DNA from: Natrinema versiforme JCM 10478
GTDB taxonomy: Archaea; Halobacteriota; Halobacteria; Halobacteriales; Natrialbaceae
DNA length: 59,251 nt
Assembly: GCF_000337195.1 (NCBI RefSeq)
Contig: NZ_AOID01000022.1
Span: 1-59,251 of the forward strand
Reading direction: 5' to 3'
Under the pieces are notes generated by a model, which had not been told where the DNA came from, did no database searches, and saw only the letters and a list, made by a program, of their open reading frames with translations. Position 1 is the stretch's first letter, and each line of letters starts with the position of its first letter. Below, one piece after another: positions 1 to 59,251 of the stretch. Position numbers and translations under genes: made by a program.

Positions 1-19
1 AGATGTGTATAAGAGACAG
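1..19. other. Tn5/Nextera mosaic-end adapter remnant (not genomic)
   Basis: The first 19 bases read AGATGTGTATAAGAGACAG, which is the 19-bp Tn5 mosaic end used in tagmentation libraries. The sequence becomes coding haloarchaeal DNA directly after it. The most likely explanation is an untrimmed adapter left at a contig end, not a biological transposon end. Confidence 0.95.
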
Positions 20-408
20 GCCCTGACTCGCAAACTCGTCAAGATACCGCCGAGTACGGCTCGACAGCCGCCGAGGGGAGCCACGGCGAGGAGCCCGATC
101 GCCTGCTCGTGACCGTCGGTGCTCTCGAGTCGAACGCTCGCGGGACCGACGAGGGGACGCGGCCGCACGGATTCTACGTCGAGGATACGGGGTCGGGGCT
201 GCCGGCCGATCGCGAGTCGCTGTTCGAGTTCGGCTACACGACCGATGCGGACGGGACCGGGCTCGGGTTGGCGATCGTCGAGGGGATCGCGACGGCCCAC
301 GGTTGGTCGATTGCGGCCCGAAACGGAGCGTCCGGCGGCGCTCGCTTCGAGTTCGACGATGTGCGAGTCGACGGCGGCGCGTCCGACACCGCCGCCGATT
401 CCGTCTGA
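20..408 (+). CDS. Sensor histidine kinase, C-terminal fragment (5' end missing)
   Basis: This is the last ~129 residues of a histidine kinase; the frame is open up to the adapter and ends at TGA 406-408. The ATP-binding HATPase_c fold is visible: a G1-type box (VEDTGSGLP) followed by F/G2-type boxes (FEFGYTTDADGTGLGLAIV) and the closing strand GGARFEF. The N box, phosphoacceptor histidine and any sensor domains lie off the contig. Haloarchaeal kinases of this type usually carry PAS or GAF sensors, but none can be seen here. The signal it reads is unknown. The gene is cut by the contig end, not by a mutation. Confidence 0.85.
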
Positions 409-535
409 GCGAGTCGGCTTCGGCACGTCGCGAGACCGGTCTCGAGTCGTTCGCGGTCGCCGTCGACCCGTCAGTACGGAACACGGTCTCGCTGTCCCAG
501 AAGAGGGAAATAGCGCGGCGTGCAACCACGAGCCG

Positions 536-1651
536 ATGCTGTTGGTCCTCTGTGTCGATCTCGACGACGATCTCGGGCGCAAGACCGGCTTCTCCACGCC
601 GGTCATCGGTCGCGACCCGGTCGAGGAAGCGGCCGTGGCGCTGGCCACTGCGGACCCGGAGGACTCGGACGTCAACGTCATCTTTCAGGGGTTGCACGTC
701 TACGACGATCTGGCGGAACGCAACGAGAGCGTCGAGGTCGCCGTCGTCACCGGCAACGACGAGGGCGACGTCAGCGCCAACCGCGAGGTCGGCGACGAGG
801 TCGATACCGTCCTCGCGAGCCTCTCGACCGCCGAGGACATCACCGCGCTCGTCGTCACCGACGGCGCACAGGACGAATCCGTCATCCCGATCATCCGCTC
901 GCGGGTCCCGATCGACGGCGTCCGACGGGTGGTCGTCCGACAGGCACAGAACCTCGAGTCGATGTACTATACGATCAAACAGGTCCTGAACGACCCCGAG
1001 ACCCGCGGAACGGTGCTCATTCCGCTGGGGATCCTCCTGTTGATCTACCCCCTCGCACTCATCGGATCCGCGCTGGATATGCCAGGGTTCGTCTTGGGAA
1101 TGACGTCGGCACTGCTCGGATTTTATCTCATCTCGCGCGGACTAGGGCTTGGCGACCGGCTGGACGCGACCGTCGAACGCGCCCGCCACTCGCTGTACGC
1201 CGGCCGGACCACTCTGCTCGCGTACATCGTCGCGGCCGCGCTGTTCGTCCTCGGCGGCGTCAGCGGGACGGACACCCTCGAGGCGGTCCGCCAATCGACC
1301 GACGGGTCCGTCGAAGTGCCGGTCATGCTCGCCGCGCTCGTCAACGGCTCGATCCACTGGTTTGCCGCCGCGGGCGTCACCACCAGCCTTGGCCAGATCA
1401 CCGATGAGTACATCGCGGGGACCCTGGAGTGGCGCTATCTCAACGCGCCCTTCTACGTGCTCTCGATCGCGGTCGTCCTCCACGCGGTGAGCGCCTTCTT
1501 CCTCGATCGGGTCGGGATCACCTACCTCGCGACGGCGCTGACCGCCGGCACGCTGCTCGGAATCGCGAGCACGCTGGCCTTTGCCGTCGCCGAGTCGCGG
1601 CTTTCCGATTCGGATCGAGACGGGGGACAGCGAGGGGCCGAGCGAGTCTAA
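536..1651 (+). CDS. DUF373 family membrane protein
   Basis: A 371-residue protein that looks like the archaeal DUF373 family, whose function is unknown. Residues 1-150 form a soluble Rossmann-like part (MLLVLCVDLDDDLG start, then VAVVTGND and LVVTDGAQDESVI segments). Residues ~158-352 hold about six hydrophobic segments, so it is an integral membrane protein with a cytosolic N-terminal domain. The ATG at 536 is chosen because the family motif begins there; the frame extends upstream but that part is low-complexity GC-rich sequence. It converges on the polyprenyl synthase gene with only 7 bases between the two stops. Confidence 0.85.
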   Translation: MLLVLCVDLDDDLGRKTGFSTPVIGRDPVEEAAVALATADPEDSDVNVIFQGLHVYDDLAERNESVEVAVVTGNDEGDVSANREVGDEVDTVLASLSTAEDITALVVTDGAQDESVIPIIRSRVPIDGVRRVVVRQAQNLESMYYTIKQVLNDPETRGTVLIPLGILLLIYPLALIGSALDMPGFVLGMTSALLGFYLISRGLGLGDRLDATVERARHSLYAGRTTLLAYIVAAALFVLGGVSGTDTLEAVRQSTDGSVEVPVMLAALVNGSIHWFAAAGVTTSLGQITDEYIAGTLEWRYLNAPFYVLSIAVVLHAVSAFFLDRVGITYLATALTAGTLLGIASTLAFAVAESRLSDSDRDGGQRGAERV

Positions 1652-1658
1652 ACGGCGA

Positions 1659-2504
1659 TTAGCGTTCCCGTTCGACGACGAACTCCGCTAACTCGAGTAG
1701 ATACTGTCGAGCCTCTGGGTCGGCGACCTCGACCCGGTCCAGCGCGTCGAGTGCCCGATCGGCCTCCGCCTGCGCGTGTGCATTGGCTTCGTCGGGCGTG
1801 AGATCGGTCACTTGGACGACCGACGGCCGCTCTAAGGCGGCGTCGTGGCCGGTCGGCTTGCCGAGTTCCTCGGGGTCGGCGACGGCGTCCAACACGTCGT
1901 CCCTGATCTGGAAGGCGACGCCGACGCGTTCGGCGTACTCGCCCAGCGCCTCGACGGTGACGGGGTCGGAGTCGGCGGCGATCGCGCCGAGCTCGGCCGC
2001 GGCCCGAAAGAGCGCGCCGGTCTTGCGCCGTGCCAGCGTCATGTACTCTTCTTCGTTCGTGGGTTCGGCCGAGAGTTCGGTCGCCTCGCCGATGCCGAGT
2101 TCGACCATCGCCTCGGCGACGACGCGGGTGGCGTCCGGATCGGCCGAAAAGAGGGCGAAGGCCTCGCCCAGCAGCCCGTCGCTGGTGATGATCGCCGGCC
2201 CGTGGCCGAACTCGGCCCACGCGCTGGTCGTCCCGCGGCGCAGCTCCGAGCGGTCGATGATGTCGTCGACGACGAGCGAGGCGCTGTGGACGAGTTCGAT
2301 GCCGACGCCGAACTCGACCGCGTCCTCGGCCCGCCCGCCGACCGTCTCGCAGGCCAGCAGCGTCACCATCGGTCGAACGCGCTTCCCTCCGGAGAGCGCG
2401 ACGTGGCGAACCTCCTCGCTGAGCGTCTCGGGTTCGACCCCTTCGACGACCTCGACGAGACGCTCCTCGATCAGCGCCCGTCGGCGCTCCAGCAGTTCCA
2501 TCAC
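1659..2504 (-). CDS. idsA: Short/medium-chain polyprenyl diphosphate synthase (IdsA-like)
   Basis: A 281-residue trans-prenyltransferase that condenses IPP with allylic diphosphates to make the isoprenoid chains of ether lipids, carotenoids and quinones. The first Asp-rich motif is DDIID at 80-84, followed by RSELRRG; the second is DDVLD at 202-206. GGKRVRP near residue 40 is the family's IPP-binding signature. The residue five before the first motif is Ala75, a position often aromatic in archaeal GGPP synthases, so a product longer than C20 is possible. It is shorter than many family members (~330-350). An AT-rich box on the minus strand at about 2525-2530 fits a near-leaderless transcript. 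idsA is a family-level symbol. Confidence 0.9.
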   Translation of the reverse strand: MMELLERRRALIEERLVEVVEGVEPETLSEEVRHVALSGGKRVRPMVTLLACETVGGRAEDAVEFGVGIELVHSASLVVDDIIDRSELRRGTTSAWAEFGHGPAIITSDGLLGEAFALFSADPDATRVVAEAMVELGIGEATELSAEPTNEEEYMTLARRKTGALFRAAAELGAIAADSDPVTVEALGEYAERVGVAFQIRDDVLDAVADPEELGKPTGHDAALERPSVVQVTDLTPDEANAHAQAEADRALDALDRVEVADPEARQYLLELAEFVVERER

Positions 2505-2617
2505 CCGCGCTTAGGATGGGGTGGAAAAGTAGCTAACGGATCAACTACGCCCCTCTGTCCCCTCTGTTGCGTACGGGAGATGCGGAGAAGCTGCACGGAA
2601 AACTGACCAAACGGCTA

Positions 2618-2636
2618 CGAGCGTCGCAGACGCTCG
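2618..2636 (-). terminator. Hairpin just downstream of etfBA
   Basis: A perfect 8-bp inverted repeat (CGAGCGTC / GACGCTCG) with a 3-base loop lies 12 bases beyond the etfA stop. On the minus strand it is followed after a few bases by T-rich stretches (TTTGG, then GTTTTCC). The position fits a transcription terminator or 3'-end stabiliser for the etfBA message. Archaeal termination depends mainly on T-tracts, so the hairpin's role is inferred. Confidence 0.4.
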
Positions 2637-2648
2637 CGGTCCTATCGC

Positions 2649-3605
2649 TTATCCGTCGAACTCGTCGATGAGTTCGGGGACGACGTCGAAGAGGTCGTCG
2701 ACGATCGCGTAGTCGGCGATGTCCATGATCGGCGCGTTGGGGTCCGTGTTGATCGCGACGATCGTATCGGAGCCCTTCATGCCAGCGACGTGCTGGACTG
2801 CCCCGGAGATCCCGATAGCGATGTAGACATCAGGGGTGACGACCTTCCCGGACTGGCCGACCTGCCGGTTCTTTGGCAGCCAGCCGTTGTCGACGATCGG
2901 CCGGGACGAGGACAGCGTCGCACCGAGTGCGTCCGCCAGATCCCGGATGAGATCGAGGTTTTCCTCTTCCTCGATCCCGCGGCCGATCGAGACGAGCACG
3001 TCGGCCTCGCTGATGTCGACGTCGCCGCCGCCGACTTCCTCGAAGCCGTTGACCGTCGAGCCGACGGCATCCTCGTCGATGTCGGCCTCGAAGGCCTCGA
3101 TCGCGGCGTCGCCGGTTCCTTCGGCGGCGGGCCACTCGGCACCGCGGATCGTGACGACCGCGTCGCCGGAGAGTTCGTTGGTCGTCTCGACCTTGCCGCC
3201 GTACATCTCGCGGGTCGCGACGAGGGTCTCGCCGTCGTTGTCGAGGTCGATCGTGTCGGTGACGATCGGCAGGTCGAGTTGGTTGGCGATGGCGGGGGCG
3301 TAGTCGAGGCCGTTGACGCTGTTGGGCGTCAGGACGTACTGCGGGGCGAGGTCGTCGTAGAGCTGCGCGATCGCCTGCGTGTAGACGTCGTGGTTGAACT
3401 CCTCGCCGTGGGAGACGGTGTGGATCGCGTCGACGCCGTCGCGGTTGAGCTTCTCGGCGAAGTCGTCGACGGTGCCGCTGATGACCGCGAGGTGGAGGTC
3501 GCCGCCGGTCTCGTCGGCGAGCTGGCGGCCGGCGGTGATGATCTCGTAGCTGACATCGCGCAGTTCGCCGCGGCGGTGGTCCGCGACCGCGAGGACGTCG
3601 CTCAT
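2649..3605 (-). CDS. etfA: Electron transfer flavoprotein subunit alpha
   Basis: A 318-residue ETF alpha subunit (FixB family), the FAD-binding half of the soluble heterodimer that carries electrons from acyl-CoA and other dehydrogenases to the quinone pool. The C-terminal FAD domain is clear: [12 protein letters not shown], then [20 protein letters not shown] and INTDPNAPI. The N-terminal half (~1-190) is the alpha/beta domain that pairs with EtfB. Its ATG overlaps the etfB stop by 4 bases, so it is the second gene of a translationally coupled etfB-etfA operon. No fixC/fixX partner is adjacent. Confidence 0.95.
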
Positions 3606-4393
3606 TGTGCCACCCCCTTGTCGCGGAGCAGTTCACCCAGCTCCGAGGCGGTCTCCTCGGGGCTGCCCTCCCAGAACGTCGCGTCGCTCTCGCTTTCGGG
3701 CTCGTACATGTCCGTCAGCTCGAGTTCGGTTTCGATGGTGCTCTCGTCGACGCCGATATCGGCGAGGGCCTTGATGTCCATCGGCTTCTGTTGGGCCTGG
3801 CGGATGCCCCGGAGGCTGGCGTAGCGGGGCTCGTTGATCCCCGTCTGGATCGTCAGGACGGCCGAGAGCTCGATGTCGGTCAGCTCCTCGACGCCGCCCT
3901 CGAGTTCGCGTCGCACCGAAGCCAGGTCATCGTCGAAGTCGTGCTCGAGGTGGTTGACGACGGCACCCCACTGGTAGCCGAGGTTCTCGGCGACGGAGAC
4001 GCCGGTCGCGGCGAAGCTGTCGTCGCCGGCTTGGACCCCCGAGAGCACGAGGTCGGGATCCTCTTCCTCGACGACGGCGCTCAGGATCTCCGTCTTGGCG
4101 TTGACATCGAGCAGGTCGACGTCCTCGAGGGAGTCGTCCCAGACGCGAACCGCGCGGTCGGCACCCTTCGCGAGGGCCTGCCGGATGGTCTGTTCGCACT
4201 CTTCGGGTCCGATGGTGACGGTTACGACTTCATCGGCGATGCCGTCCTCCTGCAACTGGACGGCTTCTTCGATCGCGTAATCGTCCCACTCGTTGAGGTC
4301 GGCACCGAGGTACTGGTCCGCGATTTCGGTTCCCTCGATTTCGAACTCGTCTTCGACGGTCGCCACCTCTTTGACCGTAACGAGAATTTTCAT
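3602..4393 (-). CDS. etfB: Electron transfer flavoprotein subunit beta
   Basis: A 263-residue ETF beta subunit (FixA family). It begins MKILVTVKEVATVEDEF and carries the typical segments DYAIEEAVQLQE, VVTVTIGPEECEQTIRQALA and LVLSGVQAGDDS, which line the nucleotide (AMP or second flavin) site. It works with EtfA as the electron carrier between cytosolic dehydrogenases and the membrane. It is the first gene of the operon. A minus-strand AT-rich box (GATTTAC, 4419-4425) lies 26-32 bases before the ATG, which fits a leaderless transcript. Confidence 0.95.
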   Translation of the reverse strand: MKILVTVKEVATVEDEFEIEGTEIADQYLGADLNEWDDYAIEEAVQLQEDGIADEVVTVTIGPEECEQTIRQALAKGADRAVRVWDDSLEDVDLLDVNAKTEILSAVVEEEDPDLVLSGVQAGDDSFAATGVSVAENLGYQWGAVVNHLEHDFDDDLASVRRELEGGVEELTDIELSAVLTIQTGINEPRYASLRGIRQAQQKPMDIKALADIGVDESTIETELELTDMYEPESESDATFWEGSPEETASELGELLRDKGVAQ

Positions 4394-4570
4394 CGTTTGT
4401 CACTGCTACGTCCATACCGTAAATCTTTTCGAAACCGCCACTCACGCAGAAGCCGTTCAGTTACCATGTTTTTCGAATGATTTGTTTCGCGCTACGTTTG
4501 CTGGCGGTCTCCGGGGAGTGAGCTACCAGCGTTTCGTTCGCGCGCCTGATCGATCTCCAAGACGGAAACG

Positions 4571-4577
4571 GTTTAAC
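4571..4577 (+). promoter_or_regulatory. Putative TATA box of the TRAM-domain gene
   Basis: GTTTAAC lies 23-29 bases before the ATG at 4600. That spacing puts the transcription start at or next to the start codon, as in leaderless haloarchaeal genes, and supports ATG 4600 over the GTG at 4591. Confidence 0.45.
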
Positions 4578-4599
4578 GCCACCGCTGGTAGTGCTGAGT

Positions 4600-5091
4600 A
4601 TGGCAGACTGTCCACTCGCCGACGACTGCCCGGAGTTCTCCGAACGGATTTCGGGAATGGGATGTCAACACTACGGTGATCGGGGTGGCAAGGAGTGGTG
4701 TAACCACTACGGCCAACCGATCGAAGACCTCAAAACACAGCCGGTCAAGTCGGGCGAGGAAGTCGTCATCGATGTCGTCGATATGCACGAAAGCGGTGCC
4801 GGCGTCGGCCGGACTGAAGACGGGTTCATCGTGATGGTCGACGGCGTCCTGCCGGAAGCCCGTGCGCGAGTGGAGATTACGCGGGTCCACAGCAATCACG
4901 CGCGCGCCGAGGAGTTGGAACTTCTCCCGATGGATCCCGACGAAGACGACGCCAACGAGGAGGGCGCGGCGTCGGGAGACGACGGTGACGATGGTGACGC
5001 CGTTGCTGACGAGTCCGGTTCGGACGACGGCGACGACGGCGGTCCCGAGCGCGAGCGACTCGGCAGTCGCGATAACTTCTGGGGCTCGTAA
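4600..5091 (+). CDS. TRAM domain protein with N-terminal Cys cluster and acidic tail
   Basis: A 163-residue protein. Residues ~49-110 form a TRAM domain (VKSGEEVVIDVVDMHESGAG through FIVMVDGVLPEARARVEIT), an OB-like fold that binds RNA, known from tRNA-modification enzymes and from small archaeal TRAM proteins thought to be RNA chaperones. Before it are four cysteines (4, 10, 22, 34; CPLADDC, GMGC, EWC) that could bind a metal. The C-terminal ~50 residues are almost all Asp, Glu, Gly and Ala and end in RDNFWGS. An RNA-binding role is inferred from the domain; the target is unknown. Confidence 0.85.
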   Translation: MADCPLADDCPEFSERISGMGCQHYGDRGGKEWCNHYGQPIEDLKTQPVKSGEEVVIDVVDMHESGAGVGRTEDGFIVMVDGVLPEARARVEITRVHSNHARAEELELLPMDPDEDDANEEGAASGDDGDDGDAVADESGSDDGDDGGPERERLGSRDNFWGS

Positions 5092-5229
5092 CGTCCCCCT
5101 TGAGTGGACAGATCGCGCTGCGTCGGTCGGTTTTCTCCGAAGTTCAACTGTCCTGGGTCAGCGGATGCTCGTATCGACGCACCGTTCCGGCTCACACAAC
5201 GTTTTCTCGGTCCCGTGCGATGGAGGCAC

Positions 5230-6222
5230 ATGGAACGCATTTCGCTGTCGAACTCGGCCTTCGAGGGAGACAACAACGCCTACCTCTTCACCGACGACTC
5301 GGAGACGGCGCTGATCGATACCGGCGACCGGACCGACGCGACCCGCGAGGCCCTTGCGACGGCACTCGCCGACCGCGGACTCGAGTTCGCGGATATCGAC
5401 CGGATCTTCCTCACGCACTGGCACCACGACCACTGCGGGCTGGCTGGTGACATTCAGGCCGAGAGCGGGGCCGACGTGTACGCACACGCCGCCGACGCGG
5501 CGCTTATCGAAGGCGGCGAAGACGCGTGGGAGGCGATGTACGAGCGCCAAGAGCGGTACTTCGAGGAGTGGGGCATGCCCGAGGCCGAGCGGGAGGTCCT
5601 GCGCGAGCGCATGCGCCCCGACGTGGCGACGACCGAGACGCCGACCGTGACCCCGTTCGCGGACGGTGACACGTTCTCGATCCCCGGCACCGAACTCGAG
5701 GTCGTCCACACCCCCGGGCACGCGGCCGGGCTGTGCATGTTCGAAGCCGACCTCGAGCGCGGCCGGGAGGTGTTTTCTGGCGATACGCTGTTGCCGGTCT
5801 ATACCCCGAACGTCGGCGGCGCGGACGTACGCGTCGACCGCCCGCTCGAGAAGTACCTCCGCGCGCTGCAGCAAATCACCGAGGCCGACTACGCCCGCGC
5901 GTGGCCGGGCCATCGCGACCCGATCGACGACCCTGCCGAGCGGGCACAGTACATCATCGACCACCACGCGGAGCGCTCGTGGCGGGTCCTCGACGCGCTG
6001 GAGCGGCTCGGGCCCTGTGACGCGTGGACGGTCAGCGCCGACCTGTTCGGCAACCTCGACGACATCCACATCCTCCACGGCCCCGGCGAGTCATACGCGC
6101 ATCTGGAACACCTCGAGCGAGCGGGCACCGTCGTTCGCGAGGGCTCCGCGTACCGACTCGCCGACGGCGTCGCTGACGACCTCGCGGGGCTCGAGGACGA
6201 ACGCTGGGACCTCGAGTACTGA
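5230..6222 (+). CDS. MBL-fold metallo-hydrolase
   Basis: A 330-residue metallo-beta-lactamase-fold hydrolase. The dinuclear metal motif is HWHHDH at 63-68 (HxHxDH pattern), followed by a later His in VVHTPGHAAGLC, an Asp in VFSGDTLLP and a His in AWPGHRDPI. These complete the ligand set of the glyoxalase II/LACTB2-like branch. The ~80 C-terminal residues (SWRVLDALERLGPCDAWTVS onward) resemble the winged-helix tail of LACTB2-like proteins. The substrate is unknown; a thioester or RNA phosphodiester is possible. ATG 5230 is used because the fold begins right there; the upstream extension lacks family features. Confidence 0.85.
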   Translation: MERISLSNSAFEGDNNAYLFTDDSETALIDTGDRTDATREALATALADRGLEFADIDRIFLTHWHHDHCGLAGDIQAESGADVYAHAADAALIEGGEDAWEAMYERQERYFEEWGMPEAEREVLRERMRPDVATTETPTVTPFADGDTFSIPGTELEVVHTPGHAAGLCMFEADLERGREVFSGDTLLPVYTPNVGGADVRVDRPLEKYLRALQQITEADYARAWPGHRDPIDDPAERAQYIIDHHAERSWRVLDALERLGPCDAWTVSADLFGNLDDIHILHGPGESYAHLEHLERAGTVVREGSAYRLADGVADDLAGLEDERWDLEY

Positions 6223-6453
6223 CGCCGAGACCGGGCCAACGATCGCTCGGAGCGGCGGTCGCTCCCATCTCTCCCGTCGAGAATTGCTGCCCGGTGTCCT
6301 GACTCGCGAACGTCCCGCGACCTTTCGTCGCGACGTTGAGGCTCGCAGAAACGGTCCACTTCTCGAGGATCACGAAACTCCGTGACCGGAGATAGTCAGC
6401 CGTATTTTACAGACTAATTCGAATATATTTCGACCCGGTTCGATACCGAGAAG

Positions 6454-6460
6454 TATTTAC
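6454..6460 (+). promoter_or_regulatory. Putative TATA box upstream of the 118-residue membrane protein
   Basis: TATTTAC lies 24-30 bases before the ATG at 6484 in an AT-rich pocket (6405-6470), the usual distance for a leaderless haloarchaeal promoter. Confidence 0.45.
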
Positions 6461-6483
6461 TCATACCCGAGTTAGGAACGGCC

Positions 6484-6840
6484 ATGATGTGGCAAGACCT
6501 GATATTCCTCGCCGGAAGCGTCCTCTCGATCGTGTTCCTCGCGCCGACGGTGCGCGATGCGACGGCGAACATCCCACTTGGCTCGAGCGTCCCGTCGATG
6601 ACCATCGGCGCGATCTACGCCGTGACGTACGCGACGATGGGAATGACCTTCTCGGCCGCGGGCTCGCTCGGCGTCGCGATGATGTGGTCGCTGATCGTCT
6701 CCTACCGCTCGCCCAGCCCCCACGACGGCCCCGCAAATGTCGTCCGGTTCGCCGGTTCGCTGGCCCGACAGGCCCGACGGACCGTGAGCGACTTTCTGTC
6801 CGACGAGGAGTACCCCGCGCCCGGTCAGTCGGCCGACTGA
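6484..6840 (+). CDS. Small haloarchaeal membrane protein
   Basis: A 118-residue protein with two or three hydrophobic segments at ~4-22, ~40-58 and ~60-72, followed by a basic amphipathic stretch (ARQARRTVSDFL) and an acidic end. I do not recognise a domain; it resembles conserved haloarchaeal hypothetical membrane proteins. It stands alone, with its own promoter-like sequence and about 200 bases before the Tfx gene. The double-Met start (ATGATG) leaves a 3-base ambiguity. Confidence 0.7.
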   Translation: MMWQDLIFLAGSVLSIVFLAPTVRDATANIPLGSSVPSMTIGAIYAVTYATMGMTFSAAGSLGVAMMWSLIVSYRSPSPHDGPANVVRFAGSLARQARRTVSDFLSDEEYPAPGQSAD

Positions 6841-7043
6841 TCGAGCGCTCGGCCCCGACCGCGATCCGTTTTCCGCTGTCCGTTCGACCGGTCGCGACTG
6901 CCGACTCGTTTCGCAGGCCCGCAGTCTCGAGTCCGCCGGTCACGGGGCTCACTCGGTGCCGAGACCCGGGAAGCTTTGATCCCGCCGAAATAGGCTGTAC
7001 ACATGCACACGCGAGTCCGCGGATTCGAGGGAGGGGTGTCGCC

Positions 7044-7502
7044 GTGATCGACGACGTCGAGGAACTCCTCGAGGAGATCGGGTTCGACCCCGAGACGAGC
7101 GTGTTGACCTACCGGCAGGCGCAGGTGCTCGCACTGCGGGAACGCGACGTTTCGCAGGCCGATATCGCCGACGCGCTCGGGACCTCGCGGGCGAACGTCT
7201 CCTCGATCGAGTCGAGCGCCCGGGAGAACGTGTCGAAAGCCCGCGAGACGGTCGCGTTCGCGGAGGCGCTTCGCGCACCAGTCCGGGTTCGGGTTCCCTC
7301 GGGCACCGATCTCTACGACGTGCCCCAGTTGGTCTACGACGCCTGCGACGAGGCCGGCGTCAAGGTCGATCACACCGCGCCGGACCTGATGAAGGTCGTC
7401 AGCGACGCCGCCGGATCGGCCGTCACCGGTCGACAGGTGTCGACGCCGCTGATCGTCGGGGTAACCTCGGAGGGAATGGTCCGCGTTCGCCATCAGGGCT
7501 GA
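7044..7502 (+). CDS. Tfx family DNA-binding protein
   Basis: A 152-residue transcription factor of the archaeal Tfx family, named after the Methanothermobacter protein that binds the fmdECB promoter. Residues ~18-65 hold the helix-turn-helix (LTYRQAQVLALRERDVSQAD, then IADALGTSRANVSSIESSAR). The C-terminal part (VRVPSGTDLYDVPQLVYDAC onward) is the conserved companion domain. No in-frame ATG is available, so the GTG at 7044 is the best start. The regulated gene cannot be told from context; both neighbours are separate units. Confidence 0.85.
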   Translation: MIDDVEELLEEIGFDPETSVLTYRQAQVLALRERDVSQADIADALGTSRANVSSIESSARENVSKARETVAFAEALRAPVRVRVPSGTDLYDVPQLVYDACDEAGVKVDHTAPDLMKVVSDAAGSAVTGRQVSTPLIVGVTSEGMVRVRHQG

Positions 7503-7540
7503 CCCGGTCGAACGGCTCAGAACCGGGCTTCGTCGGGGGA

Positions 7541-7861
7541 TCAGCCGGTCGAGACGAGGTGCAGGCCGACGATTCCGACGACGATGAGGGACATGAAGCC
7601 GAGCCGAGCCACCGTTGCCGGTTCGTCGAGCAACGCGATTCCAAGCGTCGCCGTCCCGACCGCACCGATTCCGGTCCAGACCGCGTACGCGGTTCCGATC
7701 GGCAGGGACTGTATCGCCCGCGAGAGAAGCACCATACTCAGGAGGAGCGCGACCGCCGTCCCGACGGTCGGGATCGGCCTCGAGAGCCCGTCGGAGTAGT
7801 GGAGCCCGATGGCCCACGCGATTTCGAACAGTCCCGCGACGAAGAGCAGCGGCCACGACAT
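7541..7861 (-). CDS. SMR-family exporter, Gdx/SugE-like
   Basis: A 106-residue four-TM small multidrug resistance protein. It fits the Gdx (former SugE) branch, which exports guanidinium in bacteria: the N-terminal GLFEIAWAIGL with the essential Glu13, the TM3 block GTAYAVWTGIGAVG and the closing IVVGIVGLHL. SMR proteins work as antiparallel dimers driven by proton exchange. ATG 7861 is preferred to the GTG three codons upstream because it matches the usual family N-terminus. There is no second paired SMR gene, which agrees with a homodimer. The substrate is inferred from bacterial relatives only. Confidence 0.88.
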   Translation of the reverse strand: MSWPLLFVAGLFEIAWAIGLHYSDGLSRPIPTVGTAVALLLSMVLLSRAIQSLPIGTAYAVWTGIGAVGTATLGIALLDEPATVARLGFMSLIVVGIVGLHLVSTG

Positions 7862-7972
7862 CAGTGTCACTCCGGGCTCGCCCGACTATAGTACAGCGAT
7901 GTGCGCCCACCCGCCGGAGCAGACGCGGCCGATTCCCGGAGAGATTTGTAGGCCGCCCCCGTCGACCCCGGT

Positions 7973-8758
7973 ATGGACTTCGATCTCGACGGCAACAGCG
8001 CACTGGTGACCGCCGCCTCGAGCGGCCTCGGCTTTGCGAGCGCACAGGCGTTGGCAGCGGACGGCGCAAACGTCGCGATCTGTGGCCGCGACGCGGCGCG
8101 ACTCGAGGACGCGCGCGATGAACTCGCCGAGATGGGCGACGGCGAGGTACTCGCCGTGCAGGCCGACCTCACCGACCCGGACGACGTCTCCCATCTCGTG
8201 AGCGAGACGGTCGACGCCTTCGGCGGGCTCGATCACCTCGTCACCTCCTCGGGCGGGCCGCCGAGTACGACGTTTCTCGAGACCGACGAACAGGACTGGT
8301 ATCAGGCCTACGACCTGCTGGTGATGAGCGTCGTCTGGACCATCGAGGAGAGCTACGAGCACCTCCTCGCGTCCGACCACGGGACGATCACCTGCATCAC
8401 GTCCCGGACGGTGCGGGAGGTCGCCGACGGCTTGCTGCTCTCGAACTCGGTGCGCCGGGGCGTGATCGGCCTCGTCAAAACGGTCTCGCGGGAGTTCGCC
8501 CCCGAAATCCGGGCCAACGCGGTCCTCCCGGGGACGATCGAAACGGCCCGGATCGAGGAACTCCTCGAGGCTCGCGTCGAGCGCGGCACCTACGACGACT
8601 ACGAGCAGGGACTGGCCGCGATGGCCGACGACATTCCGATGGACCGCATCGGTGACCCCCGCGAACTCGGGGACGTCGTCGCCTTCCTCTCGAGCCCGCG
8701 GGCGAGTTTCGTCAACGGAGCCGAGATCCCGATCGACGGCGGCCTGCTGCGGAGTTGA
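7973..8758 (+). CDS. SDR-fold protein with non-standard active site (FabG-like)
   Basis: A 261-residue Rossmann protein of the short-chain dehydrogenase family, closest in pattern to divergent FabG-like members. The nucleotide loop is TAASSGLG at 13-20 instead of TGxxxGxG, and the NNAG position reads TSSGG (91-95). Ser144 is present, but the catalytic YxxxK is missing: the matching stretch LSNSV (156-160) has Leu for Tyr and Val for Lys. The C-terminal PGTIETARIEE and VNGAEIPIDGG blocks are normal. It may bind NAD(P) without classical SDR chemistry. Some database subgroups describe this same imperfect match, so it is probably an established subfamily. Confidence 0.85.
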   Translation: MDFDLDGNSALVTAASSGLGFASAQALAADGANVAICGRDAARLEDARDELAEMGDGEVLAVQADLTDPDDVSHLVSETVDAFGGLDHLVTSSGGPPSTTFLETDEQDWYQAYDLLVMSVVWTIEESYEHLLASDHGTITCITSRTVREVADGLLLSNSVRRGVIGLVKTVSREFAPEIRANAVLPGTIETARIEELLEARVERGTYDDYEQGLAAMADDIPMDRIGDPRELGDVVAFLSSPRASFVNGAEIPIDGGLLRS

Positions 8759-8886
8759 GCAGCCGGCGGGGTGCCGTTCCGATCCGCCACGACGGCATCC
8801 CGATCGCTATCACTGCTGGTACTCGGGAGCCGGCACTCGATTCGTAAGAGAGGGAGAGAGTGTGTGAGTAGGCCGTCGTGATGCGC

Positions 8887-9729
8887 TCAATCCGCCGAAA
8901 TTTCGCATGTTCCCTCGTAGGCGACGTCCCCGACGGACTCGATCTCGGGATTCTCGCCGCAGACCGGACACGCCGGGTTCGACTGGATCGGCACCTCCTC
9001 GAAACTCATGCCCATCGCGTCGTACATCAGCAGCCGTCCCTCGAGCAGGTCGCCCTTTCCAAGGAGGTACTTGACGGCCTCGGTGGCCTGAATGCAGCCG
9101 ACGGTACCGGGGAGGACGCCGAGCACGCCGGTGGTCGCGCAGTCGGGGACGGTTCCGGGCTCGGGTGCCTCGGGGAAGAGACAGCGGTAACACGGCGGTG
9201 ACTCGTCGCGGTCGCCGCCGCGTTCGTTGGTAAAGGACGTGATCTGGCCCTCGAAGCGGTAGATCGCGCCGTGGAACAGCGGCGTCTCGGTGAGCACGCA
9301 GTGGTCGTTGAGCAGGTACCGGGTGGCGAAGTTGTCGCTGGCATCGAGGACGATGTCGTACTCCGCAACGAGGGCCGCGACGGTGTCGGCCGTGACGCGG
9401 GTCTCGTGGGTCTCGACCTCGATGTCGGGGTTCAGTGCCGCGACGTAATCGGCGGCGCTCTCGACTTTCGGTCGACCCACGTCGTCGTCGCGGTGGACGA
9501 TCTGGCGCTGGAGGTTCGACCGTTCGACGATGTCGTCGTCGACGATCCCCAGCCGGCCGACGCCGGCCGCCGCGAGGTACTGGATTGCCGGCGAGCCGAG
9601 GCCGCCCGCACCGACGATCAGCACGGAGCCCTCGAGGAGGCGTTGCTGGCCCTCGGGGCCGATCTCGTCCATGATGACGTGTCTCGAGTAGCGATCGAGT
9701 TGGGTCGAATCGAGACGCAGGTCGCTCAT
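8887..9729 (-). CDS. ubaA: E1-like SAMP-activating enzyme UbaA (ThiF/MoeB family)
   Basis: A 280-residue adenylyltransferase of the ThiF/MoeB/HesA family. In Haloferax the single E1-like protein UbaA activates ubiquitin-like SAMPs for protein conjugation and for molybdopterin and tRNA sulfur transfer. Visible elements are the ATP loop GAGGLGSP (41-47), the arginine region ERSNLQRQ (69-76), zinc cysteines C180/C183 and C254/C257 (CYRC, CPVC), and the putative catalytic Cys197 in VPDCATTGVLG. The ATG at 9729 matches the family start (MSDLRLDSTQLDRYSRH); the frame continues upstream without homology. moaB lies elsewhere in this window (40.6 kb). No SAMP gene is adjacent. Confidence 0.9.
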   Translation of the reverse strand: MSDLRLDSTQLDRYSRHVIMDEIGPEGQQRLLEGSVLIVGAGGLGSPAIQYLAAAGVGRLGIVDDDIVERSNLQRQIVHRDDDVGRPKVESAADYVAALNPDIEVETHETRVTADTVAALVAEYDIVLDASDNFATRYLLNDHCVLTETPLFHGAIYRFEGQITSFTNERGGDRDESPPCYRCLFPEAPEPGTVPDCATTGVLGVLPGTVGCIQATEAVKYLLGKGDLLEGRLLMYDAMGMSFEEVPIQSNPACPVCGENPEIESVGDVAYEGTCEISAD

Positions 9730-9875
9730 GGGGGTGTGTTGGCGCGAGAGGGAGAAAAGTTCGCGGGTCGATTCGCCAGCCGCCCGCCGATGCGACGGCG
9801 TGTAGCCTTCGTTTCGTGGCTGGCGCGACGACGCGTTCCCTCGCGGAGGTGGCAGGATCTTCACCGACCCAACGA

Positions 9876-9882
9876 TTTAATA
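9876..9882 (+). promoter_or_regulatory. Putative TATA box of the 61-residue zinc protein
   Basis: TTTAATA lies 24-30 bases before the ATG at 9906, the classic leaderless spacing. It supports the short start over any in-frame upstream codon. Confidence 0.55.
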
Positions 9883-9905
9883 GTGTGGTGGACGTTCACA
9901 CACCT

Positions 9906-10091
9906 ATGGCAACCTCACCCACTGATGCCGGTGACGACGTCATCGATCAATTCCTGTCCGATCGCGGTCACTCGGTCGAACGAGTAGGGTGGGAGCAGGA
10001 GTATAACAAGAAGCAGTGTCCCGAATGCGGCGGTCTCCACGATACGTCCGCTCACTCCTGTACCGTCTGCGGGTGGGAACCAGCACCGTAG
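9906..10091 (+). CDS. Small zinc-finger protein (61 residues)
   Basis: A 61-residue haloarchaeal protein with a C-terminal zinc ribbon: CPECGG near residue 38 and CTVCGW near residue 53 give a CxxC-x~12-CxxC pattern. The acidic N-terminal half includes DDVIDQFLSDRGHSVERVGW. Very similar short zinc-finger proteins recur across Haloferax and Natrinema genomes, and I believe this is one of the named HVO-type families. Its role (protein or nucleic-acid contact) is not known. The next gene encodes another cysteine-pair microprotein. Confidence 0.85.
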   Translation: MATSPTDAGDDVIDQFLSDRGHSVERVGWEQEYNKKQCPECGGLHDTSAHSCTVCGWEPAP

Positions 10092-10149
10092 CGCGCGGTC
10101 GGCTACGACCGCCGTCGGCTCGACTTCGGCGGCCGTCTGTCTGTCTGTC

Positions 10150-10174
10150 TGGATTGACGTGCCGTGTCAATCCA
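10150..10174 (+). terminator. Perfect 9-bp inverted repeat between two zinc-protein genes
   Basis: TGGATTGAC and GTCAATCCA are perfectly complementary across a 7-base spacer. The repeat lies about 60 bases after the upstream stop and is followed by T-rich sequence (CATTTTC at ~10189). It could end the upstream transcript or act as an operator for the next gene 120 bases away. A short CTGT repeat immediately precedes it. Confidence 0.4.
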
Positions 10175-10294
10175 GCTCAATTCGTCATTTTCCCAGTACT
10201 CAGACACGTTCAGTCACCGATTGCGAGCCTGTTTCTATCCAATATTCCGACACAATTATGGTGCATTACTGACCACCTATCGGTGAGAATAACG

Positions 10295-10453
10295 ATGCCG
10301 GAATGTCAGAACTGCGGCGGGTTCGTGACGGACGCCTACGCTCGCGTGTTCACCCCGCCGGGTGTCGACGATCCGCGCGTTTGTCCGGACTGTCAGGACA
10401 AAATCCGCGACGGTGCCGACGTCCGCGAGGCCCGTTCTTCCCGCGATCCCTGA
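10295..10453 (+). CDS. Small zinc-binding protein (52 residues, DUF7563-like)
   Basis: A 52-residue protein starting MPECQNCGGFVTDAYARVF with a second pair VCPDCQDK, giving CxxC-x~24-CxxC. The pattern matches a very common haloarchaeal microprotein family that I recall as DUF7563. It is probably a zinc-stabilised fold. The basic, serine-rich tail (REARSSRDP) differs from the acidic bulk of the proteome. It lies 64 bases before the helicase gene, which has its own promoter-like box, so co-transcription is uncertain. Confidence 0.8.
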   Translation: MPECQNCGGFVTDAYARVFTPPGVDDPRVCPDCQDKIRDGADVREARSSRDP

Positions 10454-10484
10454 CTACTCGTTTCTGTCGCAGAAAACCCACGTC

Positions 10485-10492
10485 ACTTATGG
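10485..10492 (+). promoter_or_regulatory. Putative TATA box of the UvrD-like helicase gene
   Basis: ACTTATGG lies 25-32 bases before the ATG at 10517, fitting a leaderless start and arguing against the GTG at 10493. Confidence 0.4.
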
Positions 10493-10516
10493 GTGTCGCG
10501 CTCTTGTGTCGCTACA

Positions 10517-12394
10517 ATGACTACGACGGATACGACGGTTACCCGCCTGTTCGGTGGTCCGGGGAGCGGGAAGACGACCGCCCTTCTCGACCACGTCGAG
10601 GAAATCCTCGAGCAGGACGGCGTCACCTTCCGCGACATTCTGGTCGTCTCGTATACGCGAGCGGCGGCCCAAGAGGTTCGCGAGCGGCTTGCCGAGCGAC
10701 TCGACGAGAGCCCGCGTGCGCTGCAGGGAAACGTCTGTACGATGCACGCCAAGGCCTACGAACTGCTGGATCTCTCTCGCAGCGACGTGATCGGCGAATC
10801 CGATAAGGAGGAGTTCTGCGACGAATACGGCATCGAGTACGAAGACGAGTACTCGGGTGCCGGCCGCCGAACCGCCCGCTCGACGACGATCGGCAACAAG
10901 GTCATCGCGACGAGCCAGTGGCTCCAGCGGACCAGCCGCGACGTCTCCGACTGGTACGACGTTCCGTTCCAATGGGACGAAGAGGAAGTGCGACTGCCGC
11001 CCGAAATCGACCCCAACGCACAGGAGGGCAACAAGTACACCCCGACGTGGCCGAGCGACGACGACCGGATCGACGTCCCCGAGGCCATCCGTGCATGGCG
11101 TTCCTACAAGGGTGAAAACGGCAAAATCGGCTTCGCGGACATGCTCGAGCGAGTCCAGCAGCGCTCGCTCCTGCCCAGCGTCGACTATCTGGTGATCGAC
11201 GAGTTCCAGGACATCACCACGCTGCAGTACGACGTCTACGAGGAGTGGAAACCGCACATGGACCAGGTTCTGATCGCCGGCGACGACGATCAGGTCGTCT
11301 ACTCCTGGCAGGGTGCCGATCCCGCGCTCCTCCTCGAGGAGGAGGTCGACGAGGACGTCATCCTCCCGAACTCATACCGACTGCCGTCGAACGTGCTCAA
11401 CGCGGTCAACAAGGAGATCCGCCACATCGACCAGCGCCAGGACAAGGACCTCAAGCCGCGGACGGAAGGCGGTGCCGTCGAAGCGCGGACGAACGGCTCG
11501 ATGCTCGACGTGGTCCGGATGGTTCGGCGCACGCTCGTCGAGGGCGACGGCACGATCATGATTCTGTTCCGGGCCCGCTACCAGATGTTCCAGTTCATCG
11601 ACGAGTTCATCACCGAGGGCGTTCCCTTCACCTCGCTGACCGACCAGCGGATGTGGACCGATCGGCTCACCCAGTATGTCCGCGCGGTTGAGGCCATCGA
11701 CGCCGGCGAGGACGTTACCGGCCTGCAGGCCCGCCGACTCGCCGATATGCTACAGGACTCGGCCTTCGGCACGAAGGAACGCGACGCGCTCTTCGACGAG
11801 ATCGACGACCGGCAGGAGGAAGCCGGCATCGACGACCTCGAAAATCTCATGATCCCCGCCGAGGTCGTCGAAGAGCACGCGCCGTTCATGCCCGGTCCGG
11901 GATCGGCGGCGGACATGCTCCGCAAAGTCACCAACTTCCAGAAGAAGAGTATCCGCTCGTACTTCGCCATCGGCGAGTATCAGGGGATGGCGACCGACCG
12001 CGTCCGCGTCGGCACGATCCACTCCGCGAAGGGTCGCGAGGCCGACCACGTCTTCGTCGGCACCGACCTCACCGAGAAGGTCGTCGAGCAGATGGTCGCC
12101 ACCGTCGACGACCCCACCGACGTCCCCAACTGCGAGGAGTTCACCAAGACCACCTCGCCGGTTCCGGTGCTGACCGACAACGAGCGCCGCGTCTTCTACG
12201 TCGGCATGTCTCGAGCCCGCGAACGGCTCGTCTTGCTCGAGAACCTCGTCGATGGCGCGCCGACGCTGCCGATTGACGTGTTGCTCCGGAATCAGCTGAC
12301 CGATTCGACCCTCGAGGAACTGATCGAGGAGGCCCAGGAACCGATCGCCGACGCTGATGCGGACGAGGTCGAGGCCGAAGCCGAAGCGCCGTGA
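10517..12394 (+). CDS. UvrD/Rep-family superfamily 1 DNA helicase
   Basis: A 625-residue SF1A helicase, shorter than bacterial UvrD (~720). Motif I is GGPGSGKTT (residues 13-21), motif II LVIDEFQD, motif III AGDDDQVVYSWQGADP, motif V VGTIHSAKGREADHVFVG and motif VI YVGMSRARERL. These give the full ATPase and translocase core. The last ~30 residues are Glu/Ala-rich. The expected role is 3'-5' unwinding in repair or in clearing proteins from DNA. Its stop codon overlaps the GTG of a degenerate M24-peptidase gene, so the two are probably co-translated. Confidence 0.9.
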   Translation: MTTTDTTVTRLFGGPGSGKTTALLDHVEEILEQDGVTFRDILVVSYTRAAAQEVRERLAERLDESPRALQGNVCTMHAKAYELLDLSRSDVIGESDKEEFCDEYGIEYEDEYSGAGRRTARSTTIGNKVIATSQWLQRTSRDVSDWYDVPFQWDEEEVRLPPEIDPNAQEGNKYTPTWPSDDDRIDVPEAIRAWRSYKGENGKIGFADMLERVQQRSLLPSVDYLVIDEFQDITTLQYDVYEEWKPHMDQVLIAGDDDQVVYSWQGADPALLLEEEVDEDVILPNSYRLPSNVLNAVNKEIRHIDQRQDKDLKPRTEGGAVEARTNGSMLDVVRMVRRTLVEGDGTIMILFRARYQMFQFIDEFITEGVPFTSLTDQRMWTDRLTQYVRAVEAIDAGEDVTGLQARRLADMLQDSAFGTKERDALFDEIDDRQEEAGIDDLENLMIPAEVVEEHAPFMPGPGSAADMLRKVTNFQKKSIRSYFAIGEYQGMATDRVRVGTIHSAKGREADHVFVGTDLTEKVVEQMVATVDDPTDVPNCEEFTKTTSPVPVLTDNERRVFYVGMSRARERLVLLENLVDGAPTLPIDVLLRNQLTDSTLEELIEEAQEPIADADADEVEAEAEAP

Positions 12395-13557
12395 CCGGTG
12401 GGAACGAACGCGGCGTCGCAGGTGGGGCTCGGGGTTCCGAGCCTGACAGCCTCGCAGAGAGCCACGAGCGACGCGACCGCGCTGGGACGGTCCTCTCGGG
12501 GGCGCTCGCCGATCGCGACGCCGCCGCGTTCGTCCACGTCGGCACCGAACGCGATCCGGGAATCAGCTATAGCTGCCCGCGTCCGTCGACCGGACTGACT
12601 GCCGTCGCCTACGACGGGAGCGCAGACGAGTGGGTCGTCCGCTCGGCGGCCGATACGTCCCGGGGCCACCCCGCCGAGGGGCTCGCAGCGGCGCTTGCCG
12701 ATCGCGGACTCGAGGGCCAACTCCTGACGCCCCCGCGAGTGCCACACGACGCCGCGCTCTACCTCGAGCAAGCCGGTTTCGAACTGGCGTCGACGGACGC
12801 CCTCGAGCGCGCTCGAGCGACGAAGACGGCCGGCGAACGGGAGGCAGTTGCGGCCGCCCAGCGGGCAGCGAGCGCCGGAATCCAGCGGGCGGCGGCAGTA
12901 CTCGCCGACGCAACGGTCGTCGACGGGCGACTCGCAGTCGATGCGAGCGACGGCGGCGACCCCGACCCGCTGACACCCGCCCGGCTTCGGATTGCGATCG
13001 ACGAGGCCATCGTCGGTACGGGTGCCTTTCCAGCCGACAACACCGCCGTCAATCCCGGCTCGAGCGCCGATCCCGACCACCCGCTCCGACCCGGCGATCC
13101 GATCGTCCTCGAGGCCGCTCCGCGCGGTCCGGCCGGCTACTATGGCGGCTTGGTCCGGACGCTCGTCGTCGACAGCGATGGCGGCCGGGAGCGCCGGGTC
13201 CACGTCGGCGTCACGCAGTCGTTTCGCTCCGCGCGGTCGATGCTGACCGCCGGGGCGGAGTCCGTGACCGCCGTCGAAGCTGACCTCGAGGCGGAGGTTC
13301 GCTCGTTCGGGTTCAGCGACGGCGACGCGATCGAGACGGGGGTCGCGGGCGTCGGCCTCGAGCCGCGCGAACGGCCCGTTGCCGGGGGTGACGAGATCGG
13401 CCCCGGGACCGTCGTGCGACTCGACGTGGCCGCTCGAGTAGCGGAAGACCAGTGGGTCCGGATCGCCGATCTCATGGCGGCCAACGACGAGGACGAGCGG
13501 CCGGACTGGCTGGCCGCGCCGTCCCAGTCGCTTTCGCCGACGGCATTGCTCGACTGA
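12391..13557 (+). CDS. M24 (aminopeptidase P-like) fold protein, probably catalytically dead
   Basis: A 388-residue protein whose C-terminal half (~150-365) follows the pita-bread M24 layout, yet none of the five metal ligands is visible. The first Asp site is IVLEAAPRG (Glu241), the second is YYGGLVRT (Gly for Asp), the His site is GVAGVGLE (Ala319), the first Glu site is VVRLDVAAR and the last is VRIADL (Ala359 for Glu). The N-terminal ~140 residues fit a creatinase-type N domain. It may be a binding or regulatory protein. The GTG start overlaps the helicase stop by 4 bases (GTGA), suggesting a functional link. Confidence 0.75.
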   Translation: MTGGNERGVAGGARGSEPDSLAESHERRDRAGTVLSGALADRDAAAFVHVGTERDPGISYSCPRPSTGLTAVAYDGSADEWVVRSAADTSRGHPAEGLAAALADRGLEGQLLTPPRVPHDAALYLEQAGFELASTDALERARATKTAGEREAVAAAQRAASAGIQRAAAVLADATVVDGRLAVDASDGGDPDPLTPARLRIAIDEAIVGTGAFPADNTAVNPGSSADPDHPLRPGDPIVLEAAPRGPAGYYGGLVRTLVVDSDGGRERRVHVGVTQSFRSARSMLTAGAESVTAVEADLEAEVRSFGFSDGDAIETGVAGVGLEPRERPVAGGDEIGPGTVVRLDVAARVAEDQWVRIADLMAANDEDERPDWLAAPSQSLSPTALLD

Positions 13558-13678
13558 GTTTCGCGTCGGCGGGACTCGAGAACCGATGGCGGTGATTCCG
13601 AACAGGTTCCCAATGAACACGTACGCTCGACAGTCGTACTGCTGGCAGCGGATGTCCCGCTCTCGCTGGTGGCAGGAC

Positions 13679-13800
13679 ATCGCCACGTCCTCCCCAGCCG
13701 ATTCGCTCACTCACTTCGTTCGCTCGCTCATCCCTCGCGCAGTATCGAGTCGCGGTTCGCTTTCGCTCACCGCGCCACAGCGCGCGCCACCGCATGCGGT
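13679..13800. repeat. Dispersed intergenic repeat, copy 1
   Basis: Copy 1 of a ~120-base element also present at 30100-30229 in the same orientation. Shared blocks, in order, are ATCGCCACG-Y-CCTCCCCAGC, GTTCGCTC...ATCCCTCG-Y-GC, CGGTTCGC and CACAGCGC-R-CGCCACCGCA. The stretch between the first two blocks differs between copies. This copy fills most of the gap between the convergent M24 and membrane-protein genes. No convincing gene overlaps it. Confidence 0.75.
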
Positions 13801-13853
13801 CCGTTTCGGGTAGTTCGTCTCGAGCACGTTCCGTCCACGCCACTCCCGTGTCC

Positions 13854-14930
13854 TCAGTCGTCGCTGCTCGAGTCCGCATCGTATGCCGTTTCTCGGTCCG
13901 CGTCCAGCACGAACGGCCCTTCTTCGGGGGTTCGCTTCGTCACGTTCGCGGCCCGCAGGACGTACGATGTGAGGACGGCGTAGGGCGCGAGCGCGATCGT
14001 GTACGCGAGGCTGATGAAGACCGTCAGCGGCGTGTAGCCGAGGACGGTGACATCGGGGAACAACCCCGAGTCGAGCGCGAGCAACACGTAGGTGATGAAG
14101 ACGATCGTCGGAAGCGAAACGGTCAACAGCGTCGTCGAGAGGTCCGAGAGCTCGAGTTTGTAGTACAGCGTCTTGAAGTACTCGCGACAGACCATGAGCG
14201 TGTGCAGCGTGTCCATGATGTCTTCGATCACGCGCTGTTCGGCGGCGGTGAGCTGGTCGCCGTACTCGGTGAGGATGCGCCGGGACTGGTAGAGCTGCCA
14301 CGACGAATCGTAGTTCAGGCCCGTGAGGAGTTCGTCCGTCGAGCCGTTGGGAACCCGCGAGAGCGTCGTTAGCACCTCCTCGGTGTTCGCGTGGATGTCG
14401 GCCTGCAGCCGGTCGACCTCGTCGCGGTACTCCCGACCGGCGGCCCCCTCGAGGCCCTGTAACTCGTCGGCACGCTCTTTGATCGATCGGAGGACGACCG
14501 CGGTGAACTGCCCCGGCCGCGCCGGGCTTACGTCGACGATATCTCGCTCCTCGAGTCGCCCTTGAAAGTCGATGGTCGTATCGACCCGTTCGGACTGGTT
14601 ACCCAGCGAGGTGAGTTCCTGCGAGATGCCGACGGCGGCAATCGAGACGACGATCGAGACCAGCAGGATCGTCCCCGACAGCAGCGTGTTGAATACGGTC
14701 TGGACCATCGTCGTCTCGCGCAGGAGGTCCTGATACTCGATGGGCCAGAGCCCGCCCATCACGAGCAAGACGGCGAAAACTGTCGCGAGCAACCTGGTCG
14801 CGACCCGCTCGCGGTCCCCGTCGAACAGCAGCCACCGCTTGAGTCGGTTCTCGCTCGAGCGGTCGAGCCGTCCCCGCGAGGTCCCGACGCGATCGCGGGC
14901 GGATTGAAGCAGCGACTCGCCATCGATCAT
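13854..14930 (-). CDS. Haloarchaeal four-TM membrane protein
   Basis: A 358-residue protein with two N-terminal TM segments (~46-64 and ~82-105), a soluble, coil-prone middle domain (~110-265) rich in Arg/Glu heptads, and two C-terminal TM segments (~270-292 and ~300-325). The tail is acidic (DADSSSDD). I recognise no named domain; the 2TM-soluble-2TM layout is seen in uncharacterised haloarchaeal membrane proteins. It forms a single-gene unit. The start near 14930 is the first ATG before the basic, membrane-proximal segment (ENRLKRWLLF). Confidence 0.7.
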   Translation of the reverse strand: MIDGESLLQSARDRVGTSRGRLDRSSENRLKRWLLFDGDRERVATRLLATVFAVLLVMGGLWPIEYQDLLRETTMVQTVFNTLLSGTILLVSIVVSIAAVGISQELTSLGNQSERVDTTIDFQGRLEERDIVDVSPARPGQFTAVVLRSIKERADELQGLEGAAGREYRDEVDRLQADIHANTEEVLTTLSRVPNGSTDELLTGLNYDSSWQLYQSRRILTEYGDQLTAAEQRVIEDIMDTLHTLMVCREYFKTLYYKLELSDLSTTLLTVSLPTIVFITYVLLALDSGLFPDVTVLGYTPLTVFISLAYTIALAPYAVLTSYVLRAANVTKRTPEEGPFVLDADRETAYDADSSSDD

Positions 14931-15043
14931 CGGTAGATGGCCGACAGCCCCGACGGGTAAATAGCTACCACCGTCGAGAGGTCACGCGCTGTCAGCGTAC
15001 GGTATGCGTGAATCGATCAGCTGTCCGAACCGCTTTCGCGGCG

Positions 15044-15301
15044 CTACCGCTCGTCGTCGGGTTCGGGCTCCGCGTCCGGCTCTTTCGTGACCGTTCCGAC
15101 GACCCGTTGTGCCAGAATTTCGGGAATATCGGTGGGCATCGTCAGCCAGTGTTGGATCACCACGAGCCCGATCGCGAGTCCGATTAGCGCCCCGCCGAAC
15201 AGCGGTTGGTCGCCGTTGAGCAGCCCGATTCCGGCCATCGCAGCGGGGAGCGCGAAGACGAGCGTGCCCGCGAGTTTGATCGTATCGATAATACCGGCCA
15301 T
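15044..15301 (-). CDS. Small two-TM haloarchaeal protein
   Basis: An 85-residue protein. Residues ~5-28 (TIKLAGTLVFALPAAMAGIG) and ~35-52 (GGALIGLAIGLVVIQHWL) are membrane segments, then PTDIPEILAQRVVGTVTKEP and a charged end. It matches a short conserved haloarchaeal membrane family without known function. ATG 15301 is used because the membrane segment starts there; the upstream frame overlaps the riboflavin synthase gene on the other strand. It is divergent from that gene across ~120 bases. Confidence 0.75.
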   Translation of the reverse strand: MAGIIDTIKLAGTLVFALPAAMAGIGLLNGDQPLFGGALIGLAIGLVVIQHWLTMPTDIPEILAQRVVGTVTKEPDAEPEPDDER

Positions 15302-15424
15302 TAGTGGGTGAATCGCGGGGGACGACCAAAAACGCGACGACGGCCCGCACTCGGACCGACTCGGTCCGGAGTGAGCACGGATGGACCCGGAACGGCTTTC
15401 CCACCTCGTCCGCCACCTGTACGT

Positions 15425-16033
15425 ATGTTCACGGGAATCGTCGAGGAGACCGGCGAGATCGTCGCTCGAGAGCGCACCGACGACGGCCTCCGGCTGCGAA
15501 TCGGTGCCGACGAGGTCGCGACGGGGCTCGAGTACGGCCAGAGCATCAGCGTCAGCGGCGCGTGTCTCACGGTCGAGGAGTACGCCGACGGCGACTGGTT
15601 CGAGGTGTTTCTGGCGACCGAAACAGTCGAACGAACCTATCTGGGCGACCTCGCCGAGGGCGAGACGGTCAACCTCGAGCGGGCGATGCCGGCCGACGGC
15701 CGGTTCGACGGCCACGTCGTGCAGGGCCACGTCGATGCGGTCGCGACGGTGAGGAACGTCGAGTCGGTCGACGAGGACTGGTTCTTCGAGTTCGAACTGC
15801 CAGAGGGCTACGACCGCTACGTGGTCGAGAAGGGGTCGATCACGCTCGACGGGATCAGCCTGACCGTCGCGGAACTTGACAAGGAGCGCGGGCGGGTGAC
15901 CGTCGCCATTATCCCGACGACCTACAACCTGACGACGCTCGCCGACAAGTCGCCCGGCGATCCGGTCCATCTCGAGGTCGACGTACTCTCGAAATACGTC
16001 GAACGACTGCTCGAGGCGCGGTTCGACGCGTAG
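15425..16033 (+). CDS. ribE: Riboflavin synthase, bacterial (alpha-subunit) type
   Basis: A 202-residue lumazine dismutase that turns two 6,7-dimethyl-8-ribityllumazine molecules into riboflavin. It shows the internal duplication of the trimeric enzyme: N-terminal barrel beginning MFTGIVEETGEIV with SVSGACLTV, and a second barrel with FDGHVVQGHVDAV and SITLDGISLTV. Most methanogens use an unrelated synthase (RibC), so this is the bacterial-type solution known in haloarchaea. Length is normal (~200). No other rib gene is adjacent. ATG 15425 starts the conserved MFTGIVE motif. Confidence 0.93.
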   Translation: MFTGIVEETGEIVARERTDDGLRLRIGADEVATGLEYGQSISVSGACLTVEEYADGDWFEVFLATETVERTYLGDLAEGETVNLERAMPADGRFDGHVVQGHVDAVATVRNVESVDEDWFFEFELPEGYDRYVVEKGSITLDGISLTVAELDKERGRVTVAIIPTTYNLTTLADKSPGDPVHLEVDVLSKYVERLLEARFDA

Positions 16034-16094
16034 CGCGCTCTCTTTCGGTGACGTTCGCAATCACGGTTTAGTGGGTGGCCGTGGCAGGGCCGGT

Positions 16095-17015
16095 ATGTCA
16101 TCGCGCACACCGGAGTTCGAGCACGACGTCGAGACGACCATCGTCACGGGCGCGACCGGCGACGTCGGCTCGTGGGTCGTCGACCGGCTGGCGGATCGGG
16201 GCACGCGCGTCGTCGGACTCGACCTCGAGCGCCCCGCCGGCGTGCGGGCCAACGCCGAGTTCCGCGCGGTCGATCTGACCGACCAGGGGCCGACGTGGGA
16301 GACGATCGACGAGGTCGACCCCGACGCGGTCGTCCACCTCGCGGCGCTCTCGGATCCGCTTTCGACCCCCGGAACACAGCTTTTCGAGAACAACGTCATG
16401 AGCACGTACAACGTGCTGGTCGCGGCCGGCCGCGCCGACACGGACGTCGTCTGGACCTCCTCCCAGGCGACCTACGGCGCGCTCTTTGCCGACCGCGAGT
16501 GGACGCCCGACTCCCTCCCGATCGACGAGGATCACGAGCGCCGGCCCGGAGACCCTTACGGCCTCTCGAAGCGCTGCAGCGAGGAGACGGCTCGAGCCGT
16601 CGCGCGCCGCTACGGCATCGCCGTGACGACCATCCGTCCGGCGACGATCTTCTCGCCCGACAGAACCCCGGCGCGACCGTCGGAGGACGACACGGACCTC
16701 TCCGAGGACGCGACGGCCGGAAACTTCGGTTCCTACGTCGACGTTCGTGACATGGCACGCGTGGTCGAGGCAGCCCTCGCGAGCGACCACGACGGGCACG
16801 AGGCCGTGCTGGCGGTCGCCGACGAGAACTATCTCGGCCAGCCCACCGCGGAAATCGTCGAGACGGTCTGTGGCGACCTCCCCGCCGACTGCGACCTCGA
16901 GGGTCGGGAGTCGGCGTTCTCGAACGCGAAGGCCGCCGACCTGCTCGGCTGGCGGCCGGCCCACTCGTGGCACGACGGTGGGGCGACGGAGGATCCGGGG
17001 CCGACGTGGTTATGA
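16095..17015 (+). CDS. NAD-dependent epimerase/dehydratase (extended SDR)
   Basis: A 306-residue extended-SDR protein. The dinucleotide motif TGATGDVG sits at residues 17-24, the acidic end of strand 2 is GLDLE, HLAAL precedes the active site, and the catalytic YGLSK follows PGDPYG. The C-terminal part has SYVDVRDMARVVEAAL and the family end LLGWRPAHSW. It probably oxidises and epimerises or dehydrates a nucleotide sugar, but the sugar cannot be told. It is a stand-alone gene. The ATG at 16095 gives a short N-terminus before the Rossmann strand. Confidence 0.88.
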   Translation: MSSRTPEFEHDVETTIVTGATGDVGSWVVDRLADRGTRVVGLDLERPAGVRANAEFRAVDLTDQGPTWETIDEVDPDAVVHLAALSDPLSTPGTQLFENNVMSTYNVLVAAGRADTDVVWTSSQATYGALFADREWTPDSLPIDEDHERRPGDPYGLSKRCSEETARAVARRYGIAVTTIRPATIFSPDRTPARPSEDDTDLSEDATAGNFGSYVDVRDMARVVEAALASDHDGHEAVLAVADENYLGQPTAEIVETVCGDLPADCDLEGRESAFSNAKAADLLGWRPAHSWHDGGATEDPGPTWL

Positions 17016-17057
17016 GAGCAGGTGTCTCCGCCGCCTCCCGTCACCGGCCCGGTTCCG

Positions 17058-18080
17058 TCAGCGCTGGGGCGGGTCGAACTCGGTCAGTTCCGGCCGCGAA
17101 TCGCCGTCGACGTCGTTCGTGACCGATTGATAGGTCCGGCGGTAGCGAGCGATCTTCCGGTAGAGGTAGTAGCCAATCGCGAGGTCGTAGACGATCACGT
17201 AGCCGACGAAGGCGAGGCCGGTGCCGATCGGGAGGAAACTGGTGATGATCTCGGGCGCGATCCCGACCGTGACGTTGTACGTCCCGTGGACGAAGGCGGC
17301 GACGAGCAGCCCCTTGAGGACGATCGGGCCGGCGTACTCGCGGTTGAACTTCGCCAGCCCGAGGTAGTAGCCCGCGATCGCGGAGTAGATGACGTGACCG
17401 GGACCGGCCAGCGCCCGAACCGTGGCGATTCCGCCCGCAGTGGCGAGCGCGCCCGCTTCGGGATCCGCCTCGCCGACGACGCGGCCGATGTAGATCGCGT
17501 TCTCGATGGCCGCGAAGCCGAGTCCGGCCACGGCCCCGTAGACCGCGCCGTCGATGACCGCGTCGAAACTGTCGCTCCGATAGGCGAACACCTGTACGGC
17601 GAGTAGCTTTACGGTCTCCTCGATAGGGCCGACGATCAGGTAGAAAAAGAGGAGGCTACCGAGGAACCCGACGCCGAACAGCGGCCGCGTGATTGAGTTG
17701 ACGACCGCGGCAAACGTCGCGAACAGGATCGCGAGCAGAAAGGTCACGACCAGCAGTCGCAGTGGTTCGCTCGTCGTGATGTCGGCGTACCAGATATAGG
17801 CCGCGAGCAGCCCCGCCGGGACGACCGACAGCGCGAAGAAGCCGGCGAGGAACGGGTCCTCGAGGACGAGTGCGGCCGGCGAGACGAGCAGGGAGAGCGT
17901 GATCGCGATCGCGATCAACAGCACGATCGCCCGGAACCCGTAGCTGACCGCGTTGTAGAGCGTGTACGCGAACAGATCCGTAATCGATCGCGGTTCCCAC
18001 GTCGAGACATCGTAGAGATCCTTCGATCCATCGCTGCGTCGCTCCTCCGCTCGTTCGACCGGGTCGCGCCTGCGCTGCAT
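17058..18080 (-). CDS. PrsW-like intramembrane metalloprotease
   Basis: A 340-residue multi-pass protein with about eight TM segments. The PrsW-type site is visible: VGPIEETVKLLAV (EExxK), GFAAIENAIYIG, GPGHVIYSAIAGYYLGLAKF and a last HGTYN, which together give the Glu and His residues of the predicted metal site. In Bacillus, PrsW cuts an anti-sigma factor; the archaeal target is unknown. The ATG at 18080 is preferred because the 27 residues upstream look non-coding. The N-terminal ~60 residues are charged and cytosolic. Confidence 0.85.
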   Translation of the reverse strand: MQRRRDPVERAEERRSDGSKDLYDVSTWEPRSITDLFAYTLYNAVSYGFRAIVLLIAIAITLSLLVSPAALVLEDPFLAGFFALSVVPAGLLAAYIWYADITTSEPLRLLVVTFLLAILFATFAAVVNSITRPLFGVGFLGSLLFFYLIVGPIEETVKLLAVQVFAYRSDSFDAVIDGAVYGAVAGLGFAAIENAIYIGRVVGEADPEAGALATAGGIATVRALAGPGHVIYSAIAGYYLGLAKFNREYAGPIVLKGLLVAAFVHGTYNVTVGIAPEIITSFLPIGTGLAFVGYVIVYDLAIGYYLYRKIARYRRTYQSVTNDVDGDSRPELTEFDPPQR

Positions 18081-18161
18081 GGCCGTGTGTATACGCGCCG
18101 GCCCGGTATAGGTTCGGCAACCGGCGACGGACAGTACCCGTTCAGTGTCCGACGGCCGCAC

Positions 18162-19469
18162 TCAGTCGTCGTCCGCACTCGATGCCGAGTCCGGGATATC
18201 CGCCGCCGACCAGACGGTAGCCGTGCGGTCGATCTTGTCGTTCCAGCCGGCAACGAGCGTCGTGACGGCCAAGTCGCCGGTCACGTTGTTCATCGTTCGC
18301 AGGCGGTCGAGGATCGGATCGACGCCCGCCACCATTCCGACGACCTCGAGCGGGAGGCCGAGTTGCGTGAGGACCATCGTGAGCATTATCAGTCCACTCC
18401 CGGGAACGCCAGCGGTGCCGACGCTCGCGAGGAGGGCCGTCGTGACGACGGTGAGCTGTTCGCCGATGGTCAGGGTCTGTCCGACCATGTTGGCAGCGAA
18501 GACCGCCGCGACGCCCTGATACATCGCCGTCCCGTCCATGTTGATCGTCGCGCCCAGCGGCAGCGAGAAGCTGTAGATCTCCTCGTCGACACCGAAGTTC
18601 TCGTCGGCGTCGTTCATGGTGACCGGGAGCGTCCCGCTAGAGGAGCGGATCGAGAGCGCGGTCACCATCGCTTCCTTGCTGCCACGGAGGAAATCGACCG
18701 GAGACTCCCGGAGCAGCCCCCACTGGATGATCAGCAGGTAGGTGATGCCGATGTGGAGTCCGACTGCAATCGCGAGCGCGCCGATGAGTTTGGCGAACGG
18801 CGCGATCGCGTCGACCCCCGCGTTACCGAACGTTGTCGCCATCAGGGCGAAGACGCCGATCACCCCGTACTCCATGACGCCCCAGACGACCTTGAACATC
18901 GCTTCCGCGCCGGTCTCCGCGAGTTCGAATATCGTTTCGGTGCCCTCGTGGACGGCCGAGCTGACGTCGTACTCGTCTTGTAGATAGGCCAGCGCGAGTC
19001 CGAACACGATCGTGAAGAAAATCGTCGGGAGGACGTCCCCGTTCGCCATCGCCCCAATCGGGTTCGTCGGCACGATGTTCATGAAGACCTCGACGATGTC
19101 GGGAGCCTCTTTGGTCTCGACGCTCGCGTCGGCCACTTCGAGCCCGGTCCCGGGATTGATCAGATTCGCGACGAACAACCCGATACCGATCGCGATTGCA
19201 GTCGTGAGCAGATACAGCGCAACTACCTGCCCGCCGATCTTCCCGAGGTTCGACGGCGAGAGCCGTCTGGCACCCATAAGCAGCGTGAAGACGATGATCG
19301 GAATCACGATCATCTGTAGCAGCCGGACGAAGAGATCGCCGAGCGGCTCGAGCCGCGTCGCCGGTTCCCCGGCCGCCAGGCCGAAGAGTGAGCCAAGAAC
19401 GAATGCGACACCGATGCGGTAAATAATCGGAACGGATCGATACCGGTCGTAGGCATTCCGTATTACCAT
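18162..19469 (-). CDS. Dicarboxylate/amino acid:cation symporter (DAACS family)
   Basis: A 435-residue elevator-type carrier related to DctA/GltP. The substrate-binding hairpins are clear: HP1 with IRSSSGTLPVTM (serine-rich), TM7 with GATINMDGTAMYQ (NMDGT motif), HP2 with ASVGTAGVPGSG, and TM8 with DRLRTMNNVTGDLAVT holding the Asp and Asn. The expected substrates are C4-dicarboxylates, glutamate or aspartate with Na+ or H+. The start ATG 19469 gives a normal TM1. An AT-rich region directly upstream holds the promoter, with a minus-strand TTTTTATTGG near 19500. Confidence 0.92.
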   Translation of the reverse strand: MVIRNAYDRYRSVPIIYRIGVAFVLGSLFGLAAGEPATRLEPLGDLFVRLLQMIVIPIIVFTLLMGARRLSPSNLGKIGGQVVALYLLTTAIAIGIGLFVANLINPGTGLEVADASVETKEAPDIVEVFMNIVPTNPIGAMANGDVLPTIFFTIVFGLALAYLQDEYDVSSAVHEGTETIFELAETGAEAMFKVVWGVMEYGVIGVFALMATTFGNAGVDAIAPFAKLIGALAIAVGLHIGITYLLIIQWGLLRESPVDFLRGSKEAMVTALSIRSSSGTLPVTMNDADENFGVDEEIYSFSLPLGATINMDGTAMYQGVAAVFAANMVGQTLTIGEQLTVVTTALLASVGTAGVPGSGLIMLTMVLTQLGLPLEVVGMVAGVDPILDRLRTMNNVTGDLAVTTLVAGWNDKIDRTATVWSAADIPDSASSADDD

Positions 19470-19812
19470 TTCTACACCCTATGTCGAAACACACGGCCAA
19501 TAAAAACACCGATACCGAATCATTCGATTGGTATATACGGGTATGGTGGTGAGTATTTACATTCTATATTATTTAGGTATATTTGCTACTATTTGTATAG
19601 GAATTAACGTTGGAGGCGGAGATCCTGTACGAACGGAACGTCCCACTCACTCGATCGCGGGCTGACTGGGATTCTGACAGCACCCCTCCACCGTTTCTAG
19701 GACGGCGACAAAATGCGGCCGGCTCGACTATCACGGGCTCACGAGAACCGATCACTTCGATAGACGGCGCGGACTCGGAATTATCAAAGGCCTCCCGGCC
19801 CAACCCACGGGT
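19470..19812. other. Gene-free divergent region with an AT-rich patch
   Basis: A 343-base gap between the divergent symporter gene and the 125-residue protein gene. Bases ~19490-19615 are strikingly AT-rich (GGTATATACGGGTATGG, TATATTATTTAGGTATATTT) against the GC-rich background. The promoter-proximal part for the right-hand gene contains ATTATCAAAGG 24-33 bases before its ATG. I see no reading frame, tRNA or repeat in it. Confidence 0.6.
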
Positions 19813-20190
19813 ATGCATTTCGACCAGCGAACCCAGCAGGCGCTTCGCGACGTCGGCCTCGAGACCGACGATCTCCGGGCCGCCTCGGAGGCGGTCGTCG
19901 AGGCCGTCGCCGAGGACGCGGCCGCACTCGAGGAGTTCTTCGCCGACCACGACACCGTCTACTCCGACATGGAGATGGCCCACTCGAGTGCCGACTATCC
20001 GGAGCACGAGGTCGACTACGCGGATCTGACGACTCACGCCGACGAGATGCGCGGCTGGCTCCGCTTCGAGACGTGGGGCGTCTCCGTCGAGGACGGCCGG
20101 ATTTTAGACGAGGACTACGTCGAACTCTCCCTCGGGCCGACGATCAACGATCGGGTGCGGTTCGCCGCCGACCGCGATATCCTGCGATGA
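19813..20190 (+). CDS. Conserved haloarchaeal protein (DUF7532-like)
   Basis: A 125-residue acidic soluble protein, beginning MHFDQRTQQALRDVGLET, with a helical first half (ASEAVVEAVAEDAAALEEFF) and a more beta-like second half ending LGPTINDRVRFAADRDILR. It resembles the family I recall as DUF7532; no function is known. Its stop overlaps the FAU-1 start by 4 bases (ATGA), so the two proteins are very probably made together, which hints at a role in RNA metabolism. The TATA-like box upstream marks it as the first gene of the operon. Confidence 0.8.
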   Translation: MHFDQRTQQALRDVGLETDDLRAASEAVVEAVAEDAAALEEFFADHDTVYSDMEMAHSSADYPEHEVDYADLTTHADEMRGWLRFETWGVSVEDGRILDEDYVELSLGPTINDRVRFAADRDILR

Positions 20191-21623
20191 CGACGGCTCG
20201 AGTCCGGGGCATCTACACGACGGCCGTCACGCAACTGCTGAGCGAAGCCGGGTACGAGGTCGTCCAGGCCTCCGAGCCGATTCGAGAGCGGTTCGACCAG
20301 TCGTTCGAGGCCGCACCGGCGGACGTGACGATCGAGACGACCCGCGACCGCCAGGGGGTCGAAATTTCGGGCGACCCCGATGCGGTCGAGACGGTCGCCG
20401 GCGAACTCGAGACCCTCGCGATCGACGCCTTCCGCTGGGACGACGACGTCCCTCGCGGCGCGGTCTTCGACGCGGCGGTGCTCGAGGCAGCCGGCGGCAG
20501 CGGCGCGGTGGTCGACCTCGGCGACGGCCGCCGCGGCTATCTCAACTACGACGACGCGGACGGCTACGTCGACGACGGCGACCGGTTCCGGGTGCAGGTC
20601 CACGACCCCGCGCCCCCGTGGGACGACGACCGACCGCTCGTCCGGCCGACGCTCGAGGTCCAGGGCGGGCTCTGTACGCTCTCGAAGGACCGGACCGGCG
20701 TCTCGGCGGCGCTGCGCGGCGAGCGCGCGGAGGAACTGGTCGGTATGACCGACCTGCTCTCGGTCGACGTGCCCGACGGGTGGGGACTGCGCTGGCAACA
20801 CGCCGCGACAGACGCCGACCTCGAGGCGATGGGCACCGCGCTCGAGGACGCCGTAAGTCGAGTGCGGACGCTCGAGGACGCGCTCGCCGACGCGCCGGAC
20901 GACCCCGGCGAGCCGGGACTGCTCGCCACACCCCGTCGGACCGAGTGGTGCTGGTTCGGCCGCGAGACCCGGTTCGCGCTGGACGGCGTCCGCCGGCGGG
21001 TCGAGACGACGATGCCGGGCCACCACCGGTCGAAGGCCGCCGATCGGGCCGCGAGCGCGGCGGTCGACTTCGCCGAAGCGGTCTGCGGTTCGATGGGGGC
21101 GGACGGCGCGGCCGACGGCGAGTTCCCCTTTGCCGCGGTCACCCGACAGTTCGGCCCGACGAAGGGCGACCGCCTCGAGATCGGCCACGGCAAACCCGAC
21201 GGCCGGCTCATCTCGCTGGGTCGCGGCGAGGTCACCGAGTGGGACCCCGAGGGGAAGCTCACGCTCGAGCGTTCCATGCGCGGCGGCGGCAGCTACGACG
21301 CGCTCGGCGTCGCCAAGGAGTCCGGCGACGTCGCCGTGACGAAGTTCCGCGAGGGCCGCTGGTGGTATCCGACGACGTACAAGGCCGCCGACGGGACTGC
21401 GAAGGGGACCTACGTCAACGTCTGTACCCCCGTCGAACTCTTTCCCGACACGGTTCGGTACGTCGACCTCTACGTCGACGTGATTCGACAGGGAGACGGC
21501 ACGGTCGAAATCGTCGACGCGGACGAACTCGAGGCCGCCGTCGACGACGGCCTGGTAACCGAGGAGCTAAGCGAGAAAGCGATGGACGTGGCCGAAGCAG
21601 TCGAGCGCGCGCTCTCGAATTGA
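20187..21623 (+). CDS. FAU-1 family ribonuclease/RNA-binding protein (S1 + DUF402)
   Basis: A 478-residue protein of the archaeal AU-1/FAU-1 family. Residues ~85-170 look like an RNase E/G-type S1 region (RGAVFDAAVLEAAGGSGAVV, then GYLNYDD and LCTLSKDRTGVS). The C-terminal ~190 residues are DUF402 (FPFAAVTRQFGPTKGDRLEI, WWYPTTYKAADGTAKGTYVN, RYVDLYVDVI). The Pyrococcus protein was first described as binding AU-rich RNA, and a Thermococcus relative has been linked to rRNA maturation. The ATG overlaps the upstream stop by 4 bases. Confidence 0.88.
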   Translation: MTTARVRGIYTTAVTQLLSEAGYEVVQASEPIRERFDQSFEAAPADVTIETTRDRQGVEISGDPDAVETVAGELETLAIDAFRWDDDVPRGAVFDAAVLEAAGGSGAVVDLGDGRRGYLNYDDADGYVDDGDRFRVQVHDPAPPWDDDRPLVRPTLEVQGGLCTLSKDRTGVSAALRGERAEELVGMTDLLSVDVPDGWGLRWQHAATDADLEAMGTALEDAVSRVRTLEDALADAPDDPGEPGLLATPRRTEWCWFGRETRFALDGVRRRVETTMPGHHRSKAADRAASAAVDFAEAVCGSMGADGAADGEFPFAAVTRQFGPTKGDRLEIGHGKPDGRLISLGRGEVTEWDPEGKLTLERSMRGGGSYDALGVAKESGDVAVTKFREGRWWYPTTYKAADGTAKGTYVNVCTPVELFPDTVRYVDLYVDVIRQGDGTVEIVDADELEAAVDDGLVTEELSEKAMDVAEAVERALSN

Positions 21624-21654
21624 CCGACTCGAGGCGGGTGCCGAGTTTCGTCGC

Positions 21655-21918
21655 CTATGCGTTTTCTGACCAGCCGTCCGCCGGCGCGTGAATCCGGTCG
21701 TTGAGGACGATCTCGAGGCGGTCGTCGGCGAACAGCCGATCGATCTGGCCGTGCGTGAACGTCCCGTCGCAGTCCTCGCCGACGAACGTGACGAGGCGGT
21801 CGGTTCGTTCGACGACGGTGGCCAGCGAACTGCCGTTTCGATAGCGGTAGCGAACGGTCGTTCCGGGGTGGAGTGCCTCCGCGGTGACGCTGAGAAACTC
21901 CCGGCGGTGGAGGGCCAT
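21655..21918 (-). CDS. Small haloarchaeal hypothetical protein
   Basis: An 87-residue protein starting MALHRREFLSVTAEALHPG. The pattern of short strands (TTVRYRYRNG, LATVVERTDRLVTFVGEDCD) and two helices suggests a small beta-barrel-like fold. I do not recognise the family. It converges with the FAU-1 gene (32 bases between stops) and is followed by a separate Nudix gene on the same strand, about 90 bases upstream. Codon use is like its neighbours, so I take it as real. Confidence 0.65.
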   Translation of the reverse strand: MALHRREFLSVTAEALHPGTTVRYRYRNGSSLATVVERTDRLVTFVGEDCDGTFTHGQIDRLFADDRLEIVLNDRIHAPADGWSENA

Positions 21919-22011
21919 ACCCCGGGAACACGGCGAAATCGATATAGCTCTTCTGGCTGTCGACCGAAGCCGCAGTGCCGACCCGTGTGTCTGCTGCCGT
22001 TAGGCGATCGA

Positions 22012-22464
22012 TCAGTCCGACAGGCTCGTGATCGTCTCGGTTCCGGTCGCGGTCGGGAGCAAGCCGACGTACTCGTCGAGGTCGAGCGCGAACTCCCTCG
22101 CGGTCCGCGGCTGGACCCAGCGAAACTCGAACTCGGAGCCGTGTTCCCCGCCGCCGTCGGTGACGGTGTGGGTCCAGCGGTCGCGCGGTTCGTGGACCGT
22201 CGAGTGAAAGAAGTGGCGCACGTAGCGTCTCCCTTCACGTCGCGTCCAAATGTCAGTCGTCAGGTGGCTCGTCCCGTTTAACGCCCCGAGTCCGCTTTCC
22301 TCGAGGACCTCCCTGAACAGCGCCTCACGCGGTGATTCGCCCGCCTCGAGCGTTCCCTTGGGGATCTGCAACCCGTCGTGGCCCGGCCCCTCGAAGACCA
22401 GTAACTCGCCCGTCCCGCGAGTGATGTAGGCACACGCCTTCTGGACGTACGTTATCTCCTTCAT
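22012..22464 (-). CDS. Nudix hydrolase
   Basis: A 150-residue Nudix protein. The box GX5EX7REUXEEXGU is met at 37-59 by GTLEAGESPREALFREVLEE followed by SGL. The lead-in LQIPKGTLEAGE resembles Nudix enzymes acting on (di)nucleotides or nucleotide sugars. The rest (FFHSTVHEPRDRWTHTVTDG, EFEFRWVQPR) gives no substrate clue. A 13-base palindrome lies directly before the start codon and may control it. It is a single-gene unit. Confidence 0.88.
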   Translation of the reverse strand: MKEITYVQKACAYITRGTGELLVFEGPGHDGLQIPKGTLEAGESPREALFREVLEESGLGALNGTSHLTTDIWTRREGRRYVRHFFHSTVHEPRDRWTHTVTDGGGEHGSEFEFRWVQPRTAREFALDLDEYVGLLPTATGTETITSLSD

Positions 22465-22466
22465 GT

Positions 22467-22499
22467 TACAATGTAACGCACCGTTCTGACGTAAAAACC
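22467..22499 (-). promoter_or_regulatory. Palindrome and TATA-like box before the Nudix gene
   Basis: GTTACA-A-TGTAAC (22467-22479) is a perfect 6-bp inverted repeat ending 2 bases from the start codon at 22464. On the minus strand TTTTTAC (22493-22499) lies 29-35 bases before the ATG, placing transcription initiation inside or beside the palindrome. A repressor bound there would block initiation. No regulator gene is adjacent. Confidence 0.45.
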
Positions 22500-22573
22500 T
22501 ATCATAGAGGTGATTAAATGACCTTAAGGAGGTCGAAAGATCGGTTCGTCGGTCGATCGACGAGCGCGAGCGG

Positions 22574-23560
22574 TCAGTCGGAGGCGACTGGTGCGTCGTC
22601 CGTGACGGGCGCGTCGCCGTCGAGATAGGTAAAGAGCGTCGCCAGCGCCGGGCCGGAGACGTTGTGCCAGACGCTGAAAAGCGCCGGGATCAACGCGGCT
22701 TCGGGACTGAAGTATACCGTCGCGAGCGTGACCGCCAGTCCGCTGTTCTGCAGGCCGACTTCGAACGCGCACGCTCGCGCCCGATCTTCGGCCATGTTCG
22801 TCGCGTGCCCGATGGCGTAGCCCGACCCCAGTCCGAGGCCGTTGTGCAACACGACCGCGAGGAAGACGAGCGCGCCCGCGCCGAGGATCGTCTCGACGTT
22901 GAGGCCCACGACGGCCGCGACGATGGCGACGATGGCGACCACGCTGATCGCCGGGAAGATCGACAGCCCGGCCTGTGCGACCGTCGGCGCGTACTCATCA
23001 AGCACGTAGCGCAAGACGAGTCCGCCGATAACCGGGACCAAGACGACCTGCACGATCGAGGTGGCCATCTCGCCGAACGTGACCGTGATCGACTCGCCCG
23101 CGAGCAGGACGATCCACGCCGGCATCACCAGCGGCGCGGCGAGCGTCGTCACCGTAGTGATCGACACCGACAGCGCAACGTCGCCGCGACCGAGGTAGGT
23201 CATCACGTTCGAGGCGGTCCCGCCCGGTGCCGCACCGACGATGATCAGTCCGAGCCCGATCTCTTCGGGCAGTCCGAGCGCGAAGACGAGGCCGAAGGCG
23301 ATCGTCGGCATCAGGAGCCACTGGCTCACCGCCCCGATGGCGACGTCCCGCGGTCGCTCGAGGATGCGCCGGAAGTCCGCCGGCGTCAGCGTCAGTCCCA
23401 TGCCGAGCATGATGATGCCTAGCAGCGGGGTGATATAGGGCGCGACCGGGGTGAACGTCTCGGGCGAGTAGAGTGCCAGCGGCGAGACGATCAGCACCCA
23501 GAGGACGAAGTATTTGCTCGTGATCGTACCGATTCGCTCCAGCGTCCGTTGCCAACTCAT
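22574..23560 (-). CDS. BASS-family (bile acid:Na+ symporter-like) transporter
   Basis: A 328-residue, roughly ten-TM carrier. Family hallmarks include LLGIIMLGMGLTLTPADFRR near residue 47, the crossover segment IIVGAAPGGTASNVMTYLGR, and AFEVGLQNSGLAVTLA with its conserved Glu and Gln/Asn, which form the sodium and substrate site. Archaeal and bacterial members move organic anions such as pantoate, pyruvate-like acids or sulfonates; the substrate here is unknown. The tail (DGDAPVTDDAPVASD) is acidic and cytosolic. It is a single gene. Confidence 0.9.
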   Translation of the reverse strand: MSWQRTLERIGTITSKYFVLWVLIVSPLALYSPETFTPVAPYITPLLGIIMLGMGLTLTPADFRRILERPRDVAIGAVSQWLLMPTIAFGLVFALGLPEEIGLGLIIVGAAPGGTASNVMTYLGRGDVALSVSITTVTTLAAPLVMPAWIVLLAGESITVTFGEMATSIVQVVLVPVIGGLVLRYVLDEYAPTVAQAGLSIFPAISVVAIVAIVAAVVGLNVETILGAGALVFLAVVLHNGLGLGSGYAIGHATNMAEDRARACAFEVGLQNSGLAVTLATVYFSPEAALIPALFSVWHNVSGPALATLFTYLDGDAPVTDDAPVASD

Positions 23561-23718
23561 TCGATCCTCACCACAGTGAGAGACATGCTCACCCGTCGGT
23601 AAGTGTGGTATATCAATACTACGGCTTCCGGGCGCGCTCGAGGTCGCTTTCGTCCGGCAGTTCCGCCAAAACGTAGCGAGCCGCGTCGGGCATCGAACGG
23701 CGACCGGTCACGACGGAA

Positions 23719-23853
23719 TCAGGTCGCAAAGTGGGTTTCCGCGACCGACCGCCCGCAGACGGGACAGCCGTTGGCTAACGTCGCCTCGCGCATCGGGTCG
23801 GTTACCGGGATCTTGCGGCCGCAATCCGGGCAGGTGAATTCGTACGGTTTCAT
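23719..23853 (-). CDS. 44-residue zinc-ribbon protein (DUF7560-like)
   Basis: A microprotein of 44 residues that begins MKPYEFTCPDCGRKIPV and ends RSVAETHFAT, with cysteine pairs CPDC (8-11) and CPVC (30-33). The spacing CxxC-x18-CxxC and the linker TDPMREATLANG match a common haloarchaeal zinc-ribbon microprotein I recall as DUF7560. Such short proteins are often missed by gene callers. It lies between the BASS transporter and the aldo/keto reductase on the same strand, but the gaps (158 and 204 bases) suggest separate transcripts. Confidence 0.8.
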   Translation of the reverse strand: MKPYEFTCPDCGRKIPVTDPMREATLANGCPVCGRSVAETHFAT

Positions 23854-24057
23854 GGGTCTGGATGGTGGACTCGACACCTCTTCCTACGGACTGGGTCCCG
23901 ATAGGGGATGTACCCAGATATGGAGGGACGTATATAGGCGGGACGGCGGCAGGCCGGTGGCTCCGCGGTCAACTCGGCTCCGTTTCGCCGTCGTCTCCGG
24001 AACCCAGCCACCGAGCGAGTCGGCCCCCGGCCGGGGCCGAGCCTCGAGTCGCGCGGA

Positions 24058-25113
24058 TCAGTCGGCCGCGAGTTTGTCGAGCCCGGCCGACTCGATGTCG
24101 TCGCCGTCGACCGACGAGCGCAGCGAGTCCATGCCGTCGTCGCGATCGATGTCGAAGTCGTTCGCGTAGAGTTCCGCAACGCGGCTCATCTCTTCCTCGG
24201 AGAGCTTCGGCACGTCGCTGGCGGCCGCCCACTCGTCGATGTCCGCCTTCGTGCGGAAGGTCGGCGTCACGGACGCGACGGGGTCGTGGCTCAGGAGCCA
24301 CGCGATCGATGCCTGTCCCATCGTCCGCTCGCCGTCTCGCTCCAAGAAACGGAGTTTCTCGAGTTTCTCCCAGCCGGTCTCGTACCATTCCTCGGGGCGA
24401 AACCCGCGGTGGTCGCCCTCGCCGAGTTCGGTCTCGGGGGTGACCTGCTCGTTGAGGATGCCCGACGAATGCGGGACGCGGGGGATCAGGCTCGTCGACG
24501 AGCCCGTTCGCTCGATCGTCTCGAGGAAGTGGTCGCCGACCTCCTGTTCGAGCATGTTCCAGACGAGTTGCACCGAATCGAACTCTTCTTCGATCGCCAG
24601 ATCGCCTTCTGCGAGCCAGCCGATCGAGGGACCGAGCGCGAGTCCGGTGGCCTCGATCGTTCCCTCCTCCTCGAGCTCGTCCAGCAACTCGAGGATATCG
24701 GGCGTGATCTCCTCGATGTCGGCGTTGTGGAGCTGGAGCACGTCGACGGACTCGAGCCCGAGTCGATCGAGGCTCTTGTGGACGGCCTCGCGGAGGTAGT
24801 CGGCGTCCATCTCCTTAGGGAGCTCCCCGTGGCCGGCCTGCGGGTTGTTGTAGAAGTCGTAGCCGACCTTGGTCGCGATCGTGACCTCGTCGCGGATCTC
24901 GCTCAGCGCTTTCCCGACCAGTTCCTCGCTGCGGCCGTGGCCGTAGACGTCGCCGGTATCAAAGTACGTGATCCCCTGATCGACGGCGTACTGGAGCATC
25001 TCGATCGCGTCGTCTTCCGAGCGGTCGCCCCACCAGTCGGTGCCGACGGTCCACGCGCCGAAACCGACCTCGCTCACCTCGACTCCGGAGTCGCCGAGTT
25101 CGCTGTGTTGCAT
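24058..25113 (-). CDS. Aldo/keto reductase
   Basis: A 351-residue NAD(P)H-dependent oxidoreductase with a TIM barrel. The catalytic tetrad is Asp52, Tyr57, Lys82 and His129 (YFDTGDVYGHG, IATKVG, VLQLHNAD). The N-terminus MQHSELGDSGVEVSEVGFG is typical, which fixes the ATG at 25113. The family-typical GQASIAWLLSHDPVASVTPT near residue 280 forms the cofactor pocket. The carbonyl substrate is unknown. The acidic C-terminal extension (~40 residues after YANDF) is longer than in many family members. Confidence 0.92.
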   Translation of the reverse strand: MQHSELGDSGVEVSEVGFGAWTVGTDWWGDRSEDDAIEMLQYAVDQGITYFDTGDVYGHGRSEELVGKALSEIRDEVTIATKVGYDFYNNPQAGHGELPKEMDADYLREAVHKSLDRLGLESVDVLQLHNADIEEITPDILELLDELEEEGTIEATGLALGPSIGWLAEGDLAIEEEFDSVQLVWNMLEQEVGDHFLETIERTGSSTSLIPRVPHSSGILNEQVTPETELGEGDHRGFRPEEWYETGWEKLEKLRFLERDGERTMGQASIAWLLSHDPVASVTPTFRTKADIDEWAAASDVPKLSEEEMSRVAELYANDFDIDRDDGMDSLRSSVDGDDIESAGLDKLAAD

Positions 25114-25240
25114 GGACGACCCTTCGAAGCGGGGGAACTTATGGCGTGCGGAACGCGCGAGCAGCGACCCGAACGGGTTCGGGAGTTCGGCCGCCGGCTC
25201 GAGTCGAACAGTTATTGAGTCGTGGCTGACACGTCTCCGT

Positions 25241-25450
25241 ATGGCCGACCCTCGCGCCCGGAATCCCAGCCTGCTCTTACTGGCTGTCCTCCTCGTTGTC
25301 ATTCCGCTCGGACTCCTCGCCGCGAGGGCACTCGCGTTTCCCGTCGACCGCGTCACGATCGGCGCGGTCGTCGGTGGGGCCCTGCTGGTGATCGGCGCGC
25401 TTGCCCTGCCTGCGTTGCTCCTCTCCGGGTGGCAGTCCAAGCGGGAATAA
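25241..25450 (+). CDS. Small two-TM protein
   Basis: A 69-residue protein with two hydrophobic segments, ~9-30 (PSLLLLAVLLVVIPLGLLAA) and ~38-62, and a short basic C-terminus (GWQSKRE). No family is recognised. It starts 127 bases from the divergent aldo/keto reductase gene and is followed by the acyltransferase gene 123 bases later. The two-TM pattern and codon bias make it likely to be real. Confidence 0.65.
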   Translation: MADPRARNPSLLLLAVLLVVIPLGLLAARALAFPVDRVTIGAVVGGALLVIGALALPALLLSGWQSKRE

Positions 25451-25573
25451 GACCGACGACGCGGCGCAATTCTGCTCTTGACCCACCGAACTGGTAACCC
25501 GCGTGCCAGCGGGTCCGGCAACCGCGTCCGGACAACCGAACCCCTATCAACTCGGCGGGCAATACTTCGGGGT

Positions 25574-26470
25574 ATGACAAAGCGGTACGTGTCGCTCCCC
25601 GAGGAGGCGGAAGCGGGGATGCGCGAGTTCATCGACGAGGTCGATCGACGGCTCTCGAGCGACGAGGACACCTGCTCGGTTGTCGAGGACGTCCTGATCG
25701 ATCTCTCGGGCGACCGCGAGGCCTACGAACGCTGGCAGCGCGGCGAGTCGGTGTCGGCGGCCGAACGCGTCCGCCTGCAGAGCTACGATCCCTGTAACAC
25801 GACCCTCGAGAGCGAGTACTACGCCGAGAAAGACGAAGAACAGTTCCGCCGCTCGAAACATCTGCAGTGGCTCTGGCGGCAGTTCGACAGTCTGCCGATC
25901 GCGGACAACGTCGAGTTCGCGCTGCGGTTCCGCCGGATGCTCGCGGACCACTTATTCGAGGACTGCGGCGACGGCTGTCGCTTCTTCAAAGGCATCTCGT
26001 TTACCTACGGCCACAACATCACGATCGGGGACAACACGGTCATCCACGACGACGTCCATCTGGACGATCGCGGGAAGCTGACGATCGGCGACCGCGTCTC
26101 GATCTCCGACGGCGTCCACATCTACAGCCACGACCACGACGTCGTCGACCAGACCGAGGTCCGCAACTACCACACCATCGTCGAGGACGACGTCCGGCTC
26201 ACCTACGACGCGATGGTTCGGGCCGGCTGCAAGGTCGGCGAAAACGCCATCGTCGGCGCGCGCGGTATCGTCCAACACGATATTCCTGCCCACCACATCG
26301 CGATCGGAATGCCCGCAAAGAGCGTCAAGATCAAACCCGGCTGGGAAGACACCGCCACGCCAATCGACGACGCCGGCACCAATCGACAGGAACAGCGCCA
26401 CCGCGAATACGACCTCCCCGACGACCTCGAGGTCTTCGACGAGTTCCAGCGCGACCTGCAACAGCCGTAG
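25574..26470 (+). CDS. Hexapeptide-repeat (LbH) acyltransferase
   Basis: A 298-residue protein of the maltose/galactoside O-acetyltransferase type. Residues ~150-260 form the left-handed parallel beta-helix: GISFTYGHNITIGDNTVIHD, KLTIGDRVSISDGVHIYSHD, VGENAIVGARGIVQHDI, and the end AIGMPAKSVKIKPGW. The His in HIYSHDHD is the probable catalytic base. The N-terminal ~130 residues are helical and less common in the family. It would transfer an acetyl or other acyl group to a sugar or amine; the acceptor is unknown. It functions as a trimer in relatives. Confidence 0.88.
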   Translation: MTKRYVSLPEEAEAGMREFIDEVDRRLSSDEDTCSVVEDVLIDLSGDREAYERWQRGESVSAAERVRLQSYDPCNTTLESEYYAEKDEEQFRRSKHLQWLWRQFDSLPIADNVEFALRFRRMLADHLFEDCGDGCRFFKGISFTYGHNITIGDNTVIHDDVHLDDRGKLTIGDRVSISDGVHIYSHDHDVVDQTEVRNYHTIVEDDVRLTYDAMVRAGCKVGENAIVGARGIVQHDIPAHHIAIGMPAKSVKIKPGWEDTATPIDDAGTNRQEQRHREYDLPDDLEVFDEFQRDLQQP

Positions 26471-26618
26471 CGCCGTTTCGTCTCGAACTGACCACGCTCT
26501 GGCGAGCGCCGGTCGAATCTTTCTGTACTCGTCCTCGAGTACGCCCCATCAGCGCCGTTGCGTGTGCAGGCCGCTCGCTCATTAGTCGGCCGCCAGTGCG
26601 TTGGCGTGGTGACTTTCT

Positions 26619-26726
26619 ATGCCACGCTGTAGGACCTGCGGGAATCACGTTTCGTACGATTTCGCTCGCGCACACGGTGAGGACGGTGGCGTCGACTGGT
26701 GTCCGCGGTGTCAGAACGGACTGTAG
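26619..26726 (+). CDS. 35-residue zinc microprotein
   Basis: A 35-residue frame starting MPRCRTCGNHVSYDFARAHG and ending WCPRCQNGL before TAG. Two CxxC pairs (CRTC at 4-7, CPRC at 28-31) spaced by 20 residues fit a zinc knuckle and resemble the 52-residue protein at 10295-10453 in layout. A stretch this short cannot be proved by coding statistics, but the exact paired-cysteine pattern, clean ATG and stop make a real gene likely. It faces secD on the opposite strand with 41 bases between stops. Confidence 0.6.
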   Translation: MPRCRTCGNHVSYDFARAHGEDGGVDWCPRCQNGL

Positions 26727-26767
26727 AATCGGTCGGTGAGATCTGAAAACGCGGTGATCCGAACTCG

Positions 26768-28393
26768 CTACCGGTCGGTCAGCAGCCGCCGCAGGATGTC
26801 CCCGTAGGCGGGCCGGGTGATGAGGACCCCGATGAGCACGCCAAGGATGGTTATGATAGCGAACCCTTGGAGATCGCCGAGGCTCATGACCGCGAGCGGC
26901 GAGAGCGCGATGATCGTCGTCGCCGCGGCGGCCCCGATGACCCAGAAGGCCTTGCGGAACCGCGATTGGAAGACCCGTTCCGAACTGACGTCGCCCTCGT
27001 CCATCACCTCGTCGGCGATGATCACGAGGTCGTCGACCCCCGTCCCGACGACGGCGATGAATCCGGCGACGTGGGAGAGATCCAGCGGCATGCGTATCAG
27101 CGCGGCGAACCCGAGCAGGATCGCGACCTCGGCCACCGCCGTGAGGATCATCGGCAGGGCGACGCGCGTGTCCGTGTACCGGGAGTAGACGACGCCGCTG
27201 ACGGTGAGCACCGAGAGCAGCCCGATCAGCAGCGAGTACTGCTTGAACTGGTCGGCGTGGGACGGCTGGATCGAGTAGACCTGATTGTTGTCCATGTCCA
27301 GCGGAGCGCGCAGGCTCCCGGCGCGGAGGTTGACCGAGAGCGACTGGGCGTCCTGCTGGTTCTGTGCGCCCATCTGGAAGGTCGGGTTGCTCTCCCAACT
27401 GCCGCTCGACATACTGGTCGCGAGACTCTGGCCCATGCTGTGGGCGTCGACGACCTCGTCGTCCACGACGGTCAGCAGACAGTACTGTTCGTTCTCGTGG
27501 TCGAAACTGATGGTCTCGCCGTCTCCACGGAGGTTACACCGCCCCTGCCCCTCGCCGGTGAAGCCGAGGTCGTTCATCTGCTGTTGGAAGCCGGGTGCGG
27601 CGTCCTCGCTGACTTGCACCGGAACCACGTATCCCGACCCCCGCTGGCGCTGTTCCGGCGGATCGACGTTCGCGATATCCTCGCCCGTCAGTACCGTCTG
27701 GTTCGTCTGGTTGGTTTGGTTCCCGCTGTCATCGGGATAATAGGCTCTCACCTCGACCTGCCCGCGATCCGAGAGGATCTCGCGGAGTTCGCTGGCTCCC
27801 ATGTTGGGCACTTCCACGACGATGTAGTGGTCACCCTCGAGCGTCGAGGACTCGTAGGCCGTCCCGCCGGAGAGCCCGGCCGCGTTGATCTTCGACTGGA
27901 GCGTCTCGATGATACTGTCGCGGGTCTCCTGGGTGACGCCCGGACGAATGTCGTCCTCGGTGGCGTCGACGTCTGCCGCTTGTAACGCCGCGGCGAACTC
28001 CGCTTCGGTCACGTTCCCGTCGAACACTTCCGCGGTCACGGTCCCGTCTTCCTGGACGTTGATGTTGGAGTCGGCCGGGTCGAGATCGAGTTCCTCGCGG
28101 ATCGTCGCGTCGACCTCGTCGAGTCGATCCTGGTCGATCTGTCCGTCGTCGCTGACCGCGCCGGTGTCGATGTCCTCGGCGGTCAGCCCGTCGACCGGGG
28201 CCCGCATCCGCGTCCCGCCCTCGAGGCTGAGGCCGAACTCGAGGTTGGTGGGACTGTCGTCGATGCTGTCGTCGGCGAGGCTGTCGTCGGCGACGATCCC
28301 GCCCGGGATGAAGAGCGCGACGGTCGAGAAGCCGACGAATAACACGAGCAGGAGGACTCGCCAGTTGTTCTTGATCGCGTCGATCGGGTTCAT
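26768..28393 (-). CDS. secD: Protein-export membrane protein SecD
   Basis: A 541-residue RND-type subunit that assists late steps of Sec-dependent export; archaea lack SecA, so its partner and driving mechanism differ from E. coli. TM1 is at ~12-32, a large extracytoplasmic P1 domain follows (~33-365), then five TM segments. Family motifs include LEFGLSLEGGTRMRAPV (D1), LSVNLRAGSLRAPLDM, and GTGVDDLVIIADEVMDE in the TM5 region. The P1 domain carries three back-to-back NQT sequons. The ATG overlaps the secF stop by 4 bases, giving the operon order secF-secD. Confidence 0.95.
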   Translation of the reverse strand: MNPIDAIKNNWRVLLLVLFVGFSTVALFIPGGIVADDSLADDSIDDSPTNLEFGLSLEGGTRMRAPVDGLTAEDIDTGAVSDDGQIDQDRLDEVDATIREELDLDPADSNINVQEDGTVTAEVFDGNVTEAEFAAALQAADVDATEDDIRPGVTQETRDSIIETLQSKINAAGLSGGTAYESSTLEGDHYIVVEVPNMGASELREILSDRGQVEVRAYYPDDSGNQTNQTNQTVLTGEDIANVDPPEQRQRGSGYVVPVQVSEDAAPGFQQQMNDLGFTGEGQGRCNLRGDGETISFDHENEQYCLLTVVDDEVVDAHSMGQSLATSMSSGSWESNPTFQMGAQNQQDAQSLSVNLRAGSLRAPLDMDNNQVYSIQPSHADQFKQYSLLIGLLSVLTVSGVVYSRYTDTRVALPMILTAVAEVAILLGFAALIRMPLDLSHVAGFIAVVGTGVDDLVIIADEVMDEGDVSSERVFQSRFRKAFWVIGAAAATTIIALSPLAVMSLGDLQGFAIITILGVLIGVLITRPAYGDILRRLLTDR

Positions 28394-29265
28394 GAGCGGA
28401 TCCCCTCGAATTTGTACCAGCGAAGCAGGCTCAGGTTCAACATGTAGGTGTTCAGCAGGTCGGTCGCGAGGCCGACGAACAGGATGATCCCGATCGAGGC
28501 CAGGAGATCGATGCCGAGCAGGTACGCCGCGACGCCCATGACGAACATCGCAGCCATCGACGTCACCGTCATCGTGACGCCGGTCCGCATCGCGCGGTGC
28601 GTGCTTTCATAGAAGTCACCGCTACGGCGCAGGATATGATTATTTAACAGAATATCCGAGTCCACGGAGTATCCGATCAACATCAGCAGGCCGGCGACGG
28701 TGCCGAGCGAGAGCGGGATGCCGGCGAGTCGCATGAACGCGAGCGGGATCACGAGGTCGGAAAACGCCGAGAGGACGATCGCGATCGACGGGACGAACGT
28801 CCGGAAGAGCAGAAAGGCGATCGCGCTCATGCCGACGAACGCGACGGCGAGTCCGATCATGGCCGTCCGCTGGCTCTGCTGGCCGAAACTCGCCGACGTA
28901 GACGAGACCGACTGCACGATCTGGGCGTCGCCATCGGACTCTAATCCGTCCGTCGCCTGATCCTCGAGCGCCTGCGCGTCGGTCGAGGAGAACCGGACGA
29001 TGTACTGATTGTCGCCGCTCGTTCCCGTGACGGATTCGGGCTGTTCGTCGAACGCTGCCGGAATGTCTCCTTCCGGCGTCGTCGTCTGGACGGTCAGCTC
29101 CGAGCCGCCGGCGAAGTCCATCCCGAGCGGCACCGGCGTACCGTACACGAGAAACGAGCCGCTGAGGACGAGCAGTGCAACCGCGAGAACCGCGAGCGGA
29201 ACCGCCGCGAGCTGGCGGTTACTGTACCGGGTGTAATCGATCTCCGGTACGTCGAAATACGCCAT
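28390..29265 (-). CDS. secF: Protein-export membrane protein SecF
   Basis: A 291-residue six-TM partner of SecD. TM1 is at ~24-42, followed by MDFAGGSELTVQ (the F1-type motif) and a small P4 domain to ~135. The C-terminal TM bundle has GYSVDSDILLNNHILRR (residues ~195-211), with the acidic and Asn residues typical of the SecDF proton pathway, and RAMRTGVTMTVTSMAAMF. It starts the secF-secD operon; MAYFDVPEIDYTRYSN is the conserved N-terminus in haloarchaea. The ~190-base gap upstream separates it from the DUF5812-like gene. Confidence 0.95.
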   Translation of the reverse strand: MAYFDVPEIDYTRYSNRQLAAVPLAVLAVALLVLSGSFLVYGTPVPLGMDFAGGSELTVQTTTPEGDIPAAFDEQPESVTGTSGDNQYIVRFSSTDAQALEDQATDGLESDGDAQIVQSVSSTSASFGQQSQRTAMIGLAVAFVGMSAIAFLLFRTFVPSIAIVLSAFSDLVIPLAFMRLAGIPLSLGTVAGLLMLIGYSVDSDILLNNHILRRSGDFYESTHRAMRTGVTMTVTSMAAMFVMGVAAYLLGIDLLASIGIILFVGLATDLLNTYMLNLSLLRWYKFEGIRS

Positions 29266-29451
29266 ATACCGGCTACTCGAAGCCCCCCGAGGTAAGCCTT
29301 CTCAATTTCGAAAACGTGATTGTTCGTCACACTCTGCCACTCCCAGTTCCGGGATTTGGGACCGCTCGAGTCCGGCGAGTCGCGATCCGCGACAACTAAT
29401 GGGGTATCAGTTCTCGGCCGTCGTGCTGGTCGCCGGCCCCCGACCCGCTGA

Positions 29452-29925
29452 TCAGTCCGGGAGATACCGAACGCTCAACACGCCGTCTTCGGCCGAACGG
29501 CGCACTTCCACACGGACGGCCTCGAGCCGGGCCGCTCGAGCGATGGTCTCCTCGTCGTCGAGGACGTCTTGTGCCGCGGCTTCGACCTCGCCGTCGGGGA
29601 CGCTGAAGACGTGGAGTTCCCCCGTTCCCGCGCGCTCCTCTTGGACGAGGTCCCCGAGTTCGGCCTCGGCTGCCAGTTCCTTCTCGTAAGTGGTCGGCTC
29701 GAGGTCGCTGTCGACCAGTTCGATCGTCCGCCTGTCCTCGATCTCGATGACTTCCCAGGTGACTTCCAGCGGCGGCTCCGGTGCGACGGTCGCCTCGAGA
29801 ACGTCGTGGACCTCGAGGCCGGGGTTCGACGCGAGGGTGTGGACTTGTGCGGTCTCGGCGTCGCGGACGACGGCCGACTCGGCCTCGGCGTGCGTGACGA
29901 CGAAGGTTCCGGTCTTTTCGGTCAT
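29452..29925 (-). CDS. Conserved haloarchaeal protein (DUF5812-like)
   Basis: A 157-residue soluble acidic protein that begins MTEKTGTFVVTHAEAESAVV. Alternating strands (TFVVTHAEAESAVVRDAETA, VLEATVAPEPPLEVTWEVIE) suggest a small beta domain, followed by helices around ATTYEKELAAEAELGDLVQE-like sequence. I recall this as DUF5812 with no known role. It precedes secF-secD on the same strand, as in other haloarchaea, but the spacing is too long to claim one operon. Confidence 0.75.
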   Translation of the reverse strand: MTEKTGTFVVTHAEAESAVVRDAETAQVHTLASNPGLEVHDVLEATVAPEPPLEVTWEVIEIEDRRTIELVDSDLEPTTYEKELAAEAELGDLVQEERAGTGELHVFSVPDGEVEAAAQDVLDDEETIARAARLEAVRVEVRRSAEDGVLSVRYLPD

Positions 29926-30363
29926 GGGCGCTCGTAGGCGGGGGATCGGTTTCGGGGTTTCGGCTTTCGATAACGGTTCGGTTTCGATAGCCGTTAGAAC
30001 TCGAGGGTCGATGCGAGTCGCCGAACAGTAGGGTGGTTCCCGAACAGGAGTTGAGAAGAGTCGGCGGAAACCGAGCGTCTCGCGTCGCGGCAGCAGGGAA
30101 TCGCCACGCCCTCCCCAGCCGATTTCAATTCACGGGCGCTCCGCGCCCGTTCGCTCATCCCTCGTGCGTCTTTGGATCGCGGCTCACCCGTCGGTTCGCC
30201 GCGACACAGCGCACGCCACCGCACGCCGGTTGATCGATTCGGAGTAAGACGTCGTTTGCCAGTACAGAGTCCGAGTGCCATTCGCGTACCGTCCCGCAGA
30301 ACGGCCTCCCGATCGCGCTCGCGTCACGGAACGCCTTTAGCCCAGGCAGTCGCGTGCTGAGAC
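29926..30363. other. Gene-free divergent region holding repeat copy 2 and the pgi promoter
   Basis: A 438-base gap between the divergent DUF5812-like gene and pgi. It contains the dispersed repeat (30100-30229) and a likely pgi promoter, CCTTTAG at 30334-30340, 24-30 bases before the ATG. Short frames here are not convincing: they are broken and share no family features. Confidence 0.6.
30100..30229. repeat. Dispersed intergenic repeat, copy 2
   Basis: Second copy of the element at 13679-13800, same orientation. It shares ATCGCCACG-Y-CCTCCCCAGC, GTTCGCTCATCCCTCG, GGTTCGCC and ACAGCGC-R-CGCCACCGCA. Between the first two blocks it carries its own perfect 8-bp hairpin (ACGGGCGC at 30132-30139, GCGCCCGT at 30143-30150, loop TCC), absent from copy 1. 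Confidence 0.75.
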
Positions 30364-31659
30364 ATGAACGTCGATATCGGAAACGCGCTGTCGTCGGTCG
30401 CGTCGCCGGGCGTCTCGCGGGACTCCCTCGAGCGGTTAGACGAGCAGGTCGCGGCCGCCCACGAGCGCATCGAGACGGGAATGGCGAACGAGGAACACGG
30501 CTACGAGGCGCTGAACCTCCCCGAGAGAACCGACCCCGAGGAGATTCGGGCAGCGGTCGAACCGGTCGCGGACGCCGAGGCGCTGCTGACCATCGGCATC
30601 GGCGGCAGTTCCCTCGGCGCGGCGACGATCACGAACGCGCTTGATTCGGACACCGAGACGGTCTTTCTGGACAACGTCGACCCCGCGTGGATCTCGAGGC
30701 ACCTCGAGTCGCTGCCGCTCGAGGGGACGGCGATCAACGTGGTCTCGCGGTCGGGGACGACCGCGGAGACGCTGGCGAACTTCCTCGTCGTCCGGGAGGC
30801 CTTCGAGTCGGCCGGCGTCGACTGGACCGAGCGGACCATCGTCACGACCGGCGAGTCCGGCCCCCTTCGCGACCTCGCGAACCGCCACGATCTGCCGTCG
30901 CTGAAAGTCCCCGACGGCGTCCCCGGTCGCTTCTCCGCGCTGTCGGCCGTCGGCATGGTCGCCGCGGCCGTCTGCGGCCACGACCTCGAGGCGCTGCTTT
31001 CGGGTGCCGCCGCCGAGCGCGAGACGCTGTCGGGCTCGCTGTTCGACTGCCCCGCCTACGCCTACGGCGCGACGACGTACGCGCTCGACCAGCGCGGGGC
31101 CGGCGTAAACGCCGTGATGCCCTACGCCGAATCGCTCGAGACGTACGCGGAGTGGTTCGCCCAGCTGTGGGCCGAGAGTCTGGGGAAAGACGACCTCGGC
31201 CAGACTCCCGTGCGAGCGCTCGGCGTCACCGATCAGCACTCGCAACTGCAGCTCTATCGCGCGGGCCCGCGTGACAAGCTCGTCACCTTCGTGACGACCG
31301 CGGAGGGCGCGGACCGTCCGATTCCGGACACCGATGTCGAGGACCTCGCGTATCTCGGCGATGCAACGCTCGGGGAACTGCTCGAGGCCGAGTTCGAAGC
31401 CACGGAAGCAAGCCTCGCGGCGGCCGGTCGGCCGAACGTCCGCGTCGAACTCGAGCGCGTCGACGAGTACGAACTCGGCGGGCTGCTCTACGGCATGGAG
31501 GCCGCCTGCGTGCTCGCGGGCGAACTCTACGGCGTGAACACGTTCGAACAGCCCGCCGTCGAGTGGGCGAAGAAGGCTACTCGGGGGCTGCTCGGTGGCG
31601 GCGAGTTCGAGGAGGCGAACGCGGTTGCCGAGAAGACGGAGCTCCGCGTCGAGCGGTAG
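30364..31659 (+). CDS. pgi: Glucose-6-phosphate isomerase
   Basis: A 431-residue phosphoglucose isomerase of the bacterial/eukaryal SIS-domain type, interconverting glucose-6-P and fructose-6-P. Visible sites: GIGGSSLGAATI (phosphate loop, ~79-90), VVSRSGTTAETLANF (second SIS loop), the Glu-containing WAQLWAESLGKDD-like stretch, and VTDQHSQLQLYRAGP with the conserved His. The Lys near the end is in VEWAKKATRGLL. It differs from the cupin-type PGI of Thermococcales. Haloarchaea use it mainly in gluconeogenesis and the semi-phosphorylated Entner-Doudoroff route. Confidence 0.95.
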   Translation: MNVDIGNALSSVASPGVSRDSLERLDEQVAAAHERIETGMANEEHGYEALNLPERTDPEEIRAAVEPVADAEALLTIGIGGSSLGAATITNALDSDTETVFLDNVDPAWISRHLESLPLEGTAINVVSRSGTTAETLANFLVVREAFESAGVDWTERTIVTTGESGPLRDLANRHDLPSLKVPDGVPGRFSALSAVGMVAAAVCGHDLEALLSGAAAERETLSGSLFDCPAYAYGATTYALDQRGAGVNAVMPYAESLETYAEWFAQLWAESLGKDDLGQTPVRALGVTDQHSQLQLYRAGPRDKLVTFVTTAEGADRPIPDTDVEDLAYLGDATLGELLEAEFEATEASLAAAGRPNVRVELERVDEYELGGLLYGMEAACVLAGELYGVNTFEQPAVEWAKKATRGLLGGGEFEEANAVAEKTELRVER

Positions 31660-31764
31660 GCCGAGCCGCTCGCGGTCCGGAACGGCGAGCGAGCGACGGC
31701 CGTCGGATCGCGCTCGCCATTCCCGCCTCGAAATTTGTATGGGCCCTCGCACGAATAGCCACGT

Positions 31765-32886
31765 ATGACCGAGACTGCACGGACCGACGACGCCACCCCG
31801 GTCGCGTCCGGCGTGGTTCCCGGCATCGGGACCCTCCTCGCGGGAATCACGATGGTCGCCATGTTCGTCCCCGTCCGCCGCGGCGTCGACGACCCGGTCG
31901 TCTGGGCCGGCGCAGCGTTCGCCGTCGCCGCCGTCCTCGCGTTTCTGGCCCAACGCCACGGATTCCTCGAGGGGCAAATCGCCGGCCTCACTGCCGCCGG
32001 CTCGAGCGTCGCCGTCGTGTTGCTCGCCGGCTACGCGTTGAATCAGGGGGTGACCGCGCCGACCGGCGTGCCGATGGTTCCGCTGTCGATCCCGATCGTC
32101 TTCGTGGCCTTCCTCACGGCGGGACTTACCGTCGCCGCCGGAGTCGCGGATTACTTCGGCATCAGCGCCAGCGGGCTCAAACAGCGGAGCAGACAAGCCG
32201 CGATGCTGTCCGCCGTCGGCCTCGCCGGCCTCCTCGTCACGCCCTTCGTTGTCGCCATCCTCGCAATTCCGGTCCGCCCGCTGCTCGAGCCGATCTCCCA
32301 GATCGAAAGCACCGTCTTCACGCAGGTGTGTATGGCGCTCGGAACGATGCTCGTCGCGGGCACCTACCTCTCGTTGACCGACCGCGATCTCTCCTTTATC
32401 GACGTGCGTCGGCCCACGCTGCGGGAGGTCGGCTGGATGATCGGCGGACTGGTGGTCCTCTTCGGGACGCTCTTTCTGATCTCCTTCGTCATGCAGTCGA
32501 CCGGCGTGGAAAGCGCCGACCACTCGACGACCCAGCAGGCCCAAGAGAGCCCGGATCTGATGCTGGTACTGGTCCCGCTTGCCATCCTGATCATCGGGCC
32601 GTTCGAGGAACTGCTCTATCGGAACGTGATCCAGAAGTCGCTGTACGACACGTTCTCGCGCCCGGGTGCCGTCGCCGTGGCCAGCGTCATCTTCGCGGCG
32701 GTCCACGTGCTCGCGTACGCCACCGCCGGACTGGGCGCGGTGATCGCCAGTCTGGGGACCATCTTCGGGCTCGCGATCGTCCTCGGTGTCATCTACGAGC
32801 GAACGGACAACCTCCTCGTCCCGGCGCTGATCCACGGCGTCTACAACGCGATCCTCTTTGCGAACCTCTATTTCGTCTACGGCTGA
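31765..32886 (+). CDS. CPBP-family intramembrane metalloprotease
   Basis: A 373-residue protein with eight or more TM segments. The Abi/CPBP (CAAX protease and bacteriocin-processing) site is in the C-terminal third: GPFEELLYRNVIQKSLYD (EExxxR), VIFAAVHVLAY (FxxxH) and LIHGVYNAILFANLYFVYG. The glutamates and histidines should bind the metal in the membrane. Relatives cut CAAX-like or signal-peptide-like substrates; the target here is unknown. The N-terminal 180 residues are hydrophobic and poorly conserved. Single-gene unit. Confidence 0.88.
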   Translation: MTETARTDDATPVASGVVPGIGTLLAGITMVAMFVPVRRGVDDPVVWAGAAFAVAAVLAFLAQRHGFLEGQIAGLTAAGSSVAVVLLAGYALNQGVTAPTGVPMVPLSIPIVFVAFLTAGLTVAAGVADYFGISASGLKQRSRQAAMLSAVGLAGLLVTPFVVAILAIPVRPLLEPISQIESTVFTQVCMALGTMLVAGTYLSLTDRDLSFIDVRRPTLREVGWMIGGLVVLFGTLFLISFVMQSTGVESADHSTTQQAQESPDLMLVLVPLAILIIGPFEELLYRNVIQKSLYDTFSRPGAVAVASVIFAAVHVLAYATAGLGAVIASLGTIFGLAIVLGVIYERTDNLLVPALIHGVYNAILFANLYFVYG

Positions 32887-32955
32887 CCGATCGCTCGAGC
32901 AGTCGCTCCCTGCGTCGGGCCGATTGCGACAGAAACCGATCGCACGCCGCGCGGG

Positions 32956-33414
32956 CTACGACGGGTTCTTCCGAGCCAGTTCCGACCCGCAGATCGGACA
33001 GCGATCTTTCTCCTCGTCGAACTCGCGGCCACAGCCCTGACACTGATACTTCCAGTGGCGCTGTTCGTCGATTCCCTCGCGGGCGATCACTTCGACCCCG
33101 ACGTTGAGTTTCTCCGCGACGTTTTGCATCGCGTAGTCGTCTGTCACGAGGGTAGCGTCGAGTTCGAAACTCGCCGCGACGAGTCGAACGTCGGTGTCCG
33201 AGAGGACGTCGAGATCGCCGGACTCCCGGGCCGCGCGCTCGACTTTCTCGGTGGTGTCCTCGTTGGGAATGTGGATGTGCATCCCGGAGCCCTCCATCGC
33301 GTCGTAGCGATAGGCGCTCTCGTCTTCGAGTTCCTCGCGGACGAGCGGGATGGTTGCAGTCTGTTCTGTCGTATGGAAGTCGTGGATAAAAGCGGAGGAG
33401 TCGAGAACGTACAT
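32956..33414 (-). CDS. nob1: rRNA endonuclease Nob1 (PIN + zinc ribbon)
   Basis: A 152-residue protein matching archaeal Nob1, which cuts pre-16S rRNA at its 3' end (site D) during 30S maturation. The PIN domain (1-112) shows Asp5 in LDSSAF, Glu27/28 in VREELE, Asp73-75 in SDTDVRL and Asp92-93 in TDDYAMQNVA. The zinc ribbon follows with C125/C128 and C139/C142 (CQGC, CPIC). It sits next to a PRC-barrel gene and near the divergent IF2 gene, a neighbourhood that supports a translation-related role. It is not a VapC toxin, as the ribbon shows. Confidence 0.93.
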   Translation of the reverse strand: MYVLDSSAFIHDFHTTEQTATIPLVREELEDESAYRYDAMEGSGMHIHIPNEDTTEKVERAARESGDLDVLSDTDVRLVAASFELDATLVTDDYAMQNVAEKLNVGVEVIAREGIDEQRHWKYQCQGCGREFDEEKDRCPICGSELARKNPS

Positions 33415-33418
33415 ACCG

Positions 33419-33664
33419 TTAGCGCTGGACGACGATGTAGTCTTTCACCGCTTGGACGCGGTTGACGGGCACGAGAAACCGGCCGGCGTCGTCGCTGTCG
33501 AAATCGACGGCGCGACTCGAGAGTTCCTCGTCGGGCTCGATAACGAGATCGTGAAGTTTGCCGGATTTCAGATCCATCGTGATGTTGTAGAGCAATCCGA
33601 GCTCGGTGCCGTCGGACCCCATGACCGACTTCCCCGAGAGGTTTTCAGCGAGTATATCGCTCAT
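33419..33664 (-). CDS. PRC-barrel domain protein
   Basis: An 81-residue single-domain PRC-barrel protein (SGKSVMGSDGTELGLLYNIT, LHDLVIEPDEEL, FLVPVNRVQAVKDYIVVQR). The barrel is the same fold as the RimM C-terminal domain, and small stand-alone versions are frequent in archaea; recent work links some archaeal PRC-barrel proteins to cell division. It lies 4 bases upstream of nob1 on the same strand, so the two are probably co-transcribed. The context could suggest either ribosome or division roles. Confidence 0.88.
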   Translation of the reverse strand: MSDILAENLSGKSVMGSDGTELGLLYNITMDLKSGKLHDLVIEPDEELSSRAVDFDSDDAGRFLVPVNRVQAVKDYIVVQR

Positions 33665-33864
33665 GCATCCCCGTACTTACTAATCGGTATTAAAGACCAC
33701 GGGGAACGCCCACGGGCGACGGAATCCGGATGCCGCCGAGAAAACGGAGCCGCCCGTGACGATCGTGACCGCGGCGCTCGCCGGCGCGTTCGGAACGCGG
33801 ATGACGATGGGTTTAACTACGGCGCTACGGACGATTCAGGTAAGACCTTCTCGGGTGGTTCATC

Positions 33865-35664
33865 ATGTCGGACACGGATACACGCGACCCCACATCTCTC
33901 AGAACGCCGATCGTCGCCGTCCTCGGACACGTCGATCACGGCAAGACAAGTCTCCTCGATAAGATCCGCGGCTCCGCGGTCATCGAGGGCGAAGCAGGCG
34001 CGATCACCCAGCACATCGGCGCGACCGCCGTTCCGCTGGATATCATCTCGACGATCGCGGGCGACCTCGTCGACCCGGACGACTTCGACCTCCCCGGCCT
34101 CCTGTTCATCGACACGCCGGGTCACCACTCCTTTACCACGCTGCGATCCCGCGGGGGCGCGCTGGCCGACATCGCTATCCTCGTCGTCGACGTCAACGAC
34201 GGCTTCCAGCCCCAGACCCTCGAGGCCTTAGACATCCTCCGGCGGTCGGAAACCCCGTTCATCGTCGCGGCGAACAAGATCGACACCGTCCCGGGCTGGA
34301 ACGCAAACGAGGACTCGCCGATCAACGACACCTACGAGGCCCAGTCCGATCGCGTGCGCGAACGGCTCGACGAGAACCTCTACGAGATCATCGGGAACCT
34401 CTCGGATGAAGGCTTCTCCGCCGACCTCTACTGGCGGGTCCAGAACTTCCAGCGTAACGTCGGCGTCGTCCCCGTCTCGGCGATGACCGGCGAAGGGGTT
34501 CCCGACCTCCTGACCGTCATGATGGGACTCTCCCAGCGCTACATGAAAGAGGAGATGGAGATCGACGTCGCCGGCCCCGGCGTCGGGACCGTCCTCGAGG
34601 TCAAAGAGGAGAAAGGGTTCGGGACGACGGTCGACACCGTCCTCTACGACGGGACGATCCGCTCGGACGATCAGCTCGTCGTCGGCGGGCAAAACGAGCC
34701 GATCGTTACCGATGTCCGCGCGCTGCTCCAGCCGCGTCCGCTGGCCGAAATCCGGACCGAGAGCCGGTTCGAAAAGGTCGACGAGGTCTCGGCCGCATCC
34801 GGTATCAAGGTCGCCGCGCCGGAACTCGCCGACGCGATGGCCGGCGCTCCGGTCCGGGTCGTCCGCGACCGCGACCTCGACGAGGTCATCGCGGAGGTCC
34901 AGGCCGAACTCGCGGACATCGCCGTCGACACCGCCGAGGAGGGGGTCGTCGTCAAGGCCGACACCCTCGGCAGCCTCGAGGCGATGGCCGACGCCCTCGA
35001 CGATGCGGAGGTGCCGATCGTCCGCGCGGAGGTCGGCGATGTCGCGCCGCGGGACGTGTCGGTCGCCTCGACCGCTGAGGACGGCAAACAGAAAGCCATC
35101 CTCGGGTTCAATGTCGATGTCCTCGACGACGCCGAGCAGCGCGCGGGGATCGAGGACGTGACGATCTTCACCGACGAGGTCATCTACCAACTCATCGAGG
35201 AGTACGAGGAGTACGTCGAGGGGATCGAACAGGCCCAGCAGGACACCATCCTCGATAACATCACCCGGCCCGCCCGCTTTCGCATCCTGCCGGATCACAC
35301 CTTCCGCCAGAACGACCCCGCGGTCGTCGGCGTCGAGGTCAACTCCGGAACGGTCCAGAACAACGCGAACGTCGTCAAGTTCGACGGCAACGAGCCCGAT
35401 CGCGTCGGGCAGGTCAAGGGGATTCAAGAGCAGGGCGAGGATGTCGACGAGGCCCGCGCGGGCAACCGCGTTTCCGTCGCCATCGACGGCCCCACCGTTG
35501 GCCGCCAGATCGAGGAGGACGACGAACTCTGGATCGAGATCCCCGAGAAACACGCGAAGATCTTAGAGCAGGAGCTCGCGAGCGAGATCCCCGCCGACGA
35601 ACTCGAGGCGCTGAACATGTACCTCGACAAGCAGCGCAGCCGGGATCCCTTCTGGGGGAAGTAA
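33865..35664 (+). CDS. infB: Translation initiation factor aIF5B/IF2
   Basis: A 599-residue GTPase that helps join ribosomal subunits and place initiator tRNA. G motifs: G1 GHVDHGKTS (21-29), switch region ITQHIGAT, G3 DTPGHHSF, G4 NKID and a G5-like VSAMTGEG. Domain II begins near TVLEVKEEKGFGTTV, and domains III and IV follow through RILPDHTFRQNDPAVVGVEV. There is no intein, although some archaeal infB genes carry one. A weak purine stretch (GGGTGG) 8-13 bases upstream of the ATG and a TTTAACT box near 33811 suggest a short leader. Confidence 0.96.
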   Translation: MSDTDTRDPTSLRTPIVAVLGHVDHGKTSLLDKIRGSAVIEGEAGAITQHIGATAVPLDIISTIAGDLVDPDDFDLPGLLFIDTPGHHSFTTLRSRGGALADIAILVVDVNDGFQPQTLEALDILRRSETPFIVAANKIDTVPGWNANEDSPINDTYEAQSDRVRERLDENLYEIIGNLSDEGFSADLYWRVQNFQRNVGVVPVSAMTGEGVPDLLTVMMGLSQRYMKEEMEIDVAGPGVGTVLEVKEEKGFGTTVDTVLYDGTIRSDDQLVVGGQNEPIVTDVRALLQPRPLAEIRTESRFEKVDEVSAASGIKVAAPELADAMAGAPVRVVRDRDLDEVIAEVQAELADIAVDTAEEGVVVKADTLGSLEAMADALDDAEVPIVRAEVGDVAPRDVSVASTAEDGKQKAILGFNVDVLDDAEQRAGIEDVTIFTDEVIYQLIEEYEEYVEGIEQAQQDTILDNITRPARFRILPDHTFRQNDPAVVGVEVNSGTVQNNANVVKFDGNEPDRVGQVKGIQEQGEDVDEARAGNRVSVAIDGPTVGRQIEEDDELWIEIPEKHAKILEQELASEIPADELEALNMYLDKQRSRDPFWGK

Positions 35665-35791
35665 CCGTACAGTTTTCCGCCTCGGGTTCGCTCGCAGCGT
35701 CTTCGTACGCGTGCTCACTCCTCGGCCTGCTCGAGGCCGGGCCGGCGAGTTCCAGTATGAGAGTTACCACACAGCAGGTCATAGGTGGTGT

Positions 35792-36217
35792 ATGCTCGTC
35801 CAACTCCGCCAGTACAAGCATGAGGAGGTCCAGTTCGACGACAACAGGACGACCGGCGAATCCCAGACCGAGGACACGGTCAATCCGGACGCGGAGGACT
35901 ACTTCGGCACGGACATGGACGACCTCGACGTCGAGACGTGGGACACCGTCGAGCACGAGGGCGATCCGATCCAGCGCCGCTCGCTGACCATCGACGGCGT
36001 CACCGCCGTCTCCGTCCCGCGGGAGCCGACCGACGCGGACGATCCGGACCTTCCCGGGCGGACACTCCAGTTGCGCATGGGCGGCGGCATCGAAAACATC
36101 GCACAAGCCGAGATCGTCGAGGTACAGGACCTCGAGGTCGAAGCAGAGCCAGCCGAGGGGAAGGCTGCCAGCGACGACGACTCCCACGGGAAGGCGTCCA
36201 TGGATGACGAGCCGTAA
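35792..36217 (+). CDS. Haloarchaeal hypothetical protein
   Basis: A 141-residue acidic protein starting MLVQLRQYKHEEVQFDDN. The middle (QRRSLTIDGVTAVSVPRE, TLQLRMGGGIENIAQAEIVE) looks like a small beta domain; the ends are rich in Asp and Glu. No family is recognised. It lies 127 bases after infB and 151 bases before pyrG on the same strand. The codon pattern supports a real gene; the ATG at 35792 is preferred because upstream sequence lacks the acidic bias. Confidence 0.6.
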   Translation: MLVQLRQYKHEEVQFDDNRTTGESQTEDTVNPDAEDYFGTDMDDLDVETWDTVEHEGDPIQRRSLTIDGVTAVSVPREPTDADDPDLPGRTLQLRMGGGIENIAQAEIVEVQDLEVEAEPAEGKAASDDDSHGKASMDDEP

Positions 36218-36368
36218 GCGTCCTCGCTCGAGTCAGTGTCTCTTTTTGGACGAACGTCGACTCGAGGAGGCGGCCGTCGAGCGAATCCGAACCGGTGGGG
36301 GATGACAACCTCTGTCGGAGTCGGTGCGGTCCCGAAATCGTTTTCAAGCGGTCGCGCGCACACTCGGT

Positions 36369-38060
36369 ATGCCGACGGAATCGGACACTCATTATGACCC
36401 CTCGCTGGGGAACAAGTTCATCTTCGTCACCGGCGGCGTCATGTCGGGACTCGGCAAGGGGATTACGGCCGCGAGCACCGGCCGTCTCCTCAAAAACGCC
36501 GGGTTCGACGTCACCGCGGTGAAGATCGATCCGTACCTGAACGTCGACGCGGGCACGATGAACCCCTACCAGCACGGGGAGGTCTACGTCTTGGAGGACG
36601 GCGGCGAGGTTGACCTCGATCTCGGGAACTACGAGCGGTTCCTCGACATCGACATGACCTCGGACCACAACATCACGACGGGCAAGACCTACCAGCACGT
36701 CATCGAGAAGGAACGCGCCGGCGACTACCTGGGCAAGACCGTCCAGATCATCCCCCACATCACCGACGACATCAAGCGGCGCATCCGCGAGGCCGCCGAA
36801 GGCACCGACGTCTGTATTATCGAAGTCGGCGGCACCGTCGGTGATATCGAGGGGATGCCCTACCTCGAGGCCTTGCGCCAGTTCGCCCACGAGGAACCCG
36901 AGGAGAACGTCCTCTTTACCCACGTCACCCTCGTCCCGTATTCGAAAAACGGCGAGCAGAAGACCAAGCCGACCCAACACTCGGTCAAGGAGGTCCGCTC
37001 GATCGGGCTCCAACCCGACGTGATCGTCGGCCGCTGCGAGGACCGACTCGATCCCGAGACCAAGGAGAAGATCGCGCTGTTCTGTGACATTCCCACCGAC
37101 GCGGTGTTCTCGAACCCCGACGTCGAGGACGTCTATCACGTCCCGCTGATGGTCGAAGACGAGGGGCTCGACCAGTACGTCCTCGAGCACTTCGGCCTCG
37201 ACGACGAGGCCCTCCCGGAGGGCGAACGCGCCAACGAGTGGCGCGAGATCGTCACCAGCGAGAAAGAGGGTGAGGTCGACATCGCGCTGGTCGGCAAGTA
37301 CGATCTCGAGGACGCGTACATGTCGATCCACGAGTCGCTGAAACACGCCGGCTTCGAAGTCGGCAGCGACGTGACCGTCCACTGGGTGGCCGCCGACGAC
37401 CTGAGCGAGGGCTACGATGGCCAACTCGAGGGGATGGACGGAGTCATCGTCCCCGGTGGCTTCGGCATGCGTGGCTCCGAAGGGAAGATCCGGGCGGTCC
37501 AGTACGCCCGCGAGAACGGCGTTCCCTTCCTCGGGCTCTGTCTTGGCTTCCAGATGGCCGTCGTCGAGTACGCCCGGAACGTGCTCGGGCTCGAGGGGGC
37601 CCACTCCGCCGAGATGGAGGAAGACACGCCCCACCCGGTCATCGACATCCTGCCCGAACAGTACGAGGTCGAGGACATGGGCGGGACGATGCGACTCGGC
37701 GAGCACACGACCGTGATCGAACCCGAGACGCTGGCCTACGAGCTCTACGGCGACACGTCCTGTTCCGAGCGCCACCGCCACCGCTACGAGGTCAATCCCG
37801 AGTACTTCGACCAGTTCGAAGACGAGCCGCTGACGTTTTCCGGCACCGCCGGCAATCGAATGGAAATCCTCGAACTCGAGGACCATCCCTTCTTCGTCGG
37901 GACGCAGTTCCACCCCGAGTACACGTCCCGACCCGGACAGCCGAGCCCGCCGTTCCTCGGGCTCGTCGAGGCCATCCTCGAGCAGACCGACGCGGGGACC
38001 GAGACCGATAGCGAGACCGCGGACGCCGATGCCGACGCAGAAACCGAGGTAACCCACTGA
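36369..38060 (+). CDS. pyrG: CTP synthase
   Basis: A 563-residue CTP synthase that aminates UTP to CTP with glutamine and ATP. The synthetase domain starts at [20 protein letters not shown] (P-loop) and includes [19 protein letters not shown] and [11 protein letters not shown]. The C-terminal class I glutaminase has the nucleophile Cys in [12 protein letters not shown] and the His/Glu pair in [14 protein letters not shown] ~30-residue Asp/Glu/Ala/Thr tail follows, as is common in halophiles. It leads a three-gene operon with guaAb and a DUF7126-like gene: the stop shares one base with the next ATG (TGATG). Confidence 0.96.
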
Positions 38061-38977
38061 TGGTAGACACCGAGACGTTCGTCCCAGACGCAGTCGCAGA
38101 GATCGACGAGGAAATCGACGACGCAAACGCCGTTATCGCCCTCTCGGGCGGCGTCGACTCCTCGGTCGCCGCCGCCTTAGCCTACGAGGCCATCGGCGAC
38201 CGACTCACGCCGGTCTACGTCGACACCGGCCTGATGCGGAAAGGCGAGACCGACCAGATCCGCGAGACCTTCGACTACATGGACTCGCTGCGGATCGTCG
38301 ACGCGAAAGACCGCTTCCTCGAGGCGCTCGGGGGAACCACTGATCCCGAAGCGAAGCGCGAGATCATCGGCGAGCAGTTCATCCGGGAGTTCGAGCGCGA
38401 AGCGAAGGACGCGGACGCCGACTACCTCGTGCAGGGGACGATCTACCCGGATCGCATCGAGAGCGAGGGCGGGATCAAGTCCCACCACAACGTCGGTGGC
38501 CTGCCGGAGGTCGTCGACTTCGAGGGGATCGTCGAACCCGTTCGCGACCTCTACAAGGACGAGGTCCGCGAGGTCGCTCGCCACCTCGGACTCGACGAAC
38601 TCGTCGCCGAGCGGATGCCGTTCCCCGGCCCCGGCCTCGCCGTGCGGATCATCGGCGAGATCACCGAGGAGAAGTTGGAGGTCGCTCGCGAGGCAAACCA
38701 CGTCGTCGAGGAGGAACTCGAGGAGTACGAGCCGTGGCAGGCCCTGGCGGCCGTCATCGGCAAGGCGACGGGTGTCAAGGGTGACAACCGCGTCCACGGC
38801 TGGGTCGTCTCCGTGCGCTCGGTCGAGTCCCGCGACGGGATGACCGCCCGCGCACAGGAGATCGACTGGGACACCCTCCAGCGCATCCAGTCCCGAATCA
38901 CGGGTGCCCACGAGAATGTCGCCCGCGTCGTCTACGACGTGACCCACAAACCGCCCGCGACCATCGAGTACGAATGA
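38060..38977 (+). CDS. guaAb: GMP synthase, ATP-pyrophosphatase subunit
   Basis: A 305-residue subunit B of the archaeal split GMP synthase, which adenylates XMP and aminates it with ammonia from a separate glutaminase subunit. The PP-loop is [14 protein letters not shown] (residues ~28-41). The C-terminal dimerisation domain has [18 protein letters not shown] and ends [16 protein letters not shown], the classic GuaA terminus. The glutaminase subunit (guaAa) is not in the window. It overlaps pyrG by 1 base and the following gene by 4, so all three should be translated together. Confidence 0.95.
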
Positions 38978-39306
38978 GTACCGGGACGACCGCCGTCGTC
39001 GCCGGTGCCGACGAGGACGGCATCGCGGCGGCCCTCGAGGCCGAGGGCGTCGCCGTGGCCCGGCTCGAGGGCGTCATCTCCCGCCCGCACCTCGAGGAGG
39101 CGGGCGTCGTCGACGCCGACCTGTACGTGCTGACCGACGTCGGACAGGCGACGACGATCCCGATCGTCTGCGATCTGAACGAGGACGTGCGGACCGTCGT
39201 CTACGCCCAGCGGACCGTCCCCGAGTTCGTCAAGGGACAACTCGATATCGCCATCGATCCACAACTGATGGACGCAAGCGTCGTCGCCGACGAACTCGTC
39301 AACTGA
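38974..39306 (+). CDS. Small Rossmann-like protein (DUF7126-like) coupled to guaAb
   Basis: A 110-residue protein starting [20 protein letters not shown], with an alternating strand-helix pattern ([47 protein letters not shown]) that resembles a TrkA-N-like nucleotide-binding half. I recall it as DUF7126. Its ATG overlaps the guaAb stop (ATGA), which places it firmly in the pyrG-guaAb operon. A role in purine or pyrimidine supply is suggested by position only. Confidence 0.8.
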
Positions 39307-39813
39307 CGTTCGGCCCACCGATCGCAGGGGGCGGACAACCCTCTCGAGTGCTGGCCCGAATTCTCCCATTCGTTTCGGCAGTTGGTTACTATTACTTGCA
39401 CCTGGTGGATGAACTTTCTCGACCAGTATTTCGGCCAAATAAATTCGGATTGACTCACGGGGAATTCGACGTAAGAGCGGTATACCATCACCGCCGTTCA
39501 AGTGGTATCCGCCGATACGTGGAAACGGAGGTCGACGGGCAGACCCCACCGATGGCACCCACCCCACCACCTGCACCCGCGACTTCCAGCAACCCCACCA
39601 CAGCACCCTTCCCACCACTGCCAACCGATTCTCGTTGACGCGGGCCCACCCCACCGGCTCGCGTTACACCCTGCGATTCTGGCATCGGGGCGCGGCGGTT
39701 TCCGCCGCGTCCCGGGGATGACCTATCCCCCTTTTGACGCGCCGACGACTGATCGCCGCCAGCGCGGCGCTTCGCGACCGCTCGCCCGTTCTCAGTCCGT
39801 CTAAAAGAGTCGG
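39307..39813. other. 507-base gene-free region between convergent genes
   Basis: This gap separates the DUF7126-like gene from the convergent cyclo-ligase gene. Bases ~39360-39490 are relatively AT-rich (TTGGTTACTATTACTTGCAC). Bases ~39541-39640 are C-rich and G-poor, so the minus strand is G-rich with runs such as GGTGGTGGGGTGGG. Then come two adjoining hairpins (39685-39730). Frames of 60-100 residues exist but are Pro/Thr/Ser low-complexity with no homology; I do not call them genes. Confidence 0.6.
39685..39730 (+). terminator. Two adjoining hairpins followed by CCTTTTG
   Basis: The first hairpin pairs 39686-39698 with 39702-39714 (13 bp with one G-T wobble, loop TTT; an outer wobble pair is possible). 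The second pairs GGGGAT (39714-39719) with ATCCCC (39725-39730) around a 5-base loop and is followed by CTTTTG. They share base 39714 and so compete slightly. They may end transcripts from both sides or belong to a small RNA. Confidence 0.4.
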
Positions 39814-40566
39814 CTACGTCGCAAACCGGTCCAAAACCGGGATCTCCTCGAGTCGCTCCTCGTCGAGCAGGTCCCAGTCGATGCCGCTCGGTTGCGCGCT
39901 CCCCTCAGGACGGACTGTCCGCTCGGGCGTGACGACGAGGTCCATCGCGACGTCGTGGGCTCCGATCGCGACGGCGTCGTCGATCACCTGCCGTTCGTGG
40001 ACCGTCGTCGCGACCGGCGTCGACTCGTCGACGAGCCCGAGTTCCCTGAGCACGGCGTACTCGAGGTCGCTGTAGCCCTCGCCCTTGCCGATCCGCTCGC
40101 CGTTTTCGGTAATCGCAACGCTTCCCGAAACGATCAGATCGACGCTGTCGATTTCGTCCGGTCCCACCTGCTCGCCGTGTTTCGAGGAGCCGGACACGGT
40201 CGTCGCGTCGTCGTAGTCCGCGAGTTCGTCGGGATCGAGTTTCAGGAAACACTTCTCGTCGCGGAGCCGCGGGACGGCCATGTAGACGATCTTGCCCTCG
40301 CGCAGCGCTCGCCGCCGGACCGGCAACTGCGGCGCGTCGGGATTGGCCTTGATCGTCGTCGCGTCCGTCCACTCCGGCTGTTCGGCCAGCCGCTCGGCGG
40401 CCTCGCTCGCCCCGGCGAAATTGGGGATCCGGCCGTGGGGCGGAAACGGGAATCGGGCCTCGCCGCTCTCTTCTAAGTCGTCCCAGACGCGTTCCCGGAT
40501 CGCTTCCTTGTCGACCCGATCGGTGCCGTCCCCTTCGCTCTCACTGTCGCCGTCGGCGGAACCCAC
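39814..40566 (-). CDS. 5-formyltetrahydrofolate cyclo-ligase
   Basis: A 250-residue protein of the 5-FTHF cyclo-ligase family (ATP-dependent conversion of 5-formyl- to 5,10-methenyl-tetrahydrofolate). The family end-motif GERIGKGEGYSDLEYAVLRE (GxGxGYYD-like) is intact, and the N-terminal basic patch (KEAIRERVWDDL) is present. The middle has LPVRRRALREGKIVYMAVPR, the usual place for folate contacts. GTG 40566 starts 1 base after the moaB stop, giving a tight moaB-cyclo-ligase operon. Haloarchaea use folate, so the activity is plausible; a divergent role is also possible. Confidence 0.82.
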   Translation of the reverse strand: MGSADGDSESEGDGTDRVDKEAIRERVWDDLEESGEARFPFPPHGRIPNFAGASEAAERLAEQPEWTDATTIKANPDAPQLPVRRRALREGKIVYMAVPRLRDEKCFLKLDPDELADYDDATTVSGSSKHGEQVGPDEIDSVDLIVSGSVAITENGERIGKGEGYSDLEYAVLRELGLVDESTPVATTVHERQVIDDAVAIGAHDVAMDLVVTPERTVRPEGSAQPSGIDWDLLDEERLEEIPVLDRFAT

Positions 40567-40567
40567 G

Positions 40568-41170
40568 TCAGGCACCCCCGTCGGCCGCGTCGGCTTCGGT
40601 CGGCTCGCCGCTCGCCGCCTCGTCCGCGTCGCCATCCGGTTCGTCCTCCTCCGCGAGGTCGATGATCCGCGCCGCTTCCTGCAGGATGATCTCCGCGAGC
40701 GCGAGCCGGACCGCGTCGGCGTGGCCGGGCAGACAGAACACCGGCGTGCCCTCGGTGATGCCGGCGAGCGTGCGCGCAGTGATGACTTCCGTCCCGACCT
40801 GTTCGTAGGCCAAGGCGGTAAACAGTTCGCTGAACGCGGTCAACTCCTTCTCCAACAGCGGTTTGACGGCTTCGATGGTGGTGTCGGTCGGCTCGACGCC
40901 GGTCGCGCCGGCGGTGAGCACGATGTCCACGTCGTCCCGATCGATCAGCCGCGAGACGATCGACTGGACCTTGTCGTGGTTCGCGCCGACGTGTTCCCGT
41001 ACCGTGACCCCGTTCCCGCTCTCCTCGAGTACCTCGGCGATCACTTCGCCGGCCCTGTCGTTCTCGAGCGAGCGACTCGAGGCGATCGTGACGACGCCGG
41101 TACAGAGCGTCCCGTCGCTGCTGTCGGCAGCGTCGGCACCCTCGGCGTCGGTCGCGTCCGTCTCGTTCAT
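40568..41170 (-). CDS. moaB: Molybdenum cofactor biosynthesis protein MoaB
   Basis: A 200-residue MogA/MoaB-fold protein, which adenylates molybdopterin before Mo insertion. Key segments: TGVVTIASSRSLENDRAGEV at the N-terminus, LTAGATGVEPTDTTIEAVKP (the TGGTG..DxT site, here TAGATGV) and GTPVFCLPGHADAVRLAL. Acidic extensions at both ends (~20 and ~30 residues) are typical of halophiles. ATG 41170 is chosen over a longer frame that runs into the divergent promoter region. First gene of the pair with the cyclo-ligase. Confidence 0.88.
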   Translation of the reverse strand: MNETDATDAEGADAADSSDGTLCTGVVTIASSRSLENDRAGEVIAEVLEESGNGVTVREHVGANHDKVQSIVSRLIDRDDVDIVLTAGATGVEPTDTTIEAVKPLLEKELTAFSELFTALAYEQVGTEVITARTLAGITEGTPVFCLPGHADAVRLALAEIILQEAARIIDLAEEDEPDGDADEAASGEPTEADAADGGA

Positions 41171-41272
41171 ACGGCCTCTTCGGGAGCCGGCGAATAAAAC
41201 GCTGGGTACAGAGGGGGCACGCCACCACGGGTTGCCCAACTGTTATGGCCGCCGTTTGCGTTGGCTCGGTAT

Positions 41273-42298
41273 ATGCAGGCAGTCCAATTCGCGGAACACG
41301 GTGACACGGACGTTATCGAGTACGGCGAGTACCCCGACCCCGAGGTCGGCCGGGACGAGGTCCTGGTCGATATCAAGGCGGCCGCGCTCAACCACCTCGA
41401 TATCTGGACGCGGCGGGGAATGCCGGGGATCGACCTTGAGATGCCCCACATTCCGGGCAGCGACGGGGCCGGCGTCGTCGAAGCGGTCGGCGAGGACGTG
41501 ACCCGATTCGAGGAAGGCGACCACGTCGCGCTCTCGGCCGGCGTCGGCGACCTGCGGATGGACGATCCGACCCTCGACCCGCGCTTCCACATCATCGGCG
41601 AGCACGTCACCGGCGTCCACTCCGAGTACGCCGCGATCCCCGAGGACAACCTGCTCCCCGTCCCCGAGCACGTCGATTGGTCGGTCGCCGGCTCGAGCTG
41701 TCTGGTCTTCCAGACCGCGTGGCGGATGCTGATCGAGCGCGCAGACCTCGAGGCCGGCGAGTCGGTGCTCGTCTTAGGTGCAAGCGGCGGAGTCGGCCAC
41801 GCCGCCTTACAGATCGCCGACTACGCGGGCGCGGAAGTCTACGCGACCGGCAGCACCGAGGAGAAACTCGACTACGCCGAGGAACACGGCGCGGACCACG
41901 TCTGTAACTACGAAGAGGAGGACTTCGCGGACTGGGTCTTAGAGGAGACCGGCGGCCGCGGGGTCGACGTCGTCGTCGAGCACGTCGGCGCGCCGACGTG
42001 GCAGAACTCGCTGAAGAGCCTGACCAAGGGCGGGCGGCTCGTGACCTGTGGCGGTACCGGTGGCGGCAACCCCGAGACGGACATCCCGCGGATCTTCTGG
42101 GAACAGCTCACGATCATCGGCTCGACGATGGCCACGCCGGGGCAGGTCGACGACGTGATGGAACTCGTCTGGGACGGCACCTTCGAGCCCGCGATCCGCG
42201 AGGAACTGCCGATGAGCGAAACCGCACGCGCCCACGAGATCATCGAGAACCGCGAAGGGTTCGGCAAGGTCGTCGTTCGACCTGACAGCGAACTATAA
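41273..42298 (+). CDS. Zinc-type/quinone-oxidoreductase-like MDR protein
   Basis: A 341-residue medium-chain dehydrogenase/reductase. It begins MQAVQFAEHGDTDVIEYGEY, with the GroES-like domain to ~125 (HIPGSDGAGVVEAVGEDVTR) and the Rossmann domain with GASGGVGHAALQIADYAGAE (residues ~169-188). The usual catalytic-zinc Cys and the four-Cys structural site are absent, so it is closer to zinc-free quinone oxidoreductases. The substrate is unknown. It is divergent from moaB across ~100 bases. Confidence 0.88.
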   Translation: MQAVQFAEHGDTDVIEYGEYPDPEVGRDEVLVDIKAAALNHLDIWTRRGMPGIDLEMPHIPGSDGAGVVEAVGEDVTRFEEGDHVALSAGVGDLRMDDPTLDPRFHIIGEHVTGVHSEYAAIPEDNLLPVPEHVDWSVAGSSCLVFQTAWRMLIERADLEAGESVLVLGASGGVGHAALQIADYAGAEVYATGSTEEKLDYAEEHGADHVCNYEEEDFADWVLEETGGRGVDVVVEHVGAPTWQNSLKSLTKGGRLVTCGGTGGGNPETDIPRIFWEQLTIIGSTMATPGQVDDVMELVWDGTFEPAIREELPMSETARAHEIIENREGFGKVVVRPDSEL

Positions 42299-42380
42299 GC
42301 TGCCGAAGTCGAGCCCCGATCAGGTTCGGCCCGGTTGGCCAACCGTGAGGGCTTTTACGATGCGGTCGAAGGATCCGATA

Positions 42381-42701
42381 GTGACCTCGAGCGACGACGG
42401 CGGCTACGTCCACGATCCATCGACGTTCGACGCCGACGCGGACGGCGAACAGGGAGCCGACGCGCCGGCCGAGGCCGACGCGGGAGCGGAGTCGGCCCAC
42501 CCGTCGGCGGCCGACCGCGAGTTCGACTGGCGCGGCTGGACCCTCGTCGGCGTGTTGGTCTTCGCGTTTTTCGTCGCTCCGACCGCGATCTACCTCGTCC
42601 CGCCGGGTGCAGAGGGGTATCGCTTCGCGCTGCTGATTCTGCCGCTTGCGCCCGCCGTCTTGCTCGCGATTACGGCCGTCTGGGCGACGACGAGACCCTG
42701 A
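42381..42701 (+). CDS. Small two-TM protein with acidic N-terminus
   Basis: A ~106-residue protein with an acidic, disordered N-terminal half, then two TM segments (WTLVGVLVFAFFVAPTAIYL and FALLILPLAPAVLLAITAVW). The start is ambiguous: an ATG at 42360 gives 113 residues, but CTTTTACG (42352-42359) lies 22-29 bases before the GTG at 42381, fitting a leaderless start there, and TSSDDGGYVHDPSTFDAD has the usual acidic character. No function is known. Confidence 0.65.
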   Translation: MTSSDDGGYVHDPSTFDADADGEQGADAPAEADAGAESAHPSAADREFDWRGWTLVGVLVFAFFVAPTAIYLVPPGAEGYRFALLILPLAPAVLLAITAVWATTRP

Positions 42702-42769
42702 AGACGGCTCGCAGCGGCGCTGCTTCTACCTCTCGTCGATCGGTACCCAAAAGAAATCGGCTCGCGTCG

Positions 42770-43087
42770 TTACGCCTCCGCTTCGCAGACATCCTCGAGC
42801 AGCTCGAGGACGGCCGATCCGTTGTCGACGTCCCGGTCGGGCGTCTCCTCCCGGTCGACGTACGCGGCGAGCTCGGTATAGATCCGATCGGCCTGTGGCC
42901 CGGTGAGTCGTTCCGTTCCGTCGCCCGCCTCGAGCGTCTCGATGCCCTCGAGTACCCATTCGGGCGGTGTTCCGTCCGCGTCGAGGGCCTCGTCGAGGCG
43001 GTTCGACAGGACGTGGTGGACGACCCATTGTTCGTCTCTGGAGAGCGTGACTTCGTACGTCTCGGTTTCCGGTTGTGAGGAACTCAT
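42770..43087 (-). CDS. Conserved haloarchaeal hypothetical protein
   Basis: A 105-residue acidic helical protein: MSSSQPETETYEVTLSRDEQ, then WVVHHVLSNRLDEALDA and ETLEAGDGTERLTGPQADRI. It looks like a family of short haloarchaeal proteins without assigned function. It converges with the two-TM gene (68 bases between stops). A minus-strand AT-rich box near 43142-43150 could be its promoter with a ~30-base leader. Confidence 0.7.
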   Translation of the reverse strand: MSSSQPETETYEVTLSRDEQWVVHHVLSNRLDEALDADGTPPEWVLEGIETLEAGDGTERLTGPQADRIYTELAAYVDREETPDRDVDNGSAVLELLEDVCEAEA

Positions 43088-43312
43088 TTCGTCAGACTGG
43101 ACCGGGTTCGTCGGTCCTCATCCACCGCTACGAACAGCGGCATAATAAGCCTTGTTACCGCATGGCATAGTTGCTGGATTCGATCGCCGGTGTCGGTTCT
43201 CGAATCGATCGGGACTCGAGGCCGATCGGTCCCCGCCGGACCGGAGACGGTCAGTTCGCCGATCAAAAGCTACTAACAGAATCGCACCCAGTGAACACAC
43301 AGAGCGACGCTG

Positions 43313-44407
43313 ATGGACTTCGCGACGCTATCCGGGGAGATCGCGACTGGCCGCATCGGGCACGCGCTCTCGCGGCTCGTTCCCGCGACGCCGATCTGGG
43401 AGCGCGAGTGGGACATTTGCTGTGTCCTCGACGGCTGCCGACTCGATCTCATGCGCGAGGCCGCCGCGGCCGGCCACGAGACGCTTCCCGACCCCAATTC
43501 GGTGGGATCGCTGTGGTCGGTCGGCTCCCAGTCCGCCGAGTGGATGGACCGAACCTTCGCCCCCGAACACCGCGAGGCGATGGCCCGGACCGCCTACGTG
43601 ACCGGTAACCCCTTCTCCTCGCAGTCCTGCGAGCACATCCTCGTCACCTCCGACGAGGTCCTGCCGCTCACGGCCGACGATTTCGGCGTCTTCCACGAGG
43701 CGTGGCGCGAGGACTGGGTCGACGACGACATCTCGACGATCCCGCCCGAGCCGCTGACCGACGCGGCGATCGCGATCTGGCGCAACCGCGAGGAACTGGG
43801 GATCGATCGCGTGCTCGTCCACTACATGCAGCCCCACGCACCCTTCCGATCGCAGCCGGGCTGGTTCTTCGGCTCGGCCGACATCGAGCACTGGGGGCAG
43901 TTCACCGACGGGGAGGACGACGACGAGGACATCGATCTCGAGGCCCTCGAGCCGGCCGAACGCGAGGCCCTCGAGACGCTGGCCGAAGCCGAGGCCGAGA
44001 GCGACGACGACGAGACGGACTCGATGAACGACCCCTGGATGCGTCTGCGCGACGGCGACCTCTCCTTCGAGGCGGTCTGGGCGGCCTACCGGGACAACCT
44101 CGAGTGGGTGTTAGACGACCTCGCGCGCCTGCTCGGCAACTGCGACGGCCGGGTCGCGATGACCAGCGACCACGGGAACGGGCTCGGCGAGTTCGGCGTC
44201 TGGTCACATCCGCCCGGAACGCCGGTGCCCGCGCTCCGCCGGGTTCCGTGGGCGGTCCGCGACGGACGAGATACGGGTGCCTGCGATCCCGCGCTTCCCG
44301 ACGGAATTCGGGAGGGCAGCGCAGCGGGAGCGGACGGTCCGGCCGGCGGCGAGGAATCGGACGAGGACGAAATCGAGTCGCGCCTCGAGGCGCTGGGCTA
44401 CCGGTGA
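43313..44407 (+). CDS. Sulfatase-like (alkaline phosphatase superfamily) protein
   Basis: A 364-residue protein of the alkaline-phosphatase/sulfatase fold family common in haloarchaeal surface-glycan clusters. The N-terminal metal motif is DICCVLDGCRLDLM (Asp, then the Cys-x-x-Arg-like nucleophile region), with VLVHYMQPHAPF in the middle and MTSDHGNGLGEFGVWSHPPG near the end carrying the Asp/His ligands. A ~40-residue acidic insertion (GEDDDEDIDLEALEPAEREA onward) and an acidic tail are unusual. The stop overlaps the GTG of a methyltransferase gene, so they form a pair. It may add or remove phosphate or sulfate on glycans. Confidence 0.82.
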   Translation: MDFATLSGEIATGRIGHALSRLVPATPIWEREWDICCVLDGCRLDLMREAAAAGHETLPDPNSVGSLWSVGSQSAEWMDRTFAPEHREAMARTAYVTGNPFSSQSCEHILVTSDEVLPLTADDFGVFHEAWREDWVDDDISTIPPEPLTDAAIAIWRNREELGIDRVLVHYMQPHAPFRSQPGWFFGSADIEHWGQFTDGEDDDEDIDLEALEPAEREALETLAEAEAESDDDETDSMNDPWMRLRDGDLSFEAVWAAYRDNLEWVLDDLARLLGNCDGRVAMTSDHGNGLGEFGVWSHPPGTPVPALRRVPWAVRDGRDTGACDPALPDGIREGSAAGADGPAGGEESDEDEIESRLEALGYR

Positions 44408-45153
44408 CGAGCACGCTTCGCGACGCGATCTACGCCCTTCGGACGGCCCGGCTGGGCCTCGAGCGCCGCCGACTCGATTACGGCGCGGAGACCCGCGAGC
44501 GAGCCGAGCGGCTGGCCGCGGTGCTGCCGGCGTCGGTCGCCGAACTGCGGGGCTACGAGCGCGAGTACGACGACCTCGAGTGGTTTCACGACAGCTACGC
44601 CGACCGCGTCGCGGAGATCCACGACGCCGGCGTCGCCACCGATACGACCCACTGGCGCGACGGCGTGACCCTCTACGTCGTCTGTCGCGCGCTCGAGGTC
44701 GAGACCGCGGTCGAAACCGGGGTGCTGTTCGGCTCGTTCGACGCGCACGTTCTGGCCGCGATGGCGGAAAACGGCGGCGGGACGCTGCACGCGGTGGACC
44801 TTCCCGGCGGCCCGCCGGGGCCGTTCGAGTACGGCCACCTGATTCCGGACCGCTGTCGCGACCGCTGGCGGCTGCATCGAGGGGACGCGCGGGAGGTGCT
44901 GCCGGAGCTGCTCGAGCGCGTCGGGCCGCTGGATCTGTTCTTGCACGACTCGGACCACCGGCTGCCACACATGCGCTTCGAGTACGAGACGGCGCGTCCG
45001 CGGCTCGAGCCCGGCGGGGTGCTCGCGAGCCACGACGTGCGGCTCTCGGGGCTGTTCGACCGGTTCACCGACGCAAACGGGCTCCAGTCGTGTGTGGTCT
45101 GCGATACGGGGATCGCTCGTGTCCCACTGGGTCTGTCGGCCGATCCGGACTGA
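44404..45153 (+). CDS. Class I SAM-dependent methyltransferase
   Basis: A 249-residue methyltransferase of the Methyltransf_24 type. The SAM-binding start is VETAVETGVLFGSFDAHVLA (ExGxxxG-like), followed by LHAVDLPGGPPGPFE, HRGDAREVLPELL and the acidic DLFLHDSDHRLPHMRFEYE. PRLEPGGVLASHDV completes the fold. The N-terminal ~90 residues are helical. GTG 44404 overlaps the sulfatase-like stop by 4 bases. The likely role is methylating a glycan or its precursor; the acceptor is unknown. Confidence 0.82.
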   Translation: MTSTLRDAIYALRTARLGLERRRLDYGAETRERAERLAAVLPASVAELRGYEREYDDLEWFHDSYADRVAEIHDAGVATDTTHWRDGVTLYVVCRALEVETAVETGVLFGSFDAHVLAAMAENGGGTLHAVDLPGGPPGPFEYGHLIPDRCRDRWRLHRGDAREVLPELLERVGPLDLFLHDSDHRLPHMRFEYETARPRLEPGGVLASHDVRLSGLFDRFTDANGLQSCVVCDTGIARVPLGLSADPD

Positions 45154-45250
45154 GCTTTCGAAGCTGGCTGTGCCCGATAGTCGACGGCGTATACGTTACT
45201 TCGAGCCTGTTCGTCCGAATGCATAACTGACTGACACTCGAACAGCCGAT

Positions 45251-46879
45251 ATGAACAGCCGTTCACTCGACCGGCTCGGAATTGCGACCGTCGCGGTCGT
45301 CGTCGGGTTCTCTTTGACCGTTTCGCTGTATCATATGCTGGCCCACGACGCGCAGTTACTGGCGACGGTGTTCGGACAGTGGTCGCTGGTCGCGCTCTCG
45401 CTGGTATTCGGTGCCGTCGGCTACTACGCGCTTCGGACCGTCGACGCGGCAAACGGCGGCAGGATCGTTGGTCTTCGCGCGGGGGCTGGATACGTGCTCG
45501 CGGGGCTGGCATCGGCGGGGTACTCCCTGCACCAGCATCTGACGCCGGAGGCCGCACTCGAGTTGGACGTAATTCTGTTTCAGGCGACGTTCATGGCGCT
45601 CATCGGCGGCATTGCCGGGACCGTCGTCGGCCTCGAGACGGCGCGGCGCAAACAGTCGATCAGCGACCTGGAGGCGACGACGCGGCGACTCGAGTCGATA
45701 CAGGCCGACATCCGAAGCGAGAAGCGACGCTTCGAGTCGCTGTTCCAGAACGCGCCGTCGGCGATCGCGGATCTGCGGTACGCGGACGGCGAGCCGACCG
45801 TCGAACGGGCGAACGACGTCTTCGAGACCCTCCTCGAGCACACGAGCGCGGACGCCGAGGGCGAGAACCTGTTCGAGGTCGTGCCGCTCCGGGAGACGGA
45901 AACGGAGGCGACCGTCGCGGCCCACGTCGCGGACAACGAGATCTACGAGGGCGAAGTCACCGTCGACCGGGCTGACGGGCGCGGTCACTACAAGCTCCGC
46001 GTCGTTCCGTACGACGTCGGCGACGGGGACGGGGCCGGAGACGGGGAGGGCGAACGCGCGTTCGCGCTGTACACCGACGTGACGGAACTCAGGCGCACCC
46101 AGCGGGAGCTGTCCGACAGCGTCGCGCAACTCGAGGCCTCGAACGAACGCTTAGAGCAGTTCGCGTACGCCATCTCCCACGACCTGCGGGAGCCGCTGCG
46201 GATGGTCTCGAGCTATCTGGAACTGCTCGAGAACCGCTACGGGGACGACCTCGACACGGACGCCCGGGAGTTCATCGAGTTCGCGGTCGACGGGGCCGAT
46301 CGCATGCGGGCGATGATCGACAGCCTGCTCGACTACTCGCGGGTCACCACCCGCGGCGAGCCCCTGGAGCCGACGGAGTCCGCCGCGGTCCTCGAGGACG
46401 TGCTGACGGATCTCCGTCCCCGTATCGAGGAGAGCGACGCGACGGTCACCGCCGAGGACCTGCCGACGGTGATCGCGGACGCGGACCAGCTCGCGCAGGT
46501 GTTTCGGAATCTGCTCTCGAACGCCATCAAGTACAGCGGCGACGAGCCCCCGCAGATCCACGTTGGTGCCGATCGCGAGGGCGAGGAGTGGCGGTTCGCG
46601 GTCGCCGATCAGGGCATCGGGATCGACCCCGACCAGCACGAGCGGGTCTTTCAGGTCTTCGAGACCACCCACACCGCCGCGGAGGGATCGGCGTCGGGGA
46701 TCGGGCTGGCGCTGTGCCAGCGGATCGTCGAACGCCACGGCGGCGAGATCTGGGTCGACTCGGCACCCGGCGAGGGGGCGACCTTCTACTTCACGCTCCC
46801 CAGCACGGACACGCAGGTCCCCTCGATGATATCCGACGTTCCAGCCCACGGCGACGAGCGCTCCGATCGCGGCGACTAG
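45251..46879 (+). CDS. Membrane sensor histidine kinase (4TM-PAS-HisKA-HATPase)
   Basis: A 542-residue kinase. Four N-terminal TM segments (about 10-30, 42-62, 75-95, 106-127) lead into a coiled segment and a PAS-like domain (~150-285, ending FALYTDVTELRRTQRELSDS). HisKA follows with the phosphoacceptor His in FAYAISHDLREPLRM. The ATPase domain has the N box FRNLLSNAIKYSGD, G1 VADQGIGIDPDQ, F box ERVFQVFETTHT and G2 ASGIGLALCQRI. No response regulator is adjacent, which is normal for haloarchaea. The membrane signal is unknown. Confidence 0.93.
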   Translation: MNSRSLDRLGIATVAVVVGFSLTVSLYHMLAHDAQLLATVFGQWSLVALSLVFGAVGYYALRTVDAANGGRIVGLRAGAGYVLAGLASAGYSLHQHLTPEAALELDVILFQATFMALIGGIAGTVVGLETARRKQSISDLEATTRRLESIQADIRSEKRRFESLFQNAPSAIADLRYADGEPTVERANDVFETLLEHTSADAEGENLFEVVPLRETETEATVAAHVADNEIYEGEVTVDRADGRGHYKLRVVPYDVGDGDGAGDGEGERAFALYTDVTELRRTQRELSDSVAQLEASNERLEQFAYAISHDLREPLRMVSSYLELLENRYGDDLDTDAREFIEFAVDGADRMRAMIDSLLDYSRVTTRGEPLEPTESAAVLEDVLTDLRPRIEESDATVTAEDLPTVIADADQLAQVFRNLLSNAIKYSGDEPPQIHVGADREGEEWRFAVADQGIGIDPDQHERVFQVFETTHTAAEGSASGIGLALCQRIVERHGGEIWVDSAPGEGATFYFTLPSTDTQVPSMISDVPAHGDERSDRGD

Positions 46880-46997
46880 CGCGGCCTCGAGTCCTCCCGG
46901 CCAGTGATCGATCCGATAGCGAGGCGGGGGCTCCGCTCGAGGACCGGCGAAGAGACCCGTTGCGGGTGACAGTCCCGCGCGTTCGCGGCCACGCAGC

Positions 46998-47471
46998 CTA
47001 CCGTTCGTCGCGTCGCTCCGTCCGGTCCGCTCGCTCTCCTCGATCGGCCTCCTCGTCCGCCGTATCGATGTCCCCGCGTCGTAGTTCACAGAGGGTCGCG
47101 AGGCGTTCGGCGCGCTGGATGAGCAGCGCGTGCCCGGCACCCGTCAGCCGGTAGGCAGGGAGTCGCGCGGGCAGTCCCTCGCGCCTCGCGACGAGGCCGC
47201 GGGCGACGAGCGCGCGGAGGTTCGGCTCGAGCCGGGCGCGACTGACCGTCGGATACCGGCGCTCGAGCGTCGCGATGAGCCCCGCGGGAGACCGCGGGCG
47301 GTCGTCGCGCTTGCAGCGGGCGATCGCCTCGAGACAGTCGCGTTGGAACCCGGTGAGGTCGACCCACGCGCGCCGGCCGTCGGTTATCGGGTCGTCCGGG
47401 AGCGATGCGTCTGCTCGAGCGGGAGGTTCAAGGTCCCGCGAATCGTCGTCGTGCATGGCTTTCGGTGGCAT
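46998..47471 (-). CDS. PadR-like winged-helix regulator
   Basis: A ~157-residue protein. Residues ~35-135 form a winged helix of the haloarchaeal PadR-like kind: DLTGFQRDCLEAIARCKRDD, then SPAGLIATLERRYPTVSRAR, LEPNLRALVARGLVARREGL and YRLTGAGHALLIQRAERLAT. The end is charged (ADEEADRGERADRTERRDER). ATG 47471 or 47456 are both possible; the frame extends to 47651 but that part is AT-rich and non-conserved. It is divergent from the phiH1-like regulator gene and lies at the left edge of the AT-rich island. Confidence 0.75.
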   Translation of the reverse strand: MPPKAMHDDDSRDLEPPARADASLPDDPITDGRRAWVDLTGFQRDCLEAIARCKRDDRPRSPAGLIATLERRYPTVSRARLEPNLRALVARGLVARREGLPARLPAYRLTGAGHALLIQRAERLATLCELRRGDIDTADEEADRGERADRTERRDER

Positions 47472-47687
47472 ACGGAAGCCACGCGGGCCGGTGGTAGTGA
47501 CACCGGGTCCGCATTCTCTCTCGAGGACCAACTCGGGCAGTCGTGGGTCCGTCTGGCTTCCGTTGCTCTCAGCAATGGTGTTGTGGGACTTATACTTGAT
47601 GCTATATGAGGCCAAAAAGAAGGTGTATGTTGCTATTCCTTTGCGTGCCACCTGAAGTTATGACTGGAAAGCGTGAGCACCAACTGA

Positions 47688-47954
47688 ATGCGTCCGCTGG
47701 TTTCGTGGATGACGAAGTCTGATCCTGCAATTCTCGAAATCTTCGAGAAAGCAGGGATCGCTATCCCGCCAGCGGTTGCAGAATTCAATTTGGAAGGTGT
47801 TTCAAAATCTACGATCACTAGACGCCTTCCAGTTTTGGTGGATCACGGTCTATTGGAGCAAGTAGACGAGGAACGGGGTTACTACCAAATTACGGATCAG
47901 GGTCGTGCCTATCTCGAGGGCGAATTAGAGAAGGACGACCTCGAACCATCATAA
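47688..47954 (+). CDS. phiH1-repressor-like winged-helix protein
   Basis: An 88-residue protein resembling the repressor of Halobacterium phage phiH1 and its many haloarchaeal relatives. It starts MRPLVSWMTKSDPAILEIFE, has the recognition region VSKSTITRRLPVLVDHGLLE and ends YYQITDQGRAYLEGELEKDD. This N-terminal MRP..WMT..D.AIL pattern and the C-terminal ITDxGRAYLxGxLDxxxL pattern are characteristic. Such genes often mark proviral or other mobile regions. It may control the island genes or the divergent PadR-like gene 216 bases away. A TATA-like ACTTATACTT lies near 47590. Confidence 0.85.
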   Translation: MRPLVSWMTKSDPAILEIFEKAGIAIPPAVAEFNLEGVSKSTITRRLPVLVDHGLLEQVDEERGYYQITDQGRAYLEGELEKDDLEPS

Positions 47955-48194
47955 CGAACTCGTACACACGACCTCCGAAATCCTATTTTTTCGACTTGAT
48001 AAATAGGCAATTTTCGACTACAACTAGTGTCCATGTTGATAACTCCGAGAAGAGCAGTGGTTCTATCAATGGATCACTCATGGTATACCCGCAACAAAAC
48101 GTGGTTTGTGCGATGTACAATAATTTGGATCTGTCGACATGAAATCTTATGAGATGAATTAGATATGGATAGATCTACTCTGATTCAGACAACA
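47955..48194. other. AT-rich gene-free stretch in the island
   Basis: A 240-base AT-rich gap between the convergent phiH1-like gene and the orphan gene pair. It includes a T-run (CTATTTTTTCGAC at ~47983) that could end the + strand transcript. No reading frame over 40 codons or recognisable transposase remnant is visible. Confidence 0.5.
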
Positions 48195-49112
48195 TTAAGT
48201 AAAGTCCGACAAGCTAGAAAGGTCATCATCTTTGCTTTCATCTTCATCAGATAGATATTCATTAATTGTCTCATCTTCGAACCTATCCCTCAGTGACATT
48301 AGGTTATTTATTTTATATTTTGTAAACAAAAATCTTCCATCATCTCTCCGTTTCCGGCAGATATCGATCTTACGGAGATAGGTAAAGACATCTTCTAACT
48401 GTTTATATTTTATATTTCTTCCAAAATGGGTCTTCACGTCTTCAAAGTCTATTATTATTCCGCCGTCAGAGAGATCTGACCCTAAGACTATCTCCTCACA
48501 AATACCTAGGGCAAGAGGTTCATCATGAATATCCCTAGTCAAGTACACCAAGCTAGGTGGACTTTCTGGGACGCTGATTCCTCTTTGAAGTTGATCTAAA
48601 ACCGTGCTATTCCGAAGACTACCAGACTCCAAAGAGAGTGATGAACCAGGTGAGACGGTCGCGATACTGCTTTCTTGCTTAAGCCGTTTCAACTTCTCCC
48701 TCTGGTTGGCTGACCCAGATTGGTGATTTCTGAACTGTTCTTCTCTGAGAATTGTACAGTGATCAAACCAATCAATATCCTCTGGCTCGAGGAAATCCTC
48801 AGAAACGGGTGACCTTTTCACGTGACTTTCAACAGCTTTCAGGCTGATTTTATTGTATTTGGATAATCTCTTAATAGCTTCCTCAGATATGTTGCCGGGA
48901 CGAATAAAATCGAAGAAAATAGCAGAGTTTTCGCCAAGCAGTGTGTAAGGGGGTTCTACATCAACACTGGTTCGTTCCCCAGGAACATACATGAAATCAC
49001 CAACCATTCTGAAGCCATGGTCTACGAGACCAGTATCTTTCTCCCCAAATACAGCAGACTTAAAGAGATTATGGGTAGTGATATGTGCTTTTTGAGTATT
49101 CCACCTATCCAT
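48195..49112 (-). CDS. Orphan protein B of the island gene pair
   Basis: A 305-residue protein with no domain I recognise. It starts MDRWNTQKAHITTHNLFKSA. Residues ~55-100 form an ordered region (YTLLGENSAIFFDFIRPGNI, then a helix EEAIKRLSKYNKISLKAVES). Residues ~205-270 look like a folded C-terminal domain, possibly winged-helix (DFEDVKTHFGRNIKYKQLED, VFTYLRKIDICRKRRDDGRF). The last 20 residues are acidic. Unlike the neighbours it is rich in Lys, Asn and Ile, as expected for transferred DNA. Its ATG directly follows the stop of the upstream gene, so the two are translationally coupled. Confidence 0.7.
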   Translation of the reverse strand: MDRWNTQKAHITTHNLFKSAVFGEKDTGLVDHGFRMVGDFMYVPGERTSVDVEPPYTLLGENSAIFFDFIRPGNISEEAIKRLSKYNKISLKAVESHVKRSPVSEDFLEPEDIDWFDHCTILREEQFRNHQSGSANQREKLKRLKQESSIATVSPGSSLSLESGSLRNSTVLDQLQRGISVPESPPSLVYLTRDIHDEPLALGICEEIVLGSDLSDGGIIIDFEDVKTHFGRNIKYKQLEDVFTYLRKIDICRKRRDDGRFLFTKYKINNLMSLRDRFEDETINEYLSDEDESKDDDLSSLSDFT

Positions 49113-50369
49113 TTATGCTCTCACCTTTTTAGAAACTCTGTTGATTTTATATGAGGAGTTAAACTCGTCGTCAATTATCTGATAGAAGTCTCTTAAACCC
49201 TCTTTAGTCGTATTTGACCGAGAATATACCTTCAAGTCTTTGTCAGAGACAACTACCTCAAAAGATAGACCTCTCTCAGAATCATACACTAAGTAATGGT
49301 TTTGTCCAATAGACGAATATCGGTACCTCTGTTTATAGTCTAAGATATCTTCTTTAAGACTTTCAGCGACTGAAGCATCTGTAGGATAGGCATCATCCTC
49401 AACCTCTTCTTCAAATATACATATTGTAAGACCATCAAGTACGCTTCCCTGATCAGCATCGCGTAGTTTTTCAGATATCCCACCATCTGTTTCGCTCTTA
49501 TCGTCAGAATCCTCTAACGTGAGCTGAGATAAGAAGATATGATCACCAGGAGTCAATCGTTCAGGACGGTGTTCAACCTCAAAATTTTCTTGATCTTTGG
49601 TCTCACAGGTTTCAATTAGATCTTCAATCACATCCAACCCAACATCATCGGAACCAGAACGCACTCTTGGGACTGAGGCATATCCTTCTTGACTTACAGT
49701 TCCTTTCACAGCCTCTGCGGGACTATTTCGCTGTCCGAAAACAACCCTCTTTGCTCTGGCATCGAAGTTATCTTGAACTTTATCTAAATGTTCTTCTGAA
49801 CCACCATGAACCTGTACGCTTATATACTCATCTTTAAAGAAGGGTTCGTATTTTGCAGTAAATCCAGACAAGTCTCTTTTTTCATACTCATCAACTATTT
49901 CGCGGAGATTCTCTGAGCTAAGGAATATGCGGTCAAGTTGCGGCAAATACCGGATTAGTTTCTCAATGGTATCCTCAGCAATGCTCTTTTTGACTATAGT
50001 TAGTGCTTTGAGATATTCTCCGTCATTGATTAACAAGAACTCTTCGTCTGTGTTGTATTTTGGATTCGATATCACCAATAACGAAGCCTCTTCGTTAACT
50101 GGTTCGACAGAGAAGGAGTGGTTTTCAAAGAACTCCCGTGGATTTTTGTTTATATCCTCTTCCTCCAATAAGTTTTGGAGCGATTTGCTGAGATCGTCAG
50201 GGACAAATCCGTTATTAGCAGCAATGTATATTTTCAATTCAGTTGATTTTTTTTTGCTTTCTCTCCCCTCCTCTTCAATCTGTTTGTCGGTTTTGGTGAC
50301 AAACTCTACGAATTCCTCTAGTAGTTCCTCTGTCGGCGTACCCTCTAAATTCCGATTTTTAAACATCAA
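49113..50369 (-). CDS. Orphan protein A of the island gene pair
   Basis: A 418-residue, acidic, soluble protein without recognisable domain, signal peptide or TM segment. An N-terminal helical region (TPTEELLEEFVEFVTKTDKQ) precedes an alpha/beta section (~45-240) with strands such as LKIYIAANNGF, ASLLVISNPKYN and DEYISVQVHGGSEEHLDKVQ, the last followed by RAKRVVFGQRNSPAEAVKG. A second section (~260-410) has ERLTPGDHIFLSQLTLEDSD, GLTICIFEEEV and the end KINRVSKKVRA. It is the first gene of the pair; no gap separates its TAA from the next ATG. Function unknown. Confidence 0.7.
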   Translation of the reverse strand: MMFKNRNLEGTPTEELLEEFVEFVTKTDKQIEEEGRESKKKSTELKIYIAANNGFVPDDLSKSLQNLLEEEDINKNPREFFENHSFSVEPVNEEASLLVISNPKYNTDEEFLLINDGEYLKALTIVKKSIAEDTIEKLIRYLPQLDRIFLSSENLREIVDEYEKRDLSGFTAKYEPFFKDEYISVQVHGGSEEHLDKVQDNFDARAKRVVFGQRNSPAEAVKGTVSQEGYASVPRVRSGSDDVGLDVIEDLIETCETKDQENFEVEHRPERLTPGDHIFLSQLTLEDSDDKSETDGGISEKLRDADQGSVLDGLTICIFEEEVEDDAYPTDASVAESLKEDILDYKQRYRYSSIGQNHYLVYDSERGLSFEVVVSDKDLKVYSRSNTTKEGLRDFYQIIDDEFNSSYKINRVSKKVRA

Positions 50370-50485
50370 TGTGGGCCACCATCCCTGGTCGTCTTGTACC
50401 TTATATTAGAGTCCTGTATATATATCGGTTGGCTATACGGTCAAAGTGAATCTTGCCAATGAGAGGGCTATAGTTGATTCGAACG

Positions 50486-51304
50486 TCAGCTACTCTGGTA
50501 TTTGTAGAGGTGATAATCATTCACTCCTAGGTTAGACACCATTTCTTTCAGCTCACAAATTTTTATTTCCTGCTTAGAACCTGTTGCGGTTTTATATTTA
50601 ACGTAGATTGTAATCTTCACTTCATTTGTTCCGGTAGCGGAATTATTATCTGACTTTTCAATTGCCTGTAAGGCAGTATGGATATGAACTTCTCTAATCT
50701 CTTTATCCCGCTTAAGAAGTCCTGTCTTCTCTATTTTTCTAACCTTTGGACTCGCATAAAATTCAGTGGGTTCATTATGTGATTCAGATAATGCCCCGCC
50801 AACATCGGTTGGCCACCAAGTTCCTTCAGAAGTCCTCTGAAGAGGAACAGAATGTGAATAAAAGGTGATGTCAGCTGGTTCTGCACAGGAGCCTATTTCT
50901 GTTTTAAGCCTCAAATCCCTAGCCGTAGAATTACCGCTATTCATGATGTTCATATAATACTTGTTCGCCTCGTGAGGTTCGAGATCAATATTATCGTTTC
51001 TCTCGTTCCCCCATTCACTCGATGTCACTCCAAGTATCGGGGTATACCCTGCGTTCATTATCGATTCCTGTCTTGACATTAATTCATGCTGTGAATCTTG
51101 AACTAGATACTGCATGAGATATGCTATTAATAGGAAACCCGAGATTAGAACAGATAGCACACTATCATTCTTGTCAGCGAAGTCAAGTTCATTATTTGAA
51201 AGTATTTCACCACTAAGGACAACATGATCAACGATAAATACAGATATCGAAGCTATAACAACAAACAGCAAAATTTGCGAGATTGTTCTGCTACTAATCC
51301 CCAT
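50486..51304 (-). CDS. Two-TM membrane protein with soluble beta domain
   Basis: A 272-residue protein. TM segments lie at ~9-30 (ISQILLFVVIASISVFIVDH) and ~49-68 (VLSVLISGFLLIAYLMQYLV). The rest (~85-272) is a soluble, probably beta-rich domain containing YYMNIMNSGNSTARDLRLKT. An N-x-G-x-x-x-A stretch of this kind recurs in uncharacterised proteins with two N-terminal TM segments. Composition is AT-type, like the orphan pair. It is transcribed toward that pair with 116 bases between them, so it may be in the same unit. Confidence 0.65.
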   Translation of the reverse strand: MGISSRTISQILLFVVIASISVFIVDHVVLSGEILSNNELDFADKNDSVLSVLISGFLLIAYLMQYLVQDSQHELMSRQESIMNAGYTPILGVTSSEWGNERNDNIDLEPHEANKYYMNIMNSGNSTARDLRLKTEIGSCAEPADITFYSHSVPLQRTSEGTWWPTDVGGALSESHNEPTEFYASPKVRKIEKTGLLKRDKEIREVHIHTALQAIEKSDNNSATGTNEVKITIYVKYKTATGSKQEIKICELKEMVSNLGVNDYHLYKYQSS

Positions 51305-51623
51305 ATGCTTTGCTTAGCCCTATCTATTTTAAATCCTATGTTCATTCCATACTTCATCCATCGTTTAAATATATCTGTTAACTGATCAGCGGAGAGAACT
51401 ACTTCTATGAAAGCAGAGGGTAGCTTTGTCTCATGAGGACCTCTTTTGTGCGCATCATCTCGAGATCTTCGCTTGGAAGTAGAGTGGGACACTGTGATTT
51501 TTGACACTGCCTTGGGGACACAGCCACGAGTCCGGTAATCGATTGGGACCCATCTCTTGATTCTGTGTTGTAATTTGACCTCTGATTGTTCTAGCACATC
51601 AGACCGTATCGGCCCAAATCAGT
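51305..51623. other. Right border region of the island, no convincing gene
   Basis: A 319-base gap between the two-TM gene and the glucoamylase-like gene. A minus-strand frame of 114 codons (51253-51597) covers it but overlaps the start of the two-TM gene out of frame and lacks recognisable features. GC content rises sharply near 51600-51660, marking the island border. A degraded gene cannot be excluded. Confidence 0.5.
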
Positions 51624-52679
51624 TCATTCGGAGACCGGATCAGTAAACAGATCCGCAGCCCCCGATATCCCCGACAACGCATCAGCAGCCAGCACCGCAG
51701 CCCCGCCGGTCCACGTCGGCCGCTCGCCGGGCCAGAACGCCTCGTCCTCGAACTGGTAGCCCGTCCAGAAGACCCCCTCGTCGTCGGTCCACTGGAACAG
51801 CCACTCGTAGATCTCACGCGCACGCTCCACCCGCCCCACCGCGGCAAGTGAAACCACGAGTTCGCAGGACTCGGCGACGGTCACCCACGGCTCGTCCGCG
51901 ACGCAGCGACAGCCCAAGCCCTCCTCGAGAAAGCGATCCATCCCGTCTGCGAGCCGCTCTTGCGCCGGGTCGCCGGTCACCACGCCACAGAGGACCGGAT
52001 AGAACCAGTCCATCGCGTAGCGGGACTTGCTCTCCCACGTGCGGTCGAACCGGTCGGGTCGCTCGCGGATCGCCGCCCCGAGTCGGGTGCGGGCCTCGAG
52101 CCACCGGTCTCGAGCGGCGGCGTGCTCGAGTTCGGCCGCGATGGCCGCCCCGCAGGCCAGGCTCTTGTACAGCGAGGCGCAGCCGGCGATCAGGGCGTCC
52201 TCGTAGACCGCGCCGTCCGCGCCGACGGTCCAGTAGATTTCGCCGGTCGGGGCCTGCTGGCGGCACGCGAACGCGAGGGCGTCCCGAACCGTGGGCCACA
52301 GCGACTCGAGGAAGTCCCGGTCGCCGGTACACAGGTAGTGGTGCCACGCGCCGACGGCGACGTAGGCGCTCCGGTGGGTCTCCTTGCGCGGCTCGTCGCC
52401 GTCGTGGGCACCCTCCTCGCCGTCGGCGTCGCCGTAGGTCGCCCACAGCGCGCCGTCGTCGTGCTGGGCGTCGGCGATCCAGCGGTAGGCGCGTTCGGCG
52501 GCCTCGCGGCGGCCGGCGACCGACAGCGCCATCGCGCTCTCGACGTGATCCCACGGGTCCGCCGGCCCGTCGGGGTACCAGCAAATGAGCCCGTCCGATC
52601 GCTGCACCCGCTGGATGTAGTCGACCGCGGGCTCGAGCCCCCAGTCCGAAAGCGACGCCCGCGACGGGCCGTCGCTCAC
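51624..52679 (-). CDS. Glucoamylase-like (six-hairpin, GH15-type) protein
   Basis: A 351-residue protein with the alpha/alpha-barrel signature of GH15-like glycosidases: DGLICWYPDGPADPWDHVES, then HDDGALWATYGDAD, the helix pair around HRSAYVAVGAWHHYLCTGDR, and YEDALIAGCASLYKSLACGA. It lacks a clear signal peptide, so it may act inside the cell or on lipid-linked glycans. In other haloarchaea similar proteins sit beside glycosyltransferases. GTG 52679 overlaps the methyltransferase stop (GTGA), making it the third gene of the GT-MT-GH operon. Enzyme activity is inferred from fold pattern only. Confidence 0.78.
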   Translation of the reverse strand: MSDGPSRASLSDWGLEPAVDYIQRVQRSDGLICWYPDGPADPWDHVESAMALSVAGRREAAERAYRWIADAQHDDGALWATYGDADGEEGAHDGDEPRKETHRSAYVAVGAWHHYLCTGDRDFLESLWPTVRDALAFACRQQAPTGEIYWTVGADGAVYEDALIAGCASLYKSLACGAAIAAELEHAAARDRWLEARTRLGAAIRERPDRFDRTWESKSRYAMDWFYPVLCGVVTGDPAQERLADGMDRFLEEGLGCRCVADEPWVTVAESCELVVSLAAVGRVERAREIYEWLFQWTDDEGVFWTGYQFEDEAFWPGERPTWTGGAAVLAADALSGISGAADLFTDPVSE

Positions 52680-53398
52680 GCCTGCCCCTCCAACTCGAAG
52701 TAGTAGACGACGCTCTTGCCCAGCGCGGGATCGAGCGCCCGCTCGAGCAGCCGCACCGGCCGCGGCGATTCCAGCACGTCCCACTCGAGGAAGCGGTCGT
52801 AGGCCCGCAGGGGCAGCGGCGGCTCGCCGCGCTCGTCGCGGTCCCACCAGAGGCACTTCAGCCACCAGTACGGCGAGTGCAGCGCGTGGGCGAAGTGACT
52901 GTCAACTCGCCGAAACCCGCGCCGTTCGACGGCGGCCCGCAACTCCTCGCGGTCAAAGATGCGGACGTGCCCGCCCTCGACCGCGTGGTACTCGTCCGAG
53001 AGCGCCCAGCAAACCCGTTCGGGCCCCTCCCGCGGGACGCTGACCGCGAGCGTTCCCCCCGGCGCACAGACTCGACGCAGTTCGTCGATCGCGGACTCGT
53101 AGTCGGGCAGATGTTCCAAGACCTCGGTACAGCAGACGACGTCGAACGCGCCGTCCGCGAAGGGGAGCCGGAGCGCGTCGCCGGACAGAAAGGTGACCGG
53201 CACGTCCGTCTCCGGGGCGATGTACTCCTCGTAGTCTTCCCGGGCCGCCTCCAGGTTGTTCCGTCCGAGGTCGAGGCCGACGACCTCCGCGACGTTCTCG
53301 AGGGCGGCGGCGTGGACGTGTCGGCCCTCGCCACAGCCCACGTCGAGGACGCGCATGCCCGGCGTCAATGTCAGCCGGTCGAAATCGATCGTCTCCAT
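52676..53398 (-). CDS. Class I SAM-dependent methyltransferase
   Basis: A 240-residue Methyltransf_11-type enzyme. Motif I is VLDVGCGEGRHVHAAALE (residues ~18-35), then the acidic VVGLDLGRNNLEAARED, motif near LSGDALRLPFADGAFDVVCC and LRRVCAPGGTLAVSVPRE. It should use SAM to methylate a small molecule or a glycan; the acceptor is unknown. ATG 53398 lies 1 base after the glycosyltransferase stop, and its own stop overlaps the next gene, so the three proteins are made together. Confidence 0.88.
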   Translation of the reverse strand: METIDFDRLTLTPGMRVLDVGCGEGRHVHAAALENVAEVVGLDLGRNNLEAAREDYEEYIAPETDVPVTFLSGDALRLPFADGAFDVVCCTEVLEHLPDYESAIDELRRVCAPGGTLAVSVPREGPERVCWALSDEYHAVEGGHVRIFDREELRAAVERRGFRRVDSHFAHALHSPYWWLKCLWWDRDERGEPPLPLRAYDRFLEWDVLESPRPVRLLERALDPALGKSVVYYFELEGQA

Positions 53399-53399
53399 C

Positions 53400-54773
53400 T
53401 CAGGCCCCGCTCCCCTGCGTTTCGATCGCGTCGCGGTACGTGCGAACCGTCTCCCGGGCGGCCTGTTCCCAGTCGAACTCCTCGACGATGCGCTCCCGAC
53501 CCCGCTCGCTGAGTTGCCGGCGGCGCTCGTCGTCCGCGAGCAGGTCGCCGATTGCCTCGGCCAGCGCGTCGGAATCGCCCGGTTCCACGAGGACGCCGGC
53601 GTCGCCGACCACCTCCGGGAGGCCGCCGCCGGTGGTCGCCACCACCGGCACGCCACAGGCGAGCGCCTCGCCCGCGGGGAGGCCGAAGCCCTCGTAGATC
53701 GAGGGGACGACGGCCACGTCGGCGGTCCCGTAGAGCTCGACCATCCGCTCGTAGCTGATCTCGCTGTGGGTCTCGATCGCGTCCGCGATGCCCAGTTCCG
53801 AGACGAGTTGGTCGCAGTCGCCGCCCTCGTCGAACTCGCCGACAACGACCAGTTCGGCGTCGATCGAGTCCCGAACGGCCGCGAACGCCTCGAGCAGGTG
53901 CCGCGTCCCCTTTAGGGGAACGTCGGCGCTGACCGTCGTCATCACGCGCGGGCGATCGGCGCTCCGATCGACGGGCTCGAACAGGTCGGTGTCGATGCCG
54001 TTGTGGACGACGCGGATCGCGTCGGGGTCGGCACCGAAATCGGTGACGGTGCGGCGTTTGGCCGACTCGGAGACGGTCAGGACGTGGGGTAGCTCTCGGA
54101 CCACCTCGCGTTGCATCCGGAGGAACCGGTACCACCGGCGGATCAACAGCCGCTCGCCCCAGTCGTCGGCCGCGGCGAGGTCGGCGTCGCGGTCGACGGT
54201 GATCGGGTGGTGGACCGTCGCCACGACGGGGTGGCCCCGCTCGCGGAGCGTGTGGAGGCCGTGACAGAGCGACTGGTTGTCGTGGATCACGTCGTACTCG
54301 GGCTCACACTCCTCGAAGTAGTCGACGACCTGCCGCCCGAAGACGTAGGGGTCCGGAAAGCCGCCGGTGAGCGCGCTCAGCCATTCGTATAGCGCGAGCG
54401 GGTCGCGGAGATAGGATGCTTCGAACTGCCCCAGCCGATCGAGTTCGTCGACGACGTTCTCGCCGGGCAGTTTCACCAGCCCCACGTCGTCGTTGAGTTC
54501 GGGGTAGGGCTTCCCCGAAATCACGTCCACGGAGTGGCCGAGGTCGGTCAGTGCTCGGCTCAGGTATTTCACGTAGACACCTTGCCCACCCGAATACGGG
54601 TTGGAGCGATAACTCAGGAGACAGATATCGAGCGGATCGTCGGGACGACGCTCCGCCTCGGATGACGGCACCGACGACGACTCCGTCGGTCCCGCGGCGG
54701 TCGTTCCCGTCGCCGACGCGGACGAAGAAATCACGCTCCCCGGGAGAAGCCGTCTCAGCGTACCAGTGACCAT
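53400..54773 (-). CDS. Glycosyltransferase family 4 protein
   Basis: A 457-residue GT-B enzyme. The N-terminal Rossmann domain begins at ~47 (LDICLLSYRSNPYSGGQGVY, the acceptor-side GG motif). The C-terminal donor domain has VPLKGTRHLLEAF and the EX7E motif in PSIYEGFGLPAGEALACGVP with VVATTGGGLPEVVGDAGVLV. About 45 Ser/Thr/Pro-rich residues precede the fold, so a later start is possible. It probably transfers a hexose from a nucleotide sugar in surface-glycan assembly. First gene of the GT-MT-GH15-like operon. Confidence 0.88.
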   Translation of the reverse strand: MVTGTLRRLLPGSVISSSASATGTTAAGPTESSSVPSSEAERRPDDPLDICLLSYRSNPYSGGQGVYVKYLSRALTDLGHSVDVISGKPYPELNDDVGLVKLPGENVVDELDRLGQFEASYLRDPLALYEWLSALTGGFPDPYVFGRQVVDYFEECEPEYDVIHDNQSLCHGLHTLRERGHPVVATVHHPITVDRDADLAAADDWGERLLIRRWYRFLRMQREVVRELPHVLTVSESAKRRTVTDFGADPDAIRVVHNGIDTDLFEPVDRSADRPRVMTTVSADVPLKGTRHLLEAFAAVRDSIDAELVVVGEFDEGGDCDQLVSELGIADAIETHSEISYERMVELYGTADVAVVPSIYEGFGLPAGEALACGVPVVATTGGGLPEVVGDAGVLVEPGDSDALAEAIGDLLADDERRRQLSERGRERIVEEFDWEQAARETVRTYRDAIETQGSGA

Positions 54774-55034
54774 CGCAGTCTATCCTCTATGTGTGGGCAC
54801 TCCCCTATAAACCTCCCGCTCGTGTACTGTTTCTTGATACTGTTCGATCCCGAGATGTAGTCGCGATCGGTATCAGCCTCATGCCGCGAAACCGCCCGAG
54901 ACGCGCTCGAGCGGGCGTCTCGGCCGAACCAATTACAATCGGTGAGCGAACGTTCCGCGGCGGGTCGTTCGGTTTCGTATCAATACTGAAACTAATTCGG
55001 GGTCGGGTTGACCCTCGCGTCGCTCGGTCGCTCG

Positions 55035-55595
55035 TTATCGCGCGTCTCGGCGCATGGCGATCTCGAACCACGGGCAGAGGCGGAGCTGTCGGTACCACTC
55101 CGGGTTCGAGTGGAGTCGCTCGTAGGGGACCCACATCAGGCCGGCGACCTCCTCCTCGTTCGGATCGAGGCTGCGGTCGGTCAGGGTCACTTGCAGGACG
55201 GCACAGACCTCGTGCTCGACGCCCGCGTTCTCGAAGTAGCGCTTGTACTCGAAGCGGTCGGTCACTTCCAGATCGTCGTACTGGTCGGGCGTGATCCCCA
55301 GTTCCTCTTCGAGGCGCTCTCGAGTCGCCTCCTCCTGGCTCTGGCCCTCGACGGGGTGGGAGGCGACGGTGCCGTCCCAGTGGGTGCCCCACAGGCGCTT
55401 GCCCGGCGCTCGCTGGGCGAGCAGGACGTTCCCCTCGCCGTCGAAGACGATCGAGGTAAAGGCGCGGTGGCGGATGCCATCGCCCGTGTGGGCGTCGAGT
55501 CGGTTGACTAACTCGAGTTCGGTGTCGTCGGCGTCGACGGCGATTACGTCCTGTCCCGCGTTCTCGTGTTGCAGGTCCTCCTCCGGCGTGCTCAT
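55035..55595 (-). CDS. idi: Isopentenyl-diphosphate delta-isomerase, Nudix (type 1)
   Basis: A 186-residue type 1 IPP isomerase, which interconverts IPP and DMAPP for isoprenoid and ether-lipid synthesis. The family core is readable: LLAQRAPGKRLWGTHWDGTV, the Nudix-like GQSQEEATRERLEEELGI and the metal Glu region VEHEVCAVLQV. At the place of the catalytic cysteine (NSVCGHP in E. coli) it reads GTVASHP, with Ala. The tail WYRQLRLCPWFEIA is typical. ATG 55595 starts the family N-terminus. Together with idsA (1.7-2.5 kb) it belongs to lipid biosynthesis. Confidence 0.88.
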   Translation of the reverse strand: MSTPEEDLQHENAGQDVIAVDADDTELELVNRLDAHTGDGIRHRAFTSIVFDGEGNVLLAQRAPGKRLWGTHWDGTVASHPVEGQSQEEATRERLEEELGITPDQYDDLEVTDRFEYKRYFENAGVEHEVCAVLQVTLTDRSLDPNEEEVAGLMWVPYERLHSNPEWYRQLRLCPWFEIAMRRDAR

Positions 55596-55669
55596 ATCCT
55601 CACAATTACGACGGCTCTTGAAACCAGTATCGTCTCGTCGCGGGTGTTTCGAATCGATAGCGTCGATGA

Positions 55670-56629
55670 CTACGACGGTCCCGTCCCCTCGAGCGGCCAC
55701 AGTTCCCCGTCGTCCGGATCCGGCTGATACCCCTCGCCGACCGGGATTTCGAGGGCGTTCGGGGTCGTCTCGAGATGAAGCGTCTCCGCTTCGAGCATCT
55801 CGCCGTCGAGACTGAACTCGATCGAATCCTCGCGGCTGTCGATCGTGAGCGACGGGGTCCGCCGGCGGACGATGTGCGTGCTCTCCTGACCGAACAGCCG
55901 CTCGAGTGCCGCGCCGCTGACCAGGTTCGCAGTCGCGGCGTCCTCGACGATCGTGACCTCGAGCAGGCCGTCCTCGACGTGGGCCTGTGCGGTTCGCGCG
56001 CCGGTAAAGCGCCGACAGTTGCCGATGAGGACGAACAGCGCCTCGCCCTCCCACGCCCGCGCCGTCTCGCCGTCCGGCCCCGCGGCCGTCTCCACCCGGA
56101 GCGGGAGCGAGTCGAACTCGCCGACCGTCTCAAGCGTGTTCTTCACGTACGCGAGCACGCCCAACTCCGCCTTGCTCTCCGAAGACGTCTCGCTGCTCGC
56201 TTCGGCGGTGACCCCGCCGACACAGGAGTTGACGAACACCCGACCGTTCGCCGCGCCGATATCGAGCTCCCGCCGCCGGCCGTCTTCGATGACGGTAAAG
56301 GTGTGTTCGATCCCCTGAACCCCGATATTCGCCGCGAAGTTGTTGCCCGTCCCCGCGGGAACGACCGCGACGGTGGTCGTCTCGAGTGCGTCCGCCGCGG
56401 CAACGCCGTTGACGACGCCGTTGAGCGTTCCGTCGCCACCGGCCGCGGCAACGAGGTCGGCGTCGGGGGCAGCCTCGCGGGCGAGCCGTTTCGCGTCGCC
56501 GCTTTCCTCGGTCGTTCGAACCTCGAACCCGTGGTCGGCTGCGAGTGCGGCGACGTCGTCGACGTGATCCCCGCTGCCGCTGACGGGGTTGAGAACGAGA
56601 ACGCGATCGCTCGCCTCGGGGGATGCCAT
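55670..56629 (-). CDS. Diacylglycerol kinase-like (YegS/DgkB family) protein
   Basis: A 319-residue lipid-kinase-family protein. The catalytic domain shows VLNPVSGSGDH at the start, AAGGDGTLNGVVNGVAAAD (GGDGT motif, ~68-86) and VVPAGTGNNFAANIGVQG. The C-terminal beta-sandwich follows (LFVLIGNCRRFTGARTAQAH, VEDGLLEVTIVEDA, SIEFSLDGEML). It probably phosphorylates a lipid with a free hydroxyl, such as an archaeal glycerolipid or polyprenol; the substrate is unproven. ATG 56629 is preferred to the long upstream extension, which is a non-coding frame. Confidence 0.88.
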   Translation of the reverse strand: MASPEASDRVLVLNPVSGSGDHVDDVAALAADHGFEVRTTEESGDAKRLAREAAPDADLVAAAGGDGTLNGVVNGVAAADALETTTVAVVPAGTGNNFAANIGVQGIEHTFTVIEDGRRRELDIGAANGRVFVNSCVGGVTAEASSETSSESKAELGVLAYVKNTLETVGEFDSLPLRVETAAGPDGETARAWEGEALFVLIGNCRRFTGARTAQAHVEDGLLEVTIVEDAATANLVSGAALERLFGQESTHIVRRRTPSLTIDSREDSIEFSLDGEMLEAETLHLETTPNALEIPVGEGYQPDPDDGELWPLEGTGPS

Positions 56630-56683
56630 ACTACAGCCCATGCCGGCCGCATCCAAAAGGATCTGGCCGGCGTTTGCCCCAGT

Positions 56684-57406
56684 ATGTACGCGGTCGACCT
56701 CCACGCGCATACGCGATTCTTCCACGGCCGGCGCTCGCTCGGCGACCGATTCGACCCGCTCGGTGTCAGACTGCTCGCCGAAGCGGCCGACCGGCGCGGC
56801 CTCGACGGCGTCGCGACGACCAACCACGACTATTACACGGCGTTCGATCCGTCTCCCGACATCGAGACGCTGCCGGGAATCGAGATCACGACCGACCGGG
56901 GTCACGTCCTCGTCGTGGGGCCGGACCCGCCCGCGGCGACGAAACCCGGGGCACTCTCCCCCGAGGAAGCGGTCGCGCTGGCACACGACCGTGACTGCGC
57001 CGCGATCGTCGCCCACCCGTTCCGGAACAGTACGGTACGCGAACTCGAGGCCGTGCCATTCGACGCGATCGAAGTCAATGGTAAACACCCCCGGTCGCGG
57101 CCGCTGGTCGAGCAGTTGGCCGAGGAACGAGATCTCCCGCTGGTCGGCGGCAGCGACGCTCACTACCCCTTCGAGGTGGGGCGAGCGTACACGGTCGTCG
57201 AGGCCGACCGGCTCACGCCCGCGTCGATCGTGGCGGCGATCCGCGACGGCCGGGTGAGCGCGACCGTCTCCCGGTCGGGATTCGATAGCCTGCTGCGGCG
57301 GGCCTATCGGGCGATCCACGACCGCAAAGGGGTGATCGACGCGATCGACCGCCCGACCCCGGGCGTGGGCAAACCGCCCGGCGAGGACGACAAACCGGTC
57401 GAATAG
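56684..57406 (+). CDS. PHP-domain metal-dependent phosphoesterase
   Basis: A 240-residue PHP-superfamily protein. Metal motifs: VDLHAHT (Asp5, His7, His9), VATTNHDYYTAFD, LPGIEITTDRGHVLV, AAIVAHPFRNS and VGGSDAHYPFEVG. These supply the usual trinuclear ligands. The family includes histidinol phosphatases, nucleases and oligoribonucleases; short archaeal members like this are uncharacterised. The final ~40 residues are basic (RRAYRAIHDRKG). It is divergent from the lipid-kinase gene across 54 bases, so the promoters must overlap. Confidence 0.88.
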   Translation: MYAVDLHAHTRFFHGRRSLGDRFDPLGVRLLAEAADRRGLDGVATTNHDYYTAFDPSPDIETLPGIEITTDRGHVLVVGPDPPAATKPGALSPEEAVALAHDRDCAAIVAHPFRNSTVRELEAVPFDAIEVNGKHPRSRPLVEQLAEERDLPLVGGSDAHYPFEVGRAYTVVEADRLTPASIVAAIRDGRVSATVSRSGFDSLLRRAYRAIHDRKGVIDAIDRPTPGVGKPPGEDDKPVE

Positions 57407-57438
57407 TAACAGAAGGAAGTAGCGACGGACGACCCCTG

Positions 57439-57852
57439 TCAGCCGAGCTCTTCGTCCAGAATCAGCCGCGTCTTCGTGCTCACGACCTCCTCCTGATCGC
57501 GGGCTTTCGTAATGAGATCGTTGACCCCGCGCGTGTCGGCGGCGTCGACCACGAGGACCACGTCTTGCTCGCCCGAGACCATCCAGACGAAGTCGACCTC
57601 GTCCCACTCGGCCATCCGCTCGGAGACCCCTTTCGTGTCGACATCGACCGCAACGCTGATCTCGAGCATGGCTTGGACGTTTCCGGTCCGGGTCGAGATA
57701 GTAAAGCGTTCGATGACGTCGTCGTCCATCATGCGCTCGACGCGGTTGCGGACGGTCCCCTCGCTTGTCCCCACCTCGTCGGCGATCTCGGTGTACGGCG
57801 TCCGGGAGTCTCGCCGGAGGATATCGAGGATCTGTCGGTCCAGGTCGTCCAT
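57439..57852 (-). CDS. Lrp/AsnC family transcriptional regulator
   Basis: A 137-residue Lrp-type protein. The helix-turn-helix occupies ~1-50 (LDRQILDILRRDSRTPYTEI, then GTSEGTVRNRVERMMDDDVI), and the RAM/effector domain ~60-135 (AMLEISVAVDVDTKGVSERM, VDFVWMVSGEQDVVLVVDAA). It probably binds an amino acid and forms octamers or larger rings. It is divergent from carA across 102 bases that contain a perfect Lrp-like palindrome 36 bases from its own start, so it likely represses itself and controls carA. Confidence 0.92.
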   Translation of the reverse strand: MDDLDRQILDILRRDSRTPYTEIADEVGTSEGTVRNRVERMMDDDVIERFTISTRTGNVQAMLEISVAVDVDTKGVSERMAEWDEVDFVWMVSGEQDVVLVVDAADTRGVNDLITKARDQEEVVSTKTRLILDEELG

Positions 57853-57888
57853 GGAGATGCGTACCTACGGGTGACCCGCACTTACCGA

Positions 57889-57903
57889 TTACGAAAATCG
57901 TAA
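57889..57903. promoter_or_regulatory. Palindromic operator between lrp and carA
   Basis: TTACGA-AAA-TCGTAA is a perfect 6-bp inverted repeat. Read on the minus strand its core is ACGATTTTCGT, which as I recall is the core of the selected binding site of the Methanocaldococcus Lrp protein Ptr2. A second half-site, ATCGTAA, recurs at 57949-57955 at the carA start, 52 bases away, about five helical turns. It lies 36 bases from the lrp start and 51 from carA. Confidence 0.6.
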
Positions 57904-57954
57904 CTGAGCTTCGAAGACAACACTTATGATGGTCCATCCGATACGTAGATCGTA

Positions 57955-59034
57955 ATGATGGAAGCCTACGTCGCACTGGAAGGCGGTCACGTACTCGAGG
58001 GGCGTGGCCGTGCCGAAGGGACGGCCCGCGGTGAACTCGTTTTCACAACAGCGTATACCGGCTACGAGGAGAGTCTCACGGACCCCTCCTACGAGGAGCA
58101 GATCCTGACCTTCTCGTACCCGCTGATCGGTAACTACGGCGTCCGCGAGGAGCGCTTCGAGGACGACCGCATCCACCCCCGCGCCGCGGTCGCCAAGGAG
58201 TTCACCGACGACATCGTCGACTGGTTCGAGCGCGAGGGAATCCCGGCGGTCGACCACCTCGACACCCGCGACGTCGTCACGGACATCCGCGACGGCGGCG
58301 CGATGAAGTGTGGCATCGCCGTCGGCGAGGACGTCACCGAGGAGGACGCTTTGGAGCAACTCGAACAGTGCAAGGCCATGAGCGACCACACGGACATCGG
58401 CGCACAGGTCAGCGTCGACGACCCCGAGGTCCACGGCGCGGACAACGACGGCGAGACCGTCGCCCTGATCGACTGCGGCGCGAAGGGCTCGATCATCAGC
58501 TCGCTGCTCGAGCGCGATGCGACGGTTCACGTGTTCCCCTACGACGCGGCCGTCGAGGATGTCGAGGCCGTCGACCCCGATCTCCTGTTCATCTCGAACG
58601 GCCCCGGCGACCCGGTCAACTTCGGCCAAGCGATCAGCCTCGTCGAGGCGTTCGTCGAGGACACGCCCGTCGCGGGCATCTGTCTCGGCCAGCAGATCGT
58701 CGCCGAGGCGCTGGGCGGCACCACCGAGAAGATGACCTTCGGCCACCGCGGCGTCAACCAGCCCGTCCTCGACCTCGAGTCCGGGCAGGTCGTCATGACC
58801 ACCCAGAACCACGGCTACACGGTCGCCGAGCCGGGTGAGCACCTCGAGATCACCCAGATCAACGTCAACGACGACACGCCGGAAGGGATCGACGGCATCG
58901 AGTACGATGTCATCACCCGCCAGTACCATCCCGAAGCGAACCCCGGCCCCCACGATACCCTCGACTTCTTCGACGACGTGCTCGCCATGGCTTCCGGGCG
59001 AGCGGACACGCAGGCGGTTCCGGCCGACGACTGA
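57955..59034 (+). CDS. carA: Carbamoyl-phosphate synthase small subunit
   Basis: A 359-residue glutaminase subunit of carbamoyl-phosphate synthase, feeding arginine and pyrimidine synthesis. The N-terminal domain has VALEGGHVLEGRGRAEGTAR, YTGYEESLTDPSYEEQILTF and GNYG. The class I glutaminase carries PVAGICLGQQIVAEALGG (nucleophile Cys) and TRQYHPEANPGPHDT (His/Glu). A minus-free leader is likely: CTTATGAT (57923-57930) lies 25-32 bases before the ATG. The partner carB is not in the window. An in-frame second Met at 57958 leaves a one-codon ambiguity. Confidence 0.95.
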   Translation: MMEAYVALEGGHVLEGRGRAEGTARGELVFTTAYTGYEESLTDPSYEEQILTFSYPLIGNYGVREERFEDDRIHPRAAVAKEFTDDIVDWFEREGIPAVDHLDTRDVVTDIRDGGAMKCGIAVGEDVTEEDALEQLEQCKAMSDHTDIGAQVSVDDPEVHGADNDGETVALIDCGAKGSIISSLLERDATVHVFPYDAAVEDVEAVDPDLLFISNGPGDPVNFGQAISLVEAFVEDTPVAGICLGQQIVAEALGGTTEKMTFGHRGVNQPVLDLESGQVVMTTQNHGYTVAEPGEHLEITQINVNDDTPEGIDGIEYDVITRQYHPEANPGPHDTLDFFDDVLAMASGRADTQAVPADD

Positions 59035-59160
59035 TTCGTAACGGATACCGCTGGTTTGACCGTCTCTTCTGCTGTGTCTACCGTTTCAACCGTTGCGGTT
59101 AGTTCGATTCGAACGAATAGCACCGTCAGTTTGACGCCCGTGCTCGAGGCATAACCCAGC

Positions 59161-59251
59161 GGCGGTGTTCAGATAAGGTTGAAGAAGTGAGACGTGGCGT
59201 TTTCAAAGTGTTCTATGCCCGAAAACGCACGCCTCAGTCATAGTATCGGCC
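59161..59251 (+). mobile_element. Left end of an IS6-family insertion sequence, cut by the contig end
   Basis: GGCGGTGTTCAGATAAGGTT at 59161-59180 resembles the terminal repeat of haloarchaeal IS6-type elements (ISH15/ISH29-like), and a transposase-like start follows 54 bases from the end. The element is truncated by the end of the sequence, so the other terminus, target duplication and integrity cannot be judged. The contig probably ends here because the element is repeated in the genome. Confidence 0.7.
59215..59251 (+). CDS. IS6-family transposase, N-terminal 12 residues only
   Basis: The frame MPENARLSHSIG begins at ATG 59215 and runs off the end. The opening MPEN(A/V)RL is, as I recall, the usual start of haloarchaeal IS6-family (DDE) transposases. 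Only 12 residues are visible, so the catalytic DDE residues and the zinc finger are absent. Confidence rests on this N-terminal match together with the terminal-repeat-like sequence just upstream. Confidence 0.65.
   Translation, partial: MPENARLSHSIG

What the first reader, a model, noticed from the sequence alone, without database searches (positions are those of the whole stretch)
48195..50369. Directly joined orphan gene pair: candidate undescribed two-gene system
Protein A (418 residues) ends in TAA and protein B (305 residues) starts at the next base, so they are translated together. Neither shows a motif known to me. A is soluble and mixed alpha/beta; B has a possible winged-helix end. 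Strict coupling inside an AT-rich island is what an undescribed defence, toxin-antitoxin-like or element-maintenance module would look like.
Basis: inference. Interest (0 to 1): 0.62.

Follow-up and report, generated by a model that had tools for sequence, protein, structure and literature searches.

The report
Haloarchaeal nuclease-pair system, membrane-effector variant
Two back-to-back genes of unknown family in a salt-loving archaeon belong to a module found in many relatives, in which the second gene is normally a DNA-cutting enzyme; here that enzyme has lost its active site and a membrane-protein gene sits beside the pair, as if the module had swapped one weapon for another.

Summary
In detail: A (417-418 aa) and B (305 aa) abut exactly. 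Neither has a Pfam, NCBIfam, PADLOC or PHROG match. A and B always occur together: 31 haloarchaeal-type loci, same order, gap -4 to +5 bp in 30. B is not motif-less as a family. An AlphaFold model of an intact relative shows an N-terminal PD-(D/E)XK nuclease fold and a C-terminal winged helix, and in 23 loci the catalytic set E, P-D, E-x-K, Q is invariant. In the window and seven other loci all five catalytic positions have changed. Those eight, and only those, carry a third gene C just upstream (window 50486-51304; two predicted transmembrane helices plus a soluble domain) and a longer A. Inactive B is still under purifying selection (dN/dS about 0.05 in one pair). A ends in a KA1/TBP-like domain. 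The genes fill a variable cargo slot (48054-51617) whose flanks are conserved in sister species. Best reading: an undescribed two-gene nuclease system, probably anti-virus or anti-element, here in a derived three-gene form where a membrane protein replaces the nuclease as effector. Defence is inferred, not shown: a neighbourhood test against controls was inconclusive, and there were only one or two independent switches.

The parts
50486..51304 (-). Gene C, 272 aa: two predicted transmembrane helices (about residues 8-30 and 48-70) then a ~200-aa soluble domain; present only with catalytically dead B
   Evidence: (hydropathy); close homologues (>340 bits) only at dead-B loci
49113..50369 (-). 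Gene A, 417 aa from ATG 50366 (418 aa from TTG 50369)
49737..50237 (-). A, N-terminal alpha/beta domain (about residues 44-210), best conserved part (GFTAKY, R, NSP motifs); fold not identified
49452..49559 (-). A, linker insertion (about residues 270-305) specific to the C-bearing/dead-B loci
   Evidence: A is 417-437 aa in 8 loci, 381-391 aa in 23
49128..49439 (-). A, C-terminal KA1/TBP-like domain (about residues 310-413); also exists as a stand-alone ~130-aa protein in many haloarchaea
48195..49112 (-). Gene B, 305 aa: inactive PD-(D/E)XK-family protein with a C-terminal winged helix
48573..49112 (-). B, PD-(D/E)XK-fold domain (about residues 1-180, mapped from the model of the intact homologue L059)
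48897..48953 (-). B, degenerate core of the active site: residues 54-72 PPYTLLGENSAIFFDFIRP; catalytic D, E, K replaced by P55, D68, I70 (also H10 for E and R82 for Q)
48264..48524 (-). B, winged-helix domain (about residues 197-283)
48054..51617 (.). Variable AT-rich cargo slot holding C-A-B; both flanks conserved in sister species that carry other cargo

Best explanation
The window holds a derived, three-gene form (C-A-B) of an undescribed haloarchaeal module whose basic form is two genes, A-B. In the basic form A is a two-domain partner (sensor, scaffold or regulator) and B is a PD-(D/E)XK nuclease with a winged helix that I take to bind DNA. The two are co-translated and most likely act as one complex that cuts invading or damaged nucleic acid. 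In the window's form B has lost its whole active site but is kept, I infer as the recognition/adaptor subunit. The membrane protein C takes over the output, either by disturbing the membrane when A-B fires or by holding A-B at the membrane. The longer A linker may be where A meets C. Shown here: A-B pairing and adjacency, loss of all five catalytic positions in B, exact match between dead B, C and longer A, purifying selection on one dead-B pair, cargo-slot location. Inferred: complex formation, nuclease activity of intact B, role of C, and antiviral or anti-element purpose.
For: A-B co-occurrence and spacing. Nuclease fold of intact B, model pLDDT 82: XisH Z 10.2 over 122 residues, then AF2093, BsmI, Can2 and Bax1 at Z 7.7-8.2 (Foldseek lists the same kinds). 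Winged helix at 193-281, BusR Z 9.2. E13, D58, E71, K73 and Q85 invariant in the intact homologues and all replaced in 8. C within 75-130 bp upstream of A in 7 of those 8 loci, IS-split in the eighth, and in none of the 23 intact loci. Close homologues of C found only at these loci among 391 genomes. A is 417-437 aa in exactly the same 8 and 381-391 aa in the rest. Dead-B pair L047/L049 dN 0.036, dS 0.69. Cargo slot. Known defence-type genes within 5 kb in L050, L098, L103, L104, L111 and a CRISPR array beside L111. Systems that swap a nuclease for a membrane effector are known: partners of inactive archaeal Argonautes carry TM, TIR, HEPN or PD-(D/E)XK domains (PMC10954474).
Against: The dead-B/C/long-A association rests on one or two evolutionary events, so it is a clean correlation, not many independent tests. 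Control neighbourhoods from the same genomes also held defence genes (116 PADLOC families against 284), so defence enrichment is not shown. No viral challenge data. No PDB Foldseek hit for either protein reaches E 0.001; the model of A is weak (pLDDT 61). The window's own B was not modelled. dN/dS for the window's nearest pairs is not measurable (synonymous sites saturated).
Confidence: 0.5

Rival explanations
1. The module works like Kiwa: C is a membrane sensor of virus entry and A-B is a DNA-binding complex that blocks the incoming genome without cutting it. Dead B is then the blocker, not an adaptor.
For: Membrane protein plus non-cutting DNA-binding partner is the Kiwa layout (KwaA/KwaB, PMC12904381). 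B keeps its winged helix while losing catalysis.
Against: No PADLOC or Pfam match of A, B or C to any defence family. To my knowledge Kiwa has no relative with an active nuclease subunit in the same place, as A-B has.
Confidence: 0.2
2. A toxin-antitoxin or abortive-infection pair: B is a toxin nuclease restrained by A. In the window's branch the toxin is dead and C is the new toxin.
For: Two co-translated genes, one a nuclease. A's model shows a weak match to the RnlA toxin that spans both its domains (6y2s, Z 6.8, rmsd 14.7), although only to RnlA's N-terminal part (residues 5-196).
Against: A is larger than typical antitoxins and more conserved than B. B was not seen without A. No toxicity data.
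Confidence: 0.12
3. A maintenance, repair or transfer function of mobile cargo (for example DNA processing of the island itself), not defence.
For: Variable cargo slot; four of 126 neighbouring proteins are integrases; some copies on megaplasmids; best fold match of B is XisH, named for control of DNA-element excision.
Against: I saw no conserved recombinase travelling with A-B in the neighbourhood lists; no match in 50,697 phage records or in the viral contigs. Loss of the active site with gain of a membrane protein is hard to fit to DNA processing.
Confidence: 0.13
4. The window copy is a decaying remnant: B lost its active site by relaxed selection and C is a chance neighbour.
For: Active-site residues lost; one sister locus has a frameshifted B (L048) and another an IS in C (L049).
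Against: Open frames kept in seven of eight loci over divergences down to 23% identity; dN/dS about 0.05 in L047/L049; C in the same place and orientation in every dead-B locus; dead B has its own conserved residues (R in place of the catalytic Q in all eight; H in place of the catalytic E in four).
Confidence: 0.05

Closest known systems
PD-(D/E)XK nuclease superfamily (XisH, Can2/Cdn1 effectors, Bax1, BsmI, EndoMS)
   Same: Fold of B's first ~180 residues and, in 23 of 31 loci, the PD...ExK core with upstream E and downstream Q
   Different: No sequence-family match. The window copy lacks the catalytic D, E, K, Q. Fused to a winged helix and tied to the partner A
SiAgo/Aga1/Aga2 and AfAgo-type split Argonaute systems of archaea (PMC10954474, PMC11014256)
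   Same: Logic: a catalytically dead nucleic-acid-binding pair coupled to a membrane protein; partners interchange between TM and PD-(D/E)XK domains
   Different: No Argonaute-type match in A or B; here the dead subunit is itself a former PD-(D/E)XK nuclease
Kiwa (KwaA-KwaB)
   Same: A membrane protein beside a DNA-binding partner that does not cut
   Different: No sequence relation found; C has two predicted TM helices; sister systems of this module have an apparently active nuclease
XisH-XisI gene pair of cyanobacteria (own knowledge for the pairing)
   Same: XisH is the best fold match of B's nuclease domain (Z 10.2); also a two-gene pair
   Different: XisH is ~130 aa with no winged helix; no resemblance of A to XisI was tested
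RnlA-RnlB (LsoA-LsoB) toxin-antitoxin
   Same: A's model has a weak match to the RnlA N-terminal domains (Z about 7)
   Different: No HEPN-type RNase domain was found in A; gene sizes and partners differ

Membership tests
PD-(D/E)XK nuclease superfamily (B) | Core alpha/beta PD-(D/E)XK fold | tested here: met
   Model of L059 B, pLDDT 82; XisH Z 10.2, rmsd 2.9, 122 aligned; AF2093, BsmI and Can2 at Z 7.8-8.2. Foldseek E-values are only about 0.01. Inferred for the window by alignment A9
PD-(D/E)XK nuclease superfamily (B) | Catalytic PD...(D/E)xK residues present in the window's B | tested here: not met
   D, E and K replaced by P55, D68 and I70; E13 and Q85 by H10 and R82. Met in 23 homologues. 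So the window's B is an inactive relative, not an active nuclease
Kiwa | KwaB/KwaA sequence family | tested here: not met
   No match in Pfam or PADLOC at E up to 10 for window A, B and C or E up to 1 for homologues. I did not verify which Kiwa models the libraries hold
Kiwa | Membrane-anchored complex that binds incoming DNA without cutting | not testable with these tools
   Needs biochemistry
Short/split prokaryotic Argonaute systems (SiAgo type) | Argonaute (MID-PIWI) subunit | tested here: not met
   No Argonaute-type family in Pfam or PADLOC scans
RnlA/LsoA toxin family | HEPN-type RNase domain after two N-terminal domains | tested here: inconclusive
   A aligns to RnlA residues 5-196 only, Z 6.8, rmsd 14.7, and no Pfam match was found. 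The middle of A (residues 215-314) is not resolved in the model
KA1/TBP-like fold (A C-terminus) | beta-alpha-beta4-alpha domain | tested here: met
   Residues 310-404 to KA1 of SAD kinase, Z 10.7, rmsd 2.2, 88 aligned. Fold only; no kinase or TBP function implied
Known anti-phage defence system (any in PADLOC 2023) | Profile match of at least one core protein | tested here: not met
   none for A, B or C
Defence function in general | Enrichment near known defence genes over control regions | tested here: inconclusive
   284 PADLOC families hit among 126 neighbours against 116 among 126 control proteins, both dominated by a few methylase-type genes

The most novel reading that the evidence does not exclude
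An undescribed archaeal immune system with two interchangeable outputs: an A-B form that cuts DNA and a C-A-B form in which the nuclease became a dead adaptor and a two-TM membrane protein became the killing effector, the switch being visible across all three genes at once.
Probability: 0.4. Interest if true: 0.75.

Novelty: new variant of a known kind. Interest (0 to 1): 0.58.

Why it matters
If right, this adds a two-gene nuclease system to haloarchaea, where the genes are named only 'hypothetical protein' (as on Haloferax mediterranei pHME505). It also gives a clean natural case of a defence-type module exchanging a nuclease for a membrane effector while keeping the dead nuclease under selection. 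That makes a general question testable in a genetically tractable archaeon: what a retained dead nuclease does, and how the same recognition pair drives two different outputs.

Tried and rejected
Kiwa/DUF4868 membership of A, my first hunch: no profile match. Profile search of solved-structure sequences with A or B alignments: nothing significant. Internal duplication of A's two domains: hhalign probability 3%. Phage records, IMG/VR viral contigs and viral protein families: no relatives. tRNA or long direct repeats at the island edges: none found, so no attachment site is claimed. Defence-gene enrichment: attempted with matched control regions, inconclusive. A last 289-genome search for independent loci gave only loci already sampled; G670 matches L099 in coordinates. 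A structure search of A against viral models gave mainly TBP-type and unnamed hits of low TM-score. The list of top folds for A has no KwaB or XisI row; that absence proves nothing.

Full report
Observation. Gene A (49113-50369, minus) and gene B (48195-49112, minus) are real open frames; A's TAA is directly followed by B's ATG. A's ATG at 50366 is the likelier start. GC falls to 40% from about 48.0 to 51.3 kb in a 65% GC background. The host is a haloarchaeon judging by its relatives.

No known family, but a real gene family. Window A, B and C have no significant match in Pfam, NCBIfam, PADLOC or PHROGs, nor do sampled homologues. Among 199 relatives, full-length A occurs in 13 genomes, B in 13, and every B lies beside A. 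Adding class-wide and plasmid searches gave 31 analysed loci. The order is always A then B on one strand, with a gap of -4 to +5 bp in 30 of 31. No relatives were found in phages or viral contigs.

What B is. A structure model of an intact homologue (Halorubrum lipolyticum, L059) has mean pLDDT 82. Its first ~180 residues match PD-(D/E)XK nucleases (XisH Z 10.2; AF2093, BsmI, Can2, Bax1, EndoMS at Z 7.4-8.2) and residues 193-281 match winged-helix regulators (BusR Z 9.2). Foldseek alone gives the same kinds of hits at weak E-values. Twenty-three loci carry an invariant catalytic set: E13 (22 of 22 with an N-terminus), P57-D58, E71-x-K73, G75, Q85 (similar list). In the window the equivalents are H10, P54-P55, D68-x-I70, P72, R82, so the active site is gone.

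A matching third gene. Eight loci have this dead B: the window, L047, L048, L049, L105, L107, L109, L112. All eight, and none of the 23 others, carry gene C upstream on the same strand. C ends 75-130 bp before A in seven; in L049 C is split by an insertion sequence with a DDE transposase. C has two predicted transmembrane helices and a soluble domain with conserved motifs such as AGYTPxxGV and NxGNxxxxDL. A class-wide profile search for C finds its close homologues (over 340 bits) only at these loci, plus the split L049 copy; weaker, more distant relatives exist elsewhere without A-B. A is also longer in exactly these eight loci (417-437 against 381-391 aa), through extra residues between its two domains.

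Is dead B kept? Yes, in the one pair where it can be measured: L047/L049 dN 0.036, dS 0.69 for B, close to the values for A. The window's nearest relatives are too distant for dS, but B stays open at 59-64% identity to them. One sister copy (L048) is frameshifted.

History. On the A tree the eight dead-B loci need two changes, because an intact pair (L050/L102) groups with L047-L049 (92/90 support); a single clade is not rejected (AU p 0.14). On the B tree and on a combined tree with active-site columns removed they form one group with modest support (94/88 and 73/49). So there were one or two switches. The direction active to inactive is inferred.

What A is. The model of window A is weak overall (pLDDT 61), but residues 310-413 form a beta-alpha-beta4-alpha domain that matches KA1 domains (Z 10.7) and, less well, TBP. 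This domain also exists alone as ~130-aa proteins in many haloarchaea. The N-terminal domain (44-210) carries most invariant residues; its fold was not identified.

Surroundings. Sister species keep both flanks of the island (window 46976-48053 and 51618-54669, 76-94% nucleotide identity where aligned) but hold other AT-rich genes between them, so 48054-51617 is a variable cargo slot. Elsewhere A-B lies on megaplasmids or in variable regions. Strong defence-type neighbours occur in L050 (SNF2/DrmD-like helicase), L098 (DrmMI-like methylase and DUF499), L103 (Ppl-like), L104 (HEC-05 and type IIG enzyme) and L111 (Mrr-like, with a CRISPR array downstream of B). However, matched control regions also contained defence genes, so this does not prove a defence role.

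Mechanism. The most likely reading is a co-translated A-B complex whose basic output is DNA cleavage by B. In the window's branch B is a dead adaptor and C provides the output at the membrane. A precedent for such exchange is the partners of inactive archaeal Argonautes, which carry TM, TIR, HEPN or PD-(D/E)XK domains (PMC10954474), and Aga2, which depolarises membranes (cited in PMC11014256). A Kiwa-like layout, membrane sensor plus non-cutting DNA binder (PMC12904381), is the main rival. Activity, complex formation and biological role are untested.

Noticed in passing
window 48054-51617 and L174-L178: Variable cargo slot between a small PadR-like winged-helix gene and a glycosidase-like gene; the nearest sister (G015) holds three other unannotated genes there, including two with apparent TM helices.
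   Followed up: partly
L111:12139-16000: Large CRISPR array (30-nt repeat GCTTCAACCGCACTAGCGTTCTGCTGTAAC, at least 47 copies) starting under 1 kb downstream of an A-B pair.
   Followed up: partly
L061 (NZ_JAUDRZ010000015.1, titled Rhizobium sp. S152): The A-B pair and neighbours are acidic, haloarchaeal-type proteins, so the contig looks like contamination of a bacterial assembly.
   Followed up: partly
L090-L095, L014-L016 and others: A's KA1/TBP-like domain occurs as a stand-alone ~130-aa protein in dozens of haloarchaeal genomes; the copy tested has no Pfam match.
   Followed up: partly
L048:8446-9350: B split into 238 and 64 aa by a frameshift in an otherwise near-identical copy of L047.
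   Followed up: no
L049:10600-13159: Gene C interrupted by an insertion sequence (DDE_Tnp_1 transposase).
   Followed up: yes
L140, L141, L142, L143: Distant relatives of C (TM segment plus soluble domain) occur alone, away from A-B, in other haloarchaea.
   Followed up: partly
window 50417-50426: TATA-like element (GATATATATA) about 50 bp upstream of A's ATG, so A-B may have its own promoter apart from C.
   Followed up: no
L107:3872-4882 and L109:11921-12925: Two dead-B loci share a similar ~335-aa neighbour (YQFTPDEIDR...) on different sides of the module, with no Pfam or PADLOC match for the L109 copy.
   Followed up: partly
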